Assembly (NCBI GenBank): GCA_026003175.1
Contig: BPGT01000002.1
Coordinates: 186,001-250,000, forward strand
Length of the DNA: 64,000 nucleotides
Source: Armatimonadota bacterium
GTDB lineage: Bacteria; Armatimonadota; HRBIN16
Reading direction: 5' to 3'
Below the pieces are notes generated by a model that searched no databases, was not told the origin of the DNA, and saw nothing but the letters and a program-made list of their open reading frames with translations. The position numbers and the translations under genes are program-made. Positions 1 to 64,000 of this stretch are shown here, piece by piece (within the stretch, counting starts at the first letter, position 1; the number at the start of each line of letters is the position of its first letter).

Positions 1-1
1 T

Positions 2-484
2 CATCCTGGAGAAAGCCGTTTCGCAACTCTCGACCGAAGGGGTTTTATCGCCGTACACGACGCATCTGGGCGGATTCATGCTAAGATGATGATAGGGGAT
101 ATCGTAGAGCGGATTGTTGATTGGGATGTAGACTTTACGCGCAATGAGTGTTTTCTACTAATAAGACATCCCTTCAACGCGGTGGTTCGCTGTAGTCCAA
201 CGACACAGCGTACGTTTAGACTGACGGCACTGTTTAGTCCCCATCACATCAATGTATGTGAGAAGCATGGATTGGTGCTAGTAACGGGGTATGCTTTCCT
301 CATAACACATGCGGTAATAATGAATGCCTATGACTACGAGGGGAGATGGCAGGGGCAGGTTAGAGGGGTTTCGGGAGCGTATATTGTTCCCCGAATCACG
401 GTATTAGATGCCCTCGCCTCTAGGCCAACAGTGACGAAGTTAGTGGAAACCGCCTTGCGAGAGAGGGAAACAGGTGCGCAATAA
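2..484 (+). CDS. Unknown protein, 5' end outside the window
   Basis: The reading frame is open from base 2 to a TAA at 482-484, so this is the C-terminal part (about 160 residues) of a longer protein; the first Met codons in the window (86 and 89) are probably internal. I recognise no family. The visible part is mixed in character, with a hydrophobic stretch around GLVLVTGYAFLITHAV, and it shows no signal peptide or catalytic motif. Codon use is less GC-biased than in the haem genes that follow. It lies directly upstream of ankyrin and RHS remnants, so it may belong to a decaying toxin/immunity locus; that is inference from position only. Confidence 0.5.
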   Translation, partial: HPGESRFATLDRRGFIAVHDASGRIHAKMMIGDIVERIVDWDVDFTRNECFLLIRHPFNAVVRCSPTTQRTFRLTALFSPHHINVCEKHGLVLVTGYAFLITHAVIMNAYDYEGRWQGQVRGVSGAYIVPRITVLDALASRPTVTKLVETALRERETGAQ

Positions 485-511
485 AACTGCAGATGTTAAG
501 GATTGCCATAG

Positions 512-721
512 CCTCCGCATAAAGCAGAAAGGGGGAGAAACCATCTATTACCTTTGAGAACAGAGCAGTGGCGCATCAAGGTAGCGCGTATTCTCATCAA
601 TTCGGGAGCAGACCCCGCACGGAAAAATAAAGAAGGAAAGACGGCAGCAGACTTTGCTAAATCAGAAGGTTCGGTGCAGCTGGCAAGTTTTCTGCGGCAA
701 GCAACCCAAAGGCGGGAGTAA
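512..721 (+). pseudogene. Ankyrin-repeat remnant
   Basis: The frame is open from just after a TAG at 509-511 to a TAA at 719-721 and has no ATG. Its product contains one clear ankyrin-type unit: VARILINSGADPARKNKEGK followed by TAADFAK and a second helix ending in LASFLRQA. The pattern of a helix, GADP, then NKEGKTA, is the ankyrin signature. Only about one repeat survives and there is no good start, so I call it a broken gene. It overlaps the start of the RHS frame in another phase. Ankyrin proteins are known immunity partners of some polymorphic toxins, which fits the neighbour. Confidence 0.55.
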
Positions 722-762
722 GTTCCTTCAGCTACAAAGCGCAATGGGGCTGCACCACGGAT

Positions 763-1311
763 GTGGAAACAGGTATACTGTTACTGACACACCGTTACTT
801 TGACCCCGCGACGGGCAGGTTTTTGACGAGGGACCCGATGGGGATGGAGGGTGGAATCAATCTGTATGCTTATGTGGGGAATGGGGTGGTAGTAGAGAAT
901 GATCCAGCAGGATTCTCTGTGCAATTTTGTGCACGTCCGGTTTGTGACCCTGTGTGGAAGCCGAAGATGTTCTGCCATTGGTTTTTAACCAGCTCTCAGT
1001 GTGGCTGTATCGGTTATGGGCAGCAAGGGGTGTTTTTCAATTGCGAGGACCACTATGATGGCTATAAGCCCAATTGCGAAACTGTTCCTACCACACCAGC
1101 CCAAGAGAGATGCCTGTGCAGCCTAGCGCAAAACGCCTTGAAAGGGTGGAAGATGTGCGGCGAACTGTGGTTACCTAAGGGAAACAAAAGTGGCGGCTAC
1201 GATTGGAATGAACATAATTGCCAGCATTTCGTTATTTGTTTGGCTAAAAAGTGCAACATAAATTACGATTTCCCACCATCACTGGGAAAATACAATCCAC
1301 GCGTATGGTAG
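763..1311 (+). CDS. Orphan RHS-repeat C-terminal toxin tip
   Basis: The first ~50 residues carry the end of the RHS core: ETG, a Tyr-rich strand, then YFDPATGRFLTRDP and GGINLYAYVGN, the hallmark before the variable toxin domain of RHS/YD-repeat proteins. The open frame extends upstream to 661 and there still reads like RHS (SYKAQWGCTTD), but no N-terminal shell is present, so this is an orphan tip or a truncated gene. The GTG at 763 is the nominal start. The variable domain (about 130 residues) is rich in Cys and ends with HNCQHFVICL, similar to the NC(E/Q)HF nucleophile motif of LRAT/papain-like folds. The family assignment of the tip is tentative; no clear immunity gene follows. Confidence 0.65.
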   Translation: METGILLLTHRYFDPATGRFLTRDPMGMEGGINLYAYVGNGVVVENDPAGFSVQFCARPVCDPVWKPKMFCHWFLTSSQCGCIGYGQQGVFFNCEDHYDGYKPNCETVPTTPAQERCLCSLAQNALKGWKMCGELWLPKGNKSGGYDWNEHNCQHFVICLAKKCNINYDFPPSLGKYNPRVW

Positions 1312-1437
1312 GTATCGAGAATGGGAAGCACCCTGCGTTTACCTAAGACAGTCTTAGTTTCCCTATCGCCTAAACTCGTGATTGCTACCTCGCTGATTTT
1401 GCGCGGTGTGGCAACTCCCGCCGGTGGATGATGCGGG

Positions 1438-1443
1438 TATAAT
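1438..1443 (+). promoter_or_regulatory. Candidate -10 box of mqnE
   Basis: A perfect TATAAT lies 33 bases before the mqnE start, in the gap 1312-1475 that otherwise shows nothing recognisable. No good -35 box is seen at the normal spacing. A purine-rich ribosome binding site (AGAAGGA) precedes the start codon. Confidence 0.45.
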
Positions 1444-1475
1444 AAAAACAAAACGTTCAGAGAAGGATCTGCTGG

Positions 1476-2606
1476 ATGATTGCGGAACGCATTCTCGGCA
1501 ACGAGTTGATGCCGATATACGAAAAAGTGATAGAGGGCGTTCGTCTGGATGAGGCGGATGGACGCCTGCTCTACAAAACCCCTAACCTCACAGGCGTAGG
1601 TTACCTGGCAAACCTCGTACGCGAGCGGATGCACGGCGATAAGGCATACTACGTGCGCAACCAGCACATTAACTACACCAACCTCTGCAACAAGCTGTGC
1701 AAGTTTTGCTCGTTTTACGCCAAGAAAGGTGGTCCCGTGCCTTACACGCTGACCCCGGAGCAGGTAAAGCAACGACTGCGTCAGTACCTGCACGTGCCCA
1801 TTACCGAAGTGCATATCGTCGGGGGAATCCATCCGAAACTGCCCTTCCAATATTATCTGGACCTGCTACATGCGGTGAAGGAAGTGCGCCCCGATGTGCA
1901 TATCAAGGCGTTTACCGCGGTGGAGATTGTGCAGATTGCAGAAGTGGCGGGTATGGACTACGAACATACCCTGCGCGCACTGAAGGCGGCGGGGCTGGAC
2001 AGCCTGCCGGGGGGAGGGCTGGAGATTTACTCGGAGCGGGTGCATCAAGAGTTGTTCCCGCGCAAAATCGGCGGGGAGGAATGGAGCGAGGTCGCCCGCG
2101 CCGCAGCGCGTGTGGGGCTAAATCAATACGCTACCATGCTTTATGGGCATATTGAGACCGTAGAGGAGCGTGTGGAGCATCTGATTCGCCTGCGTGAGTT
2201 ACAGGACGAAACGGGGCACTTTCTCGCGCTCACTCCGCTCAGCTTTCACCCAGAGGGCACCGAGCTGGAGCATCTGCCTCATCCCTCAGGCTACGATGAC
2301 CTGCGCAATATCGCGGTGTCACGCCTCATGCTGGATAATTTTGCCCATATCAAGTCTTTCTGGGTGATGAACACTCCGGCGGTGACGCAGGTGGCGTTGT
2401 GGTATGGCGCGGACGACGTGGACGGCACGATACACGAATATGAGATAGTGTATCAGGACGAGTCGCCGGGTGAGCGTCATCAGATGCTTACGCGCCAGCA
2501 GTTGATAGAGATGATCCTGGAAGCAGGACGTATCCCCGTGGAGCGCGACAGCCACTACAATGAGGTGCCCACACGCCCGCAGGAGAGAGACCTGGTTATC
2601 GCCTAG
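1476..2606 (+). CDS. mqnE: Aminofutalosine synthase MqnE
   Basis: Radical SAM enzyme of the futalosine route to menaquinone; the family joins the enolpyruvyl product of MqnA with SAM to give aminofutalosine. The protein has 376 residues, the usual length. The iron-sulfur motif C71-x3-C75-x2-C78 sits in NYTNLCNKLCKFCSFYAKKG, a sequence typical of MqnE rather than MqnC. EVHIVGGIHP follows, the strand-loop that contacts SAM in this group. The start is the ATG after AGAAGGATCTGCTGG. It is a single gene, convergent with cgoX, and the two stop codons overlap by four bases. The other mqn genes are not in the window. Confidence 0.92.
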   Translation: MIAERILGNELMPIYEKVIEGVRLDEADGRLLYKTPNLTGVGYLANLVRERMHGDKAYYVRNQHINYTNLCNKLCKFCSFYAKKGGPVPYTLTPEQVKQRLRQYLHVPITEVHIVGGIHPKLPFQYYLDLLHAVKEVRPDVHIKAFTAVEIVQIAEVAGMDYEHTLRALKAAGLDSLPGGGLEIYSERVHQELFPRKIGGEEWSEVARAAARVGLNQYATMLYGHIETVEERVEHLIRLRELQDETGHFLALTPLSFHPEGTELEHLPHPSGYDDLRNIAVSRLMLDNFAHIKSFWVMNTPAVTQVALWYGADDVDGTIHEYEIVYQDESPGERHQMLTRQQLIEMILEAGRIPVERDSHYNEVPTRPQERDLVIA

Positions 2607-4027
2607 GCGGTTGTGAGTTGCAACGCCCTTTGCCACGCCTTCTCCGCCGCTTCCTTGCCCTGCTTCACGCAGTCGGGCACGCCTACGCCGCGATAGGCGG
2701 AACCGGCGAGAAGGATAGCAGGGTATGCTGATAGCGCAGCTTCCGCCTTCTGCAGACGCGCAAGATGTCCCACCTCGTACTGGGGCATCGCCTTCAGCCA
2801 CCGATTGACCTGTATCATCACCGGCTCTTCGCGGATGCCGAGCAGAGGTTGGAGGGCGTCATGCGCTGCACGGGCGAGCAGGTCGTCCCATTGTTGTTCC
2901 ACAATCTGGTCCGCGCCCGCATAGCCGATAAACACCCGCAACAACACACTCCCATCCGGCGCACGCCCCTCCCACTTGCTGGAAGACCAGGTGCAGCCGG
3001 TGATGGGCAAACGCTCCGTGCGCGGCACGAGGAAACCACTGCCTTCTAGAGGATGCTCTATCCCTTCCCTCCGATAGGCAAGCGACACGACGGCGGTGGA
3101 AGCGTACGGGATTTCCCGCAAGAAGCGTGCGGCATCGGGCGCGAAGAGCTGGAGCCAATCTGCGGTCGTGTAGGCAGGAGTGGTCAGGATGACGACGTCC
3201 GCATGCAGAGGCTCGCCGTGCCCAAGGTGGATGTTTACCGAGCCATCGGGCAGGGGAGCGACGCCAGTAACTGTCGCACAGAGCCAGACATCTACCTCTT
3301 TCAGATTCTGTTCCAGCCGTTCCACCAAACTGCCCATGCCATAGCGCAGAGCCACAAACGGCGAAACCTCACGCGAACCTTTACCCGGCTGTCGCTGGCG
3401 GCGCAGATGCATTAGCCCGCGCGTGATGCTGCCGTATTGGCGCTCCATCTCCCAGTACATGGGATATACTGCTGCCATGCTCAGGCGGTCTGGATGTCCG
3501 GCATGTACGCCCGCCATGAGAGGCTCGGCGAACTTCACGGCGAACTCTTTGCCGAAACGTCGGCGCATGAACGCTCCGAGCGATTCGTCCTCCACATCCC
3601 TTCGTGCGGGTACGAGACCTTCCATGCTGGCTCGCAGTTTGCCCCAGAGCGAGATAAAGGTAGTCTTCCACAATGCTTGGGGACGGGAGGGCACCAGCGA
3701 CACCAGCTCGTGGGGTACAGCGTGCAATTTACCCCGGATGAGCATGAAAAACTTGCGGGCGGATGGGGAGATAATCTCGCCCTCCATGCCCAACTCACGA
3801 CAGAGCTGCACGGCCCAGGGCTTCTGCGCGAGGAACGAGTCGGGACCGGTGTCGATCAGAAAGCCTTCCTGATGCACCGTGCCCACCTTGCCGCCCAGAC
3901 GGTTTTGCGCTTCTATCAGTGTGATGCGTAGTGGCGTGTCTGCCTGTTGCCGGATGCGCTGCAGGTAATACGCCGCCGACAATCCGGTTATCCCGCCACC
4001 GACGATGACAATGTGAGGCGTGTTCAT
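2603..4027 (-). CDS. cgoX: Coproporphyrinogen III / protoporphyrinogen oxidase (HemY/CgoX)
   Basis: FAD-dependent oxidase of haem synthesis. The N-terminus has the dinucleotide-binding strand IVIVGGGITGLSAAYYL (GGGITG at residues 10-15). At 474 residues it matches the HemY family; later blocks such as DTGPDSFLAQKP and the C-terminal LAGSAYRGVGVPDCVKQG are typical. HemQ is encoded upstream, so the enzyme most likely oxidises coproporphyrinogen III to coproporphyrin III (CgoX) in the coproporphyrin-dependent pathway rather than making protoporphyrin; that is inferred from context. Its ATG overlaps the hemE stop (ATGA), so the two are translationally coupled. Confidence 0.9.
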   Translation of the reverse strand: MNTPHIVIVGGGITGLSAAYYLQRIRQQADTPLRITLIEAQNRLGGKVGTVHQEGFLIDTGPDSFLAQKPWAVQLCRELGMEGEIISPSARKFFMLIRGKLHAVPHELVSLVPSRPQALWKTTFISLWGKLRASMEGLVPARRDVEDESLGAFMRRRFGKEFAVKFAEPLMAGVHAGHPDRLSMAAVYPMYWEMERQYGSITRGLMHLRRQRQPGKGSREVSPFVALRYGMGSLVERLEQNLKEVDVWLCATVTGVAPLPDGSVNIHLGHGEPLHADVVILTTPAYTTADWLQLFAPDAARFLREIPYASTAVVSLAYRREGIEHPLEGSGFLVPRTERLPITGCTWSSSKWEGRAPDGSVLLRVFIGYAGADQIVEQQWDDLLARAAHDALQPLLGIREEPVMIQVNRWLKAMPQYEVGHLARLQKAEAALSAYPAILLAGSAYRGVGVPDCVKQGKEAAEKAWQRALQLTTA

Positions 4028-5049
4028 TGTCCGATGTGAACCGTGTCGATCAGGATCTGTACATTCTCCACAGGCGTTTCAGGCAACACGCCGTGTCCCA
4101 GATTAAAAATATGCCCGGTTCGCCCACCTGCCCGACGCAGTATGTCCCGTGCTTCCGCCTGCACGACATTGGCGGAAGCTAGCATTACTGCCGGGTCCAG
4201 GTTGCCCTGTATCGCGCATTCTCCCAACCGTTGCCACGCCTCATCCAGGGGCACACGCCAGTCTATGCCAATGACGTCCGAACCGGTCTCTCGCATCGCC
4301 TCCAGGAGCGGCGCCGTGCCCGTGCCGAAAGTGATGATGGGTGCGCCCAGCGGTTTCAGTTCGTTCACAATCCGTTGCATCACAGGTAGAAGGTGGCGCC
4401 GATAGGCAGCAGCACCTACCACGCCCACCCAGCTATCGAACAATTGCACCGCCTGCACGCCCGCTTCTATCTGCGCTTTCAGGAAGCGTACCACGTTCTC
4501 TGCTAACAGCGAAAGAAGCGCGTCCCACAGCTGCGGCTGACTGTACATTAACGCACGCACGCGGCTATAGTCACGCGATGCACCGCCTTCCACCAGATAC
4601 GCTGCCAGCGTAAAAGGCGCGCCCGCGAAACCGATAAGCGGAACTTTCAGTTCCCGGCGCAAAAGGCGGATGCTCTCTGCCACAAAAGGCAGGTCGTCGT
4701 TCGGCTCCATAATGCGCAGGGCATGTATGTCCTCAGCCGTTCGCACCGGATGGGTGATGACCGGACCGACGTTCTCCTTGAGCGTGAAAGGCACGTCCAT
4801 CGCCAGAAAAGGGATGGTGAGGTCGGAGAAGAGTATTGCCGCATCCAGTTCGAAGCGTCGTAAGGGCATTAGGGTCACTTCCGCCGCCAGTTCAGGGGTG
4901 GTGCACAGCTCCAGCATCGAGTACTTCTCGCGCAGCTGGCGGTATTCGGGCAGGTAACGTCCTGCCTGCCGCATAAGCCATATTGGGGTAGCGTCTACTG
5001 GCTCGCGCCGACAAGCACGCAGGAAACGGTCATTGAAATGTTCGCTCAT
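4024..5049 (-). CDS. hemE: Uroporphyrinogen decarboxylase
   Basis: Converts uroporphyrinogen III to coproporphyrinogen III. I place the start at 5049: this ATG overlaps the hemL stop as ATGA and gives 341 residues, the family size; the longer frame to 5136 adds a non-conserved leader. The N-terminal signature PIWLMRQAGRYLPEYR (R27 and R31) binds the substrate carboxylates, and GFAGAPFTLAAYLVEGG is the second family signature. The NLGHGVLPETPVENV block near the end is also characteristic. It is the middle gene of the minus-strand block hemL-hemE-cgoX, coupled on both sides by four-base overlaps. Confidence 0.94.
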   Translation of the reverse strand: MSEHFNDRFLRACRREPVDATPIWLMRQAGRYLPEYRQLREKYSMLELCTTPELAAEVTLMPLRRFELDAAILFSDLTIPFLAMDVPFTLKENVGPVITHPVRTAEDIHALRIMEPNDDLPFVAESIRLLRRELKVPLIGFAGAPFTLAAYLVEGGASRDYSRVRALMYSQPQLWDALLSLLAENVVRFLKAQIEAGVQAVQLFDSWVGVVGAAAYRRHLLPVMQRIVNELKPLGAPIITFGTGTAPLLEAMRETGSDVIGIDWRVPLDEAWQRLGECAIQGNLDPAVMLASANVVQAEARDILRRAGGRTGHIFNLGHGVLPETPVENVQILIDTVHIGQ

Positions 5050-6335
5050 GCCGCTAGTGCCTCTTTCAGCGCGGCGTGGAAAGCCCGCGCCGTGCGCTCG
5101 ATATATGATTCGGTATGTGCTGTGCTCACAAACCATGCCTCCAGCGCAGAAGGCGGCAGAAACACCCCCCGTTTTAACAGAGCGTGGAACAGCCGTGCGT
5201 ACAGCTGGCGGTCGGTAGTAAAGGCGGATGCGCTGTCCGTGACCGGGTGCTCGGTGAAGAAGACGTTGAGCATGGAACCCACACGGTTCACCTGTGCAGG
5301 CACGCCCAGTTTGTTTGTGGATTCGGCGACAGCTTGCTGCAAGAAGGATGCACGCTGCTCCAGCTGCGCATACGTCTCCTCGTGTAGTTCGCGCAGGGTT
5401 GCCAGCCCCGCCGCCATCGCCAGCGGATTGCCCGACAGCGTGCCCGCCTGATACACCGGTCCCAGCGGGGCAACCATCTGCATCAGTTCGCGCTTGCCTC
5501 CGTATGCGCCTACTGGCAGCCCTCCACCGATAATCTTACCCAGACACACCAGGTCCGGCACGATGCCGTACAGTCCTGCCGCGCCCTGCCGTGACACCCG
5601 GAAACCGGTGATAACCTCATCGAATATCAATAGGGAGCGGTAGCGGCTGGTCAGGTCGCGCAGGAGTTGCAGAAAGCCCGGAGCAGGGGGTACTACGCCC
5701 ATGTTGCCTGCAACCGGCTCTACGATAACGGCGGCAATCTGCTCTCCCGCTTCCCGGAACAGTGCTTCTACCGCTTCTGCGCGGTTGTACGGGGCAACGA
5801 GCGTGTGTTGCGTCATCTCGGCAGGCACGCCCGCGCTATCCGGCAAGGCAAACGTGGCGACGCCGGAGCCTGCCTTTGCCAGCAGATGGTCGGCGTGACC
5901 ATGATAGTTGCCTTCGAACTTGAGGATTTTGGATCGCCCTGTAGCAGCGCGAGCGAGGCGAATGGCGCTTATGGCGGCTTCTGTGCCCGAATTGACAAAA
6001 CGCAACATCTCTATCCATGGCATTGCACGGGTAATCTGTTCCGCCAGCAGGATTTCGCCCTCGTGTGGTGTGCCGTAGCTGGTGCCTTTCGCAGCCGCCT
6101 CTTTGATGGCTTTCACCACAGAAGGGTGACTGTGCCCCAAGATGAGCGCACCCCAGGAGCAGACGTAGTCGATGTAGCGGTTGCCGTCCACATCGGTAAG
6201 CAGCGCGCCCTTCGCGGACTGCACGTAGAAGGGAGTGCCTCCTACCGCGCGGAACGCCCGTACGGGACTGTTTACGCCGGCAGGCATCCATTGCTGTGCC
6301 TTAGTGTACAGCTGATATGACTTTTCGTGAATCAT
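5046..6335 (-). CDS. hemL: Glutamate-1-semialdehyde 2,1-aminomutase
   Basis: PLP enzyme of the C5 pathway; it turns the glutamate-1-semialdehyde made by HemA into 5-aminolevulinate. At 429 residues it has the family length. The cofactor lysine is K267 in CLGKIIGGGLPVGAYGG, preceded by the FDEVITGFRVS motif whose Asp contacts the pyridine nitrogen. VNSPVRAFRAVGG near the start is the typical substrate-gating region. It begins a second minus-strand block after a 337-base gap from the radical SAM gene. A TATAAT lies 34 bases upstream on the minus strand (6374-6369), so it probably has its own promoter. Confidence 0.94.
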   Translation of the reverse strand: MIHEKSYQLYTKAQQWMPAGVNSPVRAFRAVGGTPFYVQSAKGALLTDVDGNRYIDYVCSWGALILGHSHPSVVKAIKEAAAKGTSYGTPHEGEILLAEQITRAMPWIEMLRFVNSGTEAAISAIRLARAATGRSKILKFEGNYHGHADHLLAKAGSGVATFALPDSAGVPAEMTQHTLVAPYNRAEAVEALFREAGEQIAAVIVEPVAGNMGVVPPAPGFLQLLRDLTSRYRSLLIFDEVITGFRVSRQGAAGLYGIVPDLVCLGKIIGGGLPVGAYGGKRELMQMVAPLGPVYQAGTLSGNPLAMAAGLATLRELHEETYAQLEQRASFLQQAVAESTNKLGVPAQVNRVGSMLNVFFTEHPVTDSASAFTTDRQLYARLFHALLKRGVFLPPSALEAWFVSTAHTESYIERTARAFHAALKEALAA

Positions 6336-6672
6336 CTCCGGTGTTCTGCCAACAGTGTTGTTGAGTACATTATACCTCAGGGAACGAGGAGCATCCTGTT
6401 GTAGCCCCTACGCTACTCTGCGGAGCGTGTCGACGAGCAGGTCGCAGTGTATTAAAGCCGAGAAATGCGTACAATGGCTTCGGATTCGCTCTATCGCACC
6501 GTCGCTAGGAGCGTGAGGTATAGTCTTGTGCAAGCAGTACCTGGTACTCTGTTAAGGCTCCATCTTCTGGAGGGCGAGGCTCATGCCGAGCCGTTGCAGC
6601 GCATAGGTTTTCGGCTCACCAGGAGGTCCGCCCTCCAGAGTAGCAAAGCGAAGATTCACGTTTGACAAACCA
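6336..6672. other. Intergenic gap between hemL and the radical SAM gene
   Basis: No supported gene; a 66-codon plus-strand frame here lacks a ribosome binding site and any homology I recognise. The gap holds the hemL -10 box (minus strand, 6374-6369) and a palindromic repeat described separately (6566-6639). Confidence 0.5.
6566..6639. repeat. REP-like palindrome of the GGAGGGCGAGGCTC family
   Basis: Perfect 11-base inverted arms TCTGGAGGGCG (6566-6576) and CGCCCTCCAGA (6629-6639) enclose a second small stem GGCTC-ATGCC-GAGCC. Related GAGGGCGAGGCTC or GGCAGGAGCC stems occur at 31466-31492 and 52092-52118. It could fold as a terminator after the radical SAM gene, but no T tract is present. 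Confidence 0.5.
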
Positions 6673-7752
6673 CTAGACCGCTACCAGCCCGTACCCTCTG
6701 CTTCGCGCCTCCTCTGACACGTAGGAACACAGCGGGTCGCTCTCCAGTGGGTCGCCCGTGTAGGCAAAGGCACGTGCCCGTGAGCCTCCACATATCTTGC
6801 GATAGTCACAATACCTGCATTTGCCTTTCAGCTGGTCTACATCCCGCAGAGACTGGAAAAGCAGGGAGTGGCGGTAAATATCCACCGGGCTCTGTTCGCG
6901 CACGTTGCCCGCTTTGCGTGGCAGAAATCCGGACGGGTACACATCTCCTACATGCGAGATGAACATAATGCCCGCGCCGTCCCGGATGCCGAAGCCGCGC
7001 CGGATGGTTTCGGCGATGCGGTTGGGTTTCCTGGACAGGTCGTGCTGCAAGGCAACGCGGCGGTAGTGGGGTGCTTCGGTGGTTTTGATGTCCACTCTGC
7101 CTTCGTTTGCCTTCTCGAAGAGCCACTCGCAGATGCGCTCGCTGTGTTCGGGGGAGATTTCCTCCAACCCCTTGCCCCGCCCCACTTGAATCAGGAAAAA
7201 GAGGCTCCAGCGTGCTGCGCCCAGGTCGGTAATCAGGTCATATATAGCGGGCAGGTCGTCGGCAGTTTGCTCGCAGACGAGGGTATTGACCTGAATGGGC
7301 AGCTCTGCTTCACGCGCCCACTGCGCCGCACGCACGGTCTGCTCGAAACTACCGGACACCTGGCGGATGCCGTCGTGTCGTTCGGCGGTGGAGCCGTCGA
7401 TGCTCAGCGCCATCATCCAGATGCCCTCTTGTTTGAAGCGGCGCACGATGTCGGGCGTAAGGGCGTAGGTTCCGCTAGGTGTAATGGCCACGGTAAAGCC
7501 TCGTTCACGGGCGGCGCGTATCAGCTCCCACAGGTCGGGACGCTTCAACGGGTCGCCACCTGTAATGACGATGTGGGGCAAGGGATTGCCGAATGTTGTC
7601 AGCTGGTCCAGCAGCCGAAAACCCTCTTCGGTGGTCAGTTCGTCAGGATGGCGGTTCGGAACCGCCTCCGCGCGACAGTGACGGCATGCGAGTTCGCACG
7701 CGCGGGTGAGTTCCCAGTATACTAACAGCGGTCGCTGTGTGATATCTAACAT
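6673..7752 (-). CDS. Radical SAM/SPASM protein of the haem operon (AhbD-like or TIGR04053-like)
   Basis: Radical SAM fold with C19-x3-C23-x2-C26 in LTRACELACRHC, then IVITGGDPLKRPDLWELI (the GGDP SAM-binding segment). A C-terminal SPASM-type cysteine cluster, GKCRYCDYRKICGGSRARAF followed by a later Cys, would bind auxiliary 4Fe-4S centres. The group includes AhbD, which decarboxylates coprohaem to haem b, and the TIGR04053 family of unknown role. It starts only 6 bases after hemQ, so it is very likely the last gene of hemACDBQ. If it is an AhbD it would duplicate HemQ chemistry without oxygen; sequence alone cannot decide. Confidence 0.8.
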   Translation of the reverse strand: MLDITQRPLLVYWELTRACELACRHCRAEAVPNRHPDELTTEEGFRLLDQLTTFGNPLPHIVITGGDPLKRPDLWELIRAARERGFTVAITPSGTYALTPDIVRRFKQEGIWMMALSIDGSTAERHDGIRQVSGSFEQTVRAAQWAREAELPIQVNTLVCEQTADDLPAIYDLITDLGAARWSLFFLIQVGRGKGLEEISPEHSERICEWLFEKANEGRVDIKTTEAPHYRRVALQHDLSRKPNRIAETIRRGFGIRDGAGIMFISHVGDVYPSGFLPRKAGNVREQSPVDIYRHSLLFQSLRDVDQLKGKCRYCDYRKICGGSRARAFAYTGDPLESDPLCSYVSEEARSRGYGLVAV

Positions 7753-7758
7753 GGTGCT

Positions 7759-8439
7759 TTACCCCCAGGTTTCCAGAAATTGCTCCGCCGACTGGTACAC
7801 GGCGGTGTAAATAGGCGTGTCGCGCAAAGTGTATCGGCGCGCTTCGGTAGAGCGTAGCACGCTCACCAGCTCCGAAAACTGCGGCAGGTCGTCGGTCTCG
7901 TATACTACTACGAACTCCTGGTCCTGCAAGCCGGTGGAGTAGAGCAGCAACTGCGTAATCTCGGGATACTGTCTGCCCACCTTGATATGCTCGTTCATCA
8001 TGCCCTGTCGTGCGTCCTTGCTCATCAGGTACCATTCGGATGTTTTGGCGAAAGGGTACACGATGAGGTAGGGTCTGCGTGTATCGTCAAACGGGCTGAG
8101 CTCCTGCTCTGACTTGCCCGGCGCGTACACCGAAGGACGTGTGAACCCCCAAAGGGTGTTTACCGGCTGGACGAACTCTCTCCAACCTGCGGTTACTCTT
8201 GCATACCGCAAGAAGAACTGACCGGCAACCTCATTCTGCTCGGCAATAACTGCGCTCCACAGCATGAAGTCCGCCTCGGGGCGGGCAGGGAAAAGGGTGT
8301 AGGTGTACACCCGCTCGCCCAGCGACTGCGCTTCCTCCACCATGCGCTGGAGAAACTCGTGTCTGCCTGCGCGCTCTTGCTCCCAGTATTCTTCGGTAAA
8401 GGCGAAAACCCCGTAATGGTTCAGCTGCCTTTCAGCCAT
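7759..8439 (-). CDS. hemQ: Coprohaem decarboxylase HemQ (ChdC), chlorite dismutase family
   Basis: Catalyses the last step of the coproporphyrin-dependent pathway, oxidative decarboxylation of coprohaem III to haem b. I start it at the ATG at 8439 (MAERQLNHYGVFAF), which overlaps the end of hemB by 19 bases; the longer frame to 8538 is hemB read in another phase. The protein has 226 residues. Family marks are YLIVYPFAKTSEWYLMS (with the active-site Tyr of Firmicute-type HemQ in YPF) and H151 in MNEHIKVGRQYPEI, which matches the proximal haem ligand region. It lies between hemB and the radical SAM gene. Confidence 0.88.
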   Translation of the reverse strand: MAERQLNHYGVFAFTEEYWEQERAGRHEFLQRMVEEAQSLGERVYTYTLFPARPEADFMLWSAVIAEQNEVAGQFFLRYARVTAGWREFVQPVNTLWGFTRPSVYAPGKSEQELSPFDDTRRPYLIVYPFAKTSEWYLMSKDARQGMMNEHIKVGRQYPEITQLLLYSTGLQDQEFVVVYETDDLPQFSELVSVLRSTEARRYTLRDTPIYTAVYQSAEQFLETWG

Positions 8440-9419
8440 TCTGCTGCCTCCTTCGCCAGATAGGTGATAATCAGGTCTGCTCCTGCGCGGCGGAACGCCA
8501 TCAGCATCTCCAACCCGACCGCGCGTTCGTCTATCCAACCCTTTTCGGCAGCAGCTTTGAGCATCGAATATTCGCCGCTCACGTTATACACCGCCAGCGG
8601 CACATCTACCGCCTCACGGACGAGGCGTACTACATCCAGATAAGCCAGCCCTGGCTTCACCATCACGATGTCCGCGCCTTGCTCTACGTCGGCGAGCACC
8701 TCGCGTACCGCCTCACGAGCGTTGGGCGGGTCCATCTGGTAGCTGCGCCGGTCGCCAAACTGCGGGGCGGAGTCCGCCGCCTCACGGAACGGACCGTAGA
8801 ACGCGGATGCATATTTTGCGGAGTACGCCATAATCGCGGTTTCGGTGAAGCCTGCTTCGTCCAGTTTTTCGCGTATCGCCTGCACCTGTCCGTCCATCAT
8901 CGCGCTGGGAGCCACAATGTCCGCCCCCGCTTCGGCATGTGCCAGAGCCATCTCCGCCAGAATAGACAGCGAGGCGTCGTTGTCCACGTATCCGTCCTCG
9001 CGCACGATGCCGCAGTGCCCGTGCTCGGTATAGGCGCAAACGCATACATCGGTAATGACCACCAGTTCGGGGTTCGCCCGCTTGATGGTGCGAATTGCCT
9101 GCGGCACCACGCTATCACGCTGTGTGGCGTAGCTGGCATAAGCATCCTTATAGCTGGCGATGCCGAACAGCAACACCGCAGGCACGCCGAGAGCGGATAG
9201 CTGTTCAACCTCCGCAGGCAACAGGTCTACGCTCAGACGAAACTGCCCGGGCATCGCGCCAATCGGTTCACGGCGACTGGCTCCCTCGTGTACAAAGAGA
9301 GGATAGATGAAATCGTCGGGCGAGAGAGTACTCTCTTGCACCATGCGCCGCAGGCTTTTCATGCGACGCAGGCGGCGCAGACGATAGGTGGCGTCAAGCG
9401 TTTGTTGTCGTGTCAACAT
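8421..9419 (-). CDS. hemB: Delta-aminolevulinic acid dehydratase (porphobilinogen synthase)
   Basis: Condenses two 5-aminolevulinate molecules to porphobilinogen. At 332 residues it has the family length, with the N-terminal RLRRMKSLRRMVQE and DFIYPLFVHEG blocks. The segment DVCVCAYTEHGHCGI keeps the cysteines of the zinc-dependent class. The two Schiff-base lysines lie in YSAKYASAFYGPFR and in VMVKPGLAYLDVVR. The ATG at 9419 overlaps the end of hemD by 26 bases and its own end overlaps hemQ, so all are read as one operon. Confidence 0.94.
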   Translation of the reverse strand: MLTRQQTLDATYRLRRLRRMKSLRRMVQESTLSPDDFIYPLFVHEGASRREPIGAMPGQFRLSVDLLPAEVEQLSALGVPAVLLFGIASYKDAYASYATQRDSVVPQAIRTIKRANPELVVITDVCVCAYTEHGHCGIVREDGYVDNDASLSILAEMALAHAEAGADIVAPSAMMDGQVQAIREKLDEAGFTETAIMAYSAKYASAFYGPFREAADSAPQFGDRRSYQMDPPNAREAVREVLADVEQGADIVMVKPGLAYLDVVRLVREAVDVPLAVYNVSGEYSMLKAAAEKGWIDERAVGLEMLMAFRRAGADLIITYLAKEAAEWLKGS

Positions 9420-10185
9420 GTGCCATCGCCTCTTCCAAAATTGCTTGAATCAGTCCTTGTATCGTATGTTCGTTTGCCACACGAGCAGGCTGGTAACCCA
9501 GCTCGCGCACCGCTTCGGCAGTAACCGGTCCGATACAAATCAACGGTACGGTTGCCATCCAGTTTATGCGTCCTGCCTCCTCCAGCATCCTCGCCAGCGA
9601 GCGAGCTGTAGATGGGCTTGTGAGCGTGATGTAGTCGGGTTTAGGCTGGCCGGCAAGTTGCGCTCCCGCTTCCCCTATCTGCTGTTGTACCCGATATACG
9701 GCAATCTCTACCACCTCTGCTCCTCGCCGGCGCAATTCGTGCGCCATTTCTTTGCGTGCGATGTCTGCACGGGGAAGCAGTATTCGCAGCCCTTTTACGT
9801 CTCCCAGCGCATCGGGCAGCGCGTCAGACAGAAACTCGTCCGGTATCACGTCTGGTGTACGACATGCCTGTTCCAGAACCCTTGCGGTAGCTGGACCGAT
9901 GGTTGCCAGTCTACGCCCCGCGAGAACCGATACCGGAACGCCCAGCTCGCCCATCCGCCCGATGAAGGTGCGCACGCCGTTGACGCTGGTAAACACCACC
10001 CAGTAGAACTGCTCCAGTGCACGGATAGCATCGTCCACCGGCTGCCACTCCTCTGGGGGCAAGATGGCGATGGTGGGCAGTAATATCGGTTCTGCTCCTA
10101 GCACGCGCAGCTGTTCCGCCAGATTCTCCGCCTGTCCCTTAGGACGAGTGATCAACACCCGCTTGCCCTGTAGTGGCAGGCTCAT
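9394..10185 (-). CDS. hemD: Uroporphyrinogen-III synthase
   Basis: Closes and inverts ring D of hydroxymethylbilane. The family is poorly conserved, but VLITRPKGQAENLAEQLRVL at the N-terminus, the TIAI strand after it, and DYITLTSPSTARSLARML in the second domain are characteristic. I start it at ATG 10185 (MSLPLQGKRVLITRP), one base after the hemC stop codon (10187-10189), giving 263 residues; the longer frame to 10245 adds a leader that overlaps hemC. Its position between hemC and hemB supports the call. Confidence 0.88.
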   Translation of the reverse strand: MSLPLQGKRVLITRPKGQAENLAEQLRVLGAEPILLPTIAILPPEEWQPVDDAIRALEQFYWVVFTSVNGVRTFIGRMGELGVPVSVLAGRRLATIGPATARVLEQACRTPDVIPDEFLSDALPDALGDVKGLRILLPRADIARKEMAHELRRRGAEVVEIAVYRVQQQIGEAGAQLAGQPKPDYITLTSPSTARSLARMLEEAGRINWMATVPLICIGPVTAEAVRELGYQPARVANEHTIQGLIQAILEEAMAHVDTTTNA

Positions 10186-10186
10186 T

Positions 10187-11137
10187 TCAGTCCCCCAGCA
10201 ATCTCGATGCGCCGCGAGCGAGCAGTTGCTCTGCCAGCGCGACACCCAGCATCTGCGCTTCTGCGGCGTTGCCTGTTATCACGTCGCGAACCAGTTCATG
10301 ACCGTCTGAGTCGGCGACCAGCGCATTCAAGATAAGACGCTCTCCTTGCACCTCGGCATATGCGGCGATAGGTACCCGACAACCGCCCCCCAATGCGTGT
10401 AGCAACGCGCGTTCGGCGGTGACTGCCCGGCGAGAAGGGAGGTGGTCCAGTGGCTGGAGCAGCTCGATGGTAGGTATATCGTTTTCGCGACATTCCAGCG
10501 CCAACGCGCCCTGTCCGGGGGCAGGGAGTATGTGTTCGGTGTCGAACAGGTAAAGGCTCAGCTCGACACCTTCGGGCGTAGTCAGGCTGGTGTCTTCCGG
10601 CATCTCAAGAAACCCCAGCCTTTGCAGCCCCGCTGCGGCGAGCACGATAGCATCGTATGCCCCTTCGCGCAGCCTGCGGATGCGGGTATCTACGTTCCCC
10701 ACCAGCGGCAGGTATTGTAGGTCGCGCCGATGCCACCGCAGTTGAGCAGAACGGCGCAGGCTCCCCGCTCCCACACGGGAGTTCTCGGGCAGTGTTGAGA
10801 ACGATTCACCTCTTGAAACCAGCACATCGCGTGCATCGGCACGGGGAGGTATTGCCGCGACGGTTAATCCTGCCACACGCTGGGTAGGCAGGTCTTTCAG
10901 GCTGTGTACCGCCACGTCTATCCGATTCTGCAGGAGGGCATCCTGCAGTTCCTTCACGAATGCGCCGACCACCTCGCGCTGCTGACGGTCGCCGCTGGTG
11001 CGGATGACGATAGTTTCAATACAGAAGTCAGGATACCGTTCGCGCAGTGCCTGCACAACCGATGCGGTTTGTGCCTGTGCAAGCGCGCTTCCCCGTGTGC
11101 CTACGCGCAAAACGCCGTTTGCTGGCGTGTGGCTCAC
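10187..11137 (-). CDS. hemC: Porphobilinogen deaminase (hydroxymethylbilane synthase)
   Basis: Polymerises four porphobilinogens into hydroxymethylbilane. The N-terminus has RVGTRGSALAQAQT and the active-site aspartate region HSLKDLPTQ. GAGSLRRSAQL carries the substrate-binding arginines, and C253 in ALGGGCRVPIAAY is the attachment site of the dipyrromethane cofactor. At 316 residues it has the family length. The ATG overlaps the hemA stop by four bases. Confidence 0.95.
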   Translation of the reverse strand: MSHTPANGVLRVGTRGSALAQAQTASVVQALRERYPDFCIETIVIRTSGDRQQREVVGAFVKELQDALLQNRIDVAVHSLKDLPTQRVAGLTVAAIPPRADARDVLVSRGESFSTLPENSRVGAGSLRRSAQLRWHRRDLQYLPLVGNVDTRIRRLREGAYDAIVLAAAGLQRLGFLEMPEDTSLTTPEGVELSLYLFDTEHILPAPGQGALALECRENDIPTIELLQPLDHLPSRRAVTAERALLHALGGGCRVPIAAYAEVQGERLILNALVADSDGHELVRDVITGNAAEAQMLGVALAEQLLARGASRLLGD

Positions 11138-12423
11138 GGTTCCTCCTCCGGCGAAGTAGCGAGGGCAACCGCTCGCTCCTGTTGCTCCAGCCCGAACACT
11201 CGGGCGAATATCGGCAGCGCGTCCCCCTCATCCAGCAAGTTGCGCAGCTCAGAAATGGGACGGTGTAGTAACTGCTTGACGATGCGTACGGTGAGCTGCT
11301 CGATCACACGCCTCTGGTGCTCGTTCAGGTTGCCCAGTTTGGGCAGTGCCCATTCCAGCTGTTGCTGACGCACCTGCTCCGCAAACTCTTGCAATGCTGT
11401 GATGAGCGGCGCTGCCCCGCGTGTGTGCCACCAGCTCAGGTAGTCGTCCAGTTCTTCCTCGATGATGCGTAGGGCGGAGGGCACTTCGCGCACACGCGCC
11501 TCGTAGTGCGCGTCAGACAGCACCTTCAGGTCTTCGATATCGTATAGCCTTACAAAAGGCAGTAGTCGTACCGCCGGGTCGGTGTTGCGGGGCACGCCGA
11601 GGTCCAGTATCAGCAGGGGATTTTCGGCACGCATGTCTTGCAGCGGAGCCAGACAGGTGATGTCCAGAATAGGGTGCGGCGCGGTAGTGGCGGTGAAAAT
11701 AATGTCCGCTTCAGGCAGCACCTGTTGTAAAGCGCCCAGAGCCAGTGGAGTCGCGCCGGTATCGTTGGCAAGGGCGGTAGCATACGAAAAGGTGTGGCTG
11801 AGGATATAGAGCGCCTTCGGGTGGAACTCCGCAAGCTCTTTGACCACCCGCCTGCCCATGGTGCCGGTTCCGATGACGATGATGGTGGCGTTGCCAATAT
11901 CCGGTTTATGCTGTAGTGCCGCCCGAACCGCCAGCGAGCCTAAGGATACCACCTGCCTGCCCAGTGCGGTTTCTGCCCTGACACGCTTGCCAACCGCTAC
12001 CGCGCGCTGGAATAACGAGTTCAGCAACACACCCGTTGCGTCCGCCTCCCGTGCCTTTTCCCACGCCTGCTTCACCTGCCCTAAAATCTCCGACTCACCC
12101 AGCACCTGCGAGTCCAGCCCTGCTGCCACACGGAACAGGTGTTCTATCGCCTCTTCACCGCGTTTGATGTACAGATACGGCTGTAGCGCACCAAGTGGCA
12201 ACCCTTCCCATTCGTGTAGGAAATGCACCAGCAGGTCATCATGGGGGGTGCAGGCATAAATCTCGGTGCGGTTACAGGTGGACAGGATAGCACATTCATC
12301 CACACCGCGTTCACGGAGCCACTCAAGGGCTTCCCGCAGCGCTGCTCCTTCAAAGGCGAAGCGCTCTCGCGTTTCGAGGGAGGCGGTGCGATGACTTAAC
12401 CCAACCACTACCAGTTTCTGCAC
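11134..12423 (-). CDS. hemA: Glutamyl-tRNA reductase
   Basis: NADPH-dependent first enzyme of the C5 pathway, reducing Glu-tRNA to glutamate-1-semialdehyde. GLSHRTASLETRERFAF is the typical start, and the catalytic Cys is C50 in AILSTCNRTEIYA. GESEILGQVKQAWEKA and the nucleotide-binding IIVIGTGTMGRRVVKEL (about residue 185) follow, then a C-terminal dimerisation helix region. It is the first gene of a six-gene minus-strand operon. Upstream on the minus strand are a TTGACA (12487-12482) and a small GCCCTTTTTAGGGC hairpin; the matching -10 is weak. Confidence 0.94.
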   Translation of the reverse strand: MQKLVVVGLSHRTASLETRERFAFEGAALREALEWLRERGVDECAILSTCNRTEIYACTPHDDLLVHFLHEWEGLPLGALQPYLYIKRGEEAIEHLFRVAAGLDSQVLGESEILGQVKQAWEKAREADATGVLLNSLFQRAVAVGKRVRAETALGRQVVSLGSLAVRAALQHKPDIGNATIIVIGTGTMGRRVVKELAEFHPKALYILSHTFSYATALANDTGATPLALGALQQVLPEADIIFTATTAPHPILDITCLAPLQDMRAENPLLILDLGVPRNTDPAVRLLPFVRLYDIEDLKVLSDAHYEARVREVPSALRIIEEELDDYLSWWHTRGAAPLITALQEFAEQVRQQQLEWALPKLGNLNEHQRRVIEQLTVRIVKQLLHRPISELRNLLDEGDALPIFARVFGLEQQERAVALATSPEEEP

Positions 12424-12463
12424 GGGCGTCCTCCCATGTTAGAGGGTTCTCACTGAATAGTTT

Positions 12464-12487
12464 GCCCTAAAAAGGGCGATATGTCAA
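12464..12487 (-). promoter_or_regulatory. Candidate hemA upstream control region
   Basis: A perfect TTGACA reads on the minus strand at 12487-12482 and is followed by a small palindrome GCCC-TTTTTA-GGGC (12477-12464) where the promoter spacer would be. The hexamer at normal spacing (CAAACT) is a poor -10, so this is only a candidate. Confidence 0.3.
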
Positions 12488-12580
12488 GGGGAGCTCGTGA
12501 TTTTTTTAACGAAAAAGGTTCGACTTGACTGCTGCAAACAACTTTGGCAACACAAACAGCGCTGCTGCACACACAGAGGC

Positions 12581-12610
12581 ATGCCAGGAGTGCAGCACGT
12601 CTGGTATAAT
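12581..12610 (+). promoter_or_regulatory. Candidate promoter of the Uma2 gene
   Basis: A perfect TATAAT at 12605-12610 lies 18 bases upstream of the ATG, with a partial -35 (ATGCCA, 12581-12586) 18 bases before it. The leader would be very short, with AAGAAGGTG as ribosome binding site. Confidence 0.45.
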
Positions 12611-12627
12611 CAAGAAGGTGATGCGAT

Positions 12628-13317
12628 ATGGCGGTGCAAACTGCAACCCACAAGAAAATCGTCTACCCAGAAAGCGATGGCAAGCCCATAGCGGATAATA
12701 CGAAGCAACTGGAAACCATCGTCTACCTCTATGACAACCTCTGTGCCCTGTTTGCCGACCGCGAAGATGTGTTCGTCGCCGCCGACCTGCTGTGGTATCC
12801 CGTAGAGGGCAGACCCGACATCCGCACTGCCCCCGATGTGATGGTGGTGTTCGGGCGTCCCAAAGGGCATCGCGGCAGTTACAAGCAGTGGGAGGAGGTA
12901 GACATCGCACCGCAGGTGGTGTTTGAGGTGCTCTCACCGGGCAACCGTCCTTCGGAATTAATAGAGAAGTTCGGTTTTTACGAGCGGTATGGTGTAGAGG
13001 AGTATTACCTGTATGACCCTGACCGGGGTATTTTGGAGGGCTGGATACGTTCGGACGGGCATTTTTCGCCGGTTCGGGAGATGGAGGGCTGGGTAAGTGC
13101 TCGTTTGGGTGTGCGTTTCACTCTGGAGGATGGCGAGCTGGTGTTATATCGCCCTGACGGAGAGCGTTTTGTGCCTTATGTGGAGTTGCGCAGGCGTTTG
13201 GAGCGGGCACAGCACGAGGTAGAACAGGATCGACAACGTGCCAACGAGGCGACCCGGCGAGCGGAACGTTTGGCGCAACGCCTGGGCGAGTTGGGGATAG
13301 ACCCTGACAGGCTGTGA
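12628..13317 (+). CDS. Uma2 family (DUF820) PD-(D/E)xK nuclease-like protein
   Basis: Member of the Uma2/DUF820 group, restriction-endonuclease-like proteins of unknown role that are often present in many copies per genome. The 229-residue product has the family core: FVAADLLWYPVEG, then RTAPDVMVVFG (the conserved Asp), then PQVVFEVLSPGNRPSEL (the conserved Glu strand) and YGVEEYYLYDPDRG. The last ~45 residues form a charged heptad-like helix (RRRLERAQHEVEQDRQRANE), a common tail in this family. It is divergent from hemA and convergent with the D-aminoacylase gene, with 8 bases between the stops. Confidence 0.85.
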   Translation: MAVQTATHKKIVYPESDGKPIADNTKQLETIVYLYDNLCALFADREDVFVAADLLWYPVEGRPDIRTAPDVMVVFGRPKGHRGSYKQWEEVDIAPQVVFEVLSPGNRPSELIEKFGFYERYGVEEYYLYDPDRGILEGWIRSDGHFSPVREMEGWVSARLGVRFTLEDGELVLYRPDGERFVPYVELRRRLERAQHEVEQDRQRANEATRRAERLAQRLGELGIDPDRL

Positions 13318-13325
13318 GGGGTGGG

Positions 13326-14945
13326 CTAAGCCGGGCGCCGTCGAAGCACCTGACCCGCCAGCGTGCCGGTAGGCACGCCTCGTTCCAGAGCAACCTTACC
13401 ACAAACAAGCACGTACTCTATACCGACGGGCAGCTGGTGCGGTTCCTCGAAGGTAGCTCTGTCCTGCACTGTTATAGGGTTGAATACCGTGATATCTGCC
13501 ACAGATCCTTCGCGAAGTATCCCTCTGTCGTGCAAGCCGAGCCTGCGCGCAGGCAGACCGGTCATCTTATGTACTGCTTCGGGCAACGAGAGCAGGCGTA
13601 GCTCGCGTACATAACGCCCCAGCACGCGCGGGAAGGTACCGTAGTTGCGGGGATGCACGCGGTCTACCGACATCTTGCCCAGCGGCGCGGTGGCGATGGC
13701 GTCCGAGCCGATCATGGTCAGGGGATAGCGCAACACCGTTTGCACATCCTCTTCGCTCAGGGTGAAACGTGCCGCGCTGACGAAGGTATGTTCCTCTATC
13801 AGAATATCCAGCACGCAATCCAGCGGATGGCACCCTCGTTCATGGGCGATGTGCAGGATGCTCTTGCCCTGCAGGTCGCGGTTGTTTCGTGCGACGGCGA
13901 TCACCACACGCTGCCAGTGATCGGGCTCATTCCAGTCGGGATGCAGTACCAGAATCTCCGACCTGATCTGCTCACGAACAGAGGGGGCAGTCAAACGGTG
14001 CACGATAGCATCTGGTCCACCTTCGGTTGCCCAGTCGGGGAGGATTCCGGTCAGCAGCGAGGTGAGGTAAGCGTCATACGGGTACTGGTCCAGCATCACG
14101 TCCATTCCCTTTGCACGCGCCTTTTCTACCATCTGCAGTGTCCGCTGCACCAGCCCCCAGTTGCGTTCACCGTCTGCTTTGTGGTGCGACAGCTGCACCG
14201 CGATTCCCGCCTCTTCACCGATGCGCAGTGCTTCCTGAACTGCCTCCACCAGCCTATCCGCCTCATCGCGCAGGTGGGTGGAGTAGAACAGCCCATGCTT
14301 CGCCGCCACTTTCGCCAGAGCGATAATCTCTTCCGTTTGTGCGTACGAGCCGGGTGCATACTCCAGCCCTGTAGAGAACCCCCATACACCGTCCTCCACC
14401 GCCTGTTCCATCAGATGCTGCATTTGACCCAGCTCCGCGGAGGTCGGCGGGCGGCGTTCCATGCCCATCACGCGCTTGCGCAGCGTGCCGTGTGCTACCT
14501 GTGGGATGATATGGGTCGCAGTGCCTCGTTCTCCGACCAGCTCATAGAAACGCGCCAGTCTGCCCTCCCACGTCACACGGATACCGTACGGAGCCAGCCA
14601 GCGCCGTTCATAGGCGAAAATCGGTTCATCGGTAATCATACCCATCGCGATACCGCAATTGCCCACTACCTGTGTAGTAATGCCCTGTGCCAGTGCGGAC
14701 GTTTGCTGTGGATTGTACAACAGGCTGATGTCGGAGTGGGTGTGGATATCGATGAAACCGGGTGCCACGCACAAGCCCGCTGCCTCGATAACGCAAGGGG
14801 CGTGCGCTGCACGCAGATCGCCAATCGCCACGATACGTTCCCCGCGAACGCCCACGTCGGCGACGAACGGTTCGCCACCTGAGCCGTCTACCACCGTGCC
14901 GCCGCGAATTATCAGGTCAAAACAAAGCGCATCCTGTTCACTCAC
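13326..14945 (-). CDS. N-acyl-D-amino-acid deacylase (D-aminoacylase)
   Basis: Amidohydrolase-superfamily enzyme that removes acyl groups from N-acyl-D-amino acids. The 539-residue protein has LIIRGGTVVDGSGG at the start and the metal ligands expected for the group: H68 and H70 in GFIDIHTHSD, C97 in VVGNCGIAMG, His in STHLRDEAD, His in QLSHHKADG, and Asp in MIGSDAIATAP. This Cys-containing set fits D-aminoacylases rather than dihydroorotases. The start is GTG 14945. The gene stands alone. A DgcN/DgcA-like D-glutamate pair at 52.9-55 kb suggests wider use of D-amino acids, possibly from cell-wall turnover (inference). Confidence 0.85.
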   Translation of the reverse strand: MSEQDALCFDLIIRGGTVVDGSGGEPFVADVGVRGERIVAIGDLRAAHAPCVIEAAGLCVAPGFIDIHTHSDISLLYNPQQTSALAQGITTQVVGNCGIAMGMITDEPIFAYERRWLAPYGIRVTWEGRLARFYELVGERGTATHIIPQVAHGTLRKRVMGMERRPPTSAELGQMQHLMEQAVEDGVWGFSTGLEYAPGSYAQTEEIIALAKVAAKHGLFYSTHLRDEADRLVEAVQEALRIGEEAGIAVQLSHHKADGERNWGLVQRTLQMVEKARAKGMDVMLDQYPYDAYLTSLLTGILPDWATEGGPDAIVHRLTAPSVREQIRSEILVLHPDWNEPDHWQRVVIAVARNNRDLQGKSILHIAHERGCHPLDCVLDILIEEHTFVSAARFTLSEEDVQTVLRYPLTMIGSDAIATAPLGKMSVDRVHPRNYGTFPRVLGRYVRELRLLSLPEAVHKMTGLPARRLGLHDRGILREGSVADITVFNPITVQDRATFEEPHQLPVGIEYVLVCGKVALERGVPTGTLAGQVLRRRPA

Positions 14946-15294
14946 GGTGTCACCGCCTGAGGGTCGTGTTTACTCACCCTGTTGCAAAAAGGTATGGGAG
15001 ATTGCTTCGGTCGCTGCGCTCCCTGCCTGTGTCATTGCAAAACACGAGGTGCTGCAGCAATTCTCCCCAACACGGTGTTTGCAACTGAGTGATATTCATG
15101 CACTATTGTACCCCTTAGACATAGTAAAGGTACATGCCTATCGCAGAAGGTGCTGTCCGGCCGGTCAGGAGCGTTCGCCACTACACCCCGTTGTGTCCGA
15201 TCACCGTGGGACATCCGGTGGAGGCGAAACCGCCCCGTACGCAGTACGAGGCTTCGCGGGTGCACACTGACCGGTGAGGTAGCTTGGTCAACGC
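14946..15294. other. Intergenic region, no gene recognised
   Basis: About 350 bases between the divergent D-aminoacylase and secDF genes. I looked for SRP RNA, 6S RNA and tRNA patterns because the stretch can form some short stems, and found no convincing match. The secDF promoter begins at its right edge. Confidence 0.4.
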
Positions 15295-15323
15295 TTGACG
15301 CTCTCCCTGTGATTTTGTATAAT
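15295..15323 (+). promoter_or_regulatory. Strong sigma-70-type promoter of secDF
   Basis: TTGACG (15295-15300), a 17-base spacer and a perfect TATAAT (15318-15323). Transcription would begin near 15330, about 40 bases before the TTG start of secDF. This is one of the best promoter matches in the window. Confidence 0.75.
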
Positions 15324-15370
15324 TCCGGTGGGTTCGTTTGTATTCTTGAGTAATCTGGAGGTTTTCCGCT

Positions 15371-17812
15371 TTGGACACGAATACCCGCTGGTGGATCGTC
15401 ATAATACTGGCCACGCTGGTATCTGCCTGGGTGGTCATCGTTCAACCGCTGACAACAGGCAGGGGCAAGGAACCATTCAAGCTGGGGCTGGACCTCAAAG
15501 GTGGCGTGCGTGTCGTGTTACGCGCGCAAACGGAGAAGCTTCCCCCGGAGAAGCAGCGTGAGTGGAAGCCCGAAAACATGGCTTCCGTTGTAGACATCGT
15601 GGAAAGGCGTGTCAACCGACTCGGCGTTACCGAGTCGGTGGTGGCTCGACAGGGCTTGGATCGTATTCTGGTGGAACTGCCCGGCGTTGTAGACGAAAAG
15701 GAGGCGCTGAGGCTCATCCAAACCACCGCTCAGCTGGAGTTCTGGTATCTTCCCTCGGTACAAAGCGAGCGCAACCCGATGGCTCGCTACCGCTTAGAAT
15801 CGCGCACAGAGAACGGGCGCGAAATCACCACCGTTTACGACACCGTGCAGCAGAAAGAGGTAGATATTGTCGAGTTTCTGCAGGACCAGAAACAGCGCGC
15901 CGCCGAGATGGGTGAGCAGAACCCTGTGGTCACCGGGGCAGACCTGAAGCCCGTTTGTAGCATCGTGCATGACCAGATGGGCAGACCGGAGGTTTCGTTT
16001 GAGTTCAACGCGGAGGGGGCGCGCCGTTTCGGTGACTTCACCCGCAGGCATGTGGGGGAGATACTGGCGATTGTTCTGGACAATCGCATTATCTCCGCCC
16101 CGCGCGTCGAGGAAGCGATACTGGGCGGAAAGGGAGTTATTAGAGGTAATTTTAGCGCGGTAGAGGCAGCGGAGCTGGCAACCCTGCTGAACTCCGGCGC
16201 ACTGCCTGTGCCTCTGGAGGTTATCCAAATAACCAAAGTAGGCGCAACGCTCGGTAAGGAGTCCGTGCGCCAGAGCCTGTGGGCAGGTGTCGTCGGCTTA
16301 GGGCTGGTGTTATTGTTCATGGTGGGTTACTACCTGCTGCCCGGTGTTCTGGCGTCGCTCGCGCTGGGGTTGTACACGCTCTACTCGCTGGCGGCGTACA
16401 AGCTCCTCGGGGTGGTCTTCACCGTGCCGGGCATTGCCGGTTTCATCCTCTCTATCGGCATGGCGGTGGATGCTAACATCCTTATCTTCGAGCGCATGAA
16501 GGAGGAGCTTCGCTCGGGCAAGACACTGAAGGCGGCCATCGACGATGGCTTCAAACGCGCCTTCACCGCCATCTTCGACTCGAACGTGTGCACCATCATC
16601 ACCAGCATCGTCCTGTTCTCGTTGGGTACAGGGGCAGTAAAGGGTTTTGCGCTGATGCTGATGATAGGCGTCGCTATCAGTATGTTCACCGCTATTACCG
16701 TCACCCGCACCATGTTGTGGACGCTGGTCAGTATGGGCATCGGCAACGAGCCTCGCCTGTTCGGACTGAGCAGGCAGTGGACAGTTCACTACGATATCGT
16801 GGGCAAGAGGAACCTGTGGTTCGCAATAAGCGGAACCTTCATTGCAATAGGCGTCATCGCGTGGGCGATAGGCGGGTTGAAACTGGGTGTGGACTTCGCA
16901 GGTGGCTCCGAACTGCAACTCCAGTTTGACAAGCCCGTTACCGCACGGCAGATACAGACTGCGCTGGCACAGGCGGGTTTTCGAGATGCTAAAGCGGTTG
17001 TGGGCGAAGGCAATCTCGTGTTTATCCGCACGCGCGAAATCAGCGCGGAGGAGAAAGAAGCCATCAAAAGTGCCCTTGCCAGTCTGGGCACGCCAGTAGA
17101 GCGAAGCTTCACGCAGGTCGGTGGCATCGTCAGCAAGGAGCAGACGCGCAACGCAGTGATTGCCATCATCCTCTCCGAGGCGTTGATACTGCTGTATCTG
17201 GCGGTACGGTTTGCCATCGGCGGTATTCGTGAAGGCTTCAAGTTCGGTGTAGCGGCGGTGATTGCGCTGGTGCATGACGTGCTGGTGCTTGTGGGAACTT
17301 TCTCCATCATGGGCAAACTGCGCAACTGGGAGGTGGATGCGCTGTTCGTGACCGCGATGCTCACACTCATCGGTTTCTCGGTACACGATACTATCGTGGT
17401 GTTTGACCGCATCCGCGAGAACCTGCGCAATCGCGCTCGCGGTGAAACCTTCCATGACGTCGCTAACAAGAGCATCTTGCAGACCTTTGCCCGCTCCATC
17501 AACACCTCGTTGACGGTTATTCTGACATTGGTGGCGTTGCTGGTGCTGGGCAGCCCGGTGGTCAGGCTGTTCACCATAGCCTTGCTGGTGGGTATCATCA
17601 CCGGTACGTACTCCTCCATCTTCAACGCTGCTCCAATAGTGACATGGTGGGAGGAGGTTGCGGAGCGGCGTGGTCTGCGTCCGGCGACGCCGCATATAAC
17701 GCCTGCACAGCCTTCGGAGACAGTAGTGAAGCGAGATGGTGCGCCCGAGGCGGGTGTCGCCTCATCTGCCACAAGCAGCAAACCGCGTCCCAAGCGTCGC
17801 CGACGGGCGTAG
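15371..17812 (+). CDS. secDF: Protein translocase subunits SecD and SecF, fused
   Basis: Inner-membrane RND-like pump that uses the proton gradient to help pull secreted proteins through SecYEG. One 813-residue chain holds both units. The SecD half begins with a membrane helix and FKLGLDLKGGVRVVLRAQ, and carries its periplasmic domain and a GMAVDANILIFERMKEEL transmembrane motif. The SecF half begins near residue 475 (NLWFAISG, then GLKLGVDFAGGSELQLQF) and ends with FSVHDTIVVFDRIRENLR. The start is TTG 15371, nine bases after GGAGG. The basic, low-complexity tail ends KPRPKRRRRA. Confidence 0.95.
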   Translation: MDTNTRWWIVIILATLVSAWVVIVQPLTTGRGKEPFKLGLDLKGGVRVVLRAQTEKLPPEKQREWKPENMASVVDIVERRVNRLGVTESVVARQGLDRILVELPGVVDEKEALRLIQTTAQLEFWYLPSVQSERNPMARYRLESRTENGREITTVYDTVQQKEVDIVEFLQDQKQRAAEMGEQNPVVTGADLKPVCSIVHDQMGRPEVSFEFNAEGARRFGDFTRRHVGEILAIVLDNRIISAPRVEEAILGGKGVIRGNFSAVEAAELATLLNSGALPVPLEVIQITKVGATLGKESVRQSLWAGVVGLGLVLLFMVGYYLLPGVLASLALGLYTLYSLAAYKLLGVVFTVPGIAGFILSIGMAVDANILIFERMKEELRSGKTLKAAIDDGFKRAFTAIFDSNVCTIITSIVLFSLGTGAVKGFALMLMIGVAISMFTAITVTRTMLWTLVSMGIGNEPRLFGLSRQWTVHYDIVGKRNLWFAISGTFIAIGVIAWAIGGLKLGVDFAGGSELQLQFDKPVTARQIQTALAQAGFRDAKAVVGEGNLVFIRTREISAEEKEAIKSALASLGTPVERSFTQVGGIVSKEQTRNAVIAIILSEALILLYLAVRFAIGGIREGFKFGVAAVIALVHDVLVLVGTFSIMGKLRNWEVDALFVTAMLTLIGFSVHDTIVVFDRIRENLRNRARGETFHDVANKSILQTFARSINTSLTVILTLVALLVLGSPVVRLFTIALLVGIITGTYSSIFNAAPIVTWWEEVAERRGLRPATPHITPAQPSETVVKRDGAPEAGVASSATSSKPRPKRRRRA

Positions 17813-17818
17813 ATTCGC

Positions 17819-17850
17819 ATGGAGCAGGTGAACCGTTCGCCTGCTCCATT
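17819..17850 (+). terminator. Hairpin after secDF
   Basis: Perfect arms ATGGAGCAGG and CCTGCTCCAT, extended inward by one wobble pair, followed by only a short T-rich stretch. It is probably a weak terminator or attenuator between secDF and recJ, and it argues against the TTG at 17850 as the recJ start. Confidence 0.5.
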
Positions 17851-17870
17851 TGATTCATAGCACGGGGGTA

Positions 17871-19619
17871 ATGTCAGTGGTGGGGTGTCTTCCTCATCGT
17901 GTGCGCTGGGTGGTTTATCCGTGGCGCCCTGAACTCGTCGCCAGGCTTCAGCGAGAGGTGGGCGTCAGTGAGATTCTGGCTCGTCTGTTGGTGAACCGCG
18001 GTATTACCGAACCCGACCAGGCGGAGCGTTTCCTGAACCCCGATTGGGCGCATCTGCCGGATGCCCTGTTGCTTCCCGATGCTCAGGTTGCCGTGAACCG
18101 TCTCCTGCAGGCGATGGAACGCAAAGAGAAAATCCTTGTTTACGGCGACTACGACGTAGATGGCGTGACCAGCGCGGCGTTGTGGTTCCACACGCTGAGC
18201 AAGCTGCGAGCACGTGTGCAGGCGAAAGTGCCTCATCGCAAACGCGATGGGTACGATATCCGTGTGCCGGTGGTGGACGAAGCGCATCGCCAGGGTGTAT
18301 CGCTCATCCTTACCTGTGACTGCGGCATTCAGGCGCACGATGTGGTGGAGCGTGCTCGCGAGCTGGGGATAGATGTTATCATTACCGACCACCATGAGCC
18401 GGGTGAGGAGGTGCCCCGGGCTCTCGCGGTGGTCAACCCGCATCTGCCGGGCTCCCGGTACCCCTTTCCCAACCTGAGCGGGGTAGGGGTCAGCTATCGT
18501 CTGGGGGAGGCACTGGTGCGGGCGAAGGGTTTCTCGCCACAGAACTACCGCAATCACTTTCTGGACCTCGCCACGCTCGGTACGATTGCCGACGTGATGC
18601 CCCTGATGGAGGAGAACCGCGTGTTTGCCTGGTACGGTCTGCCCTCCATCCCCCGTTCAAAGCGACCGGGCGTGCAGGCATTGTTGTCGGTGGCACGTGT
18701 TCCTACGGACAAACCGTTGACCATGCGTCAGGTACAGTTTGCGCTGGCGCCGCGCATCAATGCGGTCGGAAGACTGGACGATGCGGCGGTGGCGCTGGAG
18801 CTATTGACCACCGATGACGCCCAGCGTGCTCTGCGGCTGGCACAGGAGCTGGAGGAACACAATCAGCGCAGGCGCAGTGAGCAGCAGCGTATTCTGGAGC
18901 AGGCAATGGAACAGGCAGCGCAGCGTGACATCGCTCGCGAGTGGGTGCTGGTGCTGGCGGGTGAAGAGTGGGATAAAGGCGTTATCGGCATTGTGGCAAG
19001 CAAGGTGCTGGAGCAGTACCATCGCCCGACAGTCATGATTTCTGTGGATGCTGAGTATGGGGTAGGGCGCGGTTCCGCTCGCAGCATTCGTCCTTACGAC
19101 ATTTTCCGTGCGATAGAAGAACGCCGTGAACTGTTTATCGAATGCGGAGGACACACGCTGGCGGCGGGCTTCTCCATTCGGGTGGAGCATATCGAGGAGC
19201 TGCGAGAGCACCTGAACCGTCTGGCTCATGAATGGATGTCGCCCGAAGACCTGCTGCCGCGGCTAGATATCGACGCCGACATCGAGCCTGCCGATGTGAC
19301 ACCTGCGCTGGTGGACGAAATAGCACGGATGGAGCCGTTTGGACATGGCAACCCCGAACCGATGTTCCTCAGTCGCGGTCTAACTATTCTGGAGAAGCGA
19401 CGAGTAGGAAATGGCTCCCACTGGAAGCTGACCGTGCGCGGCGAGGCGTTGCCGCCCACAGGCTGTATTGCCTTCGGCATGGGCGAATACGACGACCGGT
19501 TCGAAGTGGGAGACGAAGTGGACATGGTCTATACTCCCCAGTGGAACGAATTCAACGGACGGCGCGATATCCAGCTTCAGGTGCACGATATTCGGCACAG
19601 TTTGGGTATAATAGAATAA
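17871..19619 (+). CDS. recJ: Single-stranded-DNA-specific exonuclease RecJ
   Basis: DHH-family 5'-3' exonuclease of RecF recombination and mismatch repair. ILVYGDYDVDGVTSAALW is motif I, ILTCDCGI and DVIITDHHEPGE are motifs II and III (the DHH), and the DHHA1 part has the GKxIDGG-like GRGSARSIRPYDI and FIECGGHTLAAGFSI. About 582 residues from the ATG at 17871, which I prefer to TTG 17850 because the latter lies in the terminator stem; GTG 17877 is also possible. It is followed 31 bases later by rel. Confidence 0.9.
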   Translation: MSVVGCLPHRVRWVVYPWRPELVARLQREVGVSEILARLLVNRGITEPDQAERFLNPDWAHLPDALLLPDAQVAVNRLLQAMERKEKILVYGDYDVDGVTSAALWFHTLSKLRARVQAKVPHRKRDGYDIRVPVVDEAHRQGVSLILTCDCGIQAHDVVERARELGIDVIITDHHEPGEEVPRALAVVNPHLPGSRYPFPNLSGVGVSYRLGEALVRAKGFSPQNYRNHFLDLATLGTIADVMPLMEENRVFAWYGLPSIPRSKRPGVQALLSVARVPTDKPLTMRQVQFALAPRINAVGRLDDAAVALELLTTDDAQRALRLAQELEEHNQRRRSEQQRILEQAMEQAAQRDIAREWVLVLAGEEWDKGVIGIVASKVLEQYHRPTVMISVDAEYGVGRGSARSIRPYDIFRAIEERRELFIECGGHTLAAGFSIRVEHIEELREHLNRLAHEWMSPEDLLPRLDIDADIEPADVTPALVDEIARMEPFGHGNPEPMFLSRGLTILEKRRVGNGSHWKLTVRGEALPPTGCIAFGMGEYDDRFEVGDEVDMVYTPQWNEFNGRRDIQLQVHDIRHSLGIIE

Positions 19620-19650
19620 TAAGACAGGTCGGTTCTCCCCGAGATCCACG

Positions 19651-21924
19651 ATGATAGCACACTTTGACATAGAACATATCCTTCCCGATTTCGGCACCGA
19701 TCTGCCGGAGGAACTGCTCGCGCTCCTGGACCGGGTGCGGGAGTACCATCCGCAGGCGGATACATCCGCTATCGTACGGGCGTACCGGGTAGCCGAGTTC
19801 ATCCATCGGGGAGAGACGCGCGCCTCCGGTGAGCCTTACATCACCCACCCCCTGGCGGTAGCAGGCATTCTCGCTGAACTGGAGATGGATATCCCTACCA
19901 TCTCGGCAGGTTTGATGCACGATGTGATCGAAGACGGCAAAGACGAGCAAGGTAACCCCCGCATTACGCTCGAAGACATTCGGCTTCTGTTCGACGATGA
20001 GGTTGCAATGCTGGTAGACGGGGTTACCAAACTGGCGAGCTACCTGGACGTGGAGCGAGACCTGGAGGAAACGACTGACCACGAAAAGCGCAGGCGAAAG
20101 CGAGACATTGTGCAAACAGCAGCGAACTTGCGCAAGATTTTCGTGGCGATGTCGCGAGACCTGCGCGTGATGATTATCAAGCTCGCTGACCGCCTGCACA
20201 ATATGCGCACCCTGGATGCCCTCTCCCGCGAAAGACAGATAAAAATCGCCACCGAAACCATGCAAATCCTCGCCCCGATGGCGCACCGGCTGGGTATCTG
20301 GCAGATTAAGTGGCAACTGGAAGACCTGGCGTTCAAGTACCTGGAGCCCGAAAAGTACGCAGAACTCGCTGCCCGCGTGCAACGTACGCGCAGAGAGCGA
20401 GAAGAGGACATCAACGAAGCCATCCGTATCCTTAAAGAAGGGCTGGAGAGGGAGAGGATACGGGCGGAGGTACATGGCAGACCGAAGCACCTGTACAGTA
20501 TCTATCAGAAGATGCTCAAAGAGGAGATTGACCTGGACCAGATTTACGACCTGCTGGCGATACGTGTGATTGTGGACACGGTTGCCGATTGCTATCATGC
20601 GCTGGGGGTGGTACACGACCTCTGGTTGCCTATCCCCGGACGTTTCGATGACTACATCGCCAAACCCAAGCCGAATATGTATCAGTCCCTGCATACGAAG
20701 GTCATCGGTCCGCGTCAACAGCCGCTGGAGGTACAGATACGCACCTGGGAGATGCATCGCACCGCCGATTTCGGCATCGCTGCGCACTGGCAGTACAAGG
20801 AGGGCGCGAACCAGCAGGACCGCTTCGAACAGCGTATGCGCATGCTCAGACAGCAGCTGTTCGAGTGGCAGGCGGATGGAAAGGATTCCTCCGAGTTCCT
20901 GCGCTCTGTGGTGAACGATCTGTTCAACGACCAGGTGTTCGCATTCACCCCGAAGGGGGATGTGATAGACCTCGTGGCAGGTTCAACGCCAGTAGACTTC
21001 GCGTATCGGGTGCACACTGACGTAGGAAACACGTGCGTTGGGGCGAAGGTGAACGGACGCATCGTGCCCCTGAACTACCAGTTGAAAAACGGCGACATCG
21101 TAGAGATTATCACCCGCCCGAATGCCCATCCCAGCCGCGACTGGCTGAACTTTGTCAAGACCTCGCACGCCCGCAGCAAAATCAAGCAGTACTTCCGCAA
21201 GCAGGCGCACGCCGAAAACGTGGCGCGAGGCAGGGAGATGCTGGAACGCGAGGTAGAACGCCTGGGGCTGGACCCGAAAGAGGTTCTACACGCCGACGCG
21301 CTGGAGCAGGTTGCCAAACAGCTCAACCTGCCGGGCGGCGAAGAGGTGTATGCCGCTGTCGGCGATGGTCGCTACTCGGCGCAGGCGGTGCTCAATCGTG
21401 TGCTGCCCAAGGTGCCTCTACAGCCCTCCCTGTTCCCGACCGGTAAAGTGCTGGAGGGCGAGGCGCGCCTGTCCATAGACGGCGTTGACAATGTGATGAT
21501 TCGCCGAGCCAAATGCTGTACCCCTCTGCCCGGCGACGACGTAATCGGTTATACCTCGCGCGGCAGGGGTATCACGTTACACCGTCGTTCCTGCGTGAAC
21601 GTGCAAAACTACCTGTTGCACGAACCGGAACGGCTGGTGGCAGTACGCTGGGACGAGAAACCGGGCGCGTGTTATGCCACCTCCCTGCACATCGAAGCCG
21701 CCGACCGCACCGGATTGCTATCCGATATCTCCTCCGTGTTCGGCGAATCCAAAACCAACATCACCGCCATACGCACTCAGTCGCGTCGTGATGGTACTGC
21801 CGGTATCGATATCACTGTGGAGGTGCTGGGCGTTTCCCACCTGCATAGCCTGATGGACAAGCTGCGTCGCATCAGCGACGTGCTGGACATCCGGCGCGCG
21901 GGCACGATAGGGGAGGCAGCGTAA
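19651..21924 (+). CDS. rel: Bifunctional (p)ppGpp synthetase/hydrolase (Rel/SpoT)
   Basis: Makes and degrades the stringent-response alarmone. The 757-residue protein has the full long RSH layout: an HD hydrolase domain with [12 protein letters not shown] (H66) and [10 protein letters not shown] (H90, D91), intact and so probably active; a synthetase domain with [14 protein letters not shown] and [21 protein letters not shown]; a TGS domain starting near [12 protein letters not shown]; and a C-terminal ACT domain ([13 protein letters not shown]). It lies downstream of recJ, and its TAA overlaps the dtd ATG by one base (TAATG). Confidence 0.95.
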
Positions 21925-22373
21925 TGCGGGCGGTGCTACAACGGGTCGCTCGTGCCGAGGTCTGCGTGAACGGCGAGCGAGTAGCGTCTATCGGCAGGGG
22001 GTACCTGGTGCTGCTGGGGGTGACGCACACCGACGGCGAATCGGACGCCCGCTACATCGCCGACAAAATCGCTTCCCTGCGCCTCTTTGAGGACGAGGCA
22101 GGCAAAATCAACCTGGGCATCACCGACGTCGGCGGGGAAGTGCTCATTGTGTCGCAATTCACACTGTATGCGGACTGTCGCAAAGGTCGCCGTCCTAGCT
22201 TTACCGACGCCGCACCGCCGGAGATGGCAGACAGGCTGTATCGGCGGGTGGCGGAGATGCTGCGCGAGGCGGGCTTACCTGTGCAGACGGGCGTGTTCGG
22301 AGCGCACATGCAGGTCGCGCTGGTCAACGACGGACCTGTGACGATTCTGCTGGATAGCCAGAAGGGGTTTTAA
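21924..22373 (+). CDS. dtd: D-aminoacyl-tRNA deacylase
   Basis: Proofreading enzyme that hydrolyses D-amino acids from tRNA. The 149-residue protein starts [18 protein letters not shown]. It carries both signature motifs, [17 protein letters not shown] in the middle and [11 protein letters not shown] near the end, whose Gly-cisPro reads amino-acid chirality. The one-base overlap with rel gives coupled translation; the rel-dtd order is common in bacteria. Confidence 0.95.
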
Positions 22374-22381
22374 CCGTTCGT

Positions 22382-22888
22382 CTACATCGCGTCCGCTATC
22401 GATTCGAACACCGGTTCTGCCACGTAGATGGGCGAGCGGGTGCGCAGTGCCAGCGCAATAGCGTCGCTGGGGCGCGAGTCGATTTCAATGCTCTCGCCGT
22501 TGTGCACGATAGTGATTTTGGCGTAGAAGGTGCTCTGCCACAGGTCATCCACGATGATGCGTTCCACCGTGCCGCCCAGACGTTCAATCACGTTCTTGAG
22601 CAGGTCGTGCGTCATGGGGCGGTCGGGCACGTCGCCTTCCAGCGCCATGGAGATGGACAGAGCCTCGTATTTACCAATCCATATCGGCACGCGGCGCCCG
22701 CGATTATCCTGCAGCAAGACAAAGAATTGAGGGGGTATGCCCGGTTCTTCATGCTGGTATACGCCGACCACGCGCACCTCTTTCTCATCTAGGCGGCGCG
22801 GCTCGATGCGGTCAAGCTCGTCGAACTCGTCTGGCGGACCCTCGTCATCTTGCCAGTCGTCGAACATGTCGCGGAAACGTTCGCTCAT
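22382..22888 (-). CDS. Bifunctional nuclease family protein (DUF151)
   Basis: 168 residues with the DUF151 core: VRVVGVYQHEEPGIPPQFFV, VPIWIGKYEALSISMALEG, DRPMTHDLLKNVIERLGG and the signature SRPSDAIALALRTRSPIYV. Members of the family were named for nuclease activity in plants and are widespread in bacteria, often with unclear role. The acidic N-terminal ~30 residues (DDWQDDEGPPDEFDELDR) are variable. It lies 30 bases after rho on the same strand and convergent with dtd. Confidence 0.85.
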   Translation of the reverse strand: MSERFRDMFDDWQDDEGPPDEFDELDRIEPRRLDEKEVRVVGVYQHEEPGIPPQFFVLLQDNRGRRVPIWIGKYEALSISMALEGDVPDRPMTHDLLKNVIERLGGTVERIIVDDLWQSTFYAKITIVHNGESIEIDSRPSDAIALALRTRSPIYVAEPVFESIADAM

Positions 22889-22918
22889 GCTAATCCCCCC
22901 TCAGCAGTCCGCGTGTCC

Positions 22919-24190
22919 TTAGTCTGTATCCTTAATATTCTCCACCACCCGCAGAAACTCCTCGTTCGAGCTGGTATGGGCAAGCAGACCGATAAGCTGC
23001 TCGATGGCTTGCATAGGTTCCATAGACGCCAGCATCCGTCGCAGCTTCCACACGCGGCGCAGCTCCTCTTCGCTAAAAAGCAGTTCCTCGTGGCGCGTGC
23101 CGGAGCGGTTGATATCGATGGCGGGGAAGATGCGTCGCTCCGCCAGCCCCCGATCCAGCACCAGCTCCATGTTGCCGGTTCCCTTGAACTCTTCAAAGAT
23201 GACGTCGTCCATGCGGCTGCCGGTATCCACCAGCGCGGTAGCCAGCACCGTGAGGCTTCCGCCCTCTTCGATGTTGCGCGCCGCGCCGAAGAACCGCTTC
23301 GGGCGATACAGGGCGGATGGGTCTAAGCCACCGGATAGCGTGCGCCCGCTCGGGTTGACGGTGAGGTTGGAGGCGCGCGACAGGCGGGTGAGGCTGTCCA
23401 GCAGAATCACCACATCACGCCGCGCCTCCACCAGCCGCTTCGCCATCTCCAGCACCATATCCGCGACGCGCATGTGGTTTTCGGGCATCTCGTCAAAGGT
23501 AGAGCTCACCACGCGCCCCTTCACCGAGCGGCGGATGTCGGTCACCTCCTCGGGACGCTCATCCACCAGCAGCACCAGCAACACGATTTCGGGGTGGTTG
23601 GTGGTGATGCTGTTAGCGATGGTCTTCAGCAAGGTGGTCTTTCCCGCCTTGGGCGGCGACACAATCAGCCCACGCTGCCCCTTGCCGATAGGTGCAATCA
23701 GGTCGATGAGCCGGGCGGAGATGTTTTTGCTGTCGGTCTCCATGCGAATACGCTCGACGGGGTAGATGGGGGTGAGGTCGTCAAAGTGCGTGCGGTGACG
23801 GGCGTACTCGGGGTCCATGCCGTTGACCAGCTCCACCCGCAGCAAGCCGTAGTACTTCTCGTTCTCTTTGGGTGGACGCACTACCCCCGTCACCGTATCG
23901 CCTGTCTTCAGCCCGAACCGCTTAATCTGGGTTTGCGAGACGTAGATGTCCCCACTACCGTCGGCGGCGAAGTTGATGTCTCGCCTCAGGAACCCCCATC
24001 CGTCGGGCAGGATTTCCAGCACGCCCTCCGCCATGATTTGCCCGTTTGAATCGGTATGCGCCTGCAGGATGCGCTGGATCAGATCCTGTTTACGGATGTT
24101 GTCTTCTACTTCCAAGCCCCTTTCGCGGGCGATGGCGTGTAGCTCTTCAAGCGACTTGCGGTCGAATTCCGCGAGGTCAATCGTTTCCAT
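22919..24190 (-). CDS. rho: Transcription termination factor Rho
   Basis: Hexameric RNA helicase that ends transcription. The N-terminal Rho_N helices (KSLEELHAIARERGLEVEDN) come first, then the CSD-like RNA-binding domain (GVLEILPDGWGFLR), then the ATPase with Walker A SPPKAGKTTLLKTIA, the DERPEEVTD block and RTLSGGLDPSALYRPKRFF. I start at ATG 24190, seven bases after AAAGGTG; the GTG at 24202 lies inside that ribosome binding site. About 423 residues, without the long insertion seen in some actinobacterial Rho proteins. Confidence 0.94.
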   Translation of the reverse strand: METIDLAEFDRKSLEELHAIARERGLEVEDNIRKQDLIQRILQAHTDSNGQIMAEGVLEILPDGWGFLRRDINFAADGSGDIYVSQTQIKRFGLKTGDTVTGVVRPPKENEKYYGLLRVELVNGMDPEYARHRTHFDDLTPIYPVERIRMETDSKNISARLIDLIAPIGKGQRGLIVSPPKAGKTTLLKTIANSITTNHPEIVLLVLLVDERPEEVTDIRRSVKGRVVSSTFDEMPENHMRVADMVLEMAKRLVEARRDVVILLDSLTRLSRASNLTVNPSGRTLSGGLDPSALYRPKRFFGAARNIEEGGSLTVLATALVDTGSRMDDVIFEEFKGTGNMELVLDRGLAERRIFPAIDINRSGTRHEELLFSEEELRRVWKLRRMLASMEPMQAIEQLIGLLAHTSSNEEFLRVVENIKDTD

Positions 24191-24475
24191 GCCGGTTTTC
24201 ACCTTTCAACATGTGGATATTCTTTACACACTGCCTCGTACAGTGCGTTATCACGAGGTCGGAATAGTCTGCGAGGTATAATGGCTATCACCTGCGATTC
24301 AACAAAGGCTCCTGTGCTTTTACCCGTGCTTGGGAATCTGGAAAAACCTCTGGCTGCTTTATGTTCACTGGCGATGGCGAGGGAAGACACAGGAACTATC
24401 CCATCACCTATTATAGCCTATTTTTCGGGCGGAGTCTACCCCCTGCACCCGTTTATCCACGAGTTTTTTGCACGG
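24191..24475. other. rho upstream region, no gene
   Basis: 285 bases between the ends of hpt and the rho start. Open frames here run as shadows into hpt. It must hold the rho promoter; the best minus-strand guess is TTGTTG with TATACC at a long 19-base spacing, which is weak. Confidence 0.35.
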
Positions 24476-25018
24476 TTACTTTGCAGATTCCTCCTGCAAC
24501 ACGCCGATGTAGGGCAGGTTGCGGTACAATCCGGCATAGTCCATCCCGTAACCGACCACGAACACGTCGGGCACTTCGAATCCCCTGTAGTCGATGGGTA
24601 CGTCCACAACGCGTCGCGCCACCTTATCCAGCAGGGTGCACACCTTCACGCTGGCGGTGCGGTGCATCTTCATGTTTTCCAGCAGGAACTGCAGGGTGAG
24701 TCCGCTATCCACGATGTCTTCTACAATCAGCACGTGTCGTCCGATAGGGCTTTCGTCGAGGTCTTTCAGGATGCGCACCACGCCGGATGACCTCGTGCCG
24801 TTACCGTAACTGGAGATGGCAACGAAATCGTAGTCCACTTCACCATCGATAGCGCGCAGCAGGTCGGACAGGAACACCGCCGCTCCCTTCAGCACGCCAA
24901 CCAGTAGGATGTTCTTGTCGCCATAGTCCTGCCGGATGTGTCTGCCCAGCTCCGCAACGCGCGCTGCAATCTGTTCTTCGGTAATCAACGGTTTGATAGT
25001 GGATTGCACGGCTACCAT
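24476..25018 (-). CDS. hpt: Hypoxanthine phosphoribosyltransferase
   Basis: Purine salvage enzyme that makes IMP or GMP from hypoxanthine or guanine and PRPP. At 180 residues it has the usual length, with LLVGVLKGAAVFLSDLLRAI, the flexible-loop SYGNGTRSSG, and the PRPP-binding motif VLIVEDIVDSGLTLQFLL (E100, D101, D104). VPIDYRGFEVPDVFVVGYG near the end contacts the base. It lies 74 bases after the end of guaA, so guaA-hpt form a purine pair on the minus strand. Confidence 0.94.
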   Translation of the reverse strand: MVAVQSTIKPLITEEQIAARVAELGRHIRQDYGDKNILLVGVLKGAAVFLSDLLRAIDGEVDYDFVAISSYGNGTRSSGVVRILKDLDESPIGRHVLIVEDIVDSGLTLQFLLENMKMHRTASVKVCTLLDKVARRVVDVPIDYRGFEVPDVFVVGYGMDYAGLYRNLPYIGVLQEESAK

Positions 25019-25092
25019 TACTGTCCCCCCGCGAGATACAGATAGGAGATGTGGTTAGTGGTATTATGGCACATTTTCGCGGGGTTTTCCAC

Positions 25093-26646
25093 TCACTCCC
25101 ACTCGATGGTAGCCGGTGGCTTGCTGGTGATGTCGTACAGCACGCGGTTGACGCCGGGCACTTCGCCCACGATACGGTTGCTGATACGCTCCAACACCTC
25201 GTAGGGAAGGCGCGCCCAGTCGGCAGTCATGGCGTCCTCGCTGACCACTGCCCGCACCACGATGGGGTGAGCGTAGGTGCGCTGGTCGCCCATCACGCCT
25301 ACACTGCGCACCGCAGGCAACACCGCGAACGACTGCCATATCTCGCGCATCAGCCCTGCCCGCCAGATTTCCTCCAGTACGATTTTGTCCGCTGCGCGCA
25401 CCATCTCCAACCGCTCCGGCGTGACCTCTCCGGCGATGCGTACCGCCAGCCCCGGTCCGGGGAAGGGCTGTCGCCAGACGACCTCTTCAGGCAAGCCCAG
25501 CTCCGCCGCGACGGCGCGCACCTCATCTTTGAACAGGTAGCGCAACGGCTCAATCACCTTCAAGCGCATGTCCGGTGGCAAGCCGCCCACATTGTGGTGC
25601 GTCTTGATGGTGGCAGAGTGTTTGGTGGCGCCGCTCTCAATCACATCGGGATAGAGTGTGCCCTGCGCGAGGTACTCACACCCGCGCAGCTCGTCCGCAT
25701 GTTCCTCGAACACACGAACGAAAGTCTCGCCGATCATTTTGCGCTTCTGTTCGGGGTCTTCCACGCCTTTTAGCCGCTCCAGAAACCGCTCGCGAGCATC
25801 CACATACACCAGATGCACCGGGAAGAGCCGCGAAAAGGTTTCGCGCACCTGTTCCGCTTCGCCAGCCCGCAGCAGCCCGTGGTCTACGAAGACGCAGGTG
25901 AGCCTCTCGCCCCCGATAGCGCGGTACACCAGCGCAGCAACGGTCATCGAGTCCACACCGCCGCTCACCGCTACCAGCACGTGCCCCTCGCCTACCTGTT
26001 GGCGTATCTCCTGTGCCGCCTGCTCCACGAAGTTGCCCGGCGTCCAGTCGCCCTTGCAACCGCATACGCGCTTGAGGAAGTGGTCTATCAGCTGCTTGCC
26101 GAAGGGGGTGTGATGTACCTCAGGGTGGAACTGCACACCGTAGAGACGACGCGTCGGCTCCGCCATCGCCGCAACGGGGGTGGATTCGGTCACCGCAGTA
26201 ATGCGAAAGCCGGGCGGTGGTTGCAACACTTTGTCGCCGTGGCTCATCCAGCAGGTCAGGTGTGTGTCGAACCCGGCGAAAAGGGGGTCTTCGGGTTCCA
26301 GCACGGTCAATTCGGTGCGCCCGTATTCCCGTCGTTCGGAAGGCTCTACCACACCGCCCAGCTGATAGCTCATCAGCTGGTGTCCGTAGCAGATGCCCAG
26401 GATGGGAATGCCCAGCTGGTAGATTCCCATGTCTGCGCGAGGAGCGTTGGGCTCATACACGCTGGCAGGCCCGCCAGATAGCACAACGCCTTTCGGGCGC
26501 CGCCGGGCGATTTGCTCGGCGGGCGTGTCGGCAGGGATGATTTCGCAGAACACGTGACATTCACGGATGCGTCGTGCGATGAGCTGCGTGTACTGCGCCC
26601 CAAAATCAATCACCAGAACGGTTTCGGTATTCGGCGGTTGTGGCAT
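25093..26646 (-). CDS. guaA: GMP synthase (glutamine-hydrolysing)
   Basis: Amidates XMP to GMP. I use ATG 26646 ([16 protein letters not shown]), giving 517 residues; the longer frame to 26907 adds a non-conserved leader and runs into the regulator promoter. The glutaminase domain has C86 in [10 protein letters not shown] and the His/Glu pair in [14 protein letters not shown]. The synthetase has the PP-loop [15 protein letters not shown], and the C-terminal dimer domain ends KPPATIEWE, the universal end of the family. Confidence 0.95.
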
Positions 26647-26828
26647 AATGAACCCCAGAGACGATAACCCAGTAAGAATATAGCCTAAAAGCGTGCGGAA
26701 GTCAATGCGTATCACGTATTTGATGTTGGCAGGAAGGTTGCGCCTGTTTGTCCTCCTGAGCGGAGCGAAGAATCTCCGAGATGATTCACTGCGTCCGGCA
26801 TGAAAACCCTTGATTTTTCCGAAGTAAT

Positions 26829-26863
26829 GATATACAATATCAGTGTTATAATAGATTATAACA
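26829..26863 (+). promoter_or_regulatory. Palindromic operator overlapping a -10 box
   Basis: A perfect inverted repeat TGTTATAAT-AG-ATTATAACA covers 26844-26863 and contains a TATAAT (26847-26852). A smaller palindrome GATAT-ACA-ATATC sits just upstream (26829-26841). The site lies 15 bases before the ATG of the GntR/LacI regulator, a classical place for an autoregulatory operator. The rest of the gap 26647-26828 shows nothing coding. Confidence 0.65.
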
Positions 26864-26878
26864 TTGGGTACAACACCG

Positions 26879-27988
26879 ATGAGCATTGAAGTAGTCGACA
26901 AAAACAATCCGTTGCCGCGCTACGTTCAGGCGAAGCTGATTATCCAGCAGCGCATCCGCTCTGGCAAGTATCGCCCGGGCGAGCGTATCCCGGGCGAGCG
27001 CGACCTGGCATCAGAACTGCGCGTTAGCCAGATGACCATGAACAGGGCATTGGTTGAGCTGGAAAAGGAAGGCTGGCTGTACCGCGAGCACGGTAAAGGC
27101 ACTTTTGTGCCGGATAGTTTCTGCCCGCCTCCGCCTGAGATGCTGCAAATCGGCGTGGTAGTGCATATCCCTGCTGATCGCGCTCTGGAGGACTTCTATC
27201 TGGGCTCGCTCTTCCGGGGAATGCAACGCGCCATCGCCAACGCGCCGGTGAGCCTGTCTATTATCGAAGTCCCCGCCGACGAAATCGAGGAAAAACTGAG
27301 CGATACCCTGCTGGACGGTCTGCTGGTGCTGGATGTGCTGGAGCAGAACGTGGAGAAGGCAAACAGGCTCTTCCGCTCCGGCTTGAAAATGGTGGTGCTG
27401 GGCGCATCGTGGAAGGGACTGGAAGTACCCTTCGTAGACAGCGACAACGTTGGCGGCACCCGATCCGCGCTGGAGCATTTGCTCAACCTGGGTCATCGGC
27501 GCATCGGAGGCGTGTTCGCCTTGCCAAGCACCTGTAACACCCAGGACCGCCTGCGGACCTTTCGTGATACCCTGCAGAAGCAGGGCATCCACGTGGACGA
27601 CACGTTGATACTTATGGAAGAGGAGCTGGTCTCCCTATCGAATGCGGGGCGCGACAGGCTTCGCCATCTGCTGCGTTCCTCGTCTCGTCCTACCGCTTTC
27701 TTCTGCGGAGGCTACTACCTGGCACTGGACGTCATGCGCATTGCTCGCGAAGAGGGGCTGCAGATACCGCGCGATCTCTCGGTGGTGGGCTTTGACGACC
27801 CTGTATCCGCCGCGCTGCTCACCCCGCCGCTCACTACTGTGCGCCAACCGCTAGACGAAATGGGACACCTTGCCACACTCATGCTTTTGCAGTGGTTAAG
27901 GAACACGGAACTACCCCGCCAGAGCGTGGTGCTGCCCGCTCATCTGATGGTACGCGGCTCCACCGGCACTCCGAGCGGTGTCATATAA
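26879..27988 (+). CDS. GntR-type HTH / LacI-type sugar-binding transcriptional regulator
   Basis: The N-terminal winged helix-turn-helix is GntR-like ([20 protein letters not shown], then [20 protein letters not shown] and EHGKGTFV). The C-terminal ~290 residues form a periplasmic-binding-protein fold as in LacI/AraR ([52 protein letters not shown]). Such chimeric repressors usually sense a sugar and control carbohydrate genes. I use ATG 26879; TTG 26864 would start inside the operator edge. The perfect palindrome just upstream suggests autoregulation. The downstream pilin gene starts 27 bases after the stop, so it may be co-transcribed. Confidence 0.85.
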
Positions 27989-28015
27989 TCCCAAACTCAG
28001 AGGAGGGTCTCACCA

Positions 28016-28759
28016 ATGCGTCGCAACAACCGAAGTTTCGCTTTTACGCTGATTGAGCTGCTTGTCGTTATCGCGATTATCGCGATCCTGGCAGCCATCC
28101 TGTTCCCGGTGTTCGCGCAGGCACGAGCCAAAGCGCGACAGACGGTCTGCCTGTCCAATCTGAAGCAACTGGGAACCGCCACCATGATGTATGCACAAGA
28201 TTACGACGAAACCCTGTGGTGGCAAGCATTCCCCGGTTGCTACACCGACCCGAGCACAGGGCAGACGGTCAACCAGCTGTATTTCCCCGACCAGCTCTAC
28301 CCTTATGTGAAGAGCGCGGCGCTGTTCAAAGAGCCGGACTTCAGCGGTTATCCCTGGCTGGCGTACTGCTGCTTCGCGCCTTCGCCCAACGTGCCGAGCC
28401 TCGAAGACTATCACCTGGGCTACGGTTACAACGAGTTGCTGATGGGAGGTGGTCTACGCTTCGGAGGCTGGCCGCTGGCGGCAATCAACGAACCCGCCGA
28501 AATTGGCGTGCTGGCAGACGGTTACATGCCCTGGAACACCTTTATCGGCTACTATCTGGATGCAGGCGATGGCATCCAGCGCACTTACTGGCTGAGCAGT
28601 GACCAGCAAACATGGTTCTACGGTCCGCCACGCCACAACAGCGGCGCCAACTTTATGTTCGCTGATGGACATGCTAAATGGGCGCGGGTGATCCTGACCA
28701 AAGAAAGTCCGGTGTTCTGGGGTTACTACAAGGTACGTATCCACCCAACCGAACCCTGA
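28016..28759 (+). CDS. Type IV-like prepilin with H-X9-DG tail
   Basis: The N-terminus MRRNNRSFA then [20 protein letters not shown] is a type III signal: a short basic leader, cleavage before Phe, Glu at +5 and a long hydrophobic helix. [21 protein letters not shown] follows, the typical DUF1559-type continuation. The C-terminus has [16 protein letters not shown], an exact H-X9-DG motif that defines these pseudopilin-like proteins, which are numerous in Planctomycetes and Armatimonadota. It would be anchored in the inner membrane and processed by a prepilin peptidase; the role is unknown. AGAGGAGG precedes the ATG. Confidence 0.85.
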
Positions 28760-28780
28760 GCACAGAGGAGAACAGATCTC

Positions 28781-28999
28781 ATGAAAAAAGAGGTTTCGCC
28801 CGCAGTGGCGGCGATTATCATTGTGGCGATTGTGGCGGTAGTCGCGCTCGCATACTGGTGGGGTACACGTAACGAGCCGAAGCTTCCACCCGCGCCACCA
28901 TCGGGTCCTATTGTGCTCCCACCCAGCCAGCAAGGACGCCCAATGCCCGGAGGGGCGGTTTCCGGTCCTATCCAAACAGCCCCACCTCCGGGACGGTAA
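28781..28999 (+). CDS. Small single-pass membrane protein, Pro-rich tail
   Basis: 72 residues: a short start MKKEVSP, one membrane helix (AVAAIIIVAIVAVVALAYWW), then a proline-rich tail with PPAPPSGP, PPSQQGRP and APPPGR. No family recognised. A real gene is supported by the ribosome binding site (AGAGGAGAA), the 21-base distance after the pilin gene and a strong terminator directly downstream. Its tail probably faces the periplasm or outside; a partner role for the pilin is guesswork. Confidence 0.65.
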   Translation: MKKEVSPAVAAIIIVAIVAVVALAYWWGTRNEPKLPPAPPSGPIVLPPSQQGRPMPGGAVSGPIQTAPPPGR

Positions 29000-29005
29000 C
29001 CCCCC

Positions 29006-29037
29006 AAGCCCCTCTTTGAGAAGAGGGGCTTCTTTTT
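29006..29037 (+). terminator. Rho-independent terminator
   Basis: A perfect 11-base stem AAGCCCCTCTT / AAGAGGGGCTT with loop TGAG, followed by CTTTTT. It closes the regulator-pilin-small protein unit. Confidence 0.85.
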
Positions 29038-29207
29038 GTCTACATACTCTGGCAAAATCTTGCAAAACCCGCATATCCTCTGGTATAATGCTAAGTGCCG
29101 TTACCCGTCCGTGATTACCACTTTGGCTCCTTCCATCCGTTTTGGCATCACGGGCGACGTGCACGCTCCAGCGGGAGCGACTCATTACTTTGAAAGGAGG
29201 TGAGGTA

Positions 29208-30468
29208 ATGAGCCGTTTAACGCAAGGACGTACCGTCGCGTTCGTGAGTACCTATCCACCTGTGCAATGTGGGATCGCCACTTTCACCAGAGATTTAGCC
29301 AACGCGGTAGAGCTGTACGGATGGACACCGCTGGTTGTCGCTATCGATAAGGGTGAGGTGGACTATGCCGACCAGCGGGTGGTATGGCGCATCCGCAAAG
29401 ATCGGGTGGAGGACTACGAACAAGCTGCGCAGTTTCTGAACAGGCTGCAACCCACTGCGGTTAGCCTGCAACACGAGTACGGCTTGTTCGCGGGTGAGAT
29501 GGGCGAAGAGGTGCTGCGCTTTGTGCGTGCGCTCAGGGTACCCTTGTTTGTTACCCTGCACACGGTGGACCCCCAGCCTCGCGACATCATGAAGCGCATC
29601 TTACGAGAGCTGGTCACCCACGCGCAGGGCGTGATGGTGATGTCGCACACAGCGATCCGGTTGCTTAAACAGGTGTATCACGTGCCTACCCATCACGTGC
29701 GTATGATTCCGCATGGCGCGCCCGATGTCCCATTTACCGGTACCGACGTCGCCAAGAACAAGCTGGGACTACAGGGTAGAAAGGTCATCTCTACCTTCGG
29801 GCTGATTAGCCGGGGGTAAAGGCATTGAGGATGTTATCGTCGCCATGCGGGAGGTTGTGCAGCGACATCCGGACGCGCTATACCTTGTGCTTGGTCAAAC
29901 CCACCCCAACGTGCGGGCTTACGAGGGCGAGAGCTATCGCGAGTCGCTGATTGCGCTGGTAGAGCAGCTGGGGTTGCAGAATCACGTGCGCTTTGTCAAC
30001 AGCTACCTGACGCAGGAGACGCTGTTGCGTTATCTCGCCGCGACCGATATATACATCACACCCTACCCCAATCCGGGGCAGATTTCCAGCGGCACACTGA
30101 CTTACGCGCTGGCGTGCGGATGCGCGGTGGTATCCACACCCTATCTATACGCGCAGGAACTGCTCGCGGACGGTAGGGGAGAGCTGGTGCCGTTCCGCAG
30201 CCCGAAGGCCATCGCCGAGACGCTCAACAAACTGCTCAGCGACGAAGGCTACCGCGAACAATTGCGCTATCGGGCATACCATTACAGCCGGCACATGACA
30301 TGGTCGGCGGTTGGGGCACAGTTTAGCCAGTGGCTTGCACGAACAACACTTGCCTACCATGCGACGGACGCATACTACGCGGGGCATTACCTGTCGCCAG
30401 CGTTTGCGCCAAGCGCAGATATTGCCCAGACCAACGCGACCCCGGAGCAACTGCCCGATGCGGTTTGA
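29208..30468 (+). pseudogene. GT4-type glycosyltransferase with a one-base frameshift
   Basis: The first part (29208-29819) has TYPPVQCGIATFTRDLANAV, the N-terminal Rossmann region of GT4-like retaining glycosyltransferases. The second part, in frame +1, continues exactly where it should: KGIEDVIVAMREVVQRHPDA, LGQTHPNVRAYEGESYRESL and the donor-binding PYPNPGQISSGTLTYALACG. The break lies in a run of five G (29812-29816); removing one G restores FGLISRGKGIED, the family sequence. So this is one gene with a recent insertion, a sequencing error, or a slippage-controlled gene. The ATG at 29208 has a strong AAAGGAGGTGA. It overlaps the next gene by 11 bases. Confidence 0.85.
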
Positions 30469-31441
30469 CTATCTGCATACCATGCTCGGTCCACTGGGAG
30501 TGTGGCAACACGCGAACCTGCGCACTCCCGCTCCCGAGCATGGTTACTCGATAGACGACCAGGCGCGCGCGCTAATTGTGGCAACGCTGGCGAAGGAACA
30601 AATGCCCCCTGCCCTGTACAGCGCACTGTGCGATCGTTGTACGCGCTATATCCGAAGCGCGCTTCTGCCTGACGGCAGAGTGCGCAACTTCCGCTCTGCA
30701 CAAGGGCAGTGGCTCGAACCCGTCGGCAGCGACGACGCGCTAGGACGTACGCTCTGGGCGCTTTACGTCTGGGTCAAACACCATCCGTCTGACCATGCTG
30801 CCAGCAACATGATACGACGCATGGAGCGGGCGATGATGGAAGTGCATTCGCCCCGCGCGCTGGCGTTTGCAGCTTTGGAAACAGAGAATACCAGTCTACT
30901 GCGTCGCACGCTGGATAAGCTGCTGACTGGTTATCGGCACTATAGCGACCGCGAATGGCGCTGGTTCGAGCCGGTAGTGACCTACGAAAACGCACGGCTG
31001 CCTCAGGCTTTGTTCGTGGCGGCATATCGCCTGCACCATGCAGAGGGCATCGAGGTCGCACACTCTACACTGCACTGGCTCATCGGGCATACCTTTATCG
31101 ACGGGCATTTCCGCCCCATAGGCAACCATGGCTGGCTAGTGAAAGGAGGCACACCCGCCCGTTGGGACCAGCAACCGGTGGATGCCGGGGCGATGGTGGA
31201 AGCTTGTACCACCGCCTACCTGCTCTCGCAGGAGCCGTTCTATCGCGAGAAGGCAATACTTGCCTACGAGTGGTACCTGGGCAGGAACGACCACGGTCTC
31301 AAGGTATACGAACCCGAAACCGGCTTCTGCCACGACGCCCTGACGCTGCACGGGCTGAATTTGAACGGCGGCGCGGAGTCTATCCTCTCCTACATGCTGG
31401 CGCACCTCACCCTGCAGAGGCATGGACTGCTGCCTGCGTAA
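30458..31441 (+). CDS. Alpha/alpha-toroid-like partner of the glycosyltransferase
   Basis: I start at ATG 30458 (MRFDYLHTMLGPLGVWQHA), 11 bases inside the end of the glycosyltransferase; the longer frame to 30311 is that gene in another phase. The 327-residue product has EHGYSIDDQARALIVATL, which resembles the (G)YxxDDNARAL motif of helical-barrel domains found fused or next to GT4 enzymes and GH130 phosphorylases. WFEPVVTYENARLPQAL and EPETGFCHDAL further support it. The catalytic role is not established; a glycan-binding or hydrolase/epimerase-like barrel is possible. A GH130 gene lies at 51.1 kb. Confidence 0.65.
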   Translation: MRFDYLHTMLGPLGVWQHANLRTPAPEHGYSIDDQARALIVATLAKEQMPPALYSALCDRCTRYIRSALLPDGRVRNFRSAQGQWLEPVGSDDALGRTLWALYVWVKHHPSDHAASNMIRRMERAMMEVHSPRALAFAALETENTSLLRRTLDKLLTGYRHYSDREWRWFEPVVTYENARLPQALFVAAYRLHHAEGIEVAHSTLHWLIGHTFIDGHFRPIGNHGWLVKGGTPARWDQQPVDAGAMVEACTTAYLLSQEPFYREKAILAYEWYLGRNDHGLKVYEPETGFCHDALTLHGLNLNGGAESILSYMLAHLTLQRHGLLPA

Positions 31442-31465
31442 CGGGTTTCAGCTTTCAGCAGCTCG

Positions 31466-31492
31466 GCAGGAGCCCTAGCCGCAGGCTCCTGC
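31466..31492. terminator. Hairpin between convergent genes
   Basis: Perfect arms GCAGGAGCC and GGCTCCTGC with a 9-base loop; outer bases TCGGC and GCCGA add pairing. No T tract. The sequence belongs to the same GGCTC/GGCAGGAGCC palindrome family seen at 6566 and 52092, and may act as a two-way terminator. Confidence 0.5.
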
Positions 31493-31512
31493 TTGCGTGC
31501 CGACTATTATGG

Positions 31513-32562
31513 TTACCAAATCGGCGGGTTATAGGGTTTCGTGAGTGGGTGGCCGTCCAGCGGCGGCTGGATACGTTTCAGGTCTACCCCGAACCGCTCC
31601 AGAACGGTGGGCGCGATGTCGGCACGAGTACCCCGGCGCACGATGCCTTTATCGTTGGTAGCAAGGAAAACGTACGGCGCATCGGTATGGGTTTTCATCC
31701 CCTCATCAAAGCCGTGGTCGGCAGTAACGTAAACCAGAGTCTTGTCGTATAGGTTCAGCTCCTTCAGCTTCTGCACGATTCTGCCCAGCCATCTGTCACC
31801 AGAGATGAGCGCGTCGTTGTACTCCTTTGAGTTTTCGCCGTACTGATGCCCCTGGTGGTCTACTTCGGCAAAGTGGACAAAGAAGAAGAACCGCTTATCC
31901 TTGTAACGTTCCAGCATCTCCAGCGCCCTCGCGCCCACCACGTCGTCGCGCATCAAACCGTTGATGAACACGTCCATACTCTGCTGGGCATTGTAGAAAG
32001 GTTTGCCCGGCTCTACCAGATAGCGTACACCGTTCTCGGTGATAATCTGCCCTTGCCGCAATCGCTGTTGCGCCTGAGCACGCCCTGCGCGTGCCCGTTG
32101 TTCGATGGGAGCTGCAAGCACCTTTGTCGGCGGGTCGGCATCCACGTTGCCCCTTTTGCCAATAACAGCTATCGTCGCGATATTGTCTGCGCCGAAGTGC
32201 TGTTCCAGCCGCTCGAAGACGGTGTATCCCTTCGGAATAGGCTGGTAACGCGCGTTGCTGAACACTCCCGTTTTCTCCGGCTCGTAGCCGGTGAGTATCT
32301 GCGTCCAGCCTGCCTTGGTGTCGGTGACACGCAGGATATCAATAGCCACCAGTCTGCCTTCGGAAGCCAGCCGTGCGAGGTTCGGTAGCTCACCACGCTT
32401 CAGGCACTCCCGCACATGCTCGCGCTGTGCTCCATCCCAGCCGATGAGGATGATATTGCGCACACCTCGACTCGGTGCTGCCTGTCGGCTTTGTCCTGCC
32501 GTCAGTATCAAAGCGGACAATAACAGAAGCACACCCGATATCCACACTGCCAATCGTCGCAT
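31513..32562 (-). CDS. Alkaline-phosphatase-superfamily phosphodiesterase/phosphatase, secreted
   Basis: A signal peptide (RLAVWISGVLLLLSALILTA) precedes a type I phosphodiesterase/alkaline phosphatase fold. Metal-site motifs are in order: IILIGWDGAQ (Asp), DTKAGWTQILTGY (a Thr nucleophile candidate), HFAEVDHQGHQYG (Asp/His), VTADHGFDEGMKTHTDAPY (Asp-His and His). This binuclear zinc arrangement is the superfamily pattern. The start is ATG 32562, seven bases after GGGAGGGG; ATG 32568 is also possible. It is divergent from the tdh-like gene and stands alone on the minus strand. The substrate is unknown. Confidence 0.82.
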   Translation of the reverse strand: MRRLAVWISGVLLLLSALILTAGQSRQAAPSRGVRNIILIGWDGAQREHVRECLKRGELPNLARLASEGRLVAIDILRVTDTKAGWTQILTGYEPEKTGVFSNARYQPIPKGYTVFERLEQHFGADNIATIAVIGKRGNVDADPPTKVLAAPIEQRARAGRAQAQQRLRQGQIITENGVRYLVEPGKPFYNAQQSMDVFINGLMRDDVVGARALEMLERYKDKRFFFFVHFAEVDHQGHQYGENSKEYNDALISGDRWLGRIVQKLKELNLYDKTLVYVTADHGFDEGMKTHTDAPYVFLATNDKGIVRRGTRADIAPTVLERFGVDLKRIQPPLDGHPLTKPYNPPIW

Positions 32563-32652
32563 AGCCATACCCCTCCCTTGCAGGATTACCATCTTCTCAG
32601 ACGTAAGATAAACAACGGTGTTCATGCACTCTGCGAAAAAGGAGTAACACTT

Positions 32653-33687
32653 ATGCGCGCGGTTGTCAAGGCTCGCCCCGAACCCGGCGGCGAGGTAATA
32701 GATATATCTGAACCGTCCACCATCCCTCCAGGTCATGTGTTGGTCAAACCCCACGCATGGTCTATCTGCGGCACCGACGTGCACATCTGGCACTGGGACC
32801 ACTGGGCAGCACACCGCATCCATCTTCCCCGCATCTTAGGGCACGAGTTCGCTGGCGAGGTAATCGCCATCGGCGAGGGGGTCAAGGAACGGAAAGTGGG
32901 CGACTTCGTTGCCAGCGAATCGCACATCGTCTGCGGAGCTTGCTACCAGTGCCGGCACGGGCAGGCGCATGTGTGCCGTAACACACGTATACTGGGCATC
33001 GACACCGACGGCGTGTGGGCGGAACTGGTGCTGCTTCCCGAAGCCAATGCCCGCCCTACTCCCTCCCAAATACCCGTAGAGGTCGCCGCCATTCAGGACC
33101 CACTGGGCAACGCCGTGCACGCCGCGCTGGCAGGACCTCTGGAGGGACAGACGGTAGCGGTTCTTGGCTGTGGTCCGCTTGGCTTGTTCAGCGTGGGCAT
33201 TGCCAGAGCCTGCCATGCCAGCACCATTTTCGCTGTGGAGAAGCATCCCTATCGTCTGCAGCTGGCGGAGCTGATGGGGGCAGATGTGTTGCTGAATCCT
33301 GCCAGAGATGACATCGAGAAGGCAGTGATGACACACACGCACGGCGAAGGTGTGGATGTGGTGCTGGAGATGTCCGGTGCGCCCGCCGCGGTGAAAGCAG
33401 GGTTCCGTATCGCGCGCCCCGGCGGTAGGGTAACCTTGATGGGCATTCCCAGCGACCCCATTGCTGTGGATTTCGCGGAGGATGTGATATTTAAGGGGCT
33501 GGAAGTGCAGGGCATCGTGGGGCGACGCCTCTACCAGACGTGGGAGCAGATGCAGGATCTCCTCACCTCGGGCAGGCTGGACGTGCGCCCGGTGATTACC
33601 CACACACTGGACTTTTCGCAAATCGGCGAGGCGATGGAGCTGATTGACACCGGCAAGTGCGGGAAAGTGATACTCTATCCCGATTAA
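32653..33687 (+). CDS. tdh: Zinc alcohol dehydrogenase, probably L-threonine 3-dehydrogenase
   Basis: Medium-chain dehydrogenase with the catalytic Cys/His pair in SICGTDVHIW and GHEFAGEV, the structural zinc site CGACYQCRHGQAHVC and the NAD-binding VLGCGPLGLFSVGIA. GIDTDGVWAE, DPLGNAVHAAL and GIVGRRLYQTW match L-threonine 3-dehydrogenase, which makes 2-amino-3-ketobutyrate. I start at ATG 32653 after GGAG, giving 344 residues; the longer frame overlaps the neighbouring promoter. No kbl gene is adjacent, so the substrate is likely but not certain. It is convergent with the M16 pair and overlaps its stop by four bases. Confidence 0.82.
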   Translation: MRAVVKARPEPGGEVIDISEPSTIPPGHVLVKPHAWSICGTDVHIWHWDHWAAHRIHLPRILGHEFAGEVIAIGEGVKERKVGDFVASESHIVCGACYQCRHGQAHVCRNTRILGIDTDGVWAELVLLPEANARPTPSQIPVEVAAIQDPLGNAVHAALAGPLEGQTVAVLGCGPLGLFSVGIARACHASTIFAVEKHPYRLQLAELMGADVLLNPARDDIEKAVMTHTHGEGVDVVLEMSGAPAAVKAGFRIARPGGRVTLMGIPSDPIAVDFAEDVIFKGLEVQGIVGRRLYQTWEQMQDLLTSGRLDVRPVITHTLDFSQIGEAMELIDTGKCGKVILYPD

Positions 33688-35036
33688 ATAGCCGGGCGCA
33701 CCTCTACCTCGCCGAAGGGTTCCAGCAGCGGCTGGATGCGCTCTGCCTCGCCGACGGCGACAATCGCCATGCGGTCGGGAAACAGGTGGCGCTGTACCAC
33801 GTCGCGCACCGCTTCCAGCGTGATGGATTGTACGCGCTCGCGATAGGTCTCCATGCTATCTTTGGGCAGCTCCAGCATTTCGATAGCCACGATTTCGCCC
33901 GCGATGCCGCCTTGTGTGCTGAGGTGGATAGAGAAGGTGCCGTTCAGGTAGTTTTTGGTGCTGTCCAGCTCGCTCTGGGTGATGCCGTTGTGTCGAAGCA
34001 CCTCCACCTCTTTGAGCATCTCTTCCACTGCCTCGCCCACTACTTCCGGGCGCACCTGTGCTGACATCGAAAAGGTACTCGCCTCGCGGTGCTGAGATAG
34101 ATGCGAGCTGACATCGTACGCGAACCCCTTCTGCTCACGCACGTTCATAAACAGGCGAGAGCCAGCGCGTCCACCCAGCGCGGTGTTGGTTACCTCCAGA
34201 GCGAGGAAATCGGGGTCGTTGGGACGTGGGGCAAGATGCCCTATCAACAGATTCACCTGCACCGAGCCGGGGCGGTCTACGAGATGCACGGTGCGCCGCT
34301 CGCGCGATGGTGGTTGTTCATGCGGTTCATGGGTAACTCCTTTCGGTTGCCACCCTGCAAACACCTTATCCAGAGCCTTTCGCAGCTGCGATGCCTCTAC
34401 CGCGCCGACCACCACCAGCAAACTGTTGTCAGGAGTGTAGTTGCCGACATGAAACTGGCGCAGGGTATCAGGCGTCATCGCATGTACCGATTCCTCTGTC
34501 GGGGCGATGCGCGAGTAGGGGTGGTTGCCAAAGAGCACTTGCGCGTAGCGTTCGCGGGCGAGAAAAGCAGGTTGTGTGCGCTGGTAGCGCAGAGTCTGGA
34601 TGGTATTCTCTTTCGCCAACTCCACCTCGTCAGGCGCGAAAGCGGGCTGCATGACCGTCTCTGCCATCAGCTTCAGCAGCGGGGTCAGGTTTTCCGCCAG
34701 CACGCTGGCAGAGATGGTGCTGTAGTCGCGATTGGCGTGTGCCTCCAGAGTAGCACCCAGCTCCTCTACTGCCCGGGCGAACTGGAAGCTCCTGCGCCTC
34801 AGTGTTCCCTGAGTCAAACAATGGGCGGTGAGTGCAGCCACTCCGGGCAAGTTAGCGGGGTCGTGCGCGCTACCCGCACGCACCACTAGACGCAAAGTCA
34901 CAAAAGGAACGCGCCTATCCTCCACCAGAATCACACGCAAGCCGTCGGCAGCAGTGAACTCCTCACGCTCAGGCAGAACCAGCGGGCGCAACGCCGACGG
35001 CGGTGGGGGAACGGTTACGACATCTGCTCTGCTCAC
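33684..35036 (-). CDS. M16-family protein, non-catalytic subunit
   Basis: The 450-residue protein has the two-lobed M16 layout (DGLRVILVEDRRVPFVTLRL, then LEAHANRDYSTISASVLAEN, and a second lobe with HLVDRPGSVQVNLLIGH). The zinc motif HxxEH is replaced by A68-L-T-A-H72 in GVAALTAHCLTQGT, so it cannot bind zinc normally. In known heterodimeric M16 proteases one subunit is active and the other, lacking the motif, supplies substrate-binding residues. It follows the active partner by 11 bases on the same strand. Confidence 0.88.
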   Translation of the reverse strand: MSRADVVTVPPPPSALRPLVLPEREEFTAADGLRVILVEDRRVPFVTLRLVVRAGSAHDPANLPGVAALTAHCLTQGTLRRRSFQFARAVEELGATLEAHANRDYSTISASVLAENLTPLLKLMAETVMQPAFAPDEVELAKENTIQTLRYQRTQPAFLARERYAQVLFGNHPYSRIAPTEESVHAMTPDTLRQFHVGNYTPDNSLLVVVGAVEASQLRKALDKVFAGWQPKGVTHEPHEQPPSRERRTVHLVDRPGSVQVNLLIGHLAPRPNDPDFLALEVTNTALGGRAGSRLFMNVREQKGFAYDVSSHLSQHREASTFSMSAQVRPEVVGEAVEEMLKEVEVLRHNGITQSELDSTKNYLNGTFSIHLSTQGGIAGEIVAIEMLELPKDSMETYRERVQSITLEAVRDVVQRHLFPDRMAIVAVGEAERIQPLLEPFGEVEVRPAI

Positions 35037-35047
35037 CTTGTCCTCCT

Positions 35048-36361
35048 CTACTGATCTACCCCGGTCGCGCCGGGCTCGATATACAATACGGTATAGTTGT
35101 CCATCTTCAAAAATCGCTTAGCGACCAGCTGCACCTCTTCCGCGGTTACGTCCATGTAGTGTTGCAGCTCTGTGTTAATCAGTGCGGGGTCGCCGTCGAA
35201 GAGCGTATGGTATGCCAGCTCCATCGCCCGTCCGAGCGGGGTCTGCAAACCATACAGTCCACCCCATACGCCCCGAAAGCGTTCCGCTCGCAGCTGGTTC
35301 TTCGCGCGCTCCAATTCGCGCTCCTTGACGCCAGAGTCTATAATGCGCTCTATCTGGTTGATGATGCTCATCTCGATCTGGCGGAAGTCACGGTCCGGCT
35401 TGAATACCACGAAAACGGTAAACAAGCCCGGTCCCCGACGGTCCTCTAAACCTCCAGACACAGCCAGCGCGCTCTTCTGACGTTTGACCAGATACTGATA
35501 CAGGCGTGCGCTCTCCCCAGCGAACAGGATGCGGTCAAGCAGAGCGAGCGCGTACCTTTCAGGCGAGTGACGGGGCGGAACCTTCCATGCCATCGCAATC
35601 GCGGGGAGGTTCGCCAGCTTGTCGGTGTAGGTGAAGCGTTTTTGCTCTGCGCGTTCAGGTTCGCTCACGTCCACCGGCTGAGGAGGCTCCTGTGGGGGGA
35701 TGTTGCCGAAATGCTTGCGCACCCACTGCAACGCCTGCTCGCTCTCGAAGTCTCCAGCAATTGCCAGCACCGCATTGTTGGGGGCGTAGTAGGTGCGGAA
35801 GAATCGCTGCACGTCCTCTAATGTCGCCGCGTCGAGGTCTTCCATCGAGCCGATGACCGAATGCGCGTTCGCGAAGTTGTCATACGCCAGCTCGTACAGC
35901 AGGATGCCCCGCGCGTAGGAGAAGGGCTGGTTGTCCACACGCAGACGTTTCTCCTCCTTCACCACCTCGCGCTGGTTGTCCAGATTCTCTTGATTGACCT
36001 GCAGCGAACGCATCCGGTCTGCTTCCAACCACAGGGTGAGCTCCAGCTGGTTGCTGGGCATCACTTCGAAGTAGATGGTGAAGTCGTTACTGGTCATGCC
36101 GTTCAGCACGCCACCGTTGTCTTCCACATACGTGTAGAACTCGCCTTTCTTGACGTTTGCGGAACCCTGAAACATCATGTGTTCGAACAGATGGGCGAAT
36201 CCTGTGCGCCCGCGCGGTTCGTTGCGTGCGCCCACATCATAAAGCACCACCACCGCCACAACCGGCACGCTGTGGTCTTGCGAAAGCACCACACGCAAGC
36301 CGTTGTCAAGGGTGTGCAAAGAGTATGGAACGGTAAAGGGCATAACGGTCTTTGCTGCCAT
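35048..36361 (-). CDS. M16-family zinc protease, catalytic subunit
   Basis: From the ATG at 36361 (MAAKTVMPFTVPYSLHTLDN), after GAGGTGGG; the frame to 36421 runs into the promoter. The inverted zinc motif H57-L-F-E60-H61 lies in TGFAHLFEHMMFQGS, with the downstream Glu region REVVKEEKRLR. RxxY-type residues near the second lobe complete the family picture. It is 437 residues, a normal bacterial M16B size, with no signal peptide. It probably forms a heterodimer with the next gene. It is divergent from the surface-protein gene at 36497. Confidence 0.9.
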   Translation of the reverse strand: MAAKTVMPFTVPYSLHTLDNGLRVVLSQDHSVPVVAVVVLYDVGARNEPRGRTGFAHLFEHMMFQGSANVKKGEFYTYVEDNGGVLNGMTSNDFTIYFEVMPSNQLELTLWLEADRMRSLQVNQENLDNQREVVKEEKRLRVDNQPFSYARGILLYELAYDNFANAHSVIGSMEDLDAATLEDVQRFFRTYYAPNNAVLAIAGDFESEQALQWVRKHFGNIPPQEPPQPVDVSEPERAEQKRFTYTDKLANLPAIAMAWKVPPRHSPERYALALLDRILFAGESARLYQYLVKRQKSALAVSGGLEDRRGPGLFTVFVVFKPDRDFRQIEMSIINQIERIIDSGVKERELERAKNQLRAERFRGVWGGLYGLQTPLGRAMELAYHTLFDGDPALINTELQHYMDVTAEEVQLVAKRFLKMDNYTVLYIEPGATGVDQ

Positions 36362-36433
36362 AAACCCACCTCGTCGGATGTCTACGATGAAAGTATAGCC
36401 TTTTTGACACCGGCATTTCAAGCAGGGTGGTGT

Positions 36434-36462
36434 TTGCGCTTTCCTCCAAAATAGGATACAAT
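36434..36462 (+). promoter_or_regulatory. Promoter of the DUF5916-like gene
   Basis: TTGCGC (36434-36439), a 17-base spacer and TACAAT (36457-36462), followed by AAAAGGAG and the TTG start at 36497. Confidence 0.6.
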
Positions 36463-36496
36463 GTAAACGATTAAGTGACCCAAAAGGAGTGAGCGA

Positions 36497-38488
36497 TTGG
36501 GGCGGATGAAGCTTGCTGGTTTAGCTGTTGCTGTGGCGCTTTGGGTGTGTGGGCACATCACTCTTTGGGCTGGGCAGTATTCGTCGCGAACTATCCCTGC
36601 TGTCAGGACGGCAATCCCTCCGACCATCGACGGGCGACTGGATGACGAGGCGTGGCGTAACGCGCCGGTAGCGAAGGAGTTCATTGACCCATACACCGGC
36701 AAGCCCGCCGTCGATCAAACCGAAGCATACATCCTGTACGACAATACAGCCATCTACGTCGCCTTTTACTGCCACGATAGCCAGCCAGAGGCGATTGTGG
36801 CACGGGAGATTCGCCCTGGCTCGGATTTTCCGGGTGAAGACACCGTGACCTTCCAGATAGACCCCTATTTCTCGCGCAATTGGGTCAACATCTCCGCTTT
36901 TATCGTGAACGCGCTGGGCACACAGAACGAACGTATTGCAGGGGGGCGTGCTGCTAAGCGGGAGTGGCGAGGGGTCTGGCAGGCGGCGGTACAGCGCGTT
37001 GCCGATGGGTGGACGGTAGAGATGCGCATTCCCTGGGAGGTGCTCAATTACCCCAGCACCAACAGCGCAGTGAACATGAGCATCAACTTCAAGCGCGATC
37101 ACGCCCGCACGCGCATTGATTACTTCTGGAGCGATGTCACACCCATGCGCCGCCCCGAACTGATGGGCATCTGGCAGGGCGTAGAGCCACCCAGAGCTTC
37201 CAACCGCAAGGCTCTGCAGCTGCTGAGCTATCTTACTCCCGAATGGCAGGACGGCGGGGGCCAAAAGGTGCATGCAGGGCTGGACGTGCGCTATACACCT
37301 ACACCGCAGCTGACCGGTGTGCTGAGCCTGTTCCCGGACTTCCGCAACATTGAGGAGGCGGTGGAAGGCATCGAGTTCAGCCGCAGCGAGCGGTTTGTGG
37401 AGGAGACGCGCCCCTTCTTCATGGAGGGCATCCGTTATTTTGACCTCACAGAGCCGTACGGCATCGGTCGCCTGTTCTACAGTCAGCGCATCGAGGGGTT
37501 TGATACCGGCTTGAAGGTCTTCGGTAACCTCAACTCTGCGCTGTCGCTGGGGGTGCTGAGCACGTTCCGGGGCGAGCGCGACAAGGTGTCGGTAGCACAT
37601 CTGCGCTACGCGATGGCTGAACGGGGCGGATGGAGCGTGTATGGACTGCTTCGCCGCGGCAGAGATTATCCCCACCACGACGCCTACGGCGTCAGCGGCA
37701 ACGTGCGCTTTGGTAACTTCCGCGTGGGTGGAAAGTGGATATATGCTCGCGAGGCGGACACCGGCGGCGTAGCAACCGACGTGTCTCTCAACTACGAAGT
37801 GCCCCGCTGGTTCAGTGGGTTGCGCTGGGCGCGCATTGCACCCGACTTCCGCGCCTCGCTGGGTCTTGTCTACTTCACCGACCGACAGGGGCTATCCTGG
37901 TATACCCGCTACGATAACGAAATACGGCAGGGACCCATCCGCGAAGTGGAGGCGGACGTCTTTCTGCGCGACTATACGCACTGTGATGGCACGCCGTTTG
38001 AGAAGGGTGTACAGGCTTCTCTGGGCGTTACTTTGCGTAGTGATTACCGTATCGGTATCGAGCATGAGGTAGCGACCTTCGAGGGCACACACGACCGGGT
38101 ATACCAGATACACCTGCAGGGAAACGTGAGCAACCGCTTCCGGCGATGGGGCGTTAGCTATGAGTTCGGTCAGCGTTCGGATAGAGATATTCGCTTCATC
38201 GGGTTCGGCGTCACGCGTCGGCTGTTCGGTAAGCTCGATGTGGGATTGAACGGCTCCATCCTGCGCTTTGATGAGAACCATGACCAGTACATTCTGACCA
38301 TCGGCTGGGAGTTTGACGAACTGCGCGCGCTGAGTGCGCGCCTGGTGCATCAAGATGGCAACGTGAACTGGTACCTCGCGTATCGCAGTGCGGGTGGTGT
38401 AGGACAGGACCTGTACATCATTATCGGCGACCCCAACGCAGAGCGATTCACTGAACGTATCGCGCTCAAGTGGGTATGGGCGATGTAA
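36497..38488 (+). CDS. Secreted protein with CBM9-like domain and DUF5916-like beta-barrel
   Basis: A signal peptide (KLAGLAVAVALWVCGHITLW) is followed by a carbohydrate-binding family 9-like domain: PPTIDGRLDDEAWRNAPVAK, AYILYDNTAIYVAFYCHDSQ and DTVTFQIDP. The next ~400 residues are rich in alternating Tyr/Arg strands (SRSERFVEETRPFFMEG, FYSQRIEGFDTGLKVFGNL), the DUF5916 pattern expected of an outer-membrane barrel; the chain ends RIALKWVWAM with an aromatic near the terminus. The TTG start at 36497 is seven bases after AAAGGAG; ATG 36506 is an alternative. The substrate is unknown. Confidence 0.8.
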   Translation: MGRMKLAGLAVAVALWVCGHITLWAGQYSSRTIPAVRTAIPPTIDGRLDDEAWRNAPVAKEFIDPYTGKPAVDQTEAYILYDNTAIYVAFYCHDSQPEAIVAREIRPGSDFPGEDTVTFQIDPYFSRNWVNISAFIVNALGTQNERIAGGRAAKREWRGVWQAAVQRVADGWTVEMRIPWEVLNYPSTNSAVNMSINFKRDHARTRIDYFWSDVTPMRRPELMGIWQGVEPPRASNRKALQLLSYLTPEWQDGGGQKVHAGLDVRYTPTPQLTGVLSLFPDFRNIEEAVEGIEFSRSERFVEETRPFFMEGIRYFDLTEPYGIGRLFYSQRIEGFDTGLKVFGNLNSALSLGVLSTFRGERDKVSVAHLRYAMAERGGWSVYGLLRRGRDYPHHDAYGVSGNVRFGNFRVGGKWIYAREADTGGVATDVSLNYEVPRWFSGLRWARIAPDFRASLGLVYFTDRQGLSWYTRYDNEIRQGPIREVEADVFLRDYTHCDGTPFEKGVQASLGVTLRSDYRIGIEHEVATFEGTHDRVYQIHLQGNVSNRFRRWGVSYEFGQRSDRDIRFIGFGVTRRLFGKLDVGLNGSILRFDENHDQYILTIGWEFDELRALSARLVHQDGNVNWYLAYRSAGGVGQDLYIIIGDPNAERFTERIALKWVWAM

Positions 38489-38556
38489 GAGTGCTGGTTT
38501 TCTCTCCCCTTGAGCCGCTGCGCTATCTCACCTCTTACTCATCTCGTGCCTCCTCT

Positions 38557-38742
38557 GAGGGTGTTCGAGAATTGTTGAGAAGTTGGTTGTAGCGCAAGGA
38601 GAGAGGCGTTCTTGCTATCCCTGCCTTACCTCACCCCCGTCCCCTCTCCTACGAGGAGAGGGGCGTTCCCCCTTCCCTTGCAGGGAAGGGGGCAAGGGGG
38701 TTAGGTTATCTATCCATTCAACCAGCAATTTCGAACACCCTC
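38557..38742 (+). mobile_element. MITE-like element, copy A (186 bp)
   Basis: The element begins GAGGGTGTTCGAGAATT and ends AATTTCGAACACCCTC, perfect 12-base terminal inverted repeats that continue imperfectly. A 10-base direct repeat TGCCTCCTCT flanks it (38547-38556 and 38743-38752). Inside are two perfect hairpins, CCCCTCTCCT/AGGAGAGGGG and CCCCCTTCCC/GGGAAGGGGG. No transposase is encoded, so it must be moved in trans. It is identical along all 186 bases to copy B in the other orientation. The remaining part of the gap 38489-38556 shows nothing. Confidence 0.92.
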
Positions 38743-38751
38743 TGCCTCCTC

Positions 38752-38780
38752 TTGACAAAAACGTTTATCTATGCTAACAT
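38752..38780 (+). promoter_or_regulatory. Promoter of the tail-fibre-like gene, abutting MITE copy A
   Basis: A perfect TTGACA (38752-38757), a 17-base spacer and TAACAT (38775-38780). The first T of the -35 box is the last base of the target duplication of MITE copy A. The leader to the ATG at 38891 is about 100 bases. Confidence 0.7.
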
Positions 38781-38890
38781 CTGTACAACCAACAAGACAT
38801 GGTAGATCTCAGGATGGACACCTGTGGCACCTCCTGGACCACCCCCTCAGATTTACCCTGCCTGTGGGTTATGTAAAGGAGGGAGTTCTC

Positions 38891-40570
38891 ATGTATGCAA
38901 TACGTACAGCGGGGATGCTCTTCTTGCTCCTGTGCTTCATGCAGAGCATCCTTGCGCAACAGCCTTTCACCTACCAGGGGATGCTCAAGGCATCCGGCGT
39001 CCCCGCCAACGGCAACCATGACTTCCAGTTTTCTCTCTGGACAGCGAACTCCGGCGGTTCACAGGTGGGTTCCACCATCACGCGCACCGGCGTCAGCGTC
39101 AGCAACGGATTGTTCACCACAGAACTGGACTTCGGCAACGTGTGGGACGGCAACGAACGGTATCTGCAGATAGCGGTGCGCCCCTCAGGCAGCGGTTCGT
39201 ATACCACCCTCTCCCCGCGTGTGAAGGTGGACCGTGTTCCCTACAGCCAGCTGGCTTACTCGGCGTTGGCGGTGCCGTGGAGTGGCATTGTGGGTGTGCC
39301 TGGCACGTTTCCTCCGGGCGGGGTTGCCGGTGGCGATCTTGGGGGGAGTTATCCCAACCCGGTGGTGGTGGGTTTGCAGGGGCGTTCTGTGGCTTCTGTC
39401 ATGCCTTCCAGTGGTCAGGTATTGAAGTGGGACGGCTCGGCGTGGTCCCCTGCATCGGATGCTGGTTTGACCCTTCCGTTCAGTGGGAGCGCGAATGGGG
39501 GTTCTGGTGCTGTGTTCCAGGTAACGAACACCGCCACCAGCGGCAGTGCTTGGGGCGTGTATGGCGAGAGTGCGAGCACGCAGGGACGTGGTGTGTTCGG
39601 TCGCGCTACGGCCGGTAGTGGCGTCGCCTATGGCGGGTACTTCCAGAGCGACAGTGCAAACGGCACAGGCGTGACCGGTTGGGCGCCTTCCGCCAGCGGC
39701 TTCACCTACGGCGTGTGGGGTGAGTCCGCCAGCACCGGTGGTACCGGTGTAGTCGGCTTTGCCACCGCCACCAGCGGCACCACCGTCGGCGTGTGGGGTC
39801 AGAGCGACAGCAGCTCGGGTACGGGCGTAGTCGGCCGTGCCTCCGCCGCGTTCGGCAGCACCAACGGTGTGCAAGGACAGAGCGACGGCTCAAACGGGCG
39901 CGGCGTATCCGGCATTGCTACTGCCGCCAGCGGCACCAACTTCGGTGTATTTGGACGGAGTGCCAGCACCTCTGGCACGGGCGTGCTTGGCTGGGCAACT
40001 GCCGCCAACGGCACCACCTACGGCGTGCTTGGAATGAGCGAGAGTTCGTCTGGCTTCGGCGTTTTCTCGCAGGGCAGGTTCGCCGCCTCCGGCACCAAGG
40101 CGTTCCAGATAGACCATCCGCTGAGCCCTGAAAACGCCTTCCTGAACCACTACAGCGCCGAGGGTTCTGAACCGTACAACATCTATCGGGGAAACGTTGT
40201 GCTGGATGCGCGCGGCGAGGCATGGGTGCTATTGCCCGACTACTTTGAAGCCATCAATCGCGACCCGTCCTACCATCTCACCGCCATCGGTGCGCCCATG
40301 CCCAACCTGCATGTGGCGGTGGAAATCCAGAACAACCGCTTCAAAATCGCCGGTGGAGTTCCCGGCAAAAAGGTCTCGTGGGAGGTGAAAGCCGTCCGCA
40401 ACGACCGCTGGGTGCAGGAGTACGGCTACCAGACCGAACAACCCAAGCCCGCAGAGTATCGCGGCAAGTATCTGAACCCCGAGCTGTATGGTCAGCCGAA
40501 GGAACTGGGGATACATTATCATCCTGAGCCGGAGCGGCAGGTGGTGCCCGAAAAGCCTGTGGGGAGGTAG
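38891..40570 (+). CDS. Secreted tail-fibre-like repeat protein
   Basis: Starts at ATG 38891 after AAAGGAGGGAG; signal peptide TAGMLFLLLCFMQSILAQ. The N-terminal domain (QPFTYQGMLKASGVPANGNH) is common at the start of surface proteins with collagen- or fibre-like parts. The centre has about seven degenerate repeats of ~28 residues built on YGVWGES-AST-GTGVVGxAxA-SG, likely a beta-helical stalk. The C-terminal ~120 residues (KAFQIDHPLSPENAFLNHYS, GNVVLDARGEAWVLLPDYFE, NNRFKIAGGVPGKKVSWEV) form a conserved knob seen on many fibre-like bacterial proteins. Probably trimeric and surface-exposed (inference). Confidence 0.78.
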   Translation: MYAIRTAGMLFLLLCFMQSILAQQPFTYQGMLKASGVPANGNHDFQFSLWTANSGGSQVGSTITRTGVSVSNGLFTTELDFGNVWDGNERYLQIAVRPSGSGSYTTLSPRVKVDRVPYSQLAYSALAVPWSGIVGVPGTFPPGGVAGGDLGGSYPNPVVVGLQGRSVASVMPSSGQVLKWDGSAWSPASDAGLTLPFSGSANGGSGAVFQVTNTATSGSAWGVYGESASTQGRGVFGRATAGSGVAYGGYFQSDSANGTGVTGWAPSASGFTYGVWGESASTGGTGVVGFATATSGTTVGVWGQSDSSSGTGVVGRASAAFGSTNGVQGQSDGSNGRGVSGIATAASGTNFGVFGRSASTSGTGVLGWATAANGTTYGVLGMSESSSGFGVFSQGRFAASGTKAFQIDHPLSPENAFLNHYSAEGSEPYNIYRGNVVLDARGEAWVLLPDYFEAINRDPSYHLTAIGAPMPNLHVAVEIQNNRFKIAGGVPGKKVSWEVKAVRNDRWVQEYGYQTEQPKPAEYRGKYLNPELYGQPKELGIHYHPEPERQVVPEKPVGR

Positions 40571-40572
40571 TG

Positions 40573-40662
40573 GTAACCTAACCCCCCATCCCCCTTCCCT
40601 GTGAGGGAAGGGGGAGACACACCCCTCTCCCTGTGGGAGAGGGGATGGGGGAGAGGTGAGAA
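40573..40662. repeat. Double-hairpin repeat related to the MITE core
   Basis: Contains CCCCCTTCCC-TGTGA-GGGAAGGGGG and CCCCTCTCCC-TGT-GGGAGAGGGG, the same two kinds of palindrome found inside the 186-bp MITE, but without the terminal repeats or a target duplication. It may be a relic or a separate family, and probably ends transcription after the fibre-like gene. Confidence 0.55.
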
Positions 40663-40686
40663 AAAAACGGAAAGGAGATACACACC

Positions 40687-41373
40687 ATGAAACACACTAT
40701 CTTCATCGTGGCACTGGTCACAGGTATCCTGGCAAACGCCCTCGCCCAGTCGGGAGGAGACTACGACCTCTCGTGGAGCGTCATCTCCTCTGGAGGCGTC
40801 ACCTTCAGCACCGGAGGCAACTTCCAGCTGGGTAGCACCATCGGGCAACCGGTTGCGCTGGGAGCCAGTTCTATGCACACCGGAGGCAACTGGGACCTCA
40901 CCGATGGCTTTTGGTATGTGCGCTATGCCCTGCTCAGCGGGGTGGTGCACCTGCTCAGTTTCGGTGGCAACCCTGCCGGTGTGCCGGTGGAGTTGCAGAT
41001 ACGCGCGCCGGGCAGTCTGGCTCCGTTGCAGGTGCACACGCTGGCATTGAGTGCGTCGGGTGCGTATTCGCTGGTGGCTCCGTTAGATGGGGTGTATGAC
41101 CTGTCGGCGAAGGCGTCGCACTGGTTAAGGCAGACGTTGACGAGTGTTTCCGTCGCGGGTAGTGGGGTAGCGCCCTTTTCGCTGGTGAACGGGGACATCG
41201 ATGGGGACAACGAGGTGACGTTGTTTGACTTTGGTGCGTTAGTGGCGGCGTTTGGGAGTATGCCGGGCGATGCGAGCTGGAACCCTGAGGCGGATTTGGA
41301 TGGGGACGAAGAGGTGACGCTGTTTGATTTCGGGGTGCTGGTGAGCAACTTCGGCGCGGTCGGGGACGACTAG
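40687..41373 (+). CDS. Secreted protein with two dockerin-like calcium-binding repeats
   Basis: Signal peptide KHTIFIVALVTGILANALAQ. The N-terminal part (DYDLSWSVISSGG, STGGNFQLGSTIGQP) resembles a domain seen in many secreted proteins of this kind. The C-terminus has two dockerin-type repeats: NGDIDGDNEVTLFDFGALVA and ADLDGDEEVTLFDFGVLV, each with a D-x-D-x-D/N-x-E calcium loop followed by a helix. In clostridia such repeats dock enzymes to cohesins; no cohesin gene is in the window, so a binding partner is unknown. AAAGGAG precedes the ATG. Convergent with fmt. Confidence 0.8.
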   Translation: MKHTIFIVALVTGILANALAQSGGDYDLSWSVISSGGVTFSTGGNFQLGSTIGQPVALGASSMHTGGNWDLTDGFWYVRYALLSGVVHLLSFGGNPAGVPVELQIRAPGSLAPLQVHTLALSASGAYSLVAPLDGVYDLSAKASHWLRQTLTSVSVAGSGVAPFSLVNGDIDGDNEVTLFDFGALVAAFGSMPGDASWNPEADLDGDEEVTLFDFGVLVSNFGAVGDD

Positions 41374-42350
41374 TCTGCACTGGCGCCTTTGCCTTCAACG
41401 GCGTGGAGGAGGGTTAACAGGCTGCCGTTTCGCAGCCTTGCGCCCCTCGCCCAATCGCCTGCGCTCATGCGGGGGCGGCTTTCGGGTTGCACCTCCAGAA
41501 GCTGTAACACCGTACCCTCGCCGCACGCCACAAAGAGGGACTGCCTCTCCACACGCAGCACCGTACCGGGTGGCTGGCTGACGCACTCTTCGGTGGGCGA
41601 GCATTTCCACACCTTCACCCACTTGCCGTTCCAGAAGAAGCCCGCGCCCGGTCTGGGCGACATAGCTCGCACGCGACACCACGTGCGCTGGGCAGTATCG
41701 TCCCAGCGGATGAAGCTGTCTTCGCGGGTGATGGGTGGAGCGTAGGTGGCAAGGGAGTGGTTTTGTGGTCGGGGAGACACCGTCCCCTGCTCCAGGGCAC
41801 GCAGGGTTTCTATCAGCAGTTCTGCGCCCAGCTCTGCCAGCTTGACCTCTAAGGTCCCTGCGTTGTCTTCGGGCAGGATGGGGCAGGCTCGCTGGGAGAG
41901 GATGGGTCCCGTATCCAGTGTGGGTTCCATCTGCATGATGGTGACCCCCGTTTCGGTCTCGCCGTTCAGCAGTGCGTGCTGGATAGGAGCGGCGCCGCGA
42001 TATTTGGGCAACAGCGAAGCGTGTACGTTGATTGCCCATCCGCTGGAGGGCATTTCCAGTAACGCTTTGGGCAGAATCTGCCCGAACGCCGCCACGACGA
42101 GCACATGGGGAGCAAGGGCGCGCGCCTGTTCGACGAACTCCGCACGACGTACCTTTTCCGGCGTCCAGACGGTAAGCCCCCGCTGCTCGGCGACACGACG
42201 TACCGGGGTAGGTTGCAGACGTAGATGCCTGCCGGCAGGTCGGTCGGGCTGGGTGACCACGACCGGCAGTTCATACCCTGCCCGAAGCAGGGCAAGCAAA
42301 GAGGGCACGGCGAACTCGCTCGTGCCGAAAAAGAGCACTCGTCGCATCAT
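41370..42350 (-). CDS. fmt: Methionyl-tRNA formyltransferase
   Basis: Formylates initiator Met-tRNA with 10-formyl-THF. From ATG 42350 (MMRRVLFFGTSEFAVPSLLA), which overlaps the def stop as ATGA; the longer frame is def in another phase. INVHASLLPKYRGAAPIQHA carries the catalytic Asn-His region, with GVTIMQMEPTLDTGPIL after it. The C-terminal tRNA-binding domain has the usual RAMSPRPGA. 326 residues, somewhat longer than average at the C-terminal end. Works with the neighbouring deformylase. Confidence 0.93.
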   Translation of the reverse strand: MMRRVLFFGTSEFAVPSLLALLRAGYELPVVVTQPDRPAGRHLRLQPTPVRRVAEQRGLTVWTPEKVRRAEFVEQARALAPHVLVVAAFGQILPKALLEMPSSGWAINVHASLLPKYRGAAPIQHALLNGETETGVTIMQMEPTLDTGPILSQRACPILPEDNAGTLEVKLAELGAELLIETLRALEQGTVSPRPQNHSLATYAPPITREDSFIRWDDTAQRTWCRVRAMSPRPGAGFFWNGKWVKVWKCSPTEECVSQPPGTVLRVERQSLFVACGEGTVLQLLEVQPESRPRMSAGDWARGARLRNGSLLTLLHAVEGKGASAD

Positions 42351-42901
42351 TTGCCTACGGCAACCGCTTCCCGCTCTTCCTTTTCCTCCTCTGTTACCCA
42401 GCGGAGCGTGGCGGGGTCGGCACGGTCGATGAACAGAATGCCGTCCAGATGGTCTACCTCGTGCTGGATGACCCGCGCAGTCAGACCTTCCGCTTTGAAC
42501 TTGATGGTCTTGCCCTGCAGGTTCACTGCTTTCACCCATATCGTTTGCGCGCGCCGCACATTGCCCATCAGCCCGGGCAGGGAAAGGCATCCCTCCGGTG
42601 GCTCTATCTGCTCGCCCGACATTTTGAGGATGACGGGATTGATGAGTGCGTGCACCTGTGGGTTCTGTTCGTCGGACATATCGGTATAAAGGAGAAGCCG
42701 GATGGATACCCCCACCTGTGGTGCGGCGAGACCGATGCCGTTGGCGTCTGACATCGCCTTACGCATGAACGACACCAGCTGGCGTATCTCCGGCGTGATA
42801 CGTTTGACCGGTTCTGCCACCTGCCTCAGGATGGGGTCCGGGTATTTCACGATTGGGTCGCCTTCCGCTCGCGGAAAGGGCGGTAGTTCCATCGCCATCA
42901 T
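42347..42901 (-). CDS. def: Peptide deformylase
   Basis: Removes the formyl group from nascent proteins. The three motifs are present: GIGLAAPQVG, EGCLSLPG (metal-binding Cys) and QHEVDHLDGILFIDR (HExxH). I start at ATG 42901 (MMAMELPPFP), six bases after GGAGGT; the upstream ATG at 42907 directly touches this ribosome binding site. A TATAAT on the minus strand (42925-42920) would give a very short leader. Followed by fmt with a four-base overlap. Confidence 0.93.
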   Translation of the reverse strand: MMAMELPPFPRAEGDPIVKYPDPILRQVAEPVKRITPEIRQLVSFMRKAMSDANGIGLAAPQVGVSIRLLLYTDMSDEQNPQVHALINPVILKMSGEQIEPPEGCLSLPGLMGNVRRAQTIWVKAVNLQGKTIKFKAEGLTARVIQHEVDHLDGILFIDRADPATLRWVTEEEKEEREAVAVGK

Positions 42902-42920
42902 CCACATACCTCCGCGAGTA

Positions 42921-43910
42921 TTATACCCTGTTTGCCACCGTTTGCACGCTCTCCATCGTACCATCCTCCATACCCATCATACGGGCAGGCGCACTGGAGT
43001 CGCCTTCTGTAGGTTCCTGGAGATGTACCGGTGTGCCGAACCGGGGCGTAGCGTACGGCAGGTGTGTGCTACCACGCGCCAGAATGTGCAGGTAGTTCGC
43101 ACTGTCGCCCTCGTACGGCTCGCCATGATTCCAAGGCACCCACGAGCGGGCATTGCAGTAGTGGCAAACATACGAGCGGCGGAAGCGGTCTGTCGTGCGG
43201 TTCGGGTAGGAGCGATGCAGGATGTGTCCATGGAAAAAGAGCACGTCGCCCGGCTGCATCGGCACGGGTATTGGGTCGGGATACTTGCGCACCACTTTGG
43301 TCAGGGTGTTCACCTCGTCGTCCAGATGGCTGACGTTCTGCACCCGGAACAGGTCTTCAAACACGCCCTCCGTGTGGACGAGACCGTAAGGATGGTCTGG
43401 TGGGTAGATGGGTTCGCAGTGGGAGCCGGGTATCACCCACAGGCAGCCATTTTGCTCGTCGGCGACATCCAGCGCCATCCACGCGCCGATGAGAGTGTCG
43501 GGATAGGTGGTGATATAGTAGGAATCCTGATGCCAGCCCTGTCCGCCCAAGCCTGGAGGGTTGAAAAAGAGCATACTCTGCAGGGCGAGTACATCGGGAC
43601 CGATGAGCGCCTCCAGCACATCCAGCACGCGCGGGTGTAGCAAGCCCCACTCTGCGGTAGCGTCGATGCGATGCAGCTGATGCACGCGCGTTTGCGTTCG
43701 GAACACTGCTTCCAGAGGAGCCTTTTCCGACTGCGCGGACACAGGCGGTGGCTGGCGCCTGCTCTCTGCCCAATCCAGCAACCTCTGCACATCCTCTTGG
43801 GGAAGCAAGCCCTCTACTTTCAGGAAACCGTGCCTCTGGTAATGCACATACTCTTCCACCTTCACGCGATACCGGTCTGCCCGTTCTACCGCTTTAGGGA
43901 TGTATGCCAT
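42921..43910 (-). CDS. Phytanoyl-CoA dioxygenase (PhyH) family protein
   Basis: Fe(II)/2-oxoglutarate-dependent oxygenase fold. GWHQDSYYITTYPDTLIGAW has the H-x-D iron ligands; the distal His is in FHGHILHRSYPNRTTDRFRR, which also supplies the Arg that binds 2-oxoglutarate. From ATG 43910 (MAYIPKAVERADRY), seven bases after GGAGG; ATG 43946 upstream lies only two bases past the -10 box. 329 residues. Substrates in the family vary widely, so the reaction is unknown. Its end overlaps the def promoter region. MITE copy B sits just upstream of its promoter. Confidence 0.83.
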   Translation of the reverse strand: MAYIPKAVERADRYRVKVEEYVHYQRHGFLKVEGLLPQEDVQRLLDWAESRRQPPPVSAQSEKAPLEAVFRTQTRVHQLHRIDATAEWGLLHPRVLDVLEALIGPDVLALQSMLFFNPPGLGGQGWHQDSYYITTYPDTLIGAWMALDVADEQNGCLWVIPGSHCEPIYPPDHPYGLVHTEGVFEDLFRVQNVSHLDDEVNTLTKVVRKYPDPIPVPMQPGDVLFFHGHILHRSYPNRTTDRFRRSYVCHYCNARSWVPWNHGEPYEGDSANYLHILARGSTHLPYATPRFGTPVHLQEPTEGDSSAPARMMGMEDGTMESVQTVANRV

Positions 43911-43946
43911 CTCATCGCCTCCACGCGATTGTTTAGCTTCGTTCAT

Positions 43947-43975
43947 AGTATAGTGTACCTTCTGTGCGAATGCAA
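43947..43975 (-). promoter_or_regulatory. Promoter of the PhyH gene
   Basis: On the minus strand: TTGCAT (43975-43970), a 17-base spacer and TATACT (43952-43947). The MITE copy B begins 20 bases further upstream. Confidence 0.6.
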
Positions 43976-43994
43976 GCAACAGTCAAGTCTGTGC

Positions 43995-44180
43995 GAGGGT
44001 GTTCGAAATTGCTGGTTGAATGGATAGATAACCTAACCCCCTTGCCCCCTTCCCTGCAAGGGAAGGGGGAACGCCCCTCTCCTCGTAGGAGAGGGGACGG
44101 GGGTGAGGTAAGGCAGGGATAGCAAGAACGCCTCTCTCCTTGCGCTACAACCAACTTCTCAACAATTCTCGAACACCCTC
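43995..44180 (-). mobile_element. MITE-like element, copy B (186 bp)
   Basis: Identical to copy A over all 186 bases but in reverse orientation. It is flanked by a 9-base direct repeat AGTCTGTGC (43986-43994 and 44181-44189). On the minus strand the left duplication reads GCACAGACT followed by TGACT. It sits between the divergent PhyH and HTH promoters. Confidence 0.93.
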
Positions 44181-44216
44181 AGTCTGTGCGCCCGATGAGG
44201 GCACTTCTTCGAGCCC

Positions 44217-44245
44217 TTGACAACCTGTGCACCCGGTTTTATGCT
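44217..44245 (+). promoter_or_regulatory. Promoter of the HTH gene, left copy
   Basis: TTGACA (44217-44222), a 17-base spacer and TATGCT (44240-44245). The same TTGACAACC...TTTTATGCT arrangement recurs at 50320-50348. Confidence 0.65.
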
Positions 44246-44278
44246 ATATCCAGCGTTCTATTGCAAGAGGTATCCTGT

Positions 44279-44645
44279 ATGGCTACCGTATGGCTGATCT
44301 GCCCGGATGCAGTGTTACGCGCACGTCTGTTGCGGTGCTTGCGTGAAGCCGTGCGTTGCGGATGCGGTGGTGGTAGTGCCTCCTGTGTTCACACAGGCTC
44401 AGGTGGAGACATTGCGGGCGTATGTGGACACGGGCAGTGTACGTGGGGCGGCGAAGCGCAGGTGCTGTTCGGAGCAGATGGTTCGGCGTCATCTGGCGGC
44501 GGCGCGAGCGCGGGTGAAGGCGCAGAACGTGGCTCAGCTGGTGCACGTGGCGTGGATGTTGGGAGTATTAACCGCTCCGTCTAGTACAAATTGGGTACAA
44601 AAATGGCAAAAATTGACTATTGACACGGGGGGGGGGACAGAGTAG
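44279..44645 (+). pseudogene. LuxR/sigma-region-4-like HTH gene, frameshifted (left copy)
   Basis: From ATG 44279 the frame begins MATVWLICPDAVLRARLLRC, like the first strand of a response-regulator receiver. It then leaves the coding phase near 44340-44350. The following phase encodes a good LuxR-type DNA-binding domain: FTQAQVETLRAYVDTG, GAAKRRCCSEQMVRRHLAAA and VAQLVHVAWMLGVL, ending at 44645 inside the next promoter. Either a frameshifted gene or a short HTH protein from an internal start. A related, more deleted copy lies at 50349-50483, on the other side of the envelope operon. Confidence 0.6.
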
Positions 44646-44648
44646 AAT
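44620..44648 (+). promoter_or_regulatory. Promoter with a ten-G spacer tract (phase-variation candidate)
   Basis: A perfect TTGACA (44620-44625), spacer 44626-44642 of exactly 17 bases that holds ten G in a row (44627-44636), and TAGAAT (44643-44648). The gene start is at 44686 after AAAAAGGAGGTG. Gain or loss of a G by slippage would change the -35/-10 spacing, as in phase-variable promoters of Neisseria. Confidence 0.7.
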
Positions 44649-44685
44649 AGAGGTAGAAAACTCTAAAAAGGAGGTGTCAGTATCC

Positions 44686-45108
44686 ATGTCTCGATGGAGC
44701 AGTCGCAACATGTTCGTAAGCGGAGCCGTGGTTGCTGTGGGAGCTTTATCTTTAGCCCTGTTGTCAAGCGTTGTAGCAGCAAGAGACCCTATAGCTACTC
44801 CTCCGCCTCCACGAACAATTGAACAAAGTTTCTGTTCAAACAACTACTTTACCTGTCGTGACATTGCGTGTGCTGATGCGATAGGAGGCGAGGTTCGGCT
44901 ACCGGGTTATGGAGCTGCTGTCCGGGCGGGTAGTGGGAAGTTCTCTAGCACTCCCACCAAAATGTACACCTGTGAGCCGAGCTCCTTGTGGAAGCATACC
45001 TGCACGGAACGTCCTGTTCAGTGTGGCGAGTATGCGTTCTTCACTTCTTCAGGCTGTGCAGGAGCGCCCATCTTCACGCGTCCGGGGTACCAAATCTCGT
45101 GCCGGTAG
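44686..45108 (+). CDS. Small secreted eight-cysteine protein
   Basis: 140 residues from ATG 44686, with ribosome binding site AAAAAGGAGGTG. A signal sequence or anchor (NMFVSGAVVAVGALSLALLS) ends near VVAARDP. The mature part has a proline stretch (ATPPPPRTIEQ) and eight cysteines (SFC, FTC, IAC, YTC, HTC, VQC, SGC, ISC), an even number that suggests four disulfide bonds outside the cytoplasm. No family recognised. It is the first gene of a five-gene operon, behind the ten-G promoter, so it would be the most directly switched product. Confidence 0.7.
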   Translation: MSRWSSRNMFVSGAVVAVGALSLALLSSVVAARDPIATPPPPRTIEQSFCSNNYFTCRDIACADAIGGEVRLPGYGAAVRAGSGKFSSTPTKMYTCEPSSLWKHTCTERPVQCGEYAFFTSSGCAGAPIFTRPGYQISCR

Positions 45109-45114
45109 TGCCAG

Positions 45115-46101
45115 ATGCGAAGGTGCTTTACGCTCTCGATCTGCCTGGTATGGATATGGGTGCGGGGCGGTTGGGCTTCGCCCGTACCCTCTCCTGCTTT
45201 GCTCCTTGAAGCGTGGCAACAACTAGATACGGATTTCCAGAAGACTGTACGCTCGTACAAACTGGAGGGCATGGCCAGCAAAAAGCCGCACGAGGCGGAC
45301 CTCCCCGCTAGCACGTTCAGATGGCGTGTCTGGCGCGATGGGGAGCGGTTTTTGTGGGAATATACAGTCAACGACACGCTCAGCGGTGGAAGAAGATATG
45401 CTTACAGCTACGATGGGGTTCGCTACGACTGCTACGTTGGCCCCTCCGCCCAAGGCTTCATTTACAAGACCGTAGAGGATCTGCCCCCATGCGAAAATGC
45501 GTTTACTGGTTTGTATCCCTTTGATATTCCCCATCTCTGGCAAAAGCCGCTGGCTGGTGGCAACTGGCAGCAAGTTCTACCTTACTATGTAACATTACTT
45601 CAGAATGTTTCTGCTTTGCACGTCAGCAGAGACGAGCATGCTCAGTCTTACATTCTTCTTCTTTCGCAGGAGGGCAAACGCAGGTTGGGATGGTTACCCG
45701 ATGAGGTGCACTTTCGAGTGGAACGGGGAAGGTTCGTGCCAGTGCGCTTTATCCTGCGAGACAAAGCAGGTGGACGGTTGACGCAGACGGTGTTTGAAAT
45801 CACTTCTGCACAGTGGCATAACGAGTGCTGGCTTCCTTCCGGTTACCGTTGTACATGGGTGGATGTGGCAAGCCGCCGGGTATTCATGGAAATGAATGCC
45901 ACCATTCGGATGAGCGACATAAACCAACCTATTTCTGCGGCGCATTTCCGAGTTAACTTCCCAGCGGGAACACTTGTCACAGAGCAAGGAGGACAGGAAT
46001 GGGTTGTTCGCGGCGTATCGATTTGGAATCTCTGGTGGGTTGTTCCTGTAATCCTTGTTGTGATGGTGGTGTTCTGGCTAGCAAAGCGATTACGTCGGTA
46101 A
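45115..46101 (+). CDS. LolA/outer-membrane-lipoprotein-sorting-like protein with C-terminal membrane anchor
   Basis: 328 residues. Signal peptide CFTLSICLVWIWVRGGWASP. The body has strand-rich segments like those of LolA/DUF-type lipid-binding folds (LEAWQQLDTDFQKTVRSYKL, TFRWRVWRDGERFLWEYTVN, AYSYDGVRYDCYV). A membrane helix at the end (SIWNLWWVVPVILVVMVVFW) is followed by a basic KRLRR, so it would be anchored with a short cytoplasmic tail. It starts six bases after the previous stop. The fold is inferred from pattern only; a role in handling a lipid-linked intermediate would fit the operon. Confidence 0.5.
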   Translation: MRRCFTLSICLVWIWVRGGWASPVPSPALLLEAWQQLDTDFQKTVRSYKLEGMASKKPHEADLPASTFRWRVWRDGERFLWEYTVNDTLSGGRRYAYSYDGVRYDCYVGPSAQGFIYKTVEDLPPCENAFTGLYPFDIPHLWQKPLAGGNWQQVLPYYVTLLQNVSALHVSRDEHAQSYILLLSQEGKRRLGWLPDEVHFRVERGRFVPVRFILRDKAGGRLTQTVFEITSAQWHNECWLPSGYRCTWVDVASRRVFMEMNATIRMSDINQPISAAHFRVNFPAGTLVTEQGGQEWVVRGVSIWNLWWVVPVILVVMVVFWLAKRLRR

Positions 46102-46116
46102 AGGAAGAAGATCGCG

Positions 46117-47142
46117 ATGTCCGCGGCAAGGAATGAGCGAAGGTGGCTGGTGTGGGGGTGTGTTTTAGGACTGATCGTACTCACATTACTAGCAGTTCTG
46201 TATAGCCATTCCTTACCTCCTGCTTTCAGGAGAGTGTGGTCGCTGCAGTTTGTCCCCTCTCGGCTTGTGCTGCCTGCGGATCTGCCATCCATTCACGAGA
46301 CAAGCGTTTTGTTATGCAATCGTGGGACCAAGGATGAGCACATCCGGCTTGGCTCTTGTTGCGGAGTGAACATACAGGGAGAACTAGAACGATACGTGGG
46401 AAAGGGGCATTGTGTCAGGATACCGTTGAGCGTTGAGGTAAGATCGCCGGGGGTGTATCGCGGGGCAATATTCGTTTACGTGCCAGGCGTGCAGTCTCCT
46501 GTGACAGCCTTGCCTATTATGGCACAAGCGTATGAGAGCGTCTTTGCATCCACAGATACCAGACGTTCGCTACATTTGCCCGCACTGGTTCGCAAAGCCC
46601 CTGGTGATGCGAGTGGGGAGGCGTGCGTCACACTGTCTGTTCATAGCGGTTTTGGGATAGAGCGCATTGTATCTCCAGCAGACTGGCTATCGGTAAGTTG
46701 GCGCAAGCGGGATACGGTGGTCGACGTTTGCGCAAAGGCGTTGCCATCGGCACCTGAGGGAAAGTTCAACCTTGACCTCTTACTGATTTACAGATGTGGC
46801 AAGCGCTCTGGACGTGACTACATCAGGATTTTCGGAGAGGTAGTGTCTTTAGTATACGTCCACCCAAGCAGGCTGTCTTTCGGTGTCGTGTCGTTGCGGC
46901 AACAGCGACCGGCGTCGAAAGAGGTACAGATCATCCTGCGTGGTAGTAGAGGCAAACCGTTGAGTTTTAGGGCAACTTTCGCTGGTTGCACCACACGAGC
47001 GAAACGGTTAAAGCCGGGGGTATATGTTGTGGAGATCCAGTTCATTCCTAAACGATTGGGGGAGATACGAGGATATGTGCAGTGTCGTCAAGGAGACGAC
47101 ATCATCTACCTACTGCCCATAAGCGCGCTAGTACAACCATAG
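46117..47142 (+). CDS. DUF1573/ASH-like periplasmic protein, N-terminal anchor
   Basis: 341 residues with one N-terminal membrane helix (WLVWGCVLGLIVLTLLAVLY). The rest is beta-rich with two or three immunoglobulin-like units of the DUF1573/ASH type: FVPSRLVLPADLPSIHETSV with LLCNRGTKDEHIRLGSCCGV, and later VHPSRLSFGVVSLRQQRPAS with a matching VVEIQFIPKRLGEIRG. Such domains are structural or binding modules on cell-surface proteins. It starts 15 bases after the previous gene. No enzyme motif is visible. Confidence 0.55.
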   Translation: MSAARNERRWLVWGCVLGLIVLTLLAVLYSHSLPPAFRRVWSLQFVPSRLVLPADLPSIHETSVLLCNRGTKDEHIRLGSCCGVNIQGELERYVGKGHCVRIPLSVEVRSPGVYRGAIFVYVPGVQSPVTALPIMAQAYESVFASTDTRRSLHLPALVRKAPGDASGEACVTLSVHSGFGIERIVSPADWLSVSWRKRDTVVDVCAKALPSAPEGKFNLDLLLIYRCGKRSGRDYIRIFGEVVSLVYVHPSRLSFGVVSLRQQRPASKEVQIILRGSRGKPLSFRATFAGCTTRAKRLKPGVYVVEIQFIPKRLGEIRGYVQCRQGDDIIYLLPISALVQP

Positions 47143-47151
47143 GAGAGGCAG

Positions 47152-49092
47152 ATGGGTCGGGCGTTAGTCGCATTGATGTTGGTGGCAGTTCAGGTGTTAT
47201 GGCTGTTTCCTACGTCTGGCGCTGCACAGTGGCTAGCCAGATACACGGTTGGCAATGCCGAACAGCTCTACAGTAGTTACGGAACGTACCTTGCTTTGTG
47301 GGGCTGCTGGGCGCTGTTAGCATGGCGCATCCTCTCACTTCGTGTCGATACTCCTGCAGCGGGTTGCTTTCGGCGTGTGCTGACAGCATTCCCGTTGCTG
47401 CTAATATGGGATGGTTTGTTTTCAAGACATCCTTCTTACCCTGTGGAAGCAGCAAATGGGTTGCTTGCTTGTTGGGTCAGTGCAGCTGTTGTTTCCCTGC
47501 TTGCTACCAAGGTCCCACGCCACATCACCGATGGGTGCATCCTGATGGTGCTCGCCTCGGAATCACTATTTGCCCTACACTCATGGGATACCGAACGCCG
47601 TATCATGGGTGGTTTTTCGAGCCCTAACCTCTTCTACCCACTGATGTTGTATGGAATGCTATGCAGCACTGAGTACGTCCTCCGCGGGCAGCAAGTGTAT
47701 GACCTGGTATGGGGCATACTGGGGTGCTTGTTTGCTACAGCGCTTGGCGCCTCTGGAAGCCGTGGTGGTATGCTGGCAGGTATCGTCGCGGTATGCTGGA
47801 TGATGTACAAGGTGCTGTCACGTGCTCGTTCCCATAACGAGGTTCCATTGGTGCGGTGGAAAGTGGTTACCCTGCTGGCTCTCTTAGTGCCGTTGGCAAT
47901 CGGCTGGCATCTTCGCCAAGAGCAGGTAGGAGTAACCACCATCCTGGATCGCTCGGTACACGCACGCCCCATTTTATGGTGGACAGGTCTACGGGTCGCC
48001 TGGGCATCCCATGGGCTGGGATGTGGCATTGCTAACATGAGTGCTCAGGAACAGTTGAATGACCTGCGGACGATGGTGCTGGGCTCGGGAAACATGGAGC
48101 CTAAGAACTTGCTTGTAGCGATGGTAGCCATATACGGAATGCCCGGATTATGGTACGTTCTATCTCTTATTGCGAAATCTTGGCGATTTTTTGGGCAGCA
48201 AAACGATGAACAACAATTAGCTGGCACCGCCATGTTGCTTGCACTGCTGGTTGCTGGTGCAGCGGACACCCCCATACTTATTGCCGAACGCTTAGCGCCT
48301 ACCTTCTTGTGGTTGCAATGGATGATGATCAGCGTAAGCCCGCGTCCATCCATAGTAGCAGGTTTGGGCTTTGTGCGGAGTCGCACGTTGCGGTACAGAG
48401 TAGTGTTTACAGCTCTTACCGCAGTGTTGCTAACGATAGGTAGCTTTGTGGGCTATACTTACCGGGAGGCAAGGAGTTACCAGCCCTCCTTGCAGCGACT
48501 GCGAACGCTCTCAACGACCCCGTTGTCAGCCTATCCGCGCACATTGGTTCACCTGCTTATTGAGCGCGAAGACAAGCGGTTTTGGGATCATGCGGGTATT
48601 GACTGGCGCGCCATGCACAGGGCGCTTCGTACCAACATTCGCACACTGCAGTTTGCACAAGGCGGAAGCACTATCACCCAACAGATGGTGCGTAGTATGT
48701 TGCTGGACCCCCGCTTCGCCAAAAGCAAGAGCTTGACGCGAAAAGCAATAGAACTATGGCTAGCTACTTGGGCGGAGCGTGAGCTGGGCAAGCAGAAAAT
48801 ACTGGAACTGTACTTGCAGTATGCATTCCGGTTGGACCTGCCTCCGGAGCGAATAGGTTTCGGGGCAATAGCTCGATACTACTTTGGCAAGCCCATTGGT
48901 CAGCTCTCACCAGATGAATGTGCGGTGTTGGTAGGCTGGCTCTCAGCACCCCCAGTAAAAGGTATAGATTGGTATCGTACGATTGCTTTGCGGAACGCAA
49001 CGTTGTCTGGACTTGACCGTGAGGCATCCCCGTATTATGGACAGCCTGTGCGGATACGGGTAGGATGCTTTGCGCAAAAGCAGAGGGAGTAA
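47152..49092 (+). CDS. Fusion of O-antigen-ligase-like membrane domain and GT51 peptidoglycan glycosyltransferase
   Basis: 646 residues. Residues 1-400 are polytopic, with TALGASGSRGGMLAGIVAV (about 197-213) and ARPILWWTGLRVAWASHGLG followed by EPKNLLVAMVAIYGMPGLW (about 316-334), the layout of Wzy/WaaL-type polymerases and ligases. After one more membrane helix (about 416-434), residues 465-605 form a GT51 domain: EREDKRFWDHAGIDW (catalytic E473), QGGSTITQQMVRSMLL, SLTRKAIELWLATWAERELG and ILELYLQYAFR. No transpeptidase domain follows. I know of no described protein with this pairing. Nine bases after the previous gene, one base before the next. Confidence 0.78.
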   Translation: MGRALVALMLVAVQVLWLFPTSGAAQWLARYTVGNAEQLYSSYGTYLALWGCWALLAWRILSLRVDTPAAGCFRRVLTAFPLLLIWDGLFSRHPSYPVEAANGLLACWVSAAVVSLLATKVPRHITDGCILMVLASESLFALHSWDTERRIMGGFSSPNLFYPLMLYGMLCSTEYVLRGQQVYDLVWGILGCLFATALGASGSRGGMLAGIVAVCWMMYKVLSRARSHNEVPLVRWKVVTLLALLVPLAIGWHLRQEQVGVTTILDRSVHARPILWWTGLRVAWASHGLGCGIANMSAQEQLNDLRTMVLGSGNMEPKNLLVAMVAIYGMPGLWYVLSLIAKSWRFFGQQNDEQQLAGTAMLLALLVAGAADTPILIAERLAPTFLWLQWMMISVSPRPSIVAGLGFVRSRTLRYRVVFTALTAVLLTIGSFVGYTYREARSYQPSLQRLRTLSTTPLSAYPRTLVHLLIEREDKRFWDHAGIDWRAMHRALRTNIRTLQFAQGGSTITQQMVRSMLLDPRFAKSKSLTRKAIELWLATWAERELGKQKILELYLQYAFRLDLPPERIGFGAIARYYFGKPIGQLSPDECAVLVGWLSAPPVKGIDWYRTIALRNATLSGLDREASPYYGQPVRIRVGCFAQKQRE

Positions 49093-49093
49093 C

Positions 49094-50125
49094 ATGAGGC
49101 GATTTACTCTCGATACCACTATGATGGCAATAGTCGTTATGACGCTCCTGGCACACTATCTTGTACACTACACTGCCCAAAAGCAGGTTCCTAAGAAGGA
49201 ATATCTGTGGCGAGCGATTGTTTGTGTGACAGAACACTCGACCTCCCCAAGACTCACCGCGGTATGGTGGGTCCAGGCCGGGTTAAGAGAGGCAGACGTG
49301 GTGCAAATACCTGTACAAGCACTTATTGGATATCAAACAGCAGAGAAGACGCCAACTTTAGCGTCGTTATACCAAACACCACACTTTGTAAACTATTTGC
49401 GCCGCTTTACAAGATATGCGCTTGGCTTGCCTGCACCAAAGGTTATAGAGTGTCCATTAGAGGCTCTATTAGGCCATACTGTCGGGCAGGCTCCTGTGTC
49501 CTTCTTTATACCGGAAAATACAATGCTCGTTCTGGATCACAAGAGTGTCTTCTACGGGCGTGGAACACATCGTTTGAGCATATCGGAACTGCGTGAGCTG
49601 TGGAGTGGTTACTCCTTTTGGGGTGGTGAATGGGGAAGGTTGCAAAGGCAAAGGCTCATCCTGCAAACCATTGTGCATCTCACTGCCTCCAACGAGGAAC
49701 TACCCGAGCCATTGCTGTGGCTTGCATATCTACGGTATTCTCAAGTGCACTACTTCACGGTGCCGGGCAGCCGAGGCAACAGCTGGATGGGGCCCCATGA
49801 TGACGTTATCCGGATATCACCTGCGTCTTTCCAGGCAACGGCACGCCGTCTCAGAGAAAAAGACAAGCGTTCAGATGTGCGAGTGCGCTTGTGCTTTTCG
49901 CCAAAGGTTCCCTTAGCCACCCAGCAGCAAATCACCGAAGAGATTTTCGATATGGGATTCTCCGTGTACGTGGACGACGGATCTTCTGGATGTCGAACAG
50001 GATCGATACGTGCCATAGAGAACCTACCGGGAGATGTGAAACAGCTGCAGGCAGTCGTGCAAAGGCACGCTCAATGGGGTGGCTACTGCCAGCAGGGAGC
50101 GGAGGTTCTTATCATGGTGCAGTAA
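49094..50125 (+). CDS. Divergent LCP (LytR-CpsA-Psr)-like protein with LytR_C-like tail
   Basis: 343 residues from ATG 49094. One N-terminal membrane helix (MMAIVVMTLLAHYLVHY). Residues ~40-200 follow the LCP layout, with GEWGRLQRQRLILQTIV (178-194) closely matching the D-x-x-R-x-x-RQ motif of phosphotransferases that attach glycopolymers to peptidoglycan. Residues ~262-343 (VRVRLCFSPKVPLATQQQI, EEIFDMGFSVYVDDG, QGAEVLIMVQ) resemble the LytR_C domain. The first LCP motifs (R-x-D-T and PRD) are degenerate, so activity is uncertain. Last gene of the operon; its partner fusion protein also handles cell-wall polymers. Confidence 0.6.
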   Translation: MRRFTLDTTMMAIVVMTLLAHYLVHYTAQKQVPKKEYLWRAIVCVTEHSTSPRLTAVWWVQAGLREADVVQIPVQALIGYQTAEKTPTLASLYQTPHFVNYLRRFTRYALGLPAPKVIECPLEALLGHTVGQAPVSFFIPENTMLVLDHKSVFYGRGTHRLSISELRELWSGYSFWGGEWGRLQRQRLILQTIVHLTASNEELPEPLLWLAYLRYSQVHYFTVPGSRGNSWMGPHDDVIRISPASFQATARRLREKDKRSDVRVRLCFSPKVPLATQQQITEEIFDMGFSVYVDDGSSGCRTGSIRAIENLPGDVKQLQAVVQRHAQWGGYCQQGAEVLIMVQ

Positions 50126-50316
50126 GCGCGCAGAGTAGCGCCGCAGCGCGTCGGCAAGATACCGTACCTCCTCGCCTACGCGTGTCATGGGAGAAACGAT
50201 AAAAACCCAAACTCGGGGGATAGAGGATGCAAGCGCTGCGGGAGAAGATAGTGTTTGTGTGGCAGAGGTAAGGTGTAGTCACCCAGCCACTTCCACTGGC
50301 AAACGTTAGGGGGGGC
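50126..50316. other. Intergenic region after the envelope operon
   Basis: About 190 bases without a supported gene or a clear terminator; the sequence then enters the right copy of the HTH relic. Confidence 0.4.
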
Positions 50317-50319
50317 TCC

Positions 50320-50348
50320 TTGACAACCCATGTCCCTTGTTTTATGCT
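50320..50348 (+). promoter_or_regulatory. Promoter of the HTH relic, right copy
   Basis: TTGACA (50320-50325), a 17-base spacer and TATGCT (50343-50348). The surrounding bases (CCTTGACAACC and TTTTATGCT) match the left copy at 44217-44245. Confidence 0.55.
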
Positions 50349-50483
50349 GGATGCAATCTTGCATGTGACCTGGCGGCGGCTTGTGCACAGCTGGTGCAGG
50401 GGGCGTGGGTATTGGACTTATTAACCGCTGCGTATAGCAAAAATTTACCAAAAAATGGCAAAAATATACTACGGTGTGTCTGA
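50349..50483 (+). pseudogene. HTH gene relic, right copy, internally deleted
   Basis: Downstream of a promoter matching the left copy, only the end of the HTH gene remains: LAAACAQLVQGAWVLDLLTA aligns with LAAARARV...AQLVHVAWMLGVLT of 44279-44645, and the following bases (ATTAACCGCT, AAAAATGGCAAAAAT) also match. The N-terminal and most of the HTH part are missing. Its end fuses into the truncated pilin gene at about 50470. Confidence 0.6.
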
Positions 50484-50953
50484 ACAACCTCAAGCAGATA
50501 GGACAAGCCATAGTTATGTACCGACAGGATTGGGATGGCGCAGACCCGCAGAGAGGGGTGCGTCTGACCCTGGCGCAGTTGGGGCTTCCGCCCTGGGACA
50601 CATGGTTTGGCTGCAACCCTCCGCAGGGATACACCGACCCGCTTTGCGCATATATCCAGAACAAGCAAGTGTGGTGGTGCCCCAGCCGACATGCCGACCC
50701 TCGTTGGGTAGATGCACCGGGGACAGTCAGCTCCTACAGCTTCGCCTGGATTGGCATCAAGCGTCCTTTTGAGGAAGCCATCGCACTACAGCCAGACCTA
50801 CCATTGGTCATGTGCAAGTTCCACGACCCTGTCTGGTGGAGCTCCGAGCCCATTTTTGATAAGGACTACCGCCTCCTAGGCGTCTCGGCGGACGGAACGG
50901 TTCGGTGGTGGAGACGAACGACCTTGCGTCCTATCTTATGGACACGTCCATGA
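50474..50953 (+). pseudogene. Pilin-like gene lacking the prepilin signal
   Basis: The product begins at CLNNLKQIGQAIVMYRQDWD, which in intact DUF1559-type pilins (see 28016) follows the FTLIELL helix by about 25 residues; here that helix is absent and the frame abuts the HTH relic. The rest (GCNPPQGYTDPLCAYIQNKQ, WWCPSRHADPRWVD, GVSADGTVRWW) is a recognisable pilin C-terminal half. It cannot be exported as a pilin. After the TGA at 50951 the same frame stays open to 51064, so even the end may be damaged. Confidence 0.7.
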
Positions 50954-51102
50954 GGCTTGCCACCGGCTGCGCCGACGGTGGGGTGGACTGGCGACTTCTC
51001 ACTTGGTCCGTTCACGGATGAGTTCATCTTTCCACCGGCAGGAACGCCTCGCCCCCGCGTGTAATGGAAAAACGACAAAGCACAACAGATGGAGGGTAAG
51101 CG

Positions 51103-52086
51103 ATGGCGGTTAAGATTATCGGACCCGAGCTGCCAAATATCCCCTGGGAAGAGAAGCCCAAAGGCTATTCGGGCGTGATGTGGCGTTACAGCAAGAACCC
51201 GATTATCCCTCGTAACCTGCTGCCTACTTCCAACAGCATCTTCAATAGCGCGGTGGTGGCGTACGGCAACGAGTTTCGCGGCGTCTTCCGCTGCGATGAT
51301 ACGCGCCGCTACATGCAACTACATGCCGGGTGCAGCAAGGACGGTATCCACTGGGAGATTAACCCGGAGCGCATCCATTTTGTGGGTGAAGCGGCGCAGG
51401 AGCTGGGCTGGGAGTACGGCTACGACCCGCGCGTAGTGTGGATTGAAGACCGCTACTGGGTGACCTGGTGCAACGGTTATCACGGACCTACCATCGGCGT
51501 GGCATGGACGCAGGATTTTGAGACCTTCCACCAGCTGGAGAACGCCTTCCTGCCCTACAACCGCAACGGGGTGCTGTTCCCGCGCAAGATTAACGGCAAG
51601 TACGCCATGCTCAGCCGTCCCAGCGACCGCGGGCATACCCCCTGGGGCGACATGTTCTACAGCGAAAGCCCCGATATGATACACTGGGGCTGCCACCGCT
51701 TCGTGATGGCACCTGCAGGAGGCTGGCAGAGCACCAAAATCGGCGCAGGTCCCGTGCCGATTGAGACCACCGAAGGCTGGCTGCTCATCTATCACGGCGT
51801 GCTCACCTCGTGCAACGGCTTCGTGTACAGCGCGGGTGCGGCGTTGCTGGACCTGGACAAGCCGTGGAAGGTGATTGCCCGCACCGCGCCGTACATCATC
51901 TCCCCGCAGGAGCTGTATGAGTGCGTGGGCGACGTGCCCAATGTGGTGTTCCCCTGCGCTGCGCTGGCGGACTCGGCAACGGGGCGCATCGCGGTGTACT
52001 ATGGCGCGGCGGATACCGTGACGGGTCTGGCGTTCTGCCACGTGGAGGAACTGGTGGAGTTCACGAAACAGAACTCGCTGGTGTAA
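51103..52086 (+). CDS. Glycoside hydrolase family 130 (beta-mannoside phosphorylase type)
   Basis: Five-bladed beta-propeller enzyme; family members phosphorolyse or hydrolyse beta-1,2- and beta-1,4-mannosides. The 327-residue protein has [20 protein letters not shown] and [20 protein letters not shown], the catalytic Asp region [40 protein letters not shown], and the C-terminal [36 protein letters not shown] precedes the ATG. It is followed by a perfect hairpin. The glycosyltransferase and toroid pair at 29.2-31.4 kb is a typical companion of GH130 elsewhere, though not adjacent here. Confidence 0.88.
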
Positions 52087-52091
52087 CGAGG

Positions 52092-52118
52092 GGGCGAGGC
52101 TCAAAGGGAGCCTCGCCC
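52092..52118 (+). terminator. Hairpin after the GH130 gene
   Basis: Perfect 11-base arms GGGCGAGGCTC and GAGCCTCGCCC with loop AAAGG; no T tract. It belongs to the same palindrome family as 6566-6639 and 31466-31492. Confidence 0.55.
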
Positions 52119-52173
52119 TCCGGTGGAACCTCTCTCGACGGATATGCTATCATGAATCGGGAGGTGGTGGACC

Positions 52174-52410
52174 ATGTCTGTCAAGGTCATTGAGGCAGAG
52201 TACGACGGCAAGGTGCTGATACCCAAGGAACCGCTGGATTTGCCAGTGGGTGCTCGTGTGCAGCTGAGTATCCGTCTGGGGCAGGAGGTGGAAGAACGCT
52301 TAAGAAGACTGCGTGCTCTGTGGAAATATGCGGAGGAACATCCTGTGACTGCCCCTTCTGTCGACGATGAAGCCTTACGACGTGATAACCTTTACGAGGA
52401 ACGTCTGTGA
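52174..52410 (+). CDS. Antitoxin, AF2212/DUF104-like
   Basis: 78 residues: KVIEAEYDGKVLIPKEPLDL then PVGARVQLSIR form the small beta-hairpin typical of DUF104 antitoxins, followed by a charged helix (EVEERLRRLRALWKYAEEH) that would wrap the toxin. GGGAGGTGGTGG precedes the ATG, and an extended -10 (TGCTATCAT) lies just upstream. Its end overlaps the toxin start by four bases (ATGA). Confidence 0.82.
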   Translation: MSVKVIEAEYDGKVLIPKEPLDLPVGARVQLSIRLGQEVEERLRRLRALWKYAEEHPVTAPSVDDEALRRDNLYEERL

Positions 52411-52874
52411 AAGCAATATTGCTAGATACCAGCGTGCTTCTACGCGAGATTCATGTCCATGACGCCTATCATCAAACAGTGGTCTATTCGGTGGAGAAAC
52501 TGGTAAGCACGGGCTGGATGACTTATGTTGCTCCACAGTGCCTCCAGGAATACTGGGCGGTCGCCACTCGCCCTCCTGAAGCGCGCGGGGGGTTGGGGTT
52601 GAGTGTGGAGAGAGCGGCAGAAGATATTGAGCAAATCATTTCTGCCCATGATGTCTTGGTTGAAAACGCCGAGCTCTTTCAAGCGTGGCGAAGAGTAGTG
52701 GTTGACTACCGGGTGCTCGGTCGGCAGGTGTGGGATGCGCGCATTGCTGCCATTATGAAACTACATGGCATATCACATCTTCTCACTTTCAATACGCAGG
52801 ACTTCCGTCGGTTTGGCTTCCTGAAAGCGTGGTCGCCTCAGGATGTGGAGCAACTCCTCGAGAACGAAGATTAG
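52407..52874 (+). CDS. vapC: PIN-domain toxin (VapC family)
   Basis: 155 residues with the PIN acidic set: D7 in AILLDTSVLL, E48 in QCLQEYWAVATRP, D110 in GRQVWDARIAAIM and D132 in LLTFNTQDFRRFG. These bind the metal used to cut RNA. The PIN fold is slightly longer than the usual ~130 residues. It is translated with the DUF104-type antitoxin. Convergent with the DgcN-like gene, with stops overlapping by four bases. Confidence 0.88.
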   Translation: MKAILLDTSVLLREIHVHDAYHQTVVYSVEKLVSTGWMTYVAPQCLQEYWAVATRPPEARGGLGLSVERAAEDIEQIISAHDVLVENAELFQAWRRVVVDYRVLGRQVWDARIAAIMKLHGISHLLTFNTQDFRRFGFLKAWSPQDVEQLLENED

Positions 52875-53914
52875 CTTTTCAGCACCGCCTCCAGCAGCTT
52901 CTCCGCGCCGTAGCGCACGGGGTCGGTACAGGGTAAACCGGTTTCAGCTTGCACCTGCTCTATCGCCTGCCGTGCTTCCTCTTCGCTCAGGTGCGCCGTG
53001 TTCAGCGCAATACCCACTACCGGTGCGGGCGCAAACGCTCCTGCCGCCGAAGCGACCATCTCGTAAAGCCGAATGACCTCCCGCAGGGGTGGAATGGGCA
53101 CATGCGGATAGCTGCGGATGTGCGTCTGCCCGGCGCGATGTACCAGAATCAGATGCGTCGGCTGCGAACCGCGTATCAGCGGTAAGGTGGCAGTGGAAGC
53201 GGGATTGAGCAAAGAGCCTTGCCCCTCGATATGCAGGATGTCGTGTTCGCGCCCGTAGCGCAGCACTACCTGCTCCACCGCACCCGCGGCGAAATCCACT
53301 CGCACCGCATCCAGCGGCACGCCATCACCTGCAATCATGATACCCGTCTGCCCGGAGGCGATAAATGCCGAACGTAGTCCCCGCCGTAGCGAGGCACGAT
53401 GTAATTCGATGCTGGTAGACATCTTGCCGATAGCCATGTCCGTACCGACAGTGAGCACGCGCAGGCAGGGTAACTCCCACGCGGCTCCGCTACCCAGCTG
53501 CAAGCCGGGTGGCTCACGGCGTACATCCCAAATCCATTGCCCTTCGCGCAGCAGGGGTTTCAGGTCGGGATGCTCCGCCATCGGGGTATGCAGTCCGTTT
53601 ACCACGCACAGTCCCGCCGCAACCGCCTCCTTCACTTCCTGCCACCACGCTTCGGGGAGCGCGCCACCAGGGGGAGCGATGCCCGTCACCAGCACCTGCG
53701 GCTGGTAGCGCAACGCCTCGTGCAGGGAGGCGACGATGGGCACCTCTCGCGGGATACCAGTAAGCTGAGGGATGGAACCGCCTGCGCAGTCGGCATCGAT
53801 GACTGCCACAATCTGCGCCTCGCTGTAGCGCAGCAGCGCCAGCCCCGTCTTGCCGAACTGCCCGCGAATGCCTCCGTGCTGCAATATCGCCACGCGGTGC
53901 TCAGGCAGTATCCT
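52871..53914 (-). CDS. dgcN: DUF1611 protein, DgcN-like (D-glutamate N-acetyltransferase)
   Basis: The N-terminal Rossmann-like domain (VAILQHGGIRGQFGKTGLAL, QIVAVIDADCAG) is followed by the DUF1611 ATPase-like part with TVGTDMAIGKMSTSIELHRA (P-loop type) and HIEGQGSLLNPASTATLPLI. I start at GTG 53914 (RILPEHRV...), since the longer frame to 53986 overlaps the upstream gene. In marine bacteria DgcN acetylates D-glutamate and DgcA, an enolase-family protein, racemises the product; the neighbour here is such a protein. The specific reaction is inferred from that pairing. Confidence 0.72.
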   Translation of the reverse strand, partial: RILPEHRVAILQHGGIRGQFGKTGLALLRYSEAQIVAVIDADCAGGSIPQLTGIPREVPIVASLHEALRYQPQVLVTGIAPPGGALPEAWWQEVKEAVAAGLCVVNGLHTPMAEHPDLKPLLREGQWIWDVRREPPGLQLGSGAAWELPCLRVLTVGTDMAIGKMSTSIELHRASLRRGLRSAFIASGQTGIMIAGDGVPLDAVRVDFAAGAVEQVVLRYGREHDILHIEGQGSLLNPASTATLPLIRGSQPTHLILVHRAGQTHIRSYPHVPIPPLREVIRLYEMVASAAGAFAPAPVVGIALNTAHLSEEEARQAIEQVQAETGLPCTDPVRYGAEKLLEAVLKS

Positions 53915-54977
53915 CACGGCGTCGTACCCCCAGTCCGGGCAGGTCGTTTGGAAGAACACGTCCCTCCTGCAGTGCCGCGCCCACAAAAGGGTCGTCCAGC
54001 AGATTCAGATGACTGTCCAGATCCAGATGGTCGGCGAGAGGGGAGAGATGCGCAGCAGCGGTAATGGCGAGACTGCTATCGGAGTAGCAGCCGAACATCA
54101 CCTGCAGTCCACACGCGCGGGCGGTGTGCACAATGCGCATCGCTTCGCTTAATCCACCACATTTCATCATCTTCAGGTTCACCCCGTGTACACGGTCGGC
54201 AAGCTTCACCACATCCGAGCTGGTGAAGCAGCTCTCGTCGGCGAAAATCGGCAGAGGCGATTGGCGGTACAGCTCCGGCAGAGAATCCTCCATTCCTTTG
54301 GGCAGCGGCTGTTCCACGTACTCCACACCGTGCTCCGCCAACCAGTGACACATGGTGATAGCATCCTGCAGGCTCCAGCCGCCGTTCGCGTCCACGCGCA
54401 GGATAATGCCTGCCGGCGATTCCTCCCGCACAGCGTCAAACATGGCTTTGTCTGCCTCAATGCCTTTGGGACTACCCAGCTTCACTTTTAGAGCCTTCGC
54501 CCCCGTGAGAGCGAGCCAGTCGCGCACGCGCTGTCGGGCGATGTCTGGCGAGGTGATACCGATGGTGACGGTGGTGGGTACAATCTGCTCTCGCTCCAGC
54601 CCCCACAGCTTCCATAGCGGTAGTCCAACCGCCTTGCCCAGCCAGTCGTGCAGGGCGATGTCTACCGCTGCGCAGAGGGCGCGCGGCATACCGTGCTCTT
54701 TCAGCAGATGTTCTATGCGGTGGCGTTGCAGAGGATGCAGTGACTCTATCAGTGCGATTACGCGCTCTGCCGCTTCCAGCAAAGCTTCGGTGCTTTCGCG
54801 GTACGCGCCGATGGAGAAGGGCGAAGCCTCTCCCCAGCCTTCGATACCGTCCGCCTCCACACACAGCCACAGGTTGGTCGTCTGGGCGGTAGTACCGCGG
54901 CTGATAGTGAGCGGGAACCGCTTATTCACCGTGAAGGTTTCATACCGCACACGCATAGCGCATTTTGTTTTCACCAT
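53901..54977 (-). CDS. Enolase-superfamily dipeptide epimerase / DgcA-like racemase
   Basis: 359 residues from ATG 54977 (MVKTKCAMRVRYETF). Muconate-lactonising-type barrel: K-x-K in GAKALKVKLGSP, metal ligands in ILRVDANGGW, EYVEQPLP and IFADESCF, and the second base in GVNLKMMKCGG. The DxD in ADHLDLDSHLNLLDD marks the L-Ala-D/L-Glu epimerase group, which recycles murein peptides; the DgcA racemases of N-acetyl-D-glutamate are also enolase-fold. Its 3' end overlaps the DgcN-like gene by 14 bases, so the two act together. Epimerase and racemase roles cannot be told apart here. Confidence 0.82.
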   Translation of the reverse strand: MVKTKCAMRVRYETFTVNKRFPLTISRGTTAQTTNLWLCVEADGIEGWGEASPFSIGAYRESTEALLEAAERVIALIESLHPLQRHRIEHLLKEHGMPRALCAAVDIALHDWLGKAVGLPLWKLWGLEREQIVPTTVTIGITSPDIARQRVRDWLALTGAKALKVKLGSPKGIEADKAMFDAVREESPAGIILRVDANGGWSLQDAITMCHWLAEHGVEYVEQPLPKGMEDSLPELYRQSPLPIFADESCFTSSDVVKLADRVHGVNLKMMKCGGLSEAMRIVHTARACGLQVMFGCYSDSSLAITAAAHLSPLADHLDLDSHLNLLDDPFVGAALQEGRVLPNDLPGLGVRRREDTA

Positions 54978-55213
54978 GCTGGCAGCCAGTTCCTGCGGAA
55001 GGGCAACACTGCGATATCGGGCACGGGCTTCGTCGTGCCTGCAGGTAATTGTGGATGCGGCGCTACAGAACCAGCGCACTGGGCAATGGATGGGGGTGAC
55101 CTGCTGAAGGGATATTTTCTACCGCAGAGGACACGGAGAGTGCAGGTTTCTCCGTGTCCTGTGTGCTCTGCCTGATTTGATCCCCGAACACTGAAGCAAC
55201 AGGGCGGCTGGGC
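54978..55213. other. Gap between pdxS and the epimerase gene, with hairpin
   Basis: No gene. A perfect 12-base stem AGGACACGGAGA / TCTCCGTGTCCT (55128-55160) lies here and probably stops pdxS transcription; it has no T tract. Confidence 0.5.
55128..55160 (-). terminator. Hairpin downstream of pdxS
   Basis: Arms of 12 perfectly paired bases around a 9-base loop, 54 bases after the pdxS stop in its reading direction. The sequence CAGAGGACACGGAGA resembles a frequent intergenic repeat type. Confidence 0.5.
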
Positions 55214-56104
55214 TCACCACCCGCGCGGCGCCAGAAGCTCTTTCTCCTCCAGCTGGCGGATGTCGATGCCTACCATTGGCTCGCCAAGGTCTTCCGAAAT
55301 CTCCGCGAGAATCTTGGGGTCGTTGTAGTAGGTCACCGCGTCCACGATAGCTTTGGCGCGTCGCTTCGGGTCGCCCGACTTGAAGATACCCGAGCCGACG
55401 AATACCGCCTCAGCACCCAGCTGCATCATCAGTGCGGCATCTGCAGGTGTTGCGATACCACCCGCCGAGAAGTTCGGCACAGGCAACTTACCGGTGCGGT
55501 GCACCTCCACTACCAGCTCATACGGAGCCTGCAGCTGTTTGGACGCTGCCATCAGTTCATCTTCGCGCAGGCTCTGCAGCCAGCGGATGCCGCTCATCAC
55601 CGCACGCATGTGGCGCACCGCCTCCACCACGTTGCCTGTTCCTGCCTCGCCTTTGGTGCGTATCATTGCCGCGCCCTCACCGATTCGTCGCAGCGCCTCG
55701 CCTAAGTCACGGCAACCGCACACGAAAGGAACCTTGAAAGCGTGCTTGTTGATATGGTGCTGCTCGTCCGCGGGGGTCAGCACTTCGCTCTCGTCGATGA
55801 AGTCCACACCCAGCGCTTCCAGTATCTGCGCCTCTACAAAGTGCCCAATACGGCACTTCGCCATCACAGGAATGCTGACCGCCTTCATGATGGCTTTGAT
55901 AATTTTAGGGTCGGTCATGCGGGCGACGCCACCCTGCGCGCGGATGTCAGCGGGCACACGTTCTAATGCCATCACTGCCACCGCACCCGCCTCCTCGGCG
56001 ATTTCCGCCTGTTCGGGCGAGGTGACGTCCATAATCACGCCACCCTTGAGCATCTCCGCCAGCCCAACCTTGGTGCGCCACGTCGCCTTCTCTACCTCGT
56101 TCAT
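55214..56104 (-). CDS. pdxS: Pyridoxal 5'-phosphate synthase, PdxS subunit
   Basis: Lyase subunit that makes PLP from ribose 5-phosphate, glyceraldehyde 3-phosphate and ammonia. The 296-residue barrel has [40 protein letters not shown], the active-site [19 protein letters not shown] and [17 protein letters not shown]. Family identity is very clear. The glutaminase partner gene pdxT is not next to it and not in the window. A TATAAT on the minus strand (56146-56141) lies 37 bases upstream of the ATG. Confidence 0.95.
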
Positions 56105-56213
56105 CTCTCTCGCCTCTCTATGCTGGAAATAGCGATTCTATTATACCGGAAAAGCACCGAAGGGCGCATGGTTACCCTGCGCCCTTCCCATGGTGCCACA
56201 ATTTTGTGTGGTT

Positions 56214-56954
56214 CTACGCTTTGCGCCGCCGCAGCAAAGGAAGCAAACCGAGTGCAAACAGGCTCATCGTTGCAGGCTCGGGTACGACCGCCATACGGAT
56301 TACCATGTCGTTGTAGTCGCCACCGAAGCCCTCGCCGCTGTTCGCGGGCTTATCCTCGATACCGATCCAGTAGACGCTCGGAGCCTCTTGGAACAGCGCG
56401 AAGTGCTGGTGCTGCTGCTCTGACCCCACGTTCAGCATGGACTGGGTGTAGTACTTCTTGCCACCCGCGGTCTTGATATACAGACCGAAGTTGGTGCTTG
56501 GCGAGAACACGGTGGTAGAACCTGCCCCAGCCGGACCGGGGAAAATAACCCCGCCGACGGAGGGGTTGCTCACGTCGTACCAGCCCAGCTCGTTGATATT
56601 CGCGTAACCTGCGACCTCAATATACAGCTTCACCGCCTGCGACAGGTTGCTGTTGAAGTGGAAGTTGAGGTCTGCGCTACCGTCGCCGTAGCCCCACCAG
56701 GGCGGCGTGATGTTCGGGCTAGCAGGATGGCTGCTGAACGCACCGGTCTTGCTCAGGAAGTAACCGATATTCTTCTGGTTCCCGTCCTGAGAGGTATTGT
56801 CCCAGTAGGGATTACCATCCTGGTTGGGTGCAGACCATGCCTGCCACCCTGCCCCTGCGGAGCCCACCACGTTGGTGGTTGCGCCGGCGGAGACGGTCAG
56901 CGCCACTACCCCCGCTACCACGAGCAGGAGCCATCGAGAAACACATTTCTGCAT
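56214..56954 (-). CDS. PEP-CTERM-anchored secreted protein
   Basis: 246 residues: signal peptide RWLLLVVAGVVALTVSAGA, a central beta-rich body, and the sorting tail VVPEPATMSLFALGLLPLLR followed by RRKA. The PEP-CTERM tail is recognised by exosortase in bacteria that make exopolysaccharide; no exosortase gene is in this window. The FGGDYNDMVIRMAVVPEP segment just before the tail is typical of this class. GGAGG lies just before the ATG. Function of the body unknown. Confidence 0.82.
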   Translation of the reverse strand: MQKCVSRWLLLVVAGVVALTVSAGATTNVVGSAGAGWQAWSAPNQDGNPYWDNTSQDGNQKNIGYFLSKTGAFSSHPASPNITPPWWGYGDGSADLNFHFNSNLSQAVKLYIEVAGYANINELGWYDVSNPSVGGVIFPGPAGAGSTTVFSPSTNFGLYIKTAGGKKYYTQSMLNVGSEQQHQHFALFQEAPSVYWIGIEDKPANSGEGFGGDYNDMVIRMAVVPEPATMSLFALGLLPLLRRRKA

Positions 56955-57092
56955 GTGTACACTACCTCCTTAGAAATGTAGTCACCCTTATTAGATAGCA
57001 AGAAGTGGCGCAGATGGGCTTCGCAAAGTACGGGGATTCCTGCCAACAACAGGGAAAACCGGTAACGATACGGGGTGAACGCCGCGATACAT

Positions 57093-57277
57093 GAGGGTGT
57101 TCGAAATTGCTGGTTGAATGGATAGATAACCTAACCCCCTTGCCCCCTTCCCTGCAAGGGAAGGGGAACGCCCCTCTCCTCGTAGGAGAGGGGACGGGGG
57201 TGAGGTAAGGCAGGGATAGCAAGAACGCCTCTCTCCTTGCGCTACAACCAACTTCTCAACAATTCTCGAACACCCTC
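57093..57277 (-). mobile_element. MITE-like element, copy C (185 bp)
   Basis: Same orientation as copy B and identical apart from one G missing in a G run of the inner hairpin. Flanked by a 9-base direct repeat GCGATACAT (57084-57092 and 57278-57286). The right duplication runs directly into the efp promoter (TTGACT at 57286). The rest of the gap 56955-57083 has nothing recognisable. Confidence 0.92.
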
Positions 57278-57285
57278 GCGATACA

Positions 57286-57315
57286 TTGACTTCCGTCCGT
57301 TCTGTTTGATATACT
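57286..57315 (+). promoter_or_regulatory. Promoter of efp, abutting MITE copy C
   Basis: TTGACT (57286-57291), an 18-base spacer and TATACT (57310-57315). The first T of the -35 box is the last base of the MITE target duplication. Confidence 0.65.
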
Positions 57316-57352
57316 GCTTAAGGATTTTGAGCACGACAGGAGGTTCGTTTTC

Positions 57353-57919
57353 TTGATAGACACCAGCGATTTCCGCAACGGTCTACATATCATCGTAGAT
57401 GGCGACATCTACACCATCATCGAGTTCATGCATGTCAAACCGGGTAAAGGTGGAGCGTTCGTGCGCACCAAGCTGAAGAACGTGCGCACTGGTGCGGTGA
57501 TAGACAAAACCTTCCGCGCCGGAGAGCGTATGGAGCAGGCTTTCCTCGAACGCAAACCGATGCAGTTCCTCTACAATCAGGACGACGAGTACTACCTCAT
57601 GGACATGGACACGTATGACCAGATTATGGTGCGCCGTGAGCAGTTTGGCGACGGCATCAAGTACCTCAAGGAGAACATGGAAGTGACGGTACTGATGCAC
57701 GAAGGGCGTGTGGTCGGCGTGGAGATACCCTGGTTCGTGGAACTGCAGGTGGTAGAGACCGACCCCGGCGTGCGCGGAGACACCGCTTCCGGCGGCTCTA
57801 AGCCCGCTACGCTGGAAACAGGCGCCGTCGTGCGCGTGCCGTTCCACATCAACGTGGGCGACATCATCAAGGTGGATACGCGAACCGACCAGTATCTGGA
57901 GCGCGTGAAAGCACAATAG
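57353..57919 (+). CDS. efp: Elongation factor P
   Basis: Relieves ribosome stalling at proline runs. 188 residues in three beta domains. [20 protein letters not shown] starts domain I and K32 in [16 protein letters not shown] is the loop residue modified in many bacteria. [20 protein letters not shown] and [20 protein letters not shown] are the family's C-terminal signature. The start is TTG 57353, nine bases after GGAGG. It probably leads an operon with the next five genes. Confidence 0.94.
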
Positions 57920-57941
57920 CGCAGGAGAGGGGGGCGAGGAC

Positions 57942-59054
57942 ATGGGTCGCCCGGGCCGTTCCTTTCGCGCCCGTAAAACGGCGGAATTGCTGCAGGACCT
58001 GCTGCAGCTTATCGGCGTCGTGTCGGCAGCTGGCGCGGTATTGGCAATCGCATATCTGCTCTGGGGCGTCTTTTCGGGCATGGTGAGCTCATGGGCAACT
58101 CTGCCCCCCGCTGAACGTCTGCGTGTGGAGCAGAACGTGGATCTCGCCGGACGCGCGCTGTTAATGAGCATCGCTGCCGCCGCGGCGAGCTTCACCCTGC
58201 TGTACATTCAGGAAACCACTATCGGCTACATCTTCCTGTTGCTGGCGGCTCTGTTGGCTCTGGGCGCTCCGCTGGGCATTATCCATCTCGCCCCACAAGG
58301 GCGGGAACCCACCCTTTTGCCCGCAGTGGTGGTGGCTTTCCAGCAGGCGGGGTTGTTATGTCTGGTGCCGGGCATCATCTTCGCAGTGCTGGACGTATGG
58401 ATGCGCGTCACCTCCGGGTACTTCCGCGAGATGTTCAACCGCGCCAGCCTGCAATACGGTGCAAACGTAGCACGCGAAAACCAGCCGACTAACCGATTTC
58501 TCGGCAAGTGCTGGCAGTTGCCTTTCTGTCGCCCGAGCGTCCGCAAGAGCTGCCCTATCTACCACGCCCGACGCGCTTGCTGGCGGGAGGGGGTGGGCTG
58601 CATGTGTGAAGAGCGCGTCATCCTGCAGGCGCTGGAGGGCAAGGGCGCGCCAAGCAGTGACCCTCGCCAGAACGTGCGTTTCATCCCATACAACAGACAT
58701 CTCTCGGAAGAAGAAAAACGCGAACGCTGCCGCAACTGCATCATCTATAACTACCGGCAGCAGCAGAAGTACCAGGTCATTGCCCCTATTGTGATAGTGA
58801 TGGCAGTCGCTATCGTGGTGAACTACGCACAGCAAGCACAGCAACTGCTGTTTCAGGTGCTCCGTGCGGTGGATAATTTCGTCGCCCGATTCGCCTTTTT
58901 GCCGTCGTCCGGTGAAGTGCAATACATGAAGATCGAATCGCTAGCGCGTTCATCTGAATTCGTTGCGTGGATGATGATAGGCATCATTGCGGTGATATTT
59001 GTGAGTTACATCTTGCGCATTGTGGAATACTTCATCTTTCAGTTGAAGGTGTAG
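57942..59054 (+). CDS. Polytopic membrane protein with eight-cysteine cytoplasmic region
   Basis: 370 residues. About four N-terminal membrane helices (near residues 23-45, 73-90, 95-117, 127-150) and two C-terminal ones (about 278-297 and 335-360). Between them lies a soluble part with C190, C196, C204, C213, C220, C222, C263 and C266 (KCWQLPFC, VGCMCEE, RERCRNC), spaced like one or two iron-sulfur or zinc sites. I recognise no family. It starts 22 bases after efp and is four bases from the accB-like gene, so it is part of that operon. Confidence 0.7.
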   Translation: MGRPGRSFRARKTAELLQDLLQLIGVVSAAGAVLAIAYLLWGVFSGMVSSWATLPPAERLRVEQNVDLAGRALLMSIAAAAASFTLLYIQETTIGYIFLLLAALLALGAPLGIIHLAPQGREPTLLPAVVVAFQQAGLLCLVPGIIFAVLDVWMRVTSGYFREMFNRASLQYGANVARENQPTNRFLGKCWQLPFCRPSVRKSCPIYHARRACWREGVGCMCEERVILQALEGKGAPSSDPRQNVRFIPYNRHLSEEEKRERCRNCIIYNYRQQQKYQVIAPIVIVMAVAIVVNYAQQAQQLLFQVLRAVDNFVARFAFLPSSGEVQYMKIESLARSSEFVAWMMIGIIAVIFVSYILRIVEYFIFQLKV

Positions 59055-59057
59055 CCA

Positions 59058-59486
59058 ATGGCACAGACACAGGCGGAACGGATTGAACACCTGCTGAACC
59101 TGCTTCAGCACAGCGACGCAAGCGAGCTGGAGGTAGAGACCAGCACATGGCGATTGCGCGTGCGTCGACAGGTGATAGTTGCTGCCCCCACTGTTCAGGA
59201 ACCGGCAACAGAGCCAGTATCCGTGCCCCCCGAACCCGCTTCGGTGTGGATACGGTCGCCGCTGGTGGGCTTCTTTGAACCGCGTCCCAAGCCGTTGCAG
59301 GTGGGTGATATCGTCAAGCAAGGTGAAGTGGTGTGCTTGATTCGGGCCATGGGGCTGATGAACGAGGTGCAAAGCCCTGTGAATGGGCGTGTCGCCGAAG
59401 TGCTTGTCGAGGAAGGCATTGCGGTGGAGTACGGGCAGCCACTGTACCGCCTGATAGAGGAGGAAAGCGATGAAACGCGCTCGTGA
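59058..59486 (+). CDS. AccB-like biotinyl-domain protein lacking the biotinyl lysine
   Basis: 142 residues with the AccB layout: an N-terminal helix (ERIEHLLNLLQHSDASELEV), a Pro/Val-rich linker (PATEPVSVPPEPASV), then a biotinyl domain SPLVGFF, VCLIRAMGLMNEVQSPVNGR, EYGQPLYRLIE. The biotin-accepting sequence should read AMKLMN; here codon 99 (59352-59354) is GGG, so Lys is replaced by Gly and biotin cannot be attached. It lies upstream of accC as accB normally does. Plants have such proteins (BADC) that inhibit acetyl-CoA carboxylase; a similar role is inference. Confidence 0.85.
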   Translation: MAQTQAERIEHLLNLLQHSDASELEVETSTWRLRVRRQVIVAAPTVQEPATEPVSVPPEPASVWIRSPLVGFFEPRPKPLQVGDIVKQGEVVCLIRAMGLMNEVQSPVNGRVAEVLVEEGIAVEYGQPLYRLIEEESDETRS

Positions 59487-59829
59487 GGCGTGGAGCCTGA
59501 TAGAGATACTGATAGTGCTCGCTCTGCTGCTGATTCTAGCCATCTGGCTACTGCCGAAGTATACCGGCAGAGGTACCGAGCCGTCCGGTCAACCTCGCAA
59601 AACGCCCGAAAACGCGGCGTTAGCGGTACAGTGCCGGAACAACCTGCAGCAGATTCGCCTCTCCATCCGCATGTCTCGTCCGACGGGCGAAGAACCTCTA
59701 CCTGCCTCTTTACAAGACCTGCGATTACCGGCGGAGATGCTATACTGCCCTGTCAGCAAACAGCCTTACTGGTATGACCCGCAGAGTGGGCGTGTGCAGT
59801 GTCCCACTCCGTCGCATGAGGGATTTTGA
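59470..59829 (+). CDS. Small prepilin-like protein nested between accB-like and accC
   Basis: 119 residues, starting 17 bases before the end of the accB-like gene. MKRAREAW then [20 protein letters not shown] is a type III prepilin signal with Glu at +5. A short soluble part follows ([40 protein letters not shown]), similar to a very small pseudopilin. Its TGA overlaps the region just before the accC ATG. Why a pilin lies inside a fatty-acid operon is unknown; co-translation with accB/accC is the only visible link. Confidence 0.75.
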
Positions 59830-59831
59830 GC

Positions 59832-61187
59832 ATGTTTCGGAAGGTGCTGATTGCTAACCGAGGCGAGATCGCTCTGCGCATTATCCGCGCATGCAAGGAG
59901 CTGGGTATAGCTACCGTTGCTGTCTATTCGGAAGCCGATGCCAATAGCCTGCATGTGCAGGCAGCGGACGAGGCGGTGTGCATCGGTCCCGGTCCGGGCA
60001 AAGACAGCTACCTGAACATCCCCAACGTGATTATGGCAGCCATTATCACCGGCGCGGAAGCCATCCACCCCGGCTACGGTTACCTTTCCGAGCGTGCCAG
60101 CTTCGCCGAGGCGTGCGAAGCGAGCGGACTGGTGTTTATCGGTCCACCACCCTCTGCTATCGAGAAGATGGGCGATAAGGCGGTGGCGCGCGAGATTGTG
60201 CGCCATGCGAAAGTGCCGGTGGTGCCTGGCACGCACGGCGCTATCCGCAATGAGCAGGAGGCGTTAAAACAGGCACAGCGCATTGGCTATCCGGTGTTGG
60301 TAAAGGCAGTGGCTGGCGGCGGCGGTAAAGGCATCCGCCTGGCCGAAAATGCGGAGGATCTCTCGCGTGTGTTACAGCTGGCGCAAAGTGAGGCACTAGC
60401 AGCATTCGGTTCGCCTGAGGTGTACGTGGAAAAGTTCATCCCAGACCCGCGCCATGTGGAGGTGCAGGTGCTTGCCGACGCCTACGGTAACGTCATCCAT
60501 CTGGGCGAACGTGAATGCTCCATCCAGACCGCCAGACGCCAGAAGATGGTGGAGGAAGCGCCTGCAACCGTGGTCGCTCCTACCTTGCGCCAGAAGATGG
60601 GCGAGGCAGCCGTTCGCGCAGCGAAGGCAGTTGGCTACGTGAACGCGGGTACGGTAGAATTCTTACTAGATAACAAAGGCAACTTCTACTTCATCGAGAT
60701 GAACACGCGCATTCAGGTGGAACATCCCGTCACCGAGCAGGTCACTGGTGTGGACATTGTGCGTGAACAGATACGCATCGCGGCGAAGGAACGACTGCAC
60801 CTTTCCCAACGCGATGTGCAGTGGCGGGGACACTCCATCGAGTGTCGCTTGACCGCTGAGGACCCAGATAACGACTTTGCTCCCTGCGTGGGCAAGGTCA
60901 AGCATCTGGTACTTCCGGGCGGTCCGGGGGTGCGCGTGGACACCCACCTGTACCCGGGCTACGAGATACCGCCCTACTACGACTCGCTGCTTGCGAAGAT
61001 TATCGTGTGGGCAGAGGACAGACCAGCTGCTATCGCGCGCATGAGGCGCGCGCTGGAGGAAACGCAGATTGAAGGAGTGAAGACCAATTTGCCCTTCTTA
61101 AAACGCATCATGGAACACCCGGAGTATCAGAAGGGCAACGTCTCCACGCAGTTTTTGCGTCGCTACCTGCGAAACAGCGCGGAGTGA
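59832..61187 (+). CDS. accC: Biotin carboxylase (acetyl-CoA carboxylase AccC)
   Basis: ATP-grasp enzyme that carboxylates the biotin of Acc[21 protein letters not shown] starts the N-domain; [20 protein letters not shown] is the glycine-rich ATP loop; [20 protein letters not shown] and [20 protein letters not shown] are catalytic signatures. 451 residues from ATG 59832; the TTG at 59826 is a less likely start. Because the adjacent AccB-like protein lacks its Lys, this enzyme must use another biotin carrier encoded elsewhere. Confidence 0.95.
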
Positions 61188-61199
61188 GGTAAGCGAAAC

Positions 61200-61643
61200 A
61201 TGAGCAGTTCCACGTTGCGCAAACAGGGTGCAGGCACACGCCGACTGGCAAGAGAGCTAGCGCTGCGCCTGCTGTATCAGGTGGACATTGCGCAGATGCC
61301 TCTGGACGAGTGCTTTACCTTCGCAGTAGAGCACATGCCTATCGAGGAAGCGGGGCAGCAGTTCGCTTACGAGCTGGCTTCTGGCACGCTGCAGAATCTG
61401 CAGCAGATAGACTCTATCATTGCTCGTTTCGCTATCGGCTGGCCTCCCGAACGGCAGCCCGCCCCCGACCGCAACGTGCTGCGTCTGGCAATATACGAGC
61501 TGCTTCACCATCCCGAAACGCCGCCCAGCGTGGTTATCAGCGAGGCGGTGGAGCTGGCGAAGAAGTATAATTCTGACGAGTCCGGCAAGTTTGTCAACGG
61601 TGTGCTGGCAAGCGTGTTCAAACATCTGGAGGAGTACCGGTGA
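61200..61643 (+). CDS. nusB: Transcription antitermination factor NusB
   Basis: All-helical RNA-binding protein of the antitermination complex of rRNA operons. 147 residues with RRLARELALRLLYQVDIAQM, PDRNVLRLAIYELLHHPETP, VVISEAVELAKKYNSDESGK and FVNGVLASV, the standard signature. It follows accC by 12 bases and its stop overlaps the folD GTG by four bases. Confidence 0.95.
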   Translation: MSSSTLRKQGAGTRRLARELALRLLYQVDIAQMPLDECFTFAVEHMPIEEAGQQFAYELASGTLQNLQQIDSIIARFAIGWPPERQPAPDRNVLRLAIYELLHHPETPPSVVISEAVELAKKYNSDESGKFVNGVLASVFKHLEEYR

Positions 61644-62500
61644 GTGCAACCCTGTTAGACGGTGTAGCAATCGCTACGCAAATCCGTGAAGAACTCAAGC
61701 CGCGTGTGCAACGGCTGCGTGAAGCGGGTATCGTGCCAAAGCTCAGCGTGTTACTTATTGGCGACGACCCGGCATCTCACACCTACGTGCGCATGAAAGC
61801 CAAAGCGTGCCGAAGCGTAGGTATCGAGTCGGAAACCTTTGCTCTACCCCACAATACCTCTCAGCAAGAGGCAGAGGAGTTGATTGCCCGGTTGAACGCC
61901 GATGAAAGCGTGCACGGCATACTGGTGCAACACCCTGTGCCCAAACATCTTGACGAAATCCGTTTGCTCAACCACCTGTCGCCCGATAAAGACGTGGACG
62001 GCATCTCACCCGCTTCGTTGGGTGCGTTGGTAGCCGGAGTGGCGAAGTTCATCTCGTGCACCCCACTGGGCATTGTGGAACTGCTGGACCGCTACCAGAT
62101 TCCCATTGAAGGGCAACGCGCGGTGGTGGTGGGGCGCAGCATCATTCTGGGCAAACCGCTGGCTCTGCTGCTTCTACAGCGTAACGCCACCGTCACCGTG
62201 TGCCACACCCGCACGCGCGATCTGCCCTCGGTCACCCGCGAGGCGGACATTCTGGTTGCCGCGTGTGGCAGGGCGGAGTTGATCACCGGAGATATGATAC
62301 GCCCGGGTGCAGTGGTGGTAGACGCAGGTTACAATCGCGTGGAGGGGCGCAGTGGCGACGTGGGCGATGTGCACTTCGAATCGGCATCACAGGTCGCCTC
62401 ATACATTACGCCGGTGCCGGGCGGGGTGGGTCCCATGACCATCGCAATGCTGCTTTCCAACACGGTACGCGCGGCGGAGATGAGGTTGAAGATGCAGTGA
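61640..62500 (+). CDS. folD: Methylenetetrahydrofolate dehydrogenase/cyclohydrolase FolD
   Basis: Interconverts methylene-, methenyl- and formyl-THF, supplying purine synthesis and Fmt. 286 residues with PKLSVLLIGDDPASHTYVRM (catalytic Tyr/Lys region), LVQHPVPKHLDE, PDKDVDGISP, the NADP-binding VVGRSIILGKPLALLLLQ and ITPVPGGVGPMTIAML at the end. The GTG start overlaps the nusB stop, and its own stop overlaps the ispA GTG (GTGA). Confidence 0.95.
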   Translation: MSATLLDGVAIATQIREELKPRVQRLREAGIVPKLSVLLIGDDPASHTYVRMKAKACRSVGIESETFALPHNTSQQEAEELIARLNADESVHGILVQHPVPKHLDEIRLLNHLSPDKDVDGISPASLGALVAGVAKFISCTPLGIVELLDRYQIPIEGQRAVVVGRSIILGKPLALLLLQRNATVTVCHTRTRDLPSVTREADILVAACGRAELITGDMIRPGAVVVDAGYNRVEGRSGDVGDVHFESASQVASYITPVPGGVGPMTIAMLLSNTVRAAEMRLKMQ

Positions 62501-63399
62501 AAGCTTCGGTGTCATTCGATCTGAATCAGTACCTGTGCGAGCGCGTTCGCTTAATAGATGATGCGCTGGATCGCTATCTGCCAGGCGAAGACGTCCGTCC
62601 CCAAAACCTGCACCGTGCGATGCGCTACAGCACCCTGTCGGGCGGGAAGCGGTTGCGTCCGGTACTGGTGATTGCCGGCGCGGAAGCGGTCGGCGGCGAA
62701 GCGCAGATAGTGATGCCGACAGCTTGTGCGATAGAGCTGATTCACACCTTCTCTCTCATCCACGACGACCTGCCTGCCATTGACAACGACACCTTGCGGC
62801 GAGGGCGACCCACCTGCCATGTACAGTTCGGTGAGGCGACAGCCATACTGGCTGGAGATGCCCTCTTCGCCAGCGCGTTCGAGCTGATAGCGCGCAATGC
62901 GCAGATCGTCCCCGCCGAGCGCGTGGTACAGGTGATGGCTCTGGTAGCGGAGGCGTCCGGCACGCATGGTATGGTAGGGGGGCAGATGGTGGACATCGAA
63001 TCGGAAGGCAGAGTAGTGGACGCCGATACGGTGGAATACATCCATCGCCATAAGACCGCCGCGCTCATCCGCGCTGCAGTGGTGTCCGGGGCGATTCTGG
63101 CAGGGGCAGAAAAGTGGCAGGTAGACGCTTTAAGCCGGTATGGTGATCTGGTAGGGCTTGCGTTCCAGATTGCTGATGACCTGTTGAACGTGACCGGCGA
63201 CCCGCGCAAAACAGGCAAAGCGGTGGGCACAGACGTTGCACGAGGCAAAGCCACTTACCCTGCTCTGTTTGGTATGGAAGCCTCACGCCGGCGAGCGCAC
63301 CAGATGGTGCAGGAGGCGGTCGAAATGCTACGCCCCTTTGGCAAGAGCGCAGAACCATTGCGGGCTATCGCCTATCTCATGGTGGAACGGGAGGGATAA
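62497..63399 (+). CDS. ispA: Polyprenyl synthetase (farnesyl/geranylgeranyl diphosphate synthase)
   Basis: Chain-elongating prenyltransferase. From GTG 62497 (KASVSFDLNQ), 300 residues. RYSTLSGGKRLRPVLVIAGA, the first Asp-rich motif in SLIHDDLPAIDNDTLRRGRP (D90, D91, D96) and the second in GLAFQIADDLLNVTGDPRKT are all present. The HDDLPAIDND form fits bacterial FPP synthase; chain length cannot be fixed from sequence by eye. It is the sixth gene of the plus-strand run from accB. Confidence 0.93.
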   Translation: MKASVSFDLNQYLCERVRLIDDALDRYLPGEDVRPQNLHRAMRYSTLSGGKRLRPVLVIAGAEAVGGEAQIVMPTACAIELIHTFSLIHDDLPAIDNDTLRRGRPTCHVQFGEATAILAGDALFASAFELIARNAQIVPAERVVQVMALVAEASGTHGMVGGQMVDIESEGRVVDADTVEYIHRHKTAALIRAAVVSGAILAGAEKWQVDALSRYGDLVGLAFQIADDLLNVTGDPRKTGKAVGTDVARGKATYPALFGMEASRRRAHQMVQEAVEMLRPFGKSAEPLRAIAYLMVEREG

Positions 63400-63405
63400 C
63401 AGAAA

Positions 63406-64000
63406 GTGCCAAAGCCGGTAGGCACGCTAATTGTGATTACGGGAAGCATGTTCGCGGGCAAATCGGAGGAGCTGATACGCCAGGTGCGTCGTGCCCTGTA
63501 CGCCCGCAAGAAAGTGCAGGTGTTCAAATCCGCTCTGGACAACCGGTGGGACAGCGCAGCTATCGCCACGCATAACGGCGTGCGTTTCGAGGCTGTACCC
63601 GTCTCCTCCAGCGCGGAACTAGAACGCCTGGTGGAACCCGATACCGAAGTGATTGCTATCGAGGAGATACAGTTTTTTGACGAGGGCGTTGTAAACCTGT
63701 GCAACCGCTGGGCGAACGAGGGCAGGACAGTGATTGTGGCAGGACTGGACCAGGACTTTCGTGGTCAGCCTTTCGGTTTCATGCCCATCCTGCTCGCTCT
63801 GGCAGATGAGGTGATTAAACTGCGGGCGATTTGCGCACGGTGCGGGCAGCTGGCGAGCAAAACACAGCGATTGGTGGATGGGCGCCCCGCCTCATGGGAT
63901 GAACCCACCATCCTGATTGGTGCTGCAGAGAAGTACGAGGCTCGCTGCCGCCGCTGTCATAAGGTGCTGAATGCTCCCCGCAACGGACATCGCCGGTCCA
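63406..64000 (+). CDS. tdk: Thymidine kinase, 3' end outside the window
   Basis: The frame starts at GTG 63406 (15 bases after GGAGG) and stays open to the window edge, so about 198 residues are seen and only the end is missing. Type II thymidine kinase marks: P-loop [20 protein letters not shown], the DNRW segment near residue 45, [28 protein letters not shown], and the zinc-binding pairs CARCGQLA and CRRCHKVLN. It phosphorylates thymidine in salvage. Confidence 0.92.

Follow-up and report, generated by a model that had tools for sequence, protein, structure and literature searches.

The window analysed in this study, a stretch of 64,000 nucleotides from an Armatimonadota bacterium, contains a gene cluster on one strand in the order efp, a membrane protein gene, accB2, a pseudopilin-like gene, accC, and nusB (Table 1). 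No match was found in Pfam or NCBIfam for either the 370-aa membrane protein or the 119-aa pseudopilin-like protein, and Rfam gave no match within positions 56500-62000. In many Armatimonadota, a membrane protein like that encoded at 57942-59054 recurs at this place, between efp and accB2. Besides, a pseudopilin-like gene such as the one at 59470-59829 is kept between accB2 and accC across most of the phylum.

Table 1. Features of the accB2 gene cluster, in positions of the window
Feature	Positions	Strand	Basis
Promoter-like site, 5' of efp	57286..57315	+	TTGACT-18-TATACT, extended -10; consensus match only, 10/12
efp, elongation factor P, opens the conserved cluster	57353..57919	+	TIGR00038, 263.5 bits
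370-aa membrane protein, Cys-rich middle, family unassigned	57942..59054	+	Homologues in the same place
accB2, Lys-less AccB (BCCP) paralogue, 142 aa	59058..59486	+	PF00364, 51.6 bits; AF2 model
accB2, N-terminal helix (aa 5-17) and beta-hairpin (aa 22-37)	59070..59168	+	AF2 secondary structure; column entropy
accB2, thumb region, shortened, between Gly71 and Gly83	59268..59306	+	11 residues vs 16; alignment with E. coli BCCP 4hr7
accB2, GGG codon, Gly99 at the biotinylated-Lys position	59352..59354	+	Sequence
119-aa protein, pseudopilin-like N terminus	59470..59829	+	Sequence; overlaps the accB2 end
accC, biotin carboxylase, sole one found in the genome	59832..61187	+	TIGR00514, 699.4 bits, cut-off 626.5; genome search
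nusB, next in the conserved cluster after accC	61200..61643	+	TIGR01951, 129.4 bits

The biotin-site region of AccB2 (ORF 59058-59486) reads ...VVCLIRAMGLMNEVQSP.... The sequence-only reading had claimed that Gly replaces the biotinylated Lys in an otherwise good biotinyl domain, and this was borne out, codon 99 being GGG and the PF00364 match (51.6 bits, cut-off 22.1) being clear. Its further statement that the gene occupies an accB-like position in the operon also holds, with a full-scoring AccC (TIGR00514, 699 bits) in the same cluster. AccB2 scored 84.4 bits against TIGR00531 for BCCP, under the cut-off of 115.2, and this miss is weak evidence because the genome's own Lys-bearing AccB narrowly fails it too (111.8 bits). 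Lys at the biotin site and Glu at position -3 from it were each present in 70 of the 70 AccB proteins retrieved from other phyla. In AccB2, the Lys at the hairpin turn (AMK) that characterises a functional carrier is replaced by Gly99, and the Glu by Arg96; this Glu is lost in the genus of the window, and both Glu at -3 and Met at -1 are also relaxed in the Lys-less copies of Armatimonadota. The AF2 model of AccB2 (pLDDT 84) has the biotinyl fold together with the N-terminal helix and hairpin and thus the fold of AccB/BCCP. In a Foldseek search with this model, the best PDB match was E. coli BCCP 1bdo, and 9a87, 5gu8, and 4hr7 were also matched; E. coli BCCP, Arabidopsis BCCP1, and the E. coli BCCP-BC complex were among the best PDB matches. 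The Lys-bearing AccB encoded in the genome was also modelled and showed the same structural elements.

Relatives were checked for the Gly, as had been proposed from the sequence. All same-genus operon copies (8/8) read AM-Gly-L(M/P)NEV, none of them AMKLMN, with GGG or GGA as the codon at the biotin site, and the seven other proteins were 67-86% identical to the AccB2 of the window. The dN/dS of accB2 in the closest same-genus pairs was about 0.06-0.16, similar to that of the Lys copy, although these values are rough because dS is high. accB2 is under purifying selection. A stepwise path of Lys (AAG), Arg (AGG), and Gly (GGG) was considered and found to be unsupported, as the relatives with Arg use CGN codons.

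A second, Lys-containing accB, for which a search of the genome had been suggested, was found in G000 at C2:725476-725901. It encodes the motif EAMKVFNEI, and its product shares 36% identity with AccB2. Genome searches revealed one each of AccC, AccA, AccD, BirA, and Lys-bearing AccB, and there is accordingly one acetyl-CoA carboxylase (ACC) available for AccB2 to join. As predicted from its genes, the organism has a single heteromeric ACC with two carriers, of which one can be biotinylated and the other cannot. The Lys-bearing accB sits in a different cluster (L038:3577-8197), whose neighbours, judged by eye, are ribBA-, ribH-, and homoserine dehydrogenase-like genes and a gene for a small membrane protein.

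The survey of Armatimonadota covered 61 genomes, in which 115 AccB copies were read, and two AccB paralogues were present in nearly every genome. The order of the cluster genes was preserved across most of 27 families. Lys was found in 16 of the 55 copies linked to the efp-accB-accC-nusB cluster, the remainder having Gly (23), Arg (8), Thr (3), His (2), Asp (1), Ser (1), or Asn (1) at the biotin site, whereas all 60 of the 60 unlinked copies carried Lys (Fisher's test, 4e-18, ignoring kinship). When an AccB tree was built without the Lys column, a single branch (SH-aLRT 95) separated the linked from the unlinked copies. At least 11 changes between Lys and non-Lys were needed on the linked side; this count is approximate, since the tree is built on few columns and many of its forks are weak. 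The 16 operon copies that keep Lys may be ordinary second carriers. In one family (f3), the unlinked Lys-bearing AccB (L151, L135) reads IMAMKVMSE, with Met replacing the otherwise invariant Glu at -3.

What selection keeps in the Armatimonadota copies was evaluated by column entropy. The mean entropy of the loop at residues 96-102 was 1.98 bits in the Lys-less copies, as against 0.88 in the Lys-bearing operon copies and 0.51 in the unlinked copies. The N-terminal hairpin was not relaxed (2.13, 1.96, and 2.24 in the Lys-less, Lys-bearing operon, and unlinked copies, respectively), and the core was little relaxed (1.97, 1.69, and 1.66, respectively). Strong relaxation in the Lys-less copies is thus confined to the Lys loop.

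A scan of the sequence collection, which used an alignment narrower than the whole phylum, returned Thermogemmatispora (Ktedonobacteria, Chloroflexota), which has an efp-linked AccB with Asn at the Lys site and a separate copy with EAMKSFNEV. Across 41 genomes of Ktedonobacteria, none of the 38 efp-type copies carried Lys (Asn in 33, Arg in 5), and 12 of the 12 other AccB copies read did. The Lys-less copy in this class usually adjoins efp and not accC, indicating that linkage to accC is not universal. In two Ktedonobacteria (L299 and L300), accC, a Lys-less accB, and a Lys accB are consecutive on one strand; the coordinates in L299 are 2-1372 for accC, 1281-1922 for the Lys-less ORF, and 1859-2380 for the Lys ORF. 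These tandem accB pairs (L299:1281-2380 and L300:1258-2205) are additional to the efp-linked Lys-less copy. In the other classes of Chloroflexota, a second, Lys-bearing AccB was present in eight of the nine genomes with a Lys-less efp copy and in none of the nine with a Lys-bearing one. The Lys-less efp copies of these eight genomes have Asn, Asp, Gln, or Gly at the site, and the nine Lys-bearing copies are the sole AccB of that type in their genomes (Fisher's test on these eight and nine, 4e-5, ignoring kinship). The exception, G152 (L334), a 1.8-Mb Chloroflexota genome, has Gly in its efp-linked AccB, and a second AccB was not found in it; this genome may be incomplete or a real exception. 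In a joint tree of the two phyla, the Lys-bearing second copies grouped together (SH-aLRT 92), and the linked copies were poorly resolved. As judged from these sequences, Lys-less AccB is far more widespread than the sequence-only reading could see, apparently extending over two phyla in which Lys was lost separately many times.

Since AccB2 keeps the fold and the N terminus without biotin and is encoded together with AccC, it would most simply work inside the ACC complex. We consider it probable, by analogy, that AccB2 is a non-catalytic scaffold or regulatory subunit of ACC that works like plant BADC. Plant BADC aids the assembly of BC and BCCP (PMC11926652). In Chloroflexus aurantiacus BC1, two BC dimers are held together as an active tetramer by a barrel built from the N-terminal hairpins of four BCCP, and this BC tetramer does not require the BCCP core (PMC11077971). 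The hairpin that builds the tetramer there is also predicted in AccB2, although the BCCP of BC1 is fused to BC and biotinylatable, unlike AccB2.

What follows on the binding of AccB2, its part in assembly, its influence on activity, and the sequence of events in its origin is inferred and put forward as a proposal. The N-terminal helix and beta-hairpin of AccB2 would add to an oligomer joining AccC dimers, and its biotin-less biotinyl domain would fill carrier positions. AccB2 would act as a scaffold; its abundance relative to the biotinylated AccB, whose gene lies elsewhere, might also make it a rheostat. As for its origin, the presence of a second, Lys-bearing AccB would have freed the ancestral copy linked to efp and accC from biotin duty, and the linked copy would then have lost Lys many times and been retained for a structural role. 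We lean slightly towards the broader view that bacteria repeatedly evolved BADC-type subunits where a second Lys-bearing AccB was present, plant BADC being one case of a general route and not a plant invention. On this view, such subunits would have arisen in Armatimonadota (at least 11 changes between Lys and non-Lys) and in several lineages of Chloroflexota, with Asn almost fixed in Ktedonobacteria.

AccB2 might instead act mainly as an inhibitor, competing for AccC with the biotinylated AccB and reducing fatty acid synthesis in certain conditions, and its retention of the AccB fold without Lys would fit such a function. In the sequence-only reading, the protein had been compared with plant BADC, taken to bind the carboxylase and reduce its activity. 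The anatomical side of this comparison stands, AccB2 having no AMKL motif, 36% identity to the Lys-bearing AccB, and a place in the accC cluster; as to the reduction of activity, BADC was indeed originally described as an inhibitor or negative regulator, but the literature now leans to a role in assembly (PMC11926652, PMC12873504). We regard a mainly inhibitory role as unlikely: given its location in the accC cluster, AccB2 is probably made whenever AccC is, which is easier to reconcile with a permanent subunit than with an inhibitor used only under certain conditions, and it occurs in nearly every Armatimonadota genome.

Still less probable is a function outside ACC, such as the binding of BirA or of an efp-linked partner, with the biotinyl fold merely retained. 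While the conserved neighbour in Ktedonobacteria and other Chloroflexota is efp and not accC, the linkage of efp and accB exists also where that copy is the sole, Lys-bearing AccB, so that efp looks like merely an ancestral neighbour. The two genomes in which a Lys-less accB lies between accC and a Lys-bearing one also argue against this function, as does, in the case of BirA, the loss in the window genus of Glu at -3, a residue that matters for BirA recognition in E. coli. Several biotin carboxylases exist in some bacteria, and AccB2 could in principle serve a second acyl-CoA carboxylase or take another prosthetic group or attachment site; this is very improbable, the second carboxylase being rejected by the finding of only one AccC and one AccA/AccD pair in the genome, where PF01039 matched nothing else, and another attachment being opposed by the absence of Lys at the hairpin turn of AccB2. 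A sequencing or assembly error or a decaying pseudogene, in which the loss of a catalytic residue would be expected, is rejected in view of Gly in eight separately assembled genomes (67-86% identity) with a synonymous change in its codon, a dN/dS of about 0.1, and a gene order kept across most of 27 families.

The reading of AccB2 as a non-catalytic ACC subunit was compared with known systems. BADC1-3 of Arabidopsis, non-catalytic subunits of the plastid heteromeric ACC, are BCCP paralogues that lack the biotinylation motif and coexist with a Lys-bearing BCCP and a heteromeric ACC, and the same description applies to AccB2. The identity to BCCP is 25-30% for plant BADC (PMC11926652) and 36% for AccB2. 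In contrast to plant BADC, AccB2 is bacterial and lies in an accC cluster; moreover, the bacterial Lys is replaced by residues that differ between lineages and some orthologues keep Lys, which points to repeated bacterial origins. The many separate Lys losses in bacteria suggest an origin independent of plant BADC, and it is likely from the analogy that AccB2 works like BADC. With E. coli AccB/BCCP (1bdo/4hr7; TIGR00531), AccB2 shares the biotinyl fold, the N-terminal helix and hairpin, the VEYGQPL C-terminal signature, and the operon position with accC, but it is without the attachment Lys and the Glu at -3, and its thumb is five residues shorter. The AccE-type epsilon subunits of actinobacterial acyl-CoA carboxylases are not known to be biotinyl-domain proteins. 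Like the proposed AccB2 subunit they are small, non-catalytic, and active in assembly, through which they raise activity (PMC7835884), but they bind the carboxyltransferase subunit.

BADC, or biotin-less BCCP subunits, were called unique to the plant enzyme in a 2025 paper (PMC11926652), and no report of a bacterial BADC-like protein was found in the open-licence papers searched beyond the plant and actinobacterial precedents. Whether biotin-less BCCP inhibits or assembles is disputed, and the bacterial set would make this testable, as Lys, Gly, Asn, Arg, and Gln all occur naturally at the site, the gene clusters are small, and one host, Thermogemmatispora, is in culture. The set would also show how a catalytic subunit can become structural. 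ACC performs the first committed step in making fatty acids and is a target for antibacterials and herbicides.

BADC is thought to contact the thumb of plant BCCP. In the genome studied here, the Lys-bearing partner keeps an intact thumb, but that of AccB2 itself is shortened, a point that counts against the BADC-like reading. The thumb consists of 16 residues in all Lys-bearing AccB read outside the operon copies of Armatimonadota and of 8-16 residues in those operon copies, the AccB2 of the window having 11. Loss of the thumb was considered as a cause of the Lys loss and was rejected, since short and full thumbs both occur among the Lys-bearing operon copies and most Lys-less copies of Ktedonobacteria retain the thumb length.
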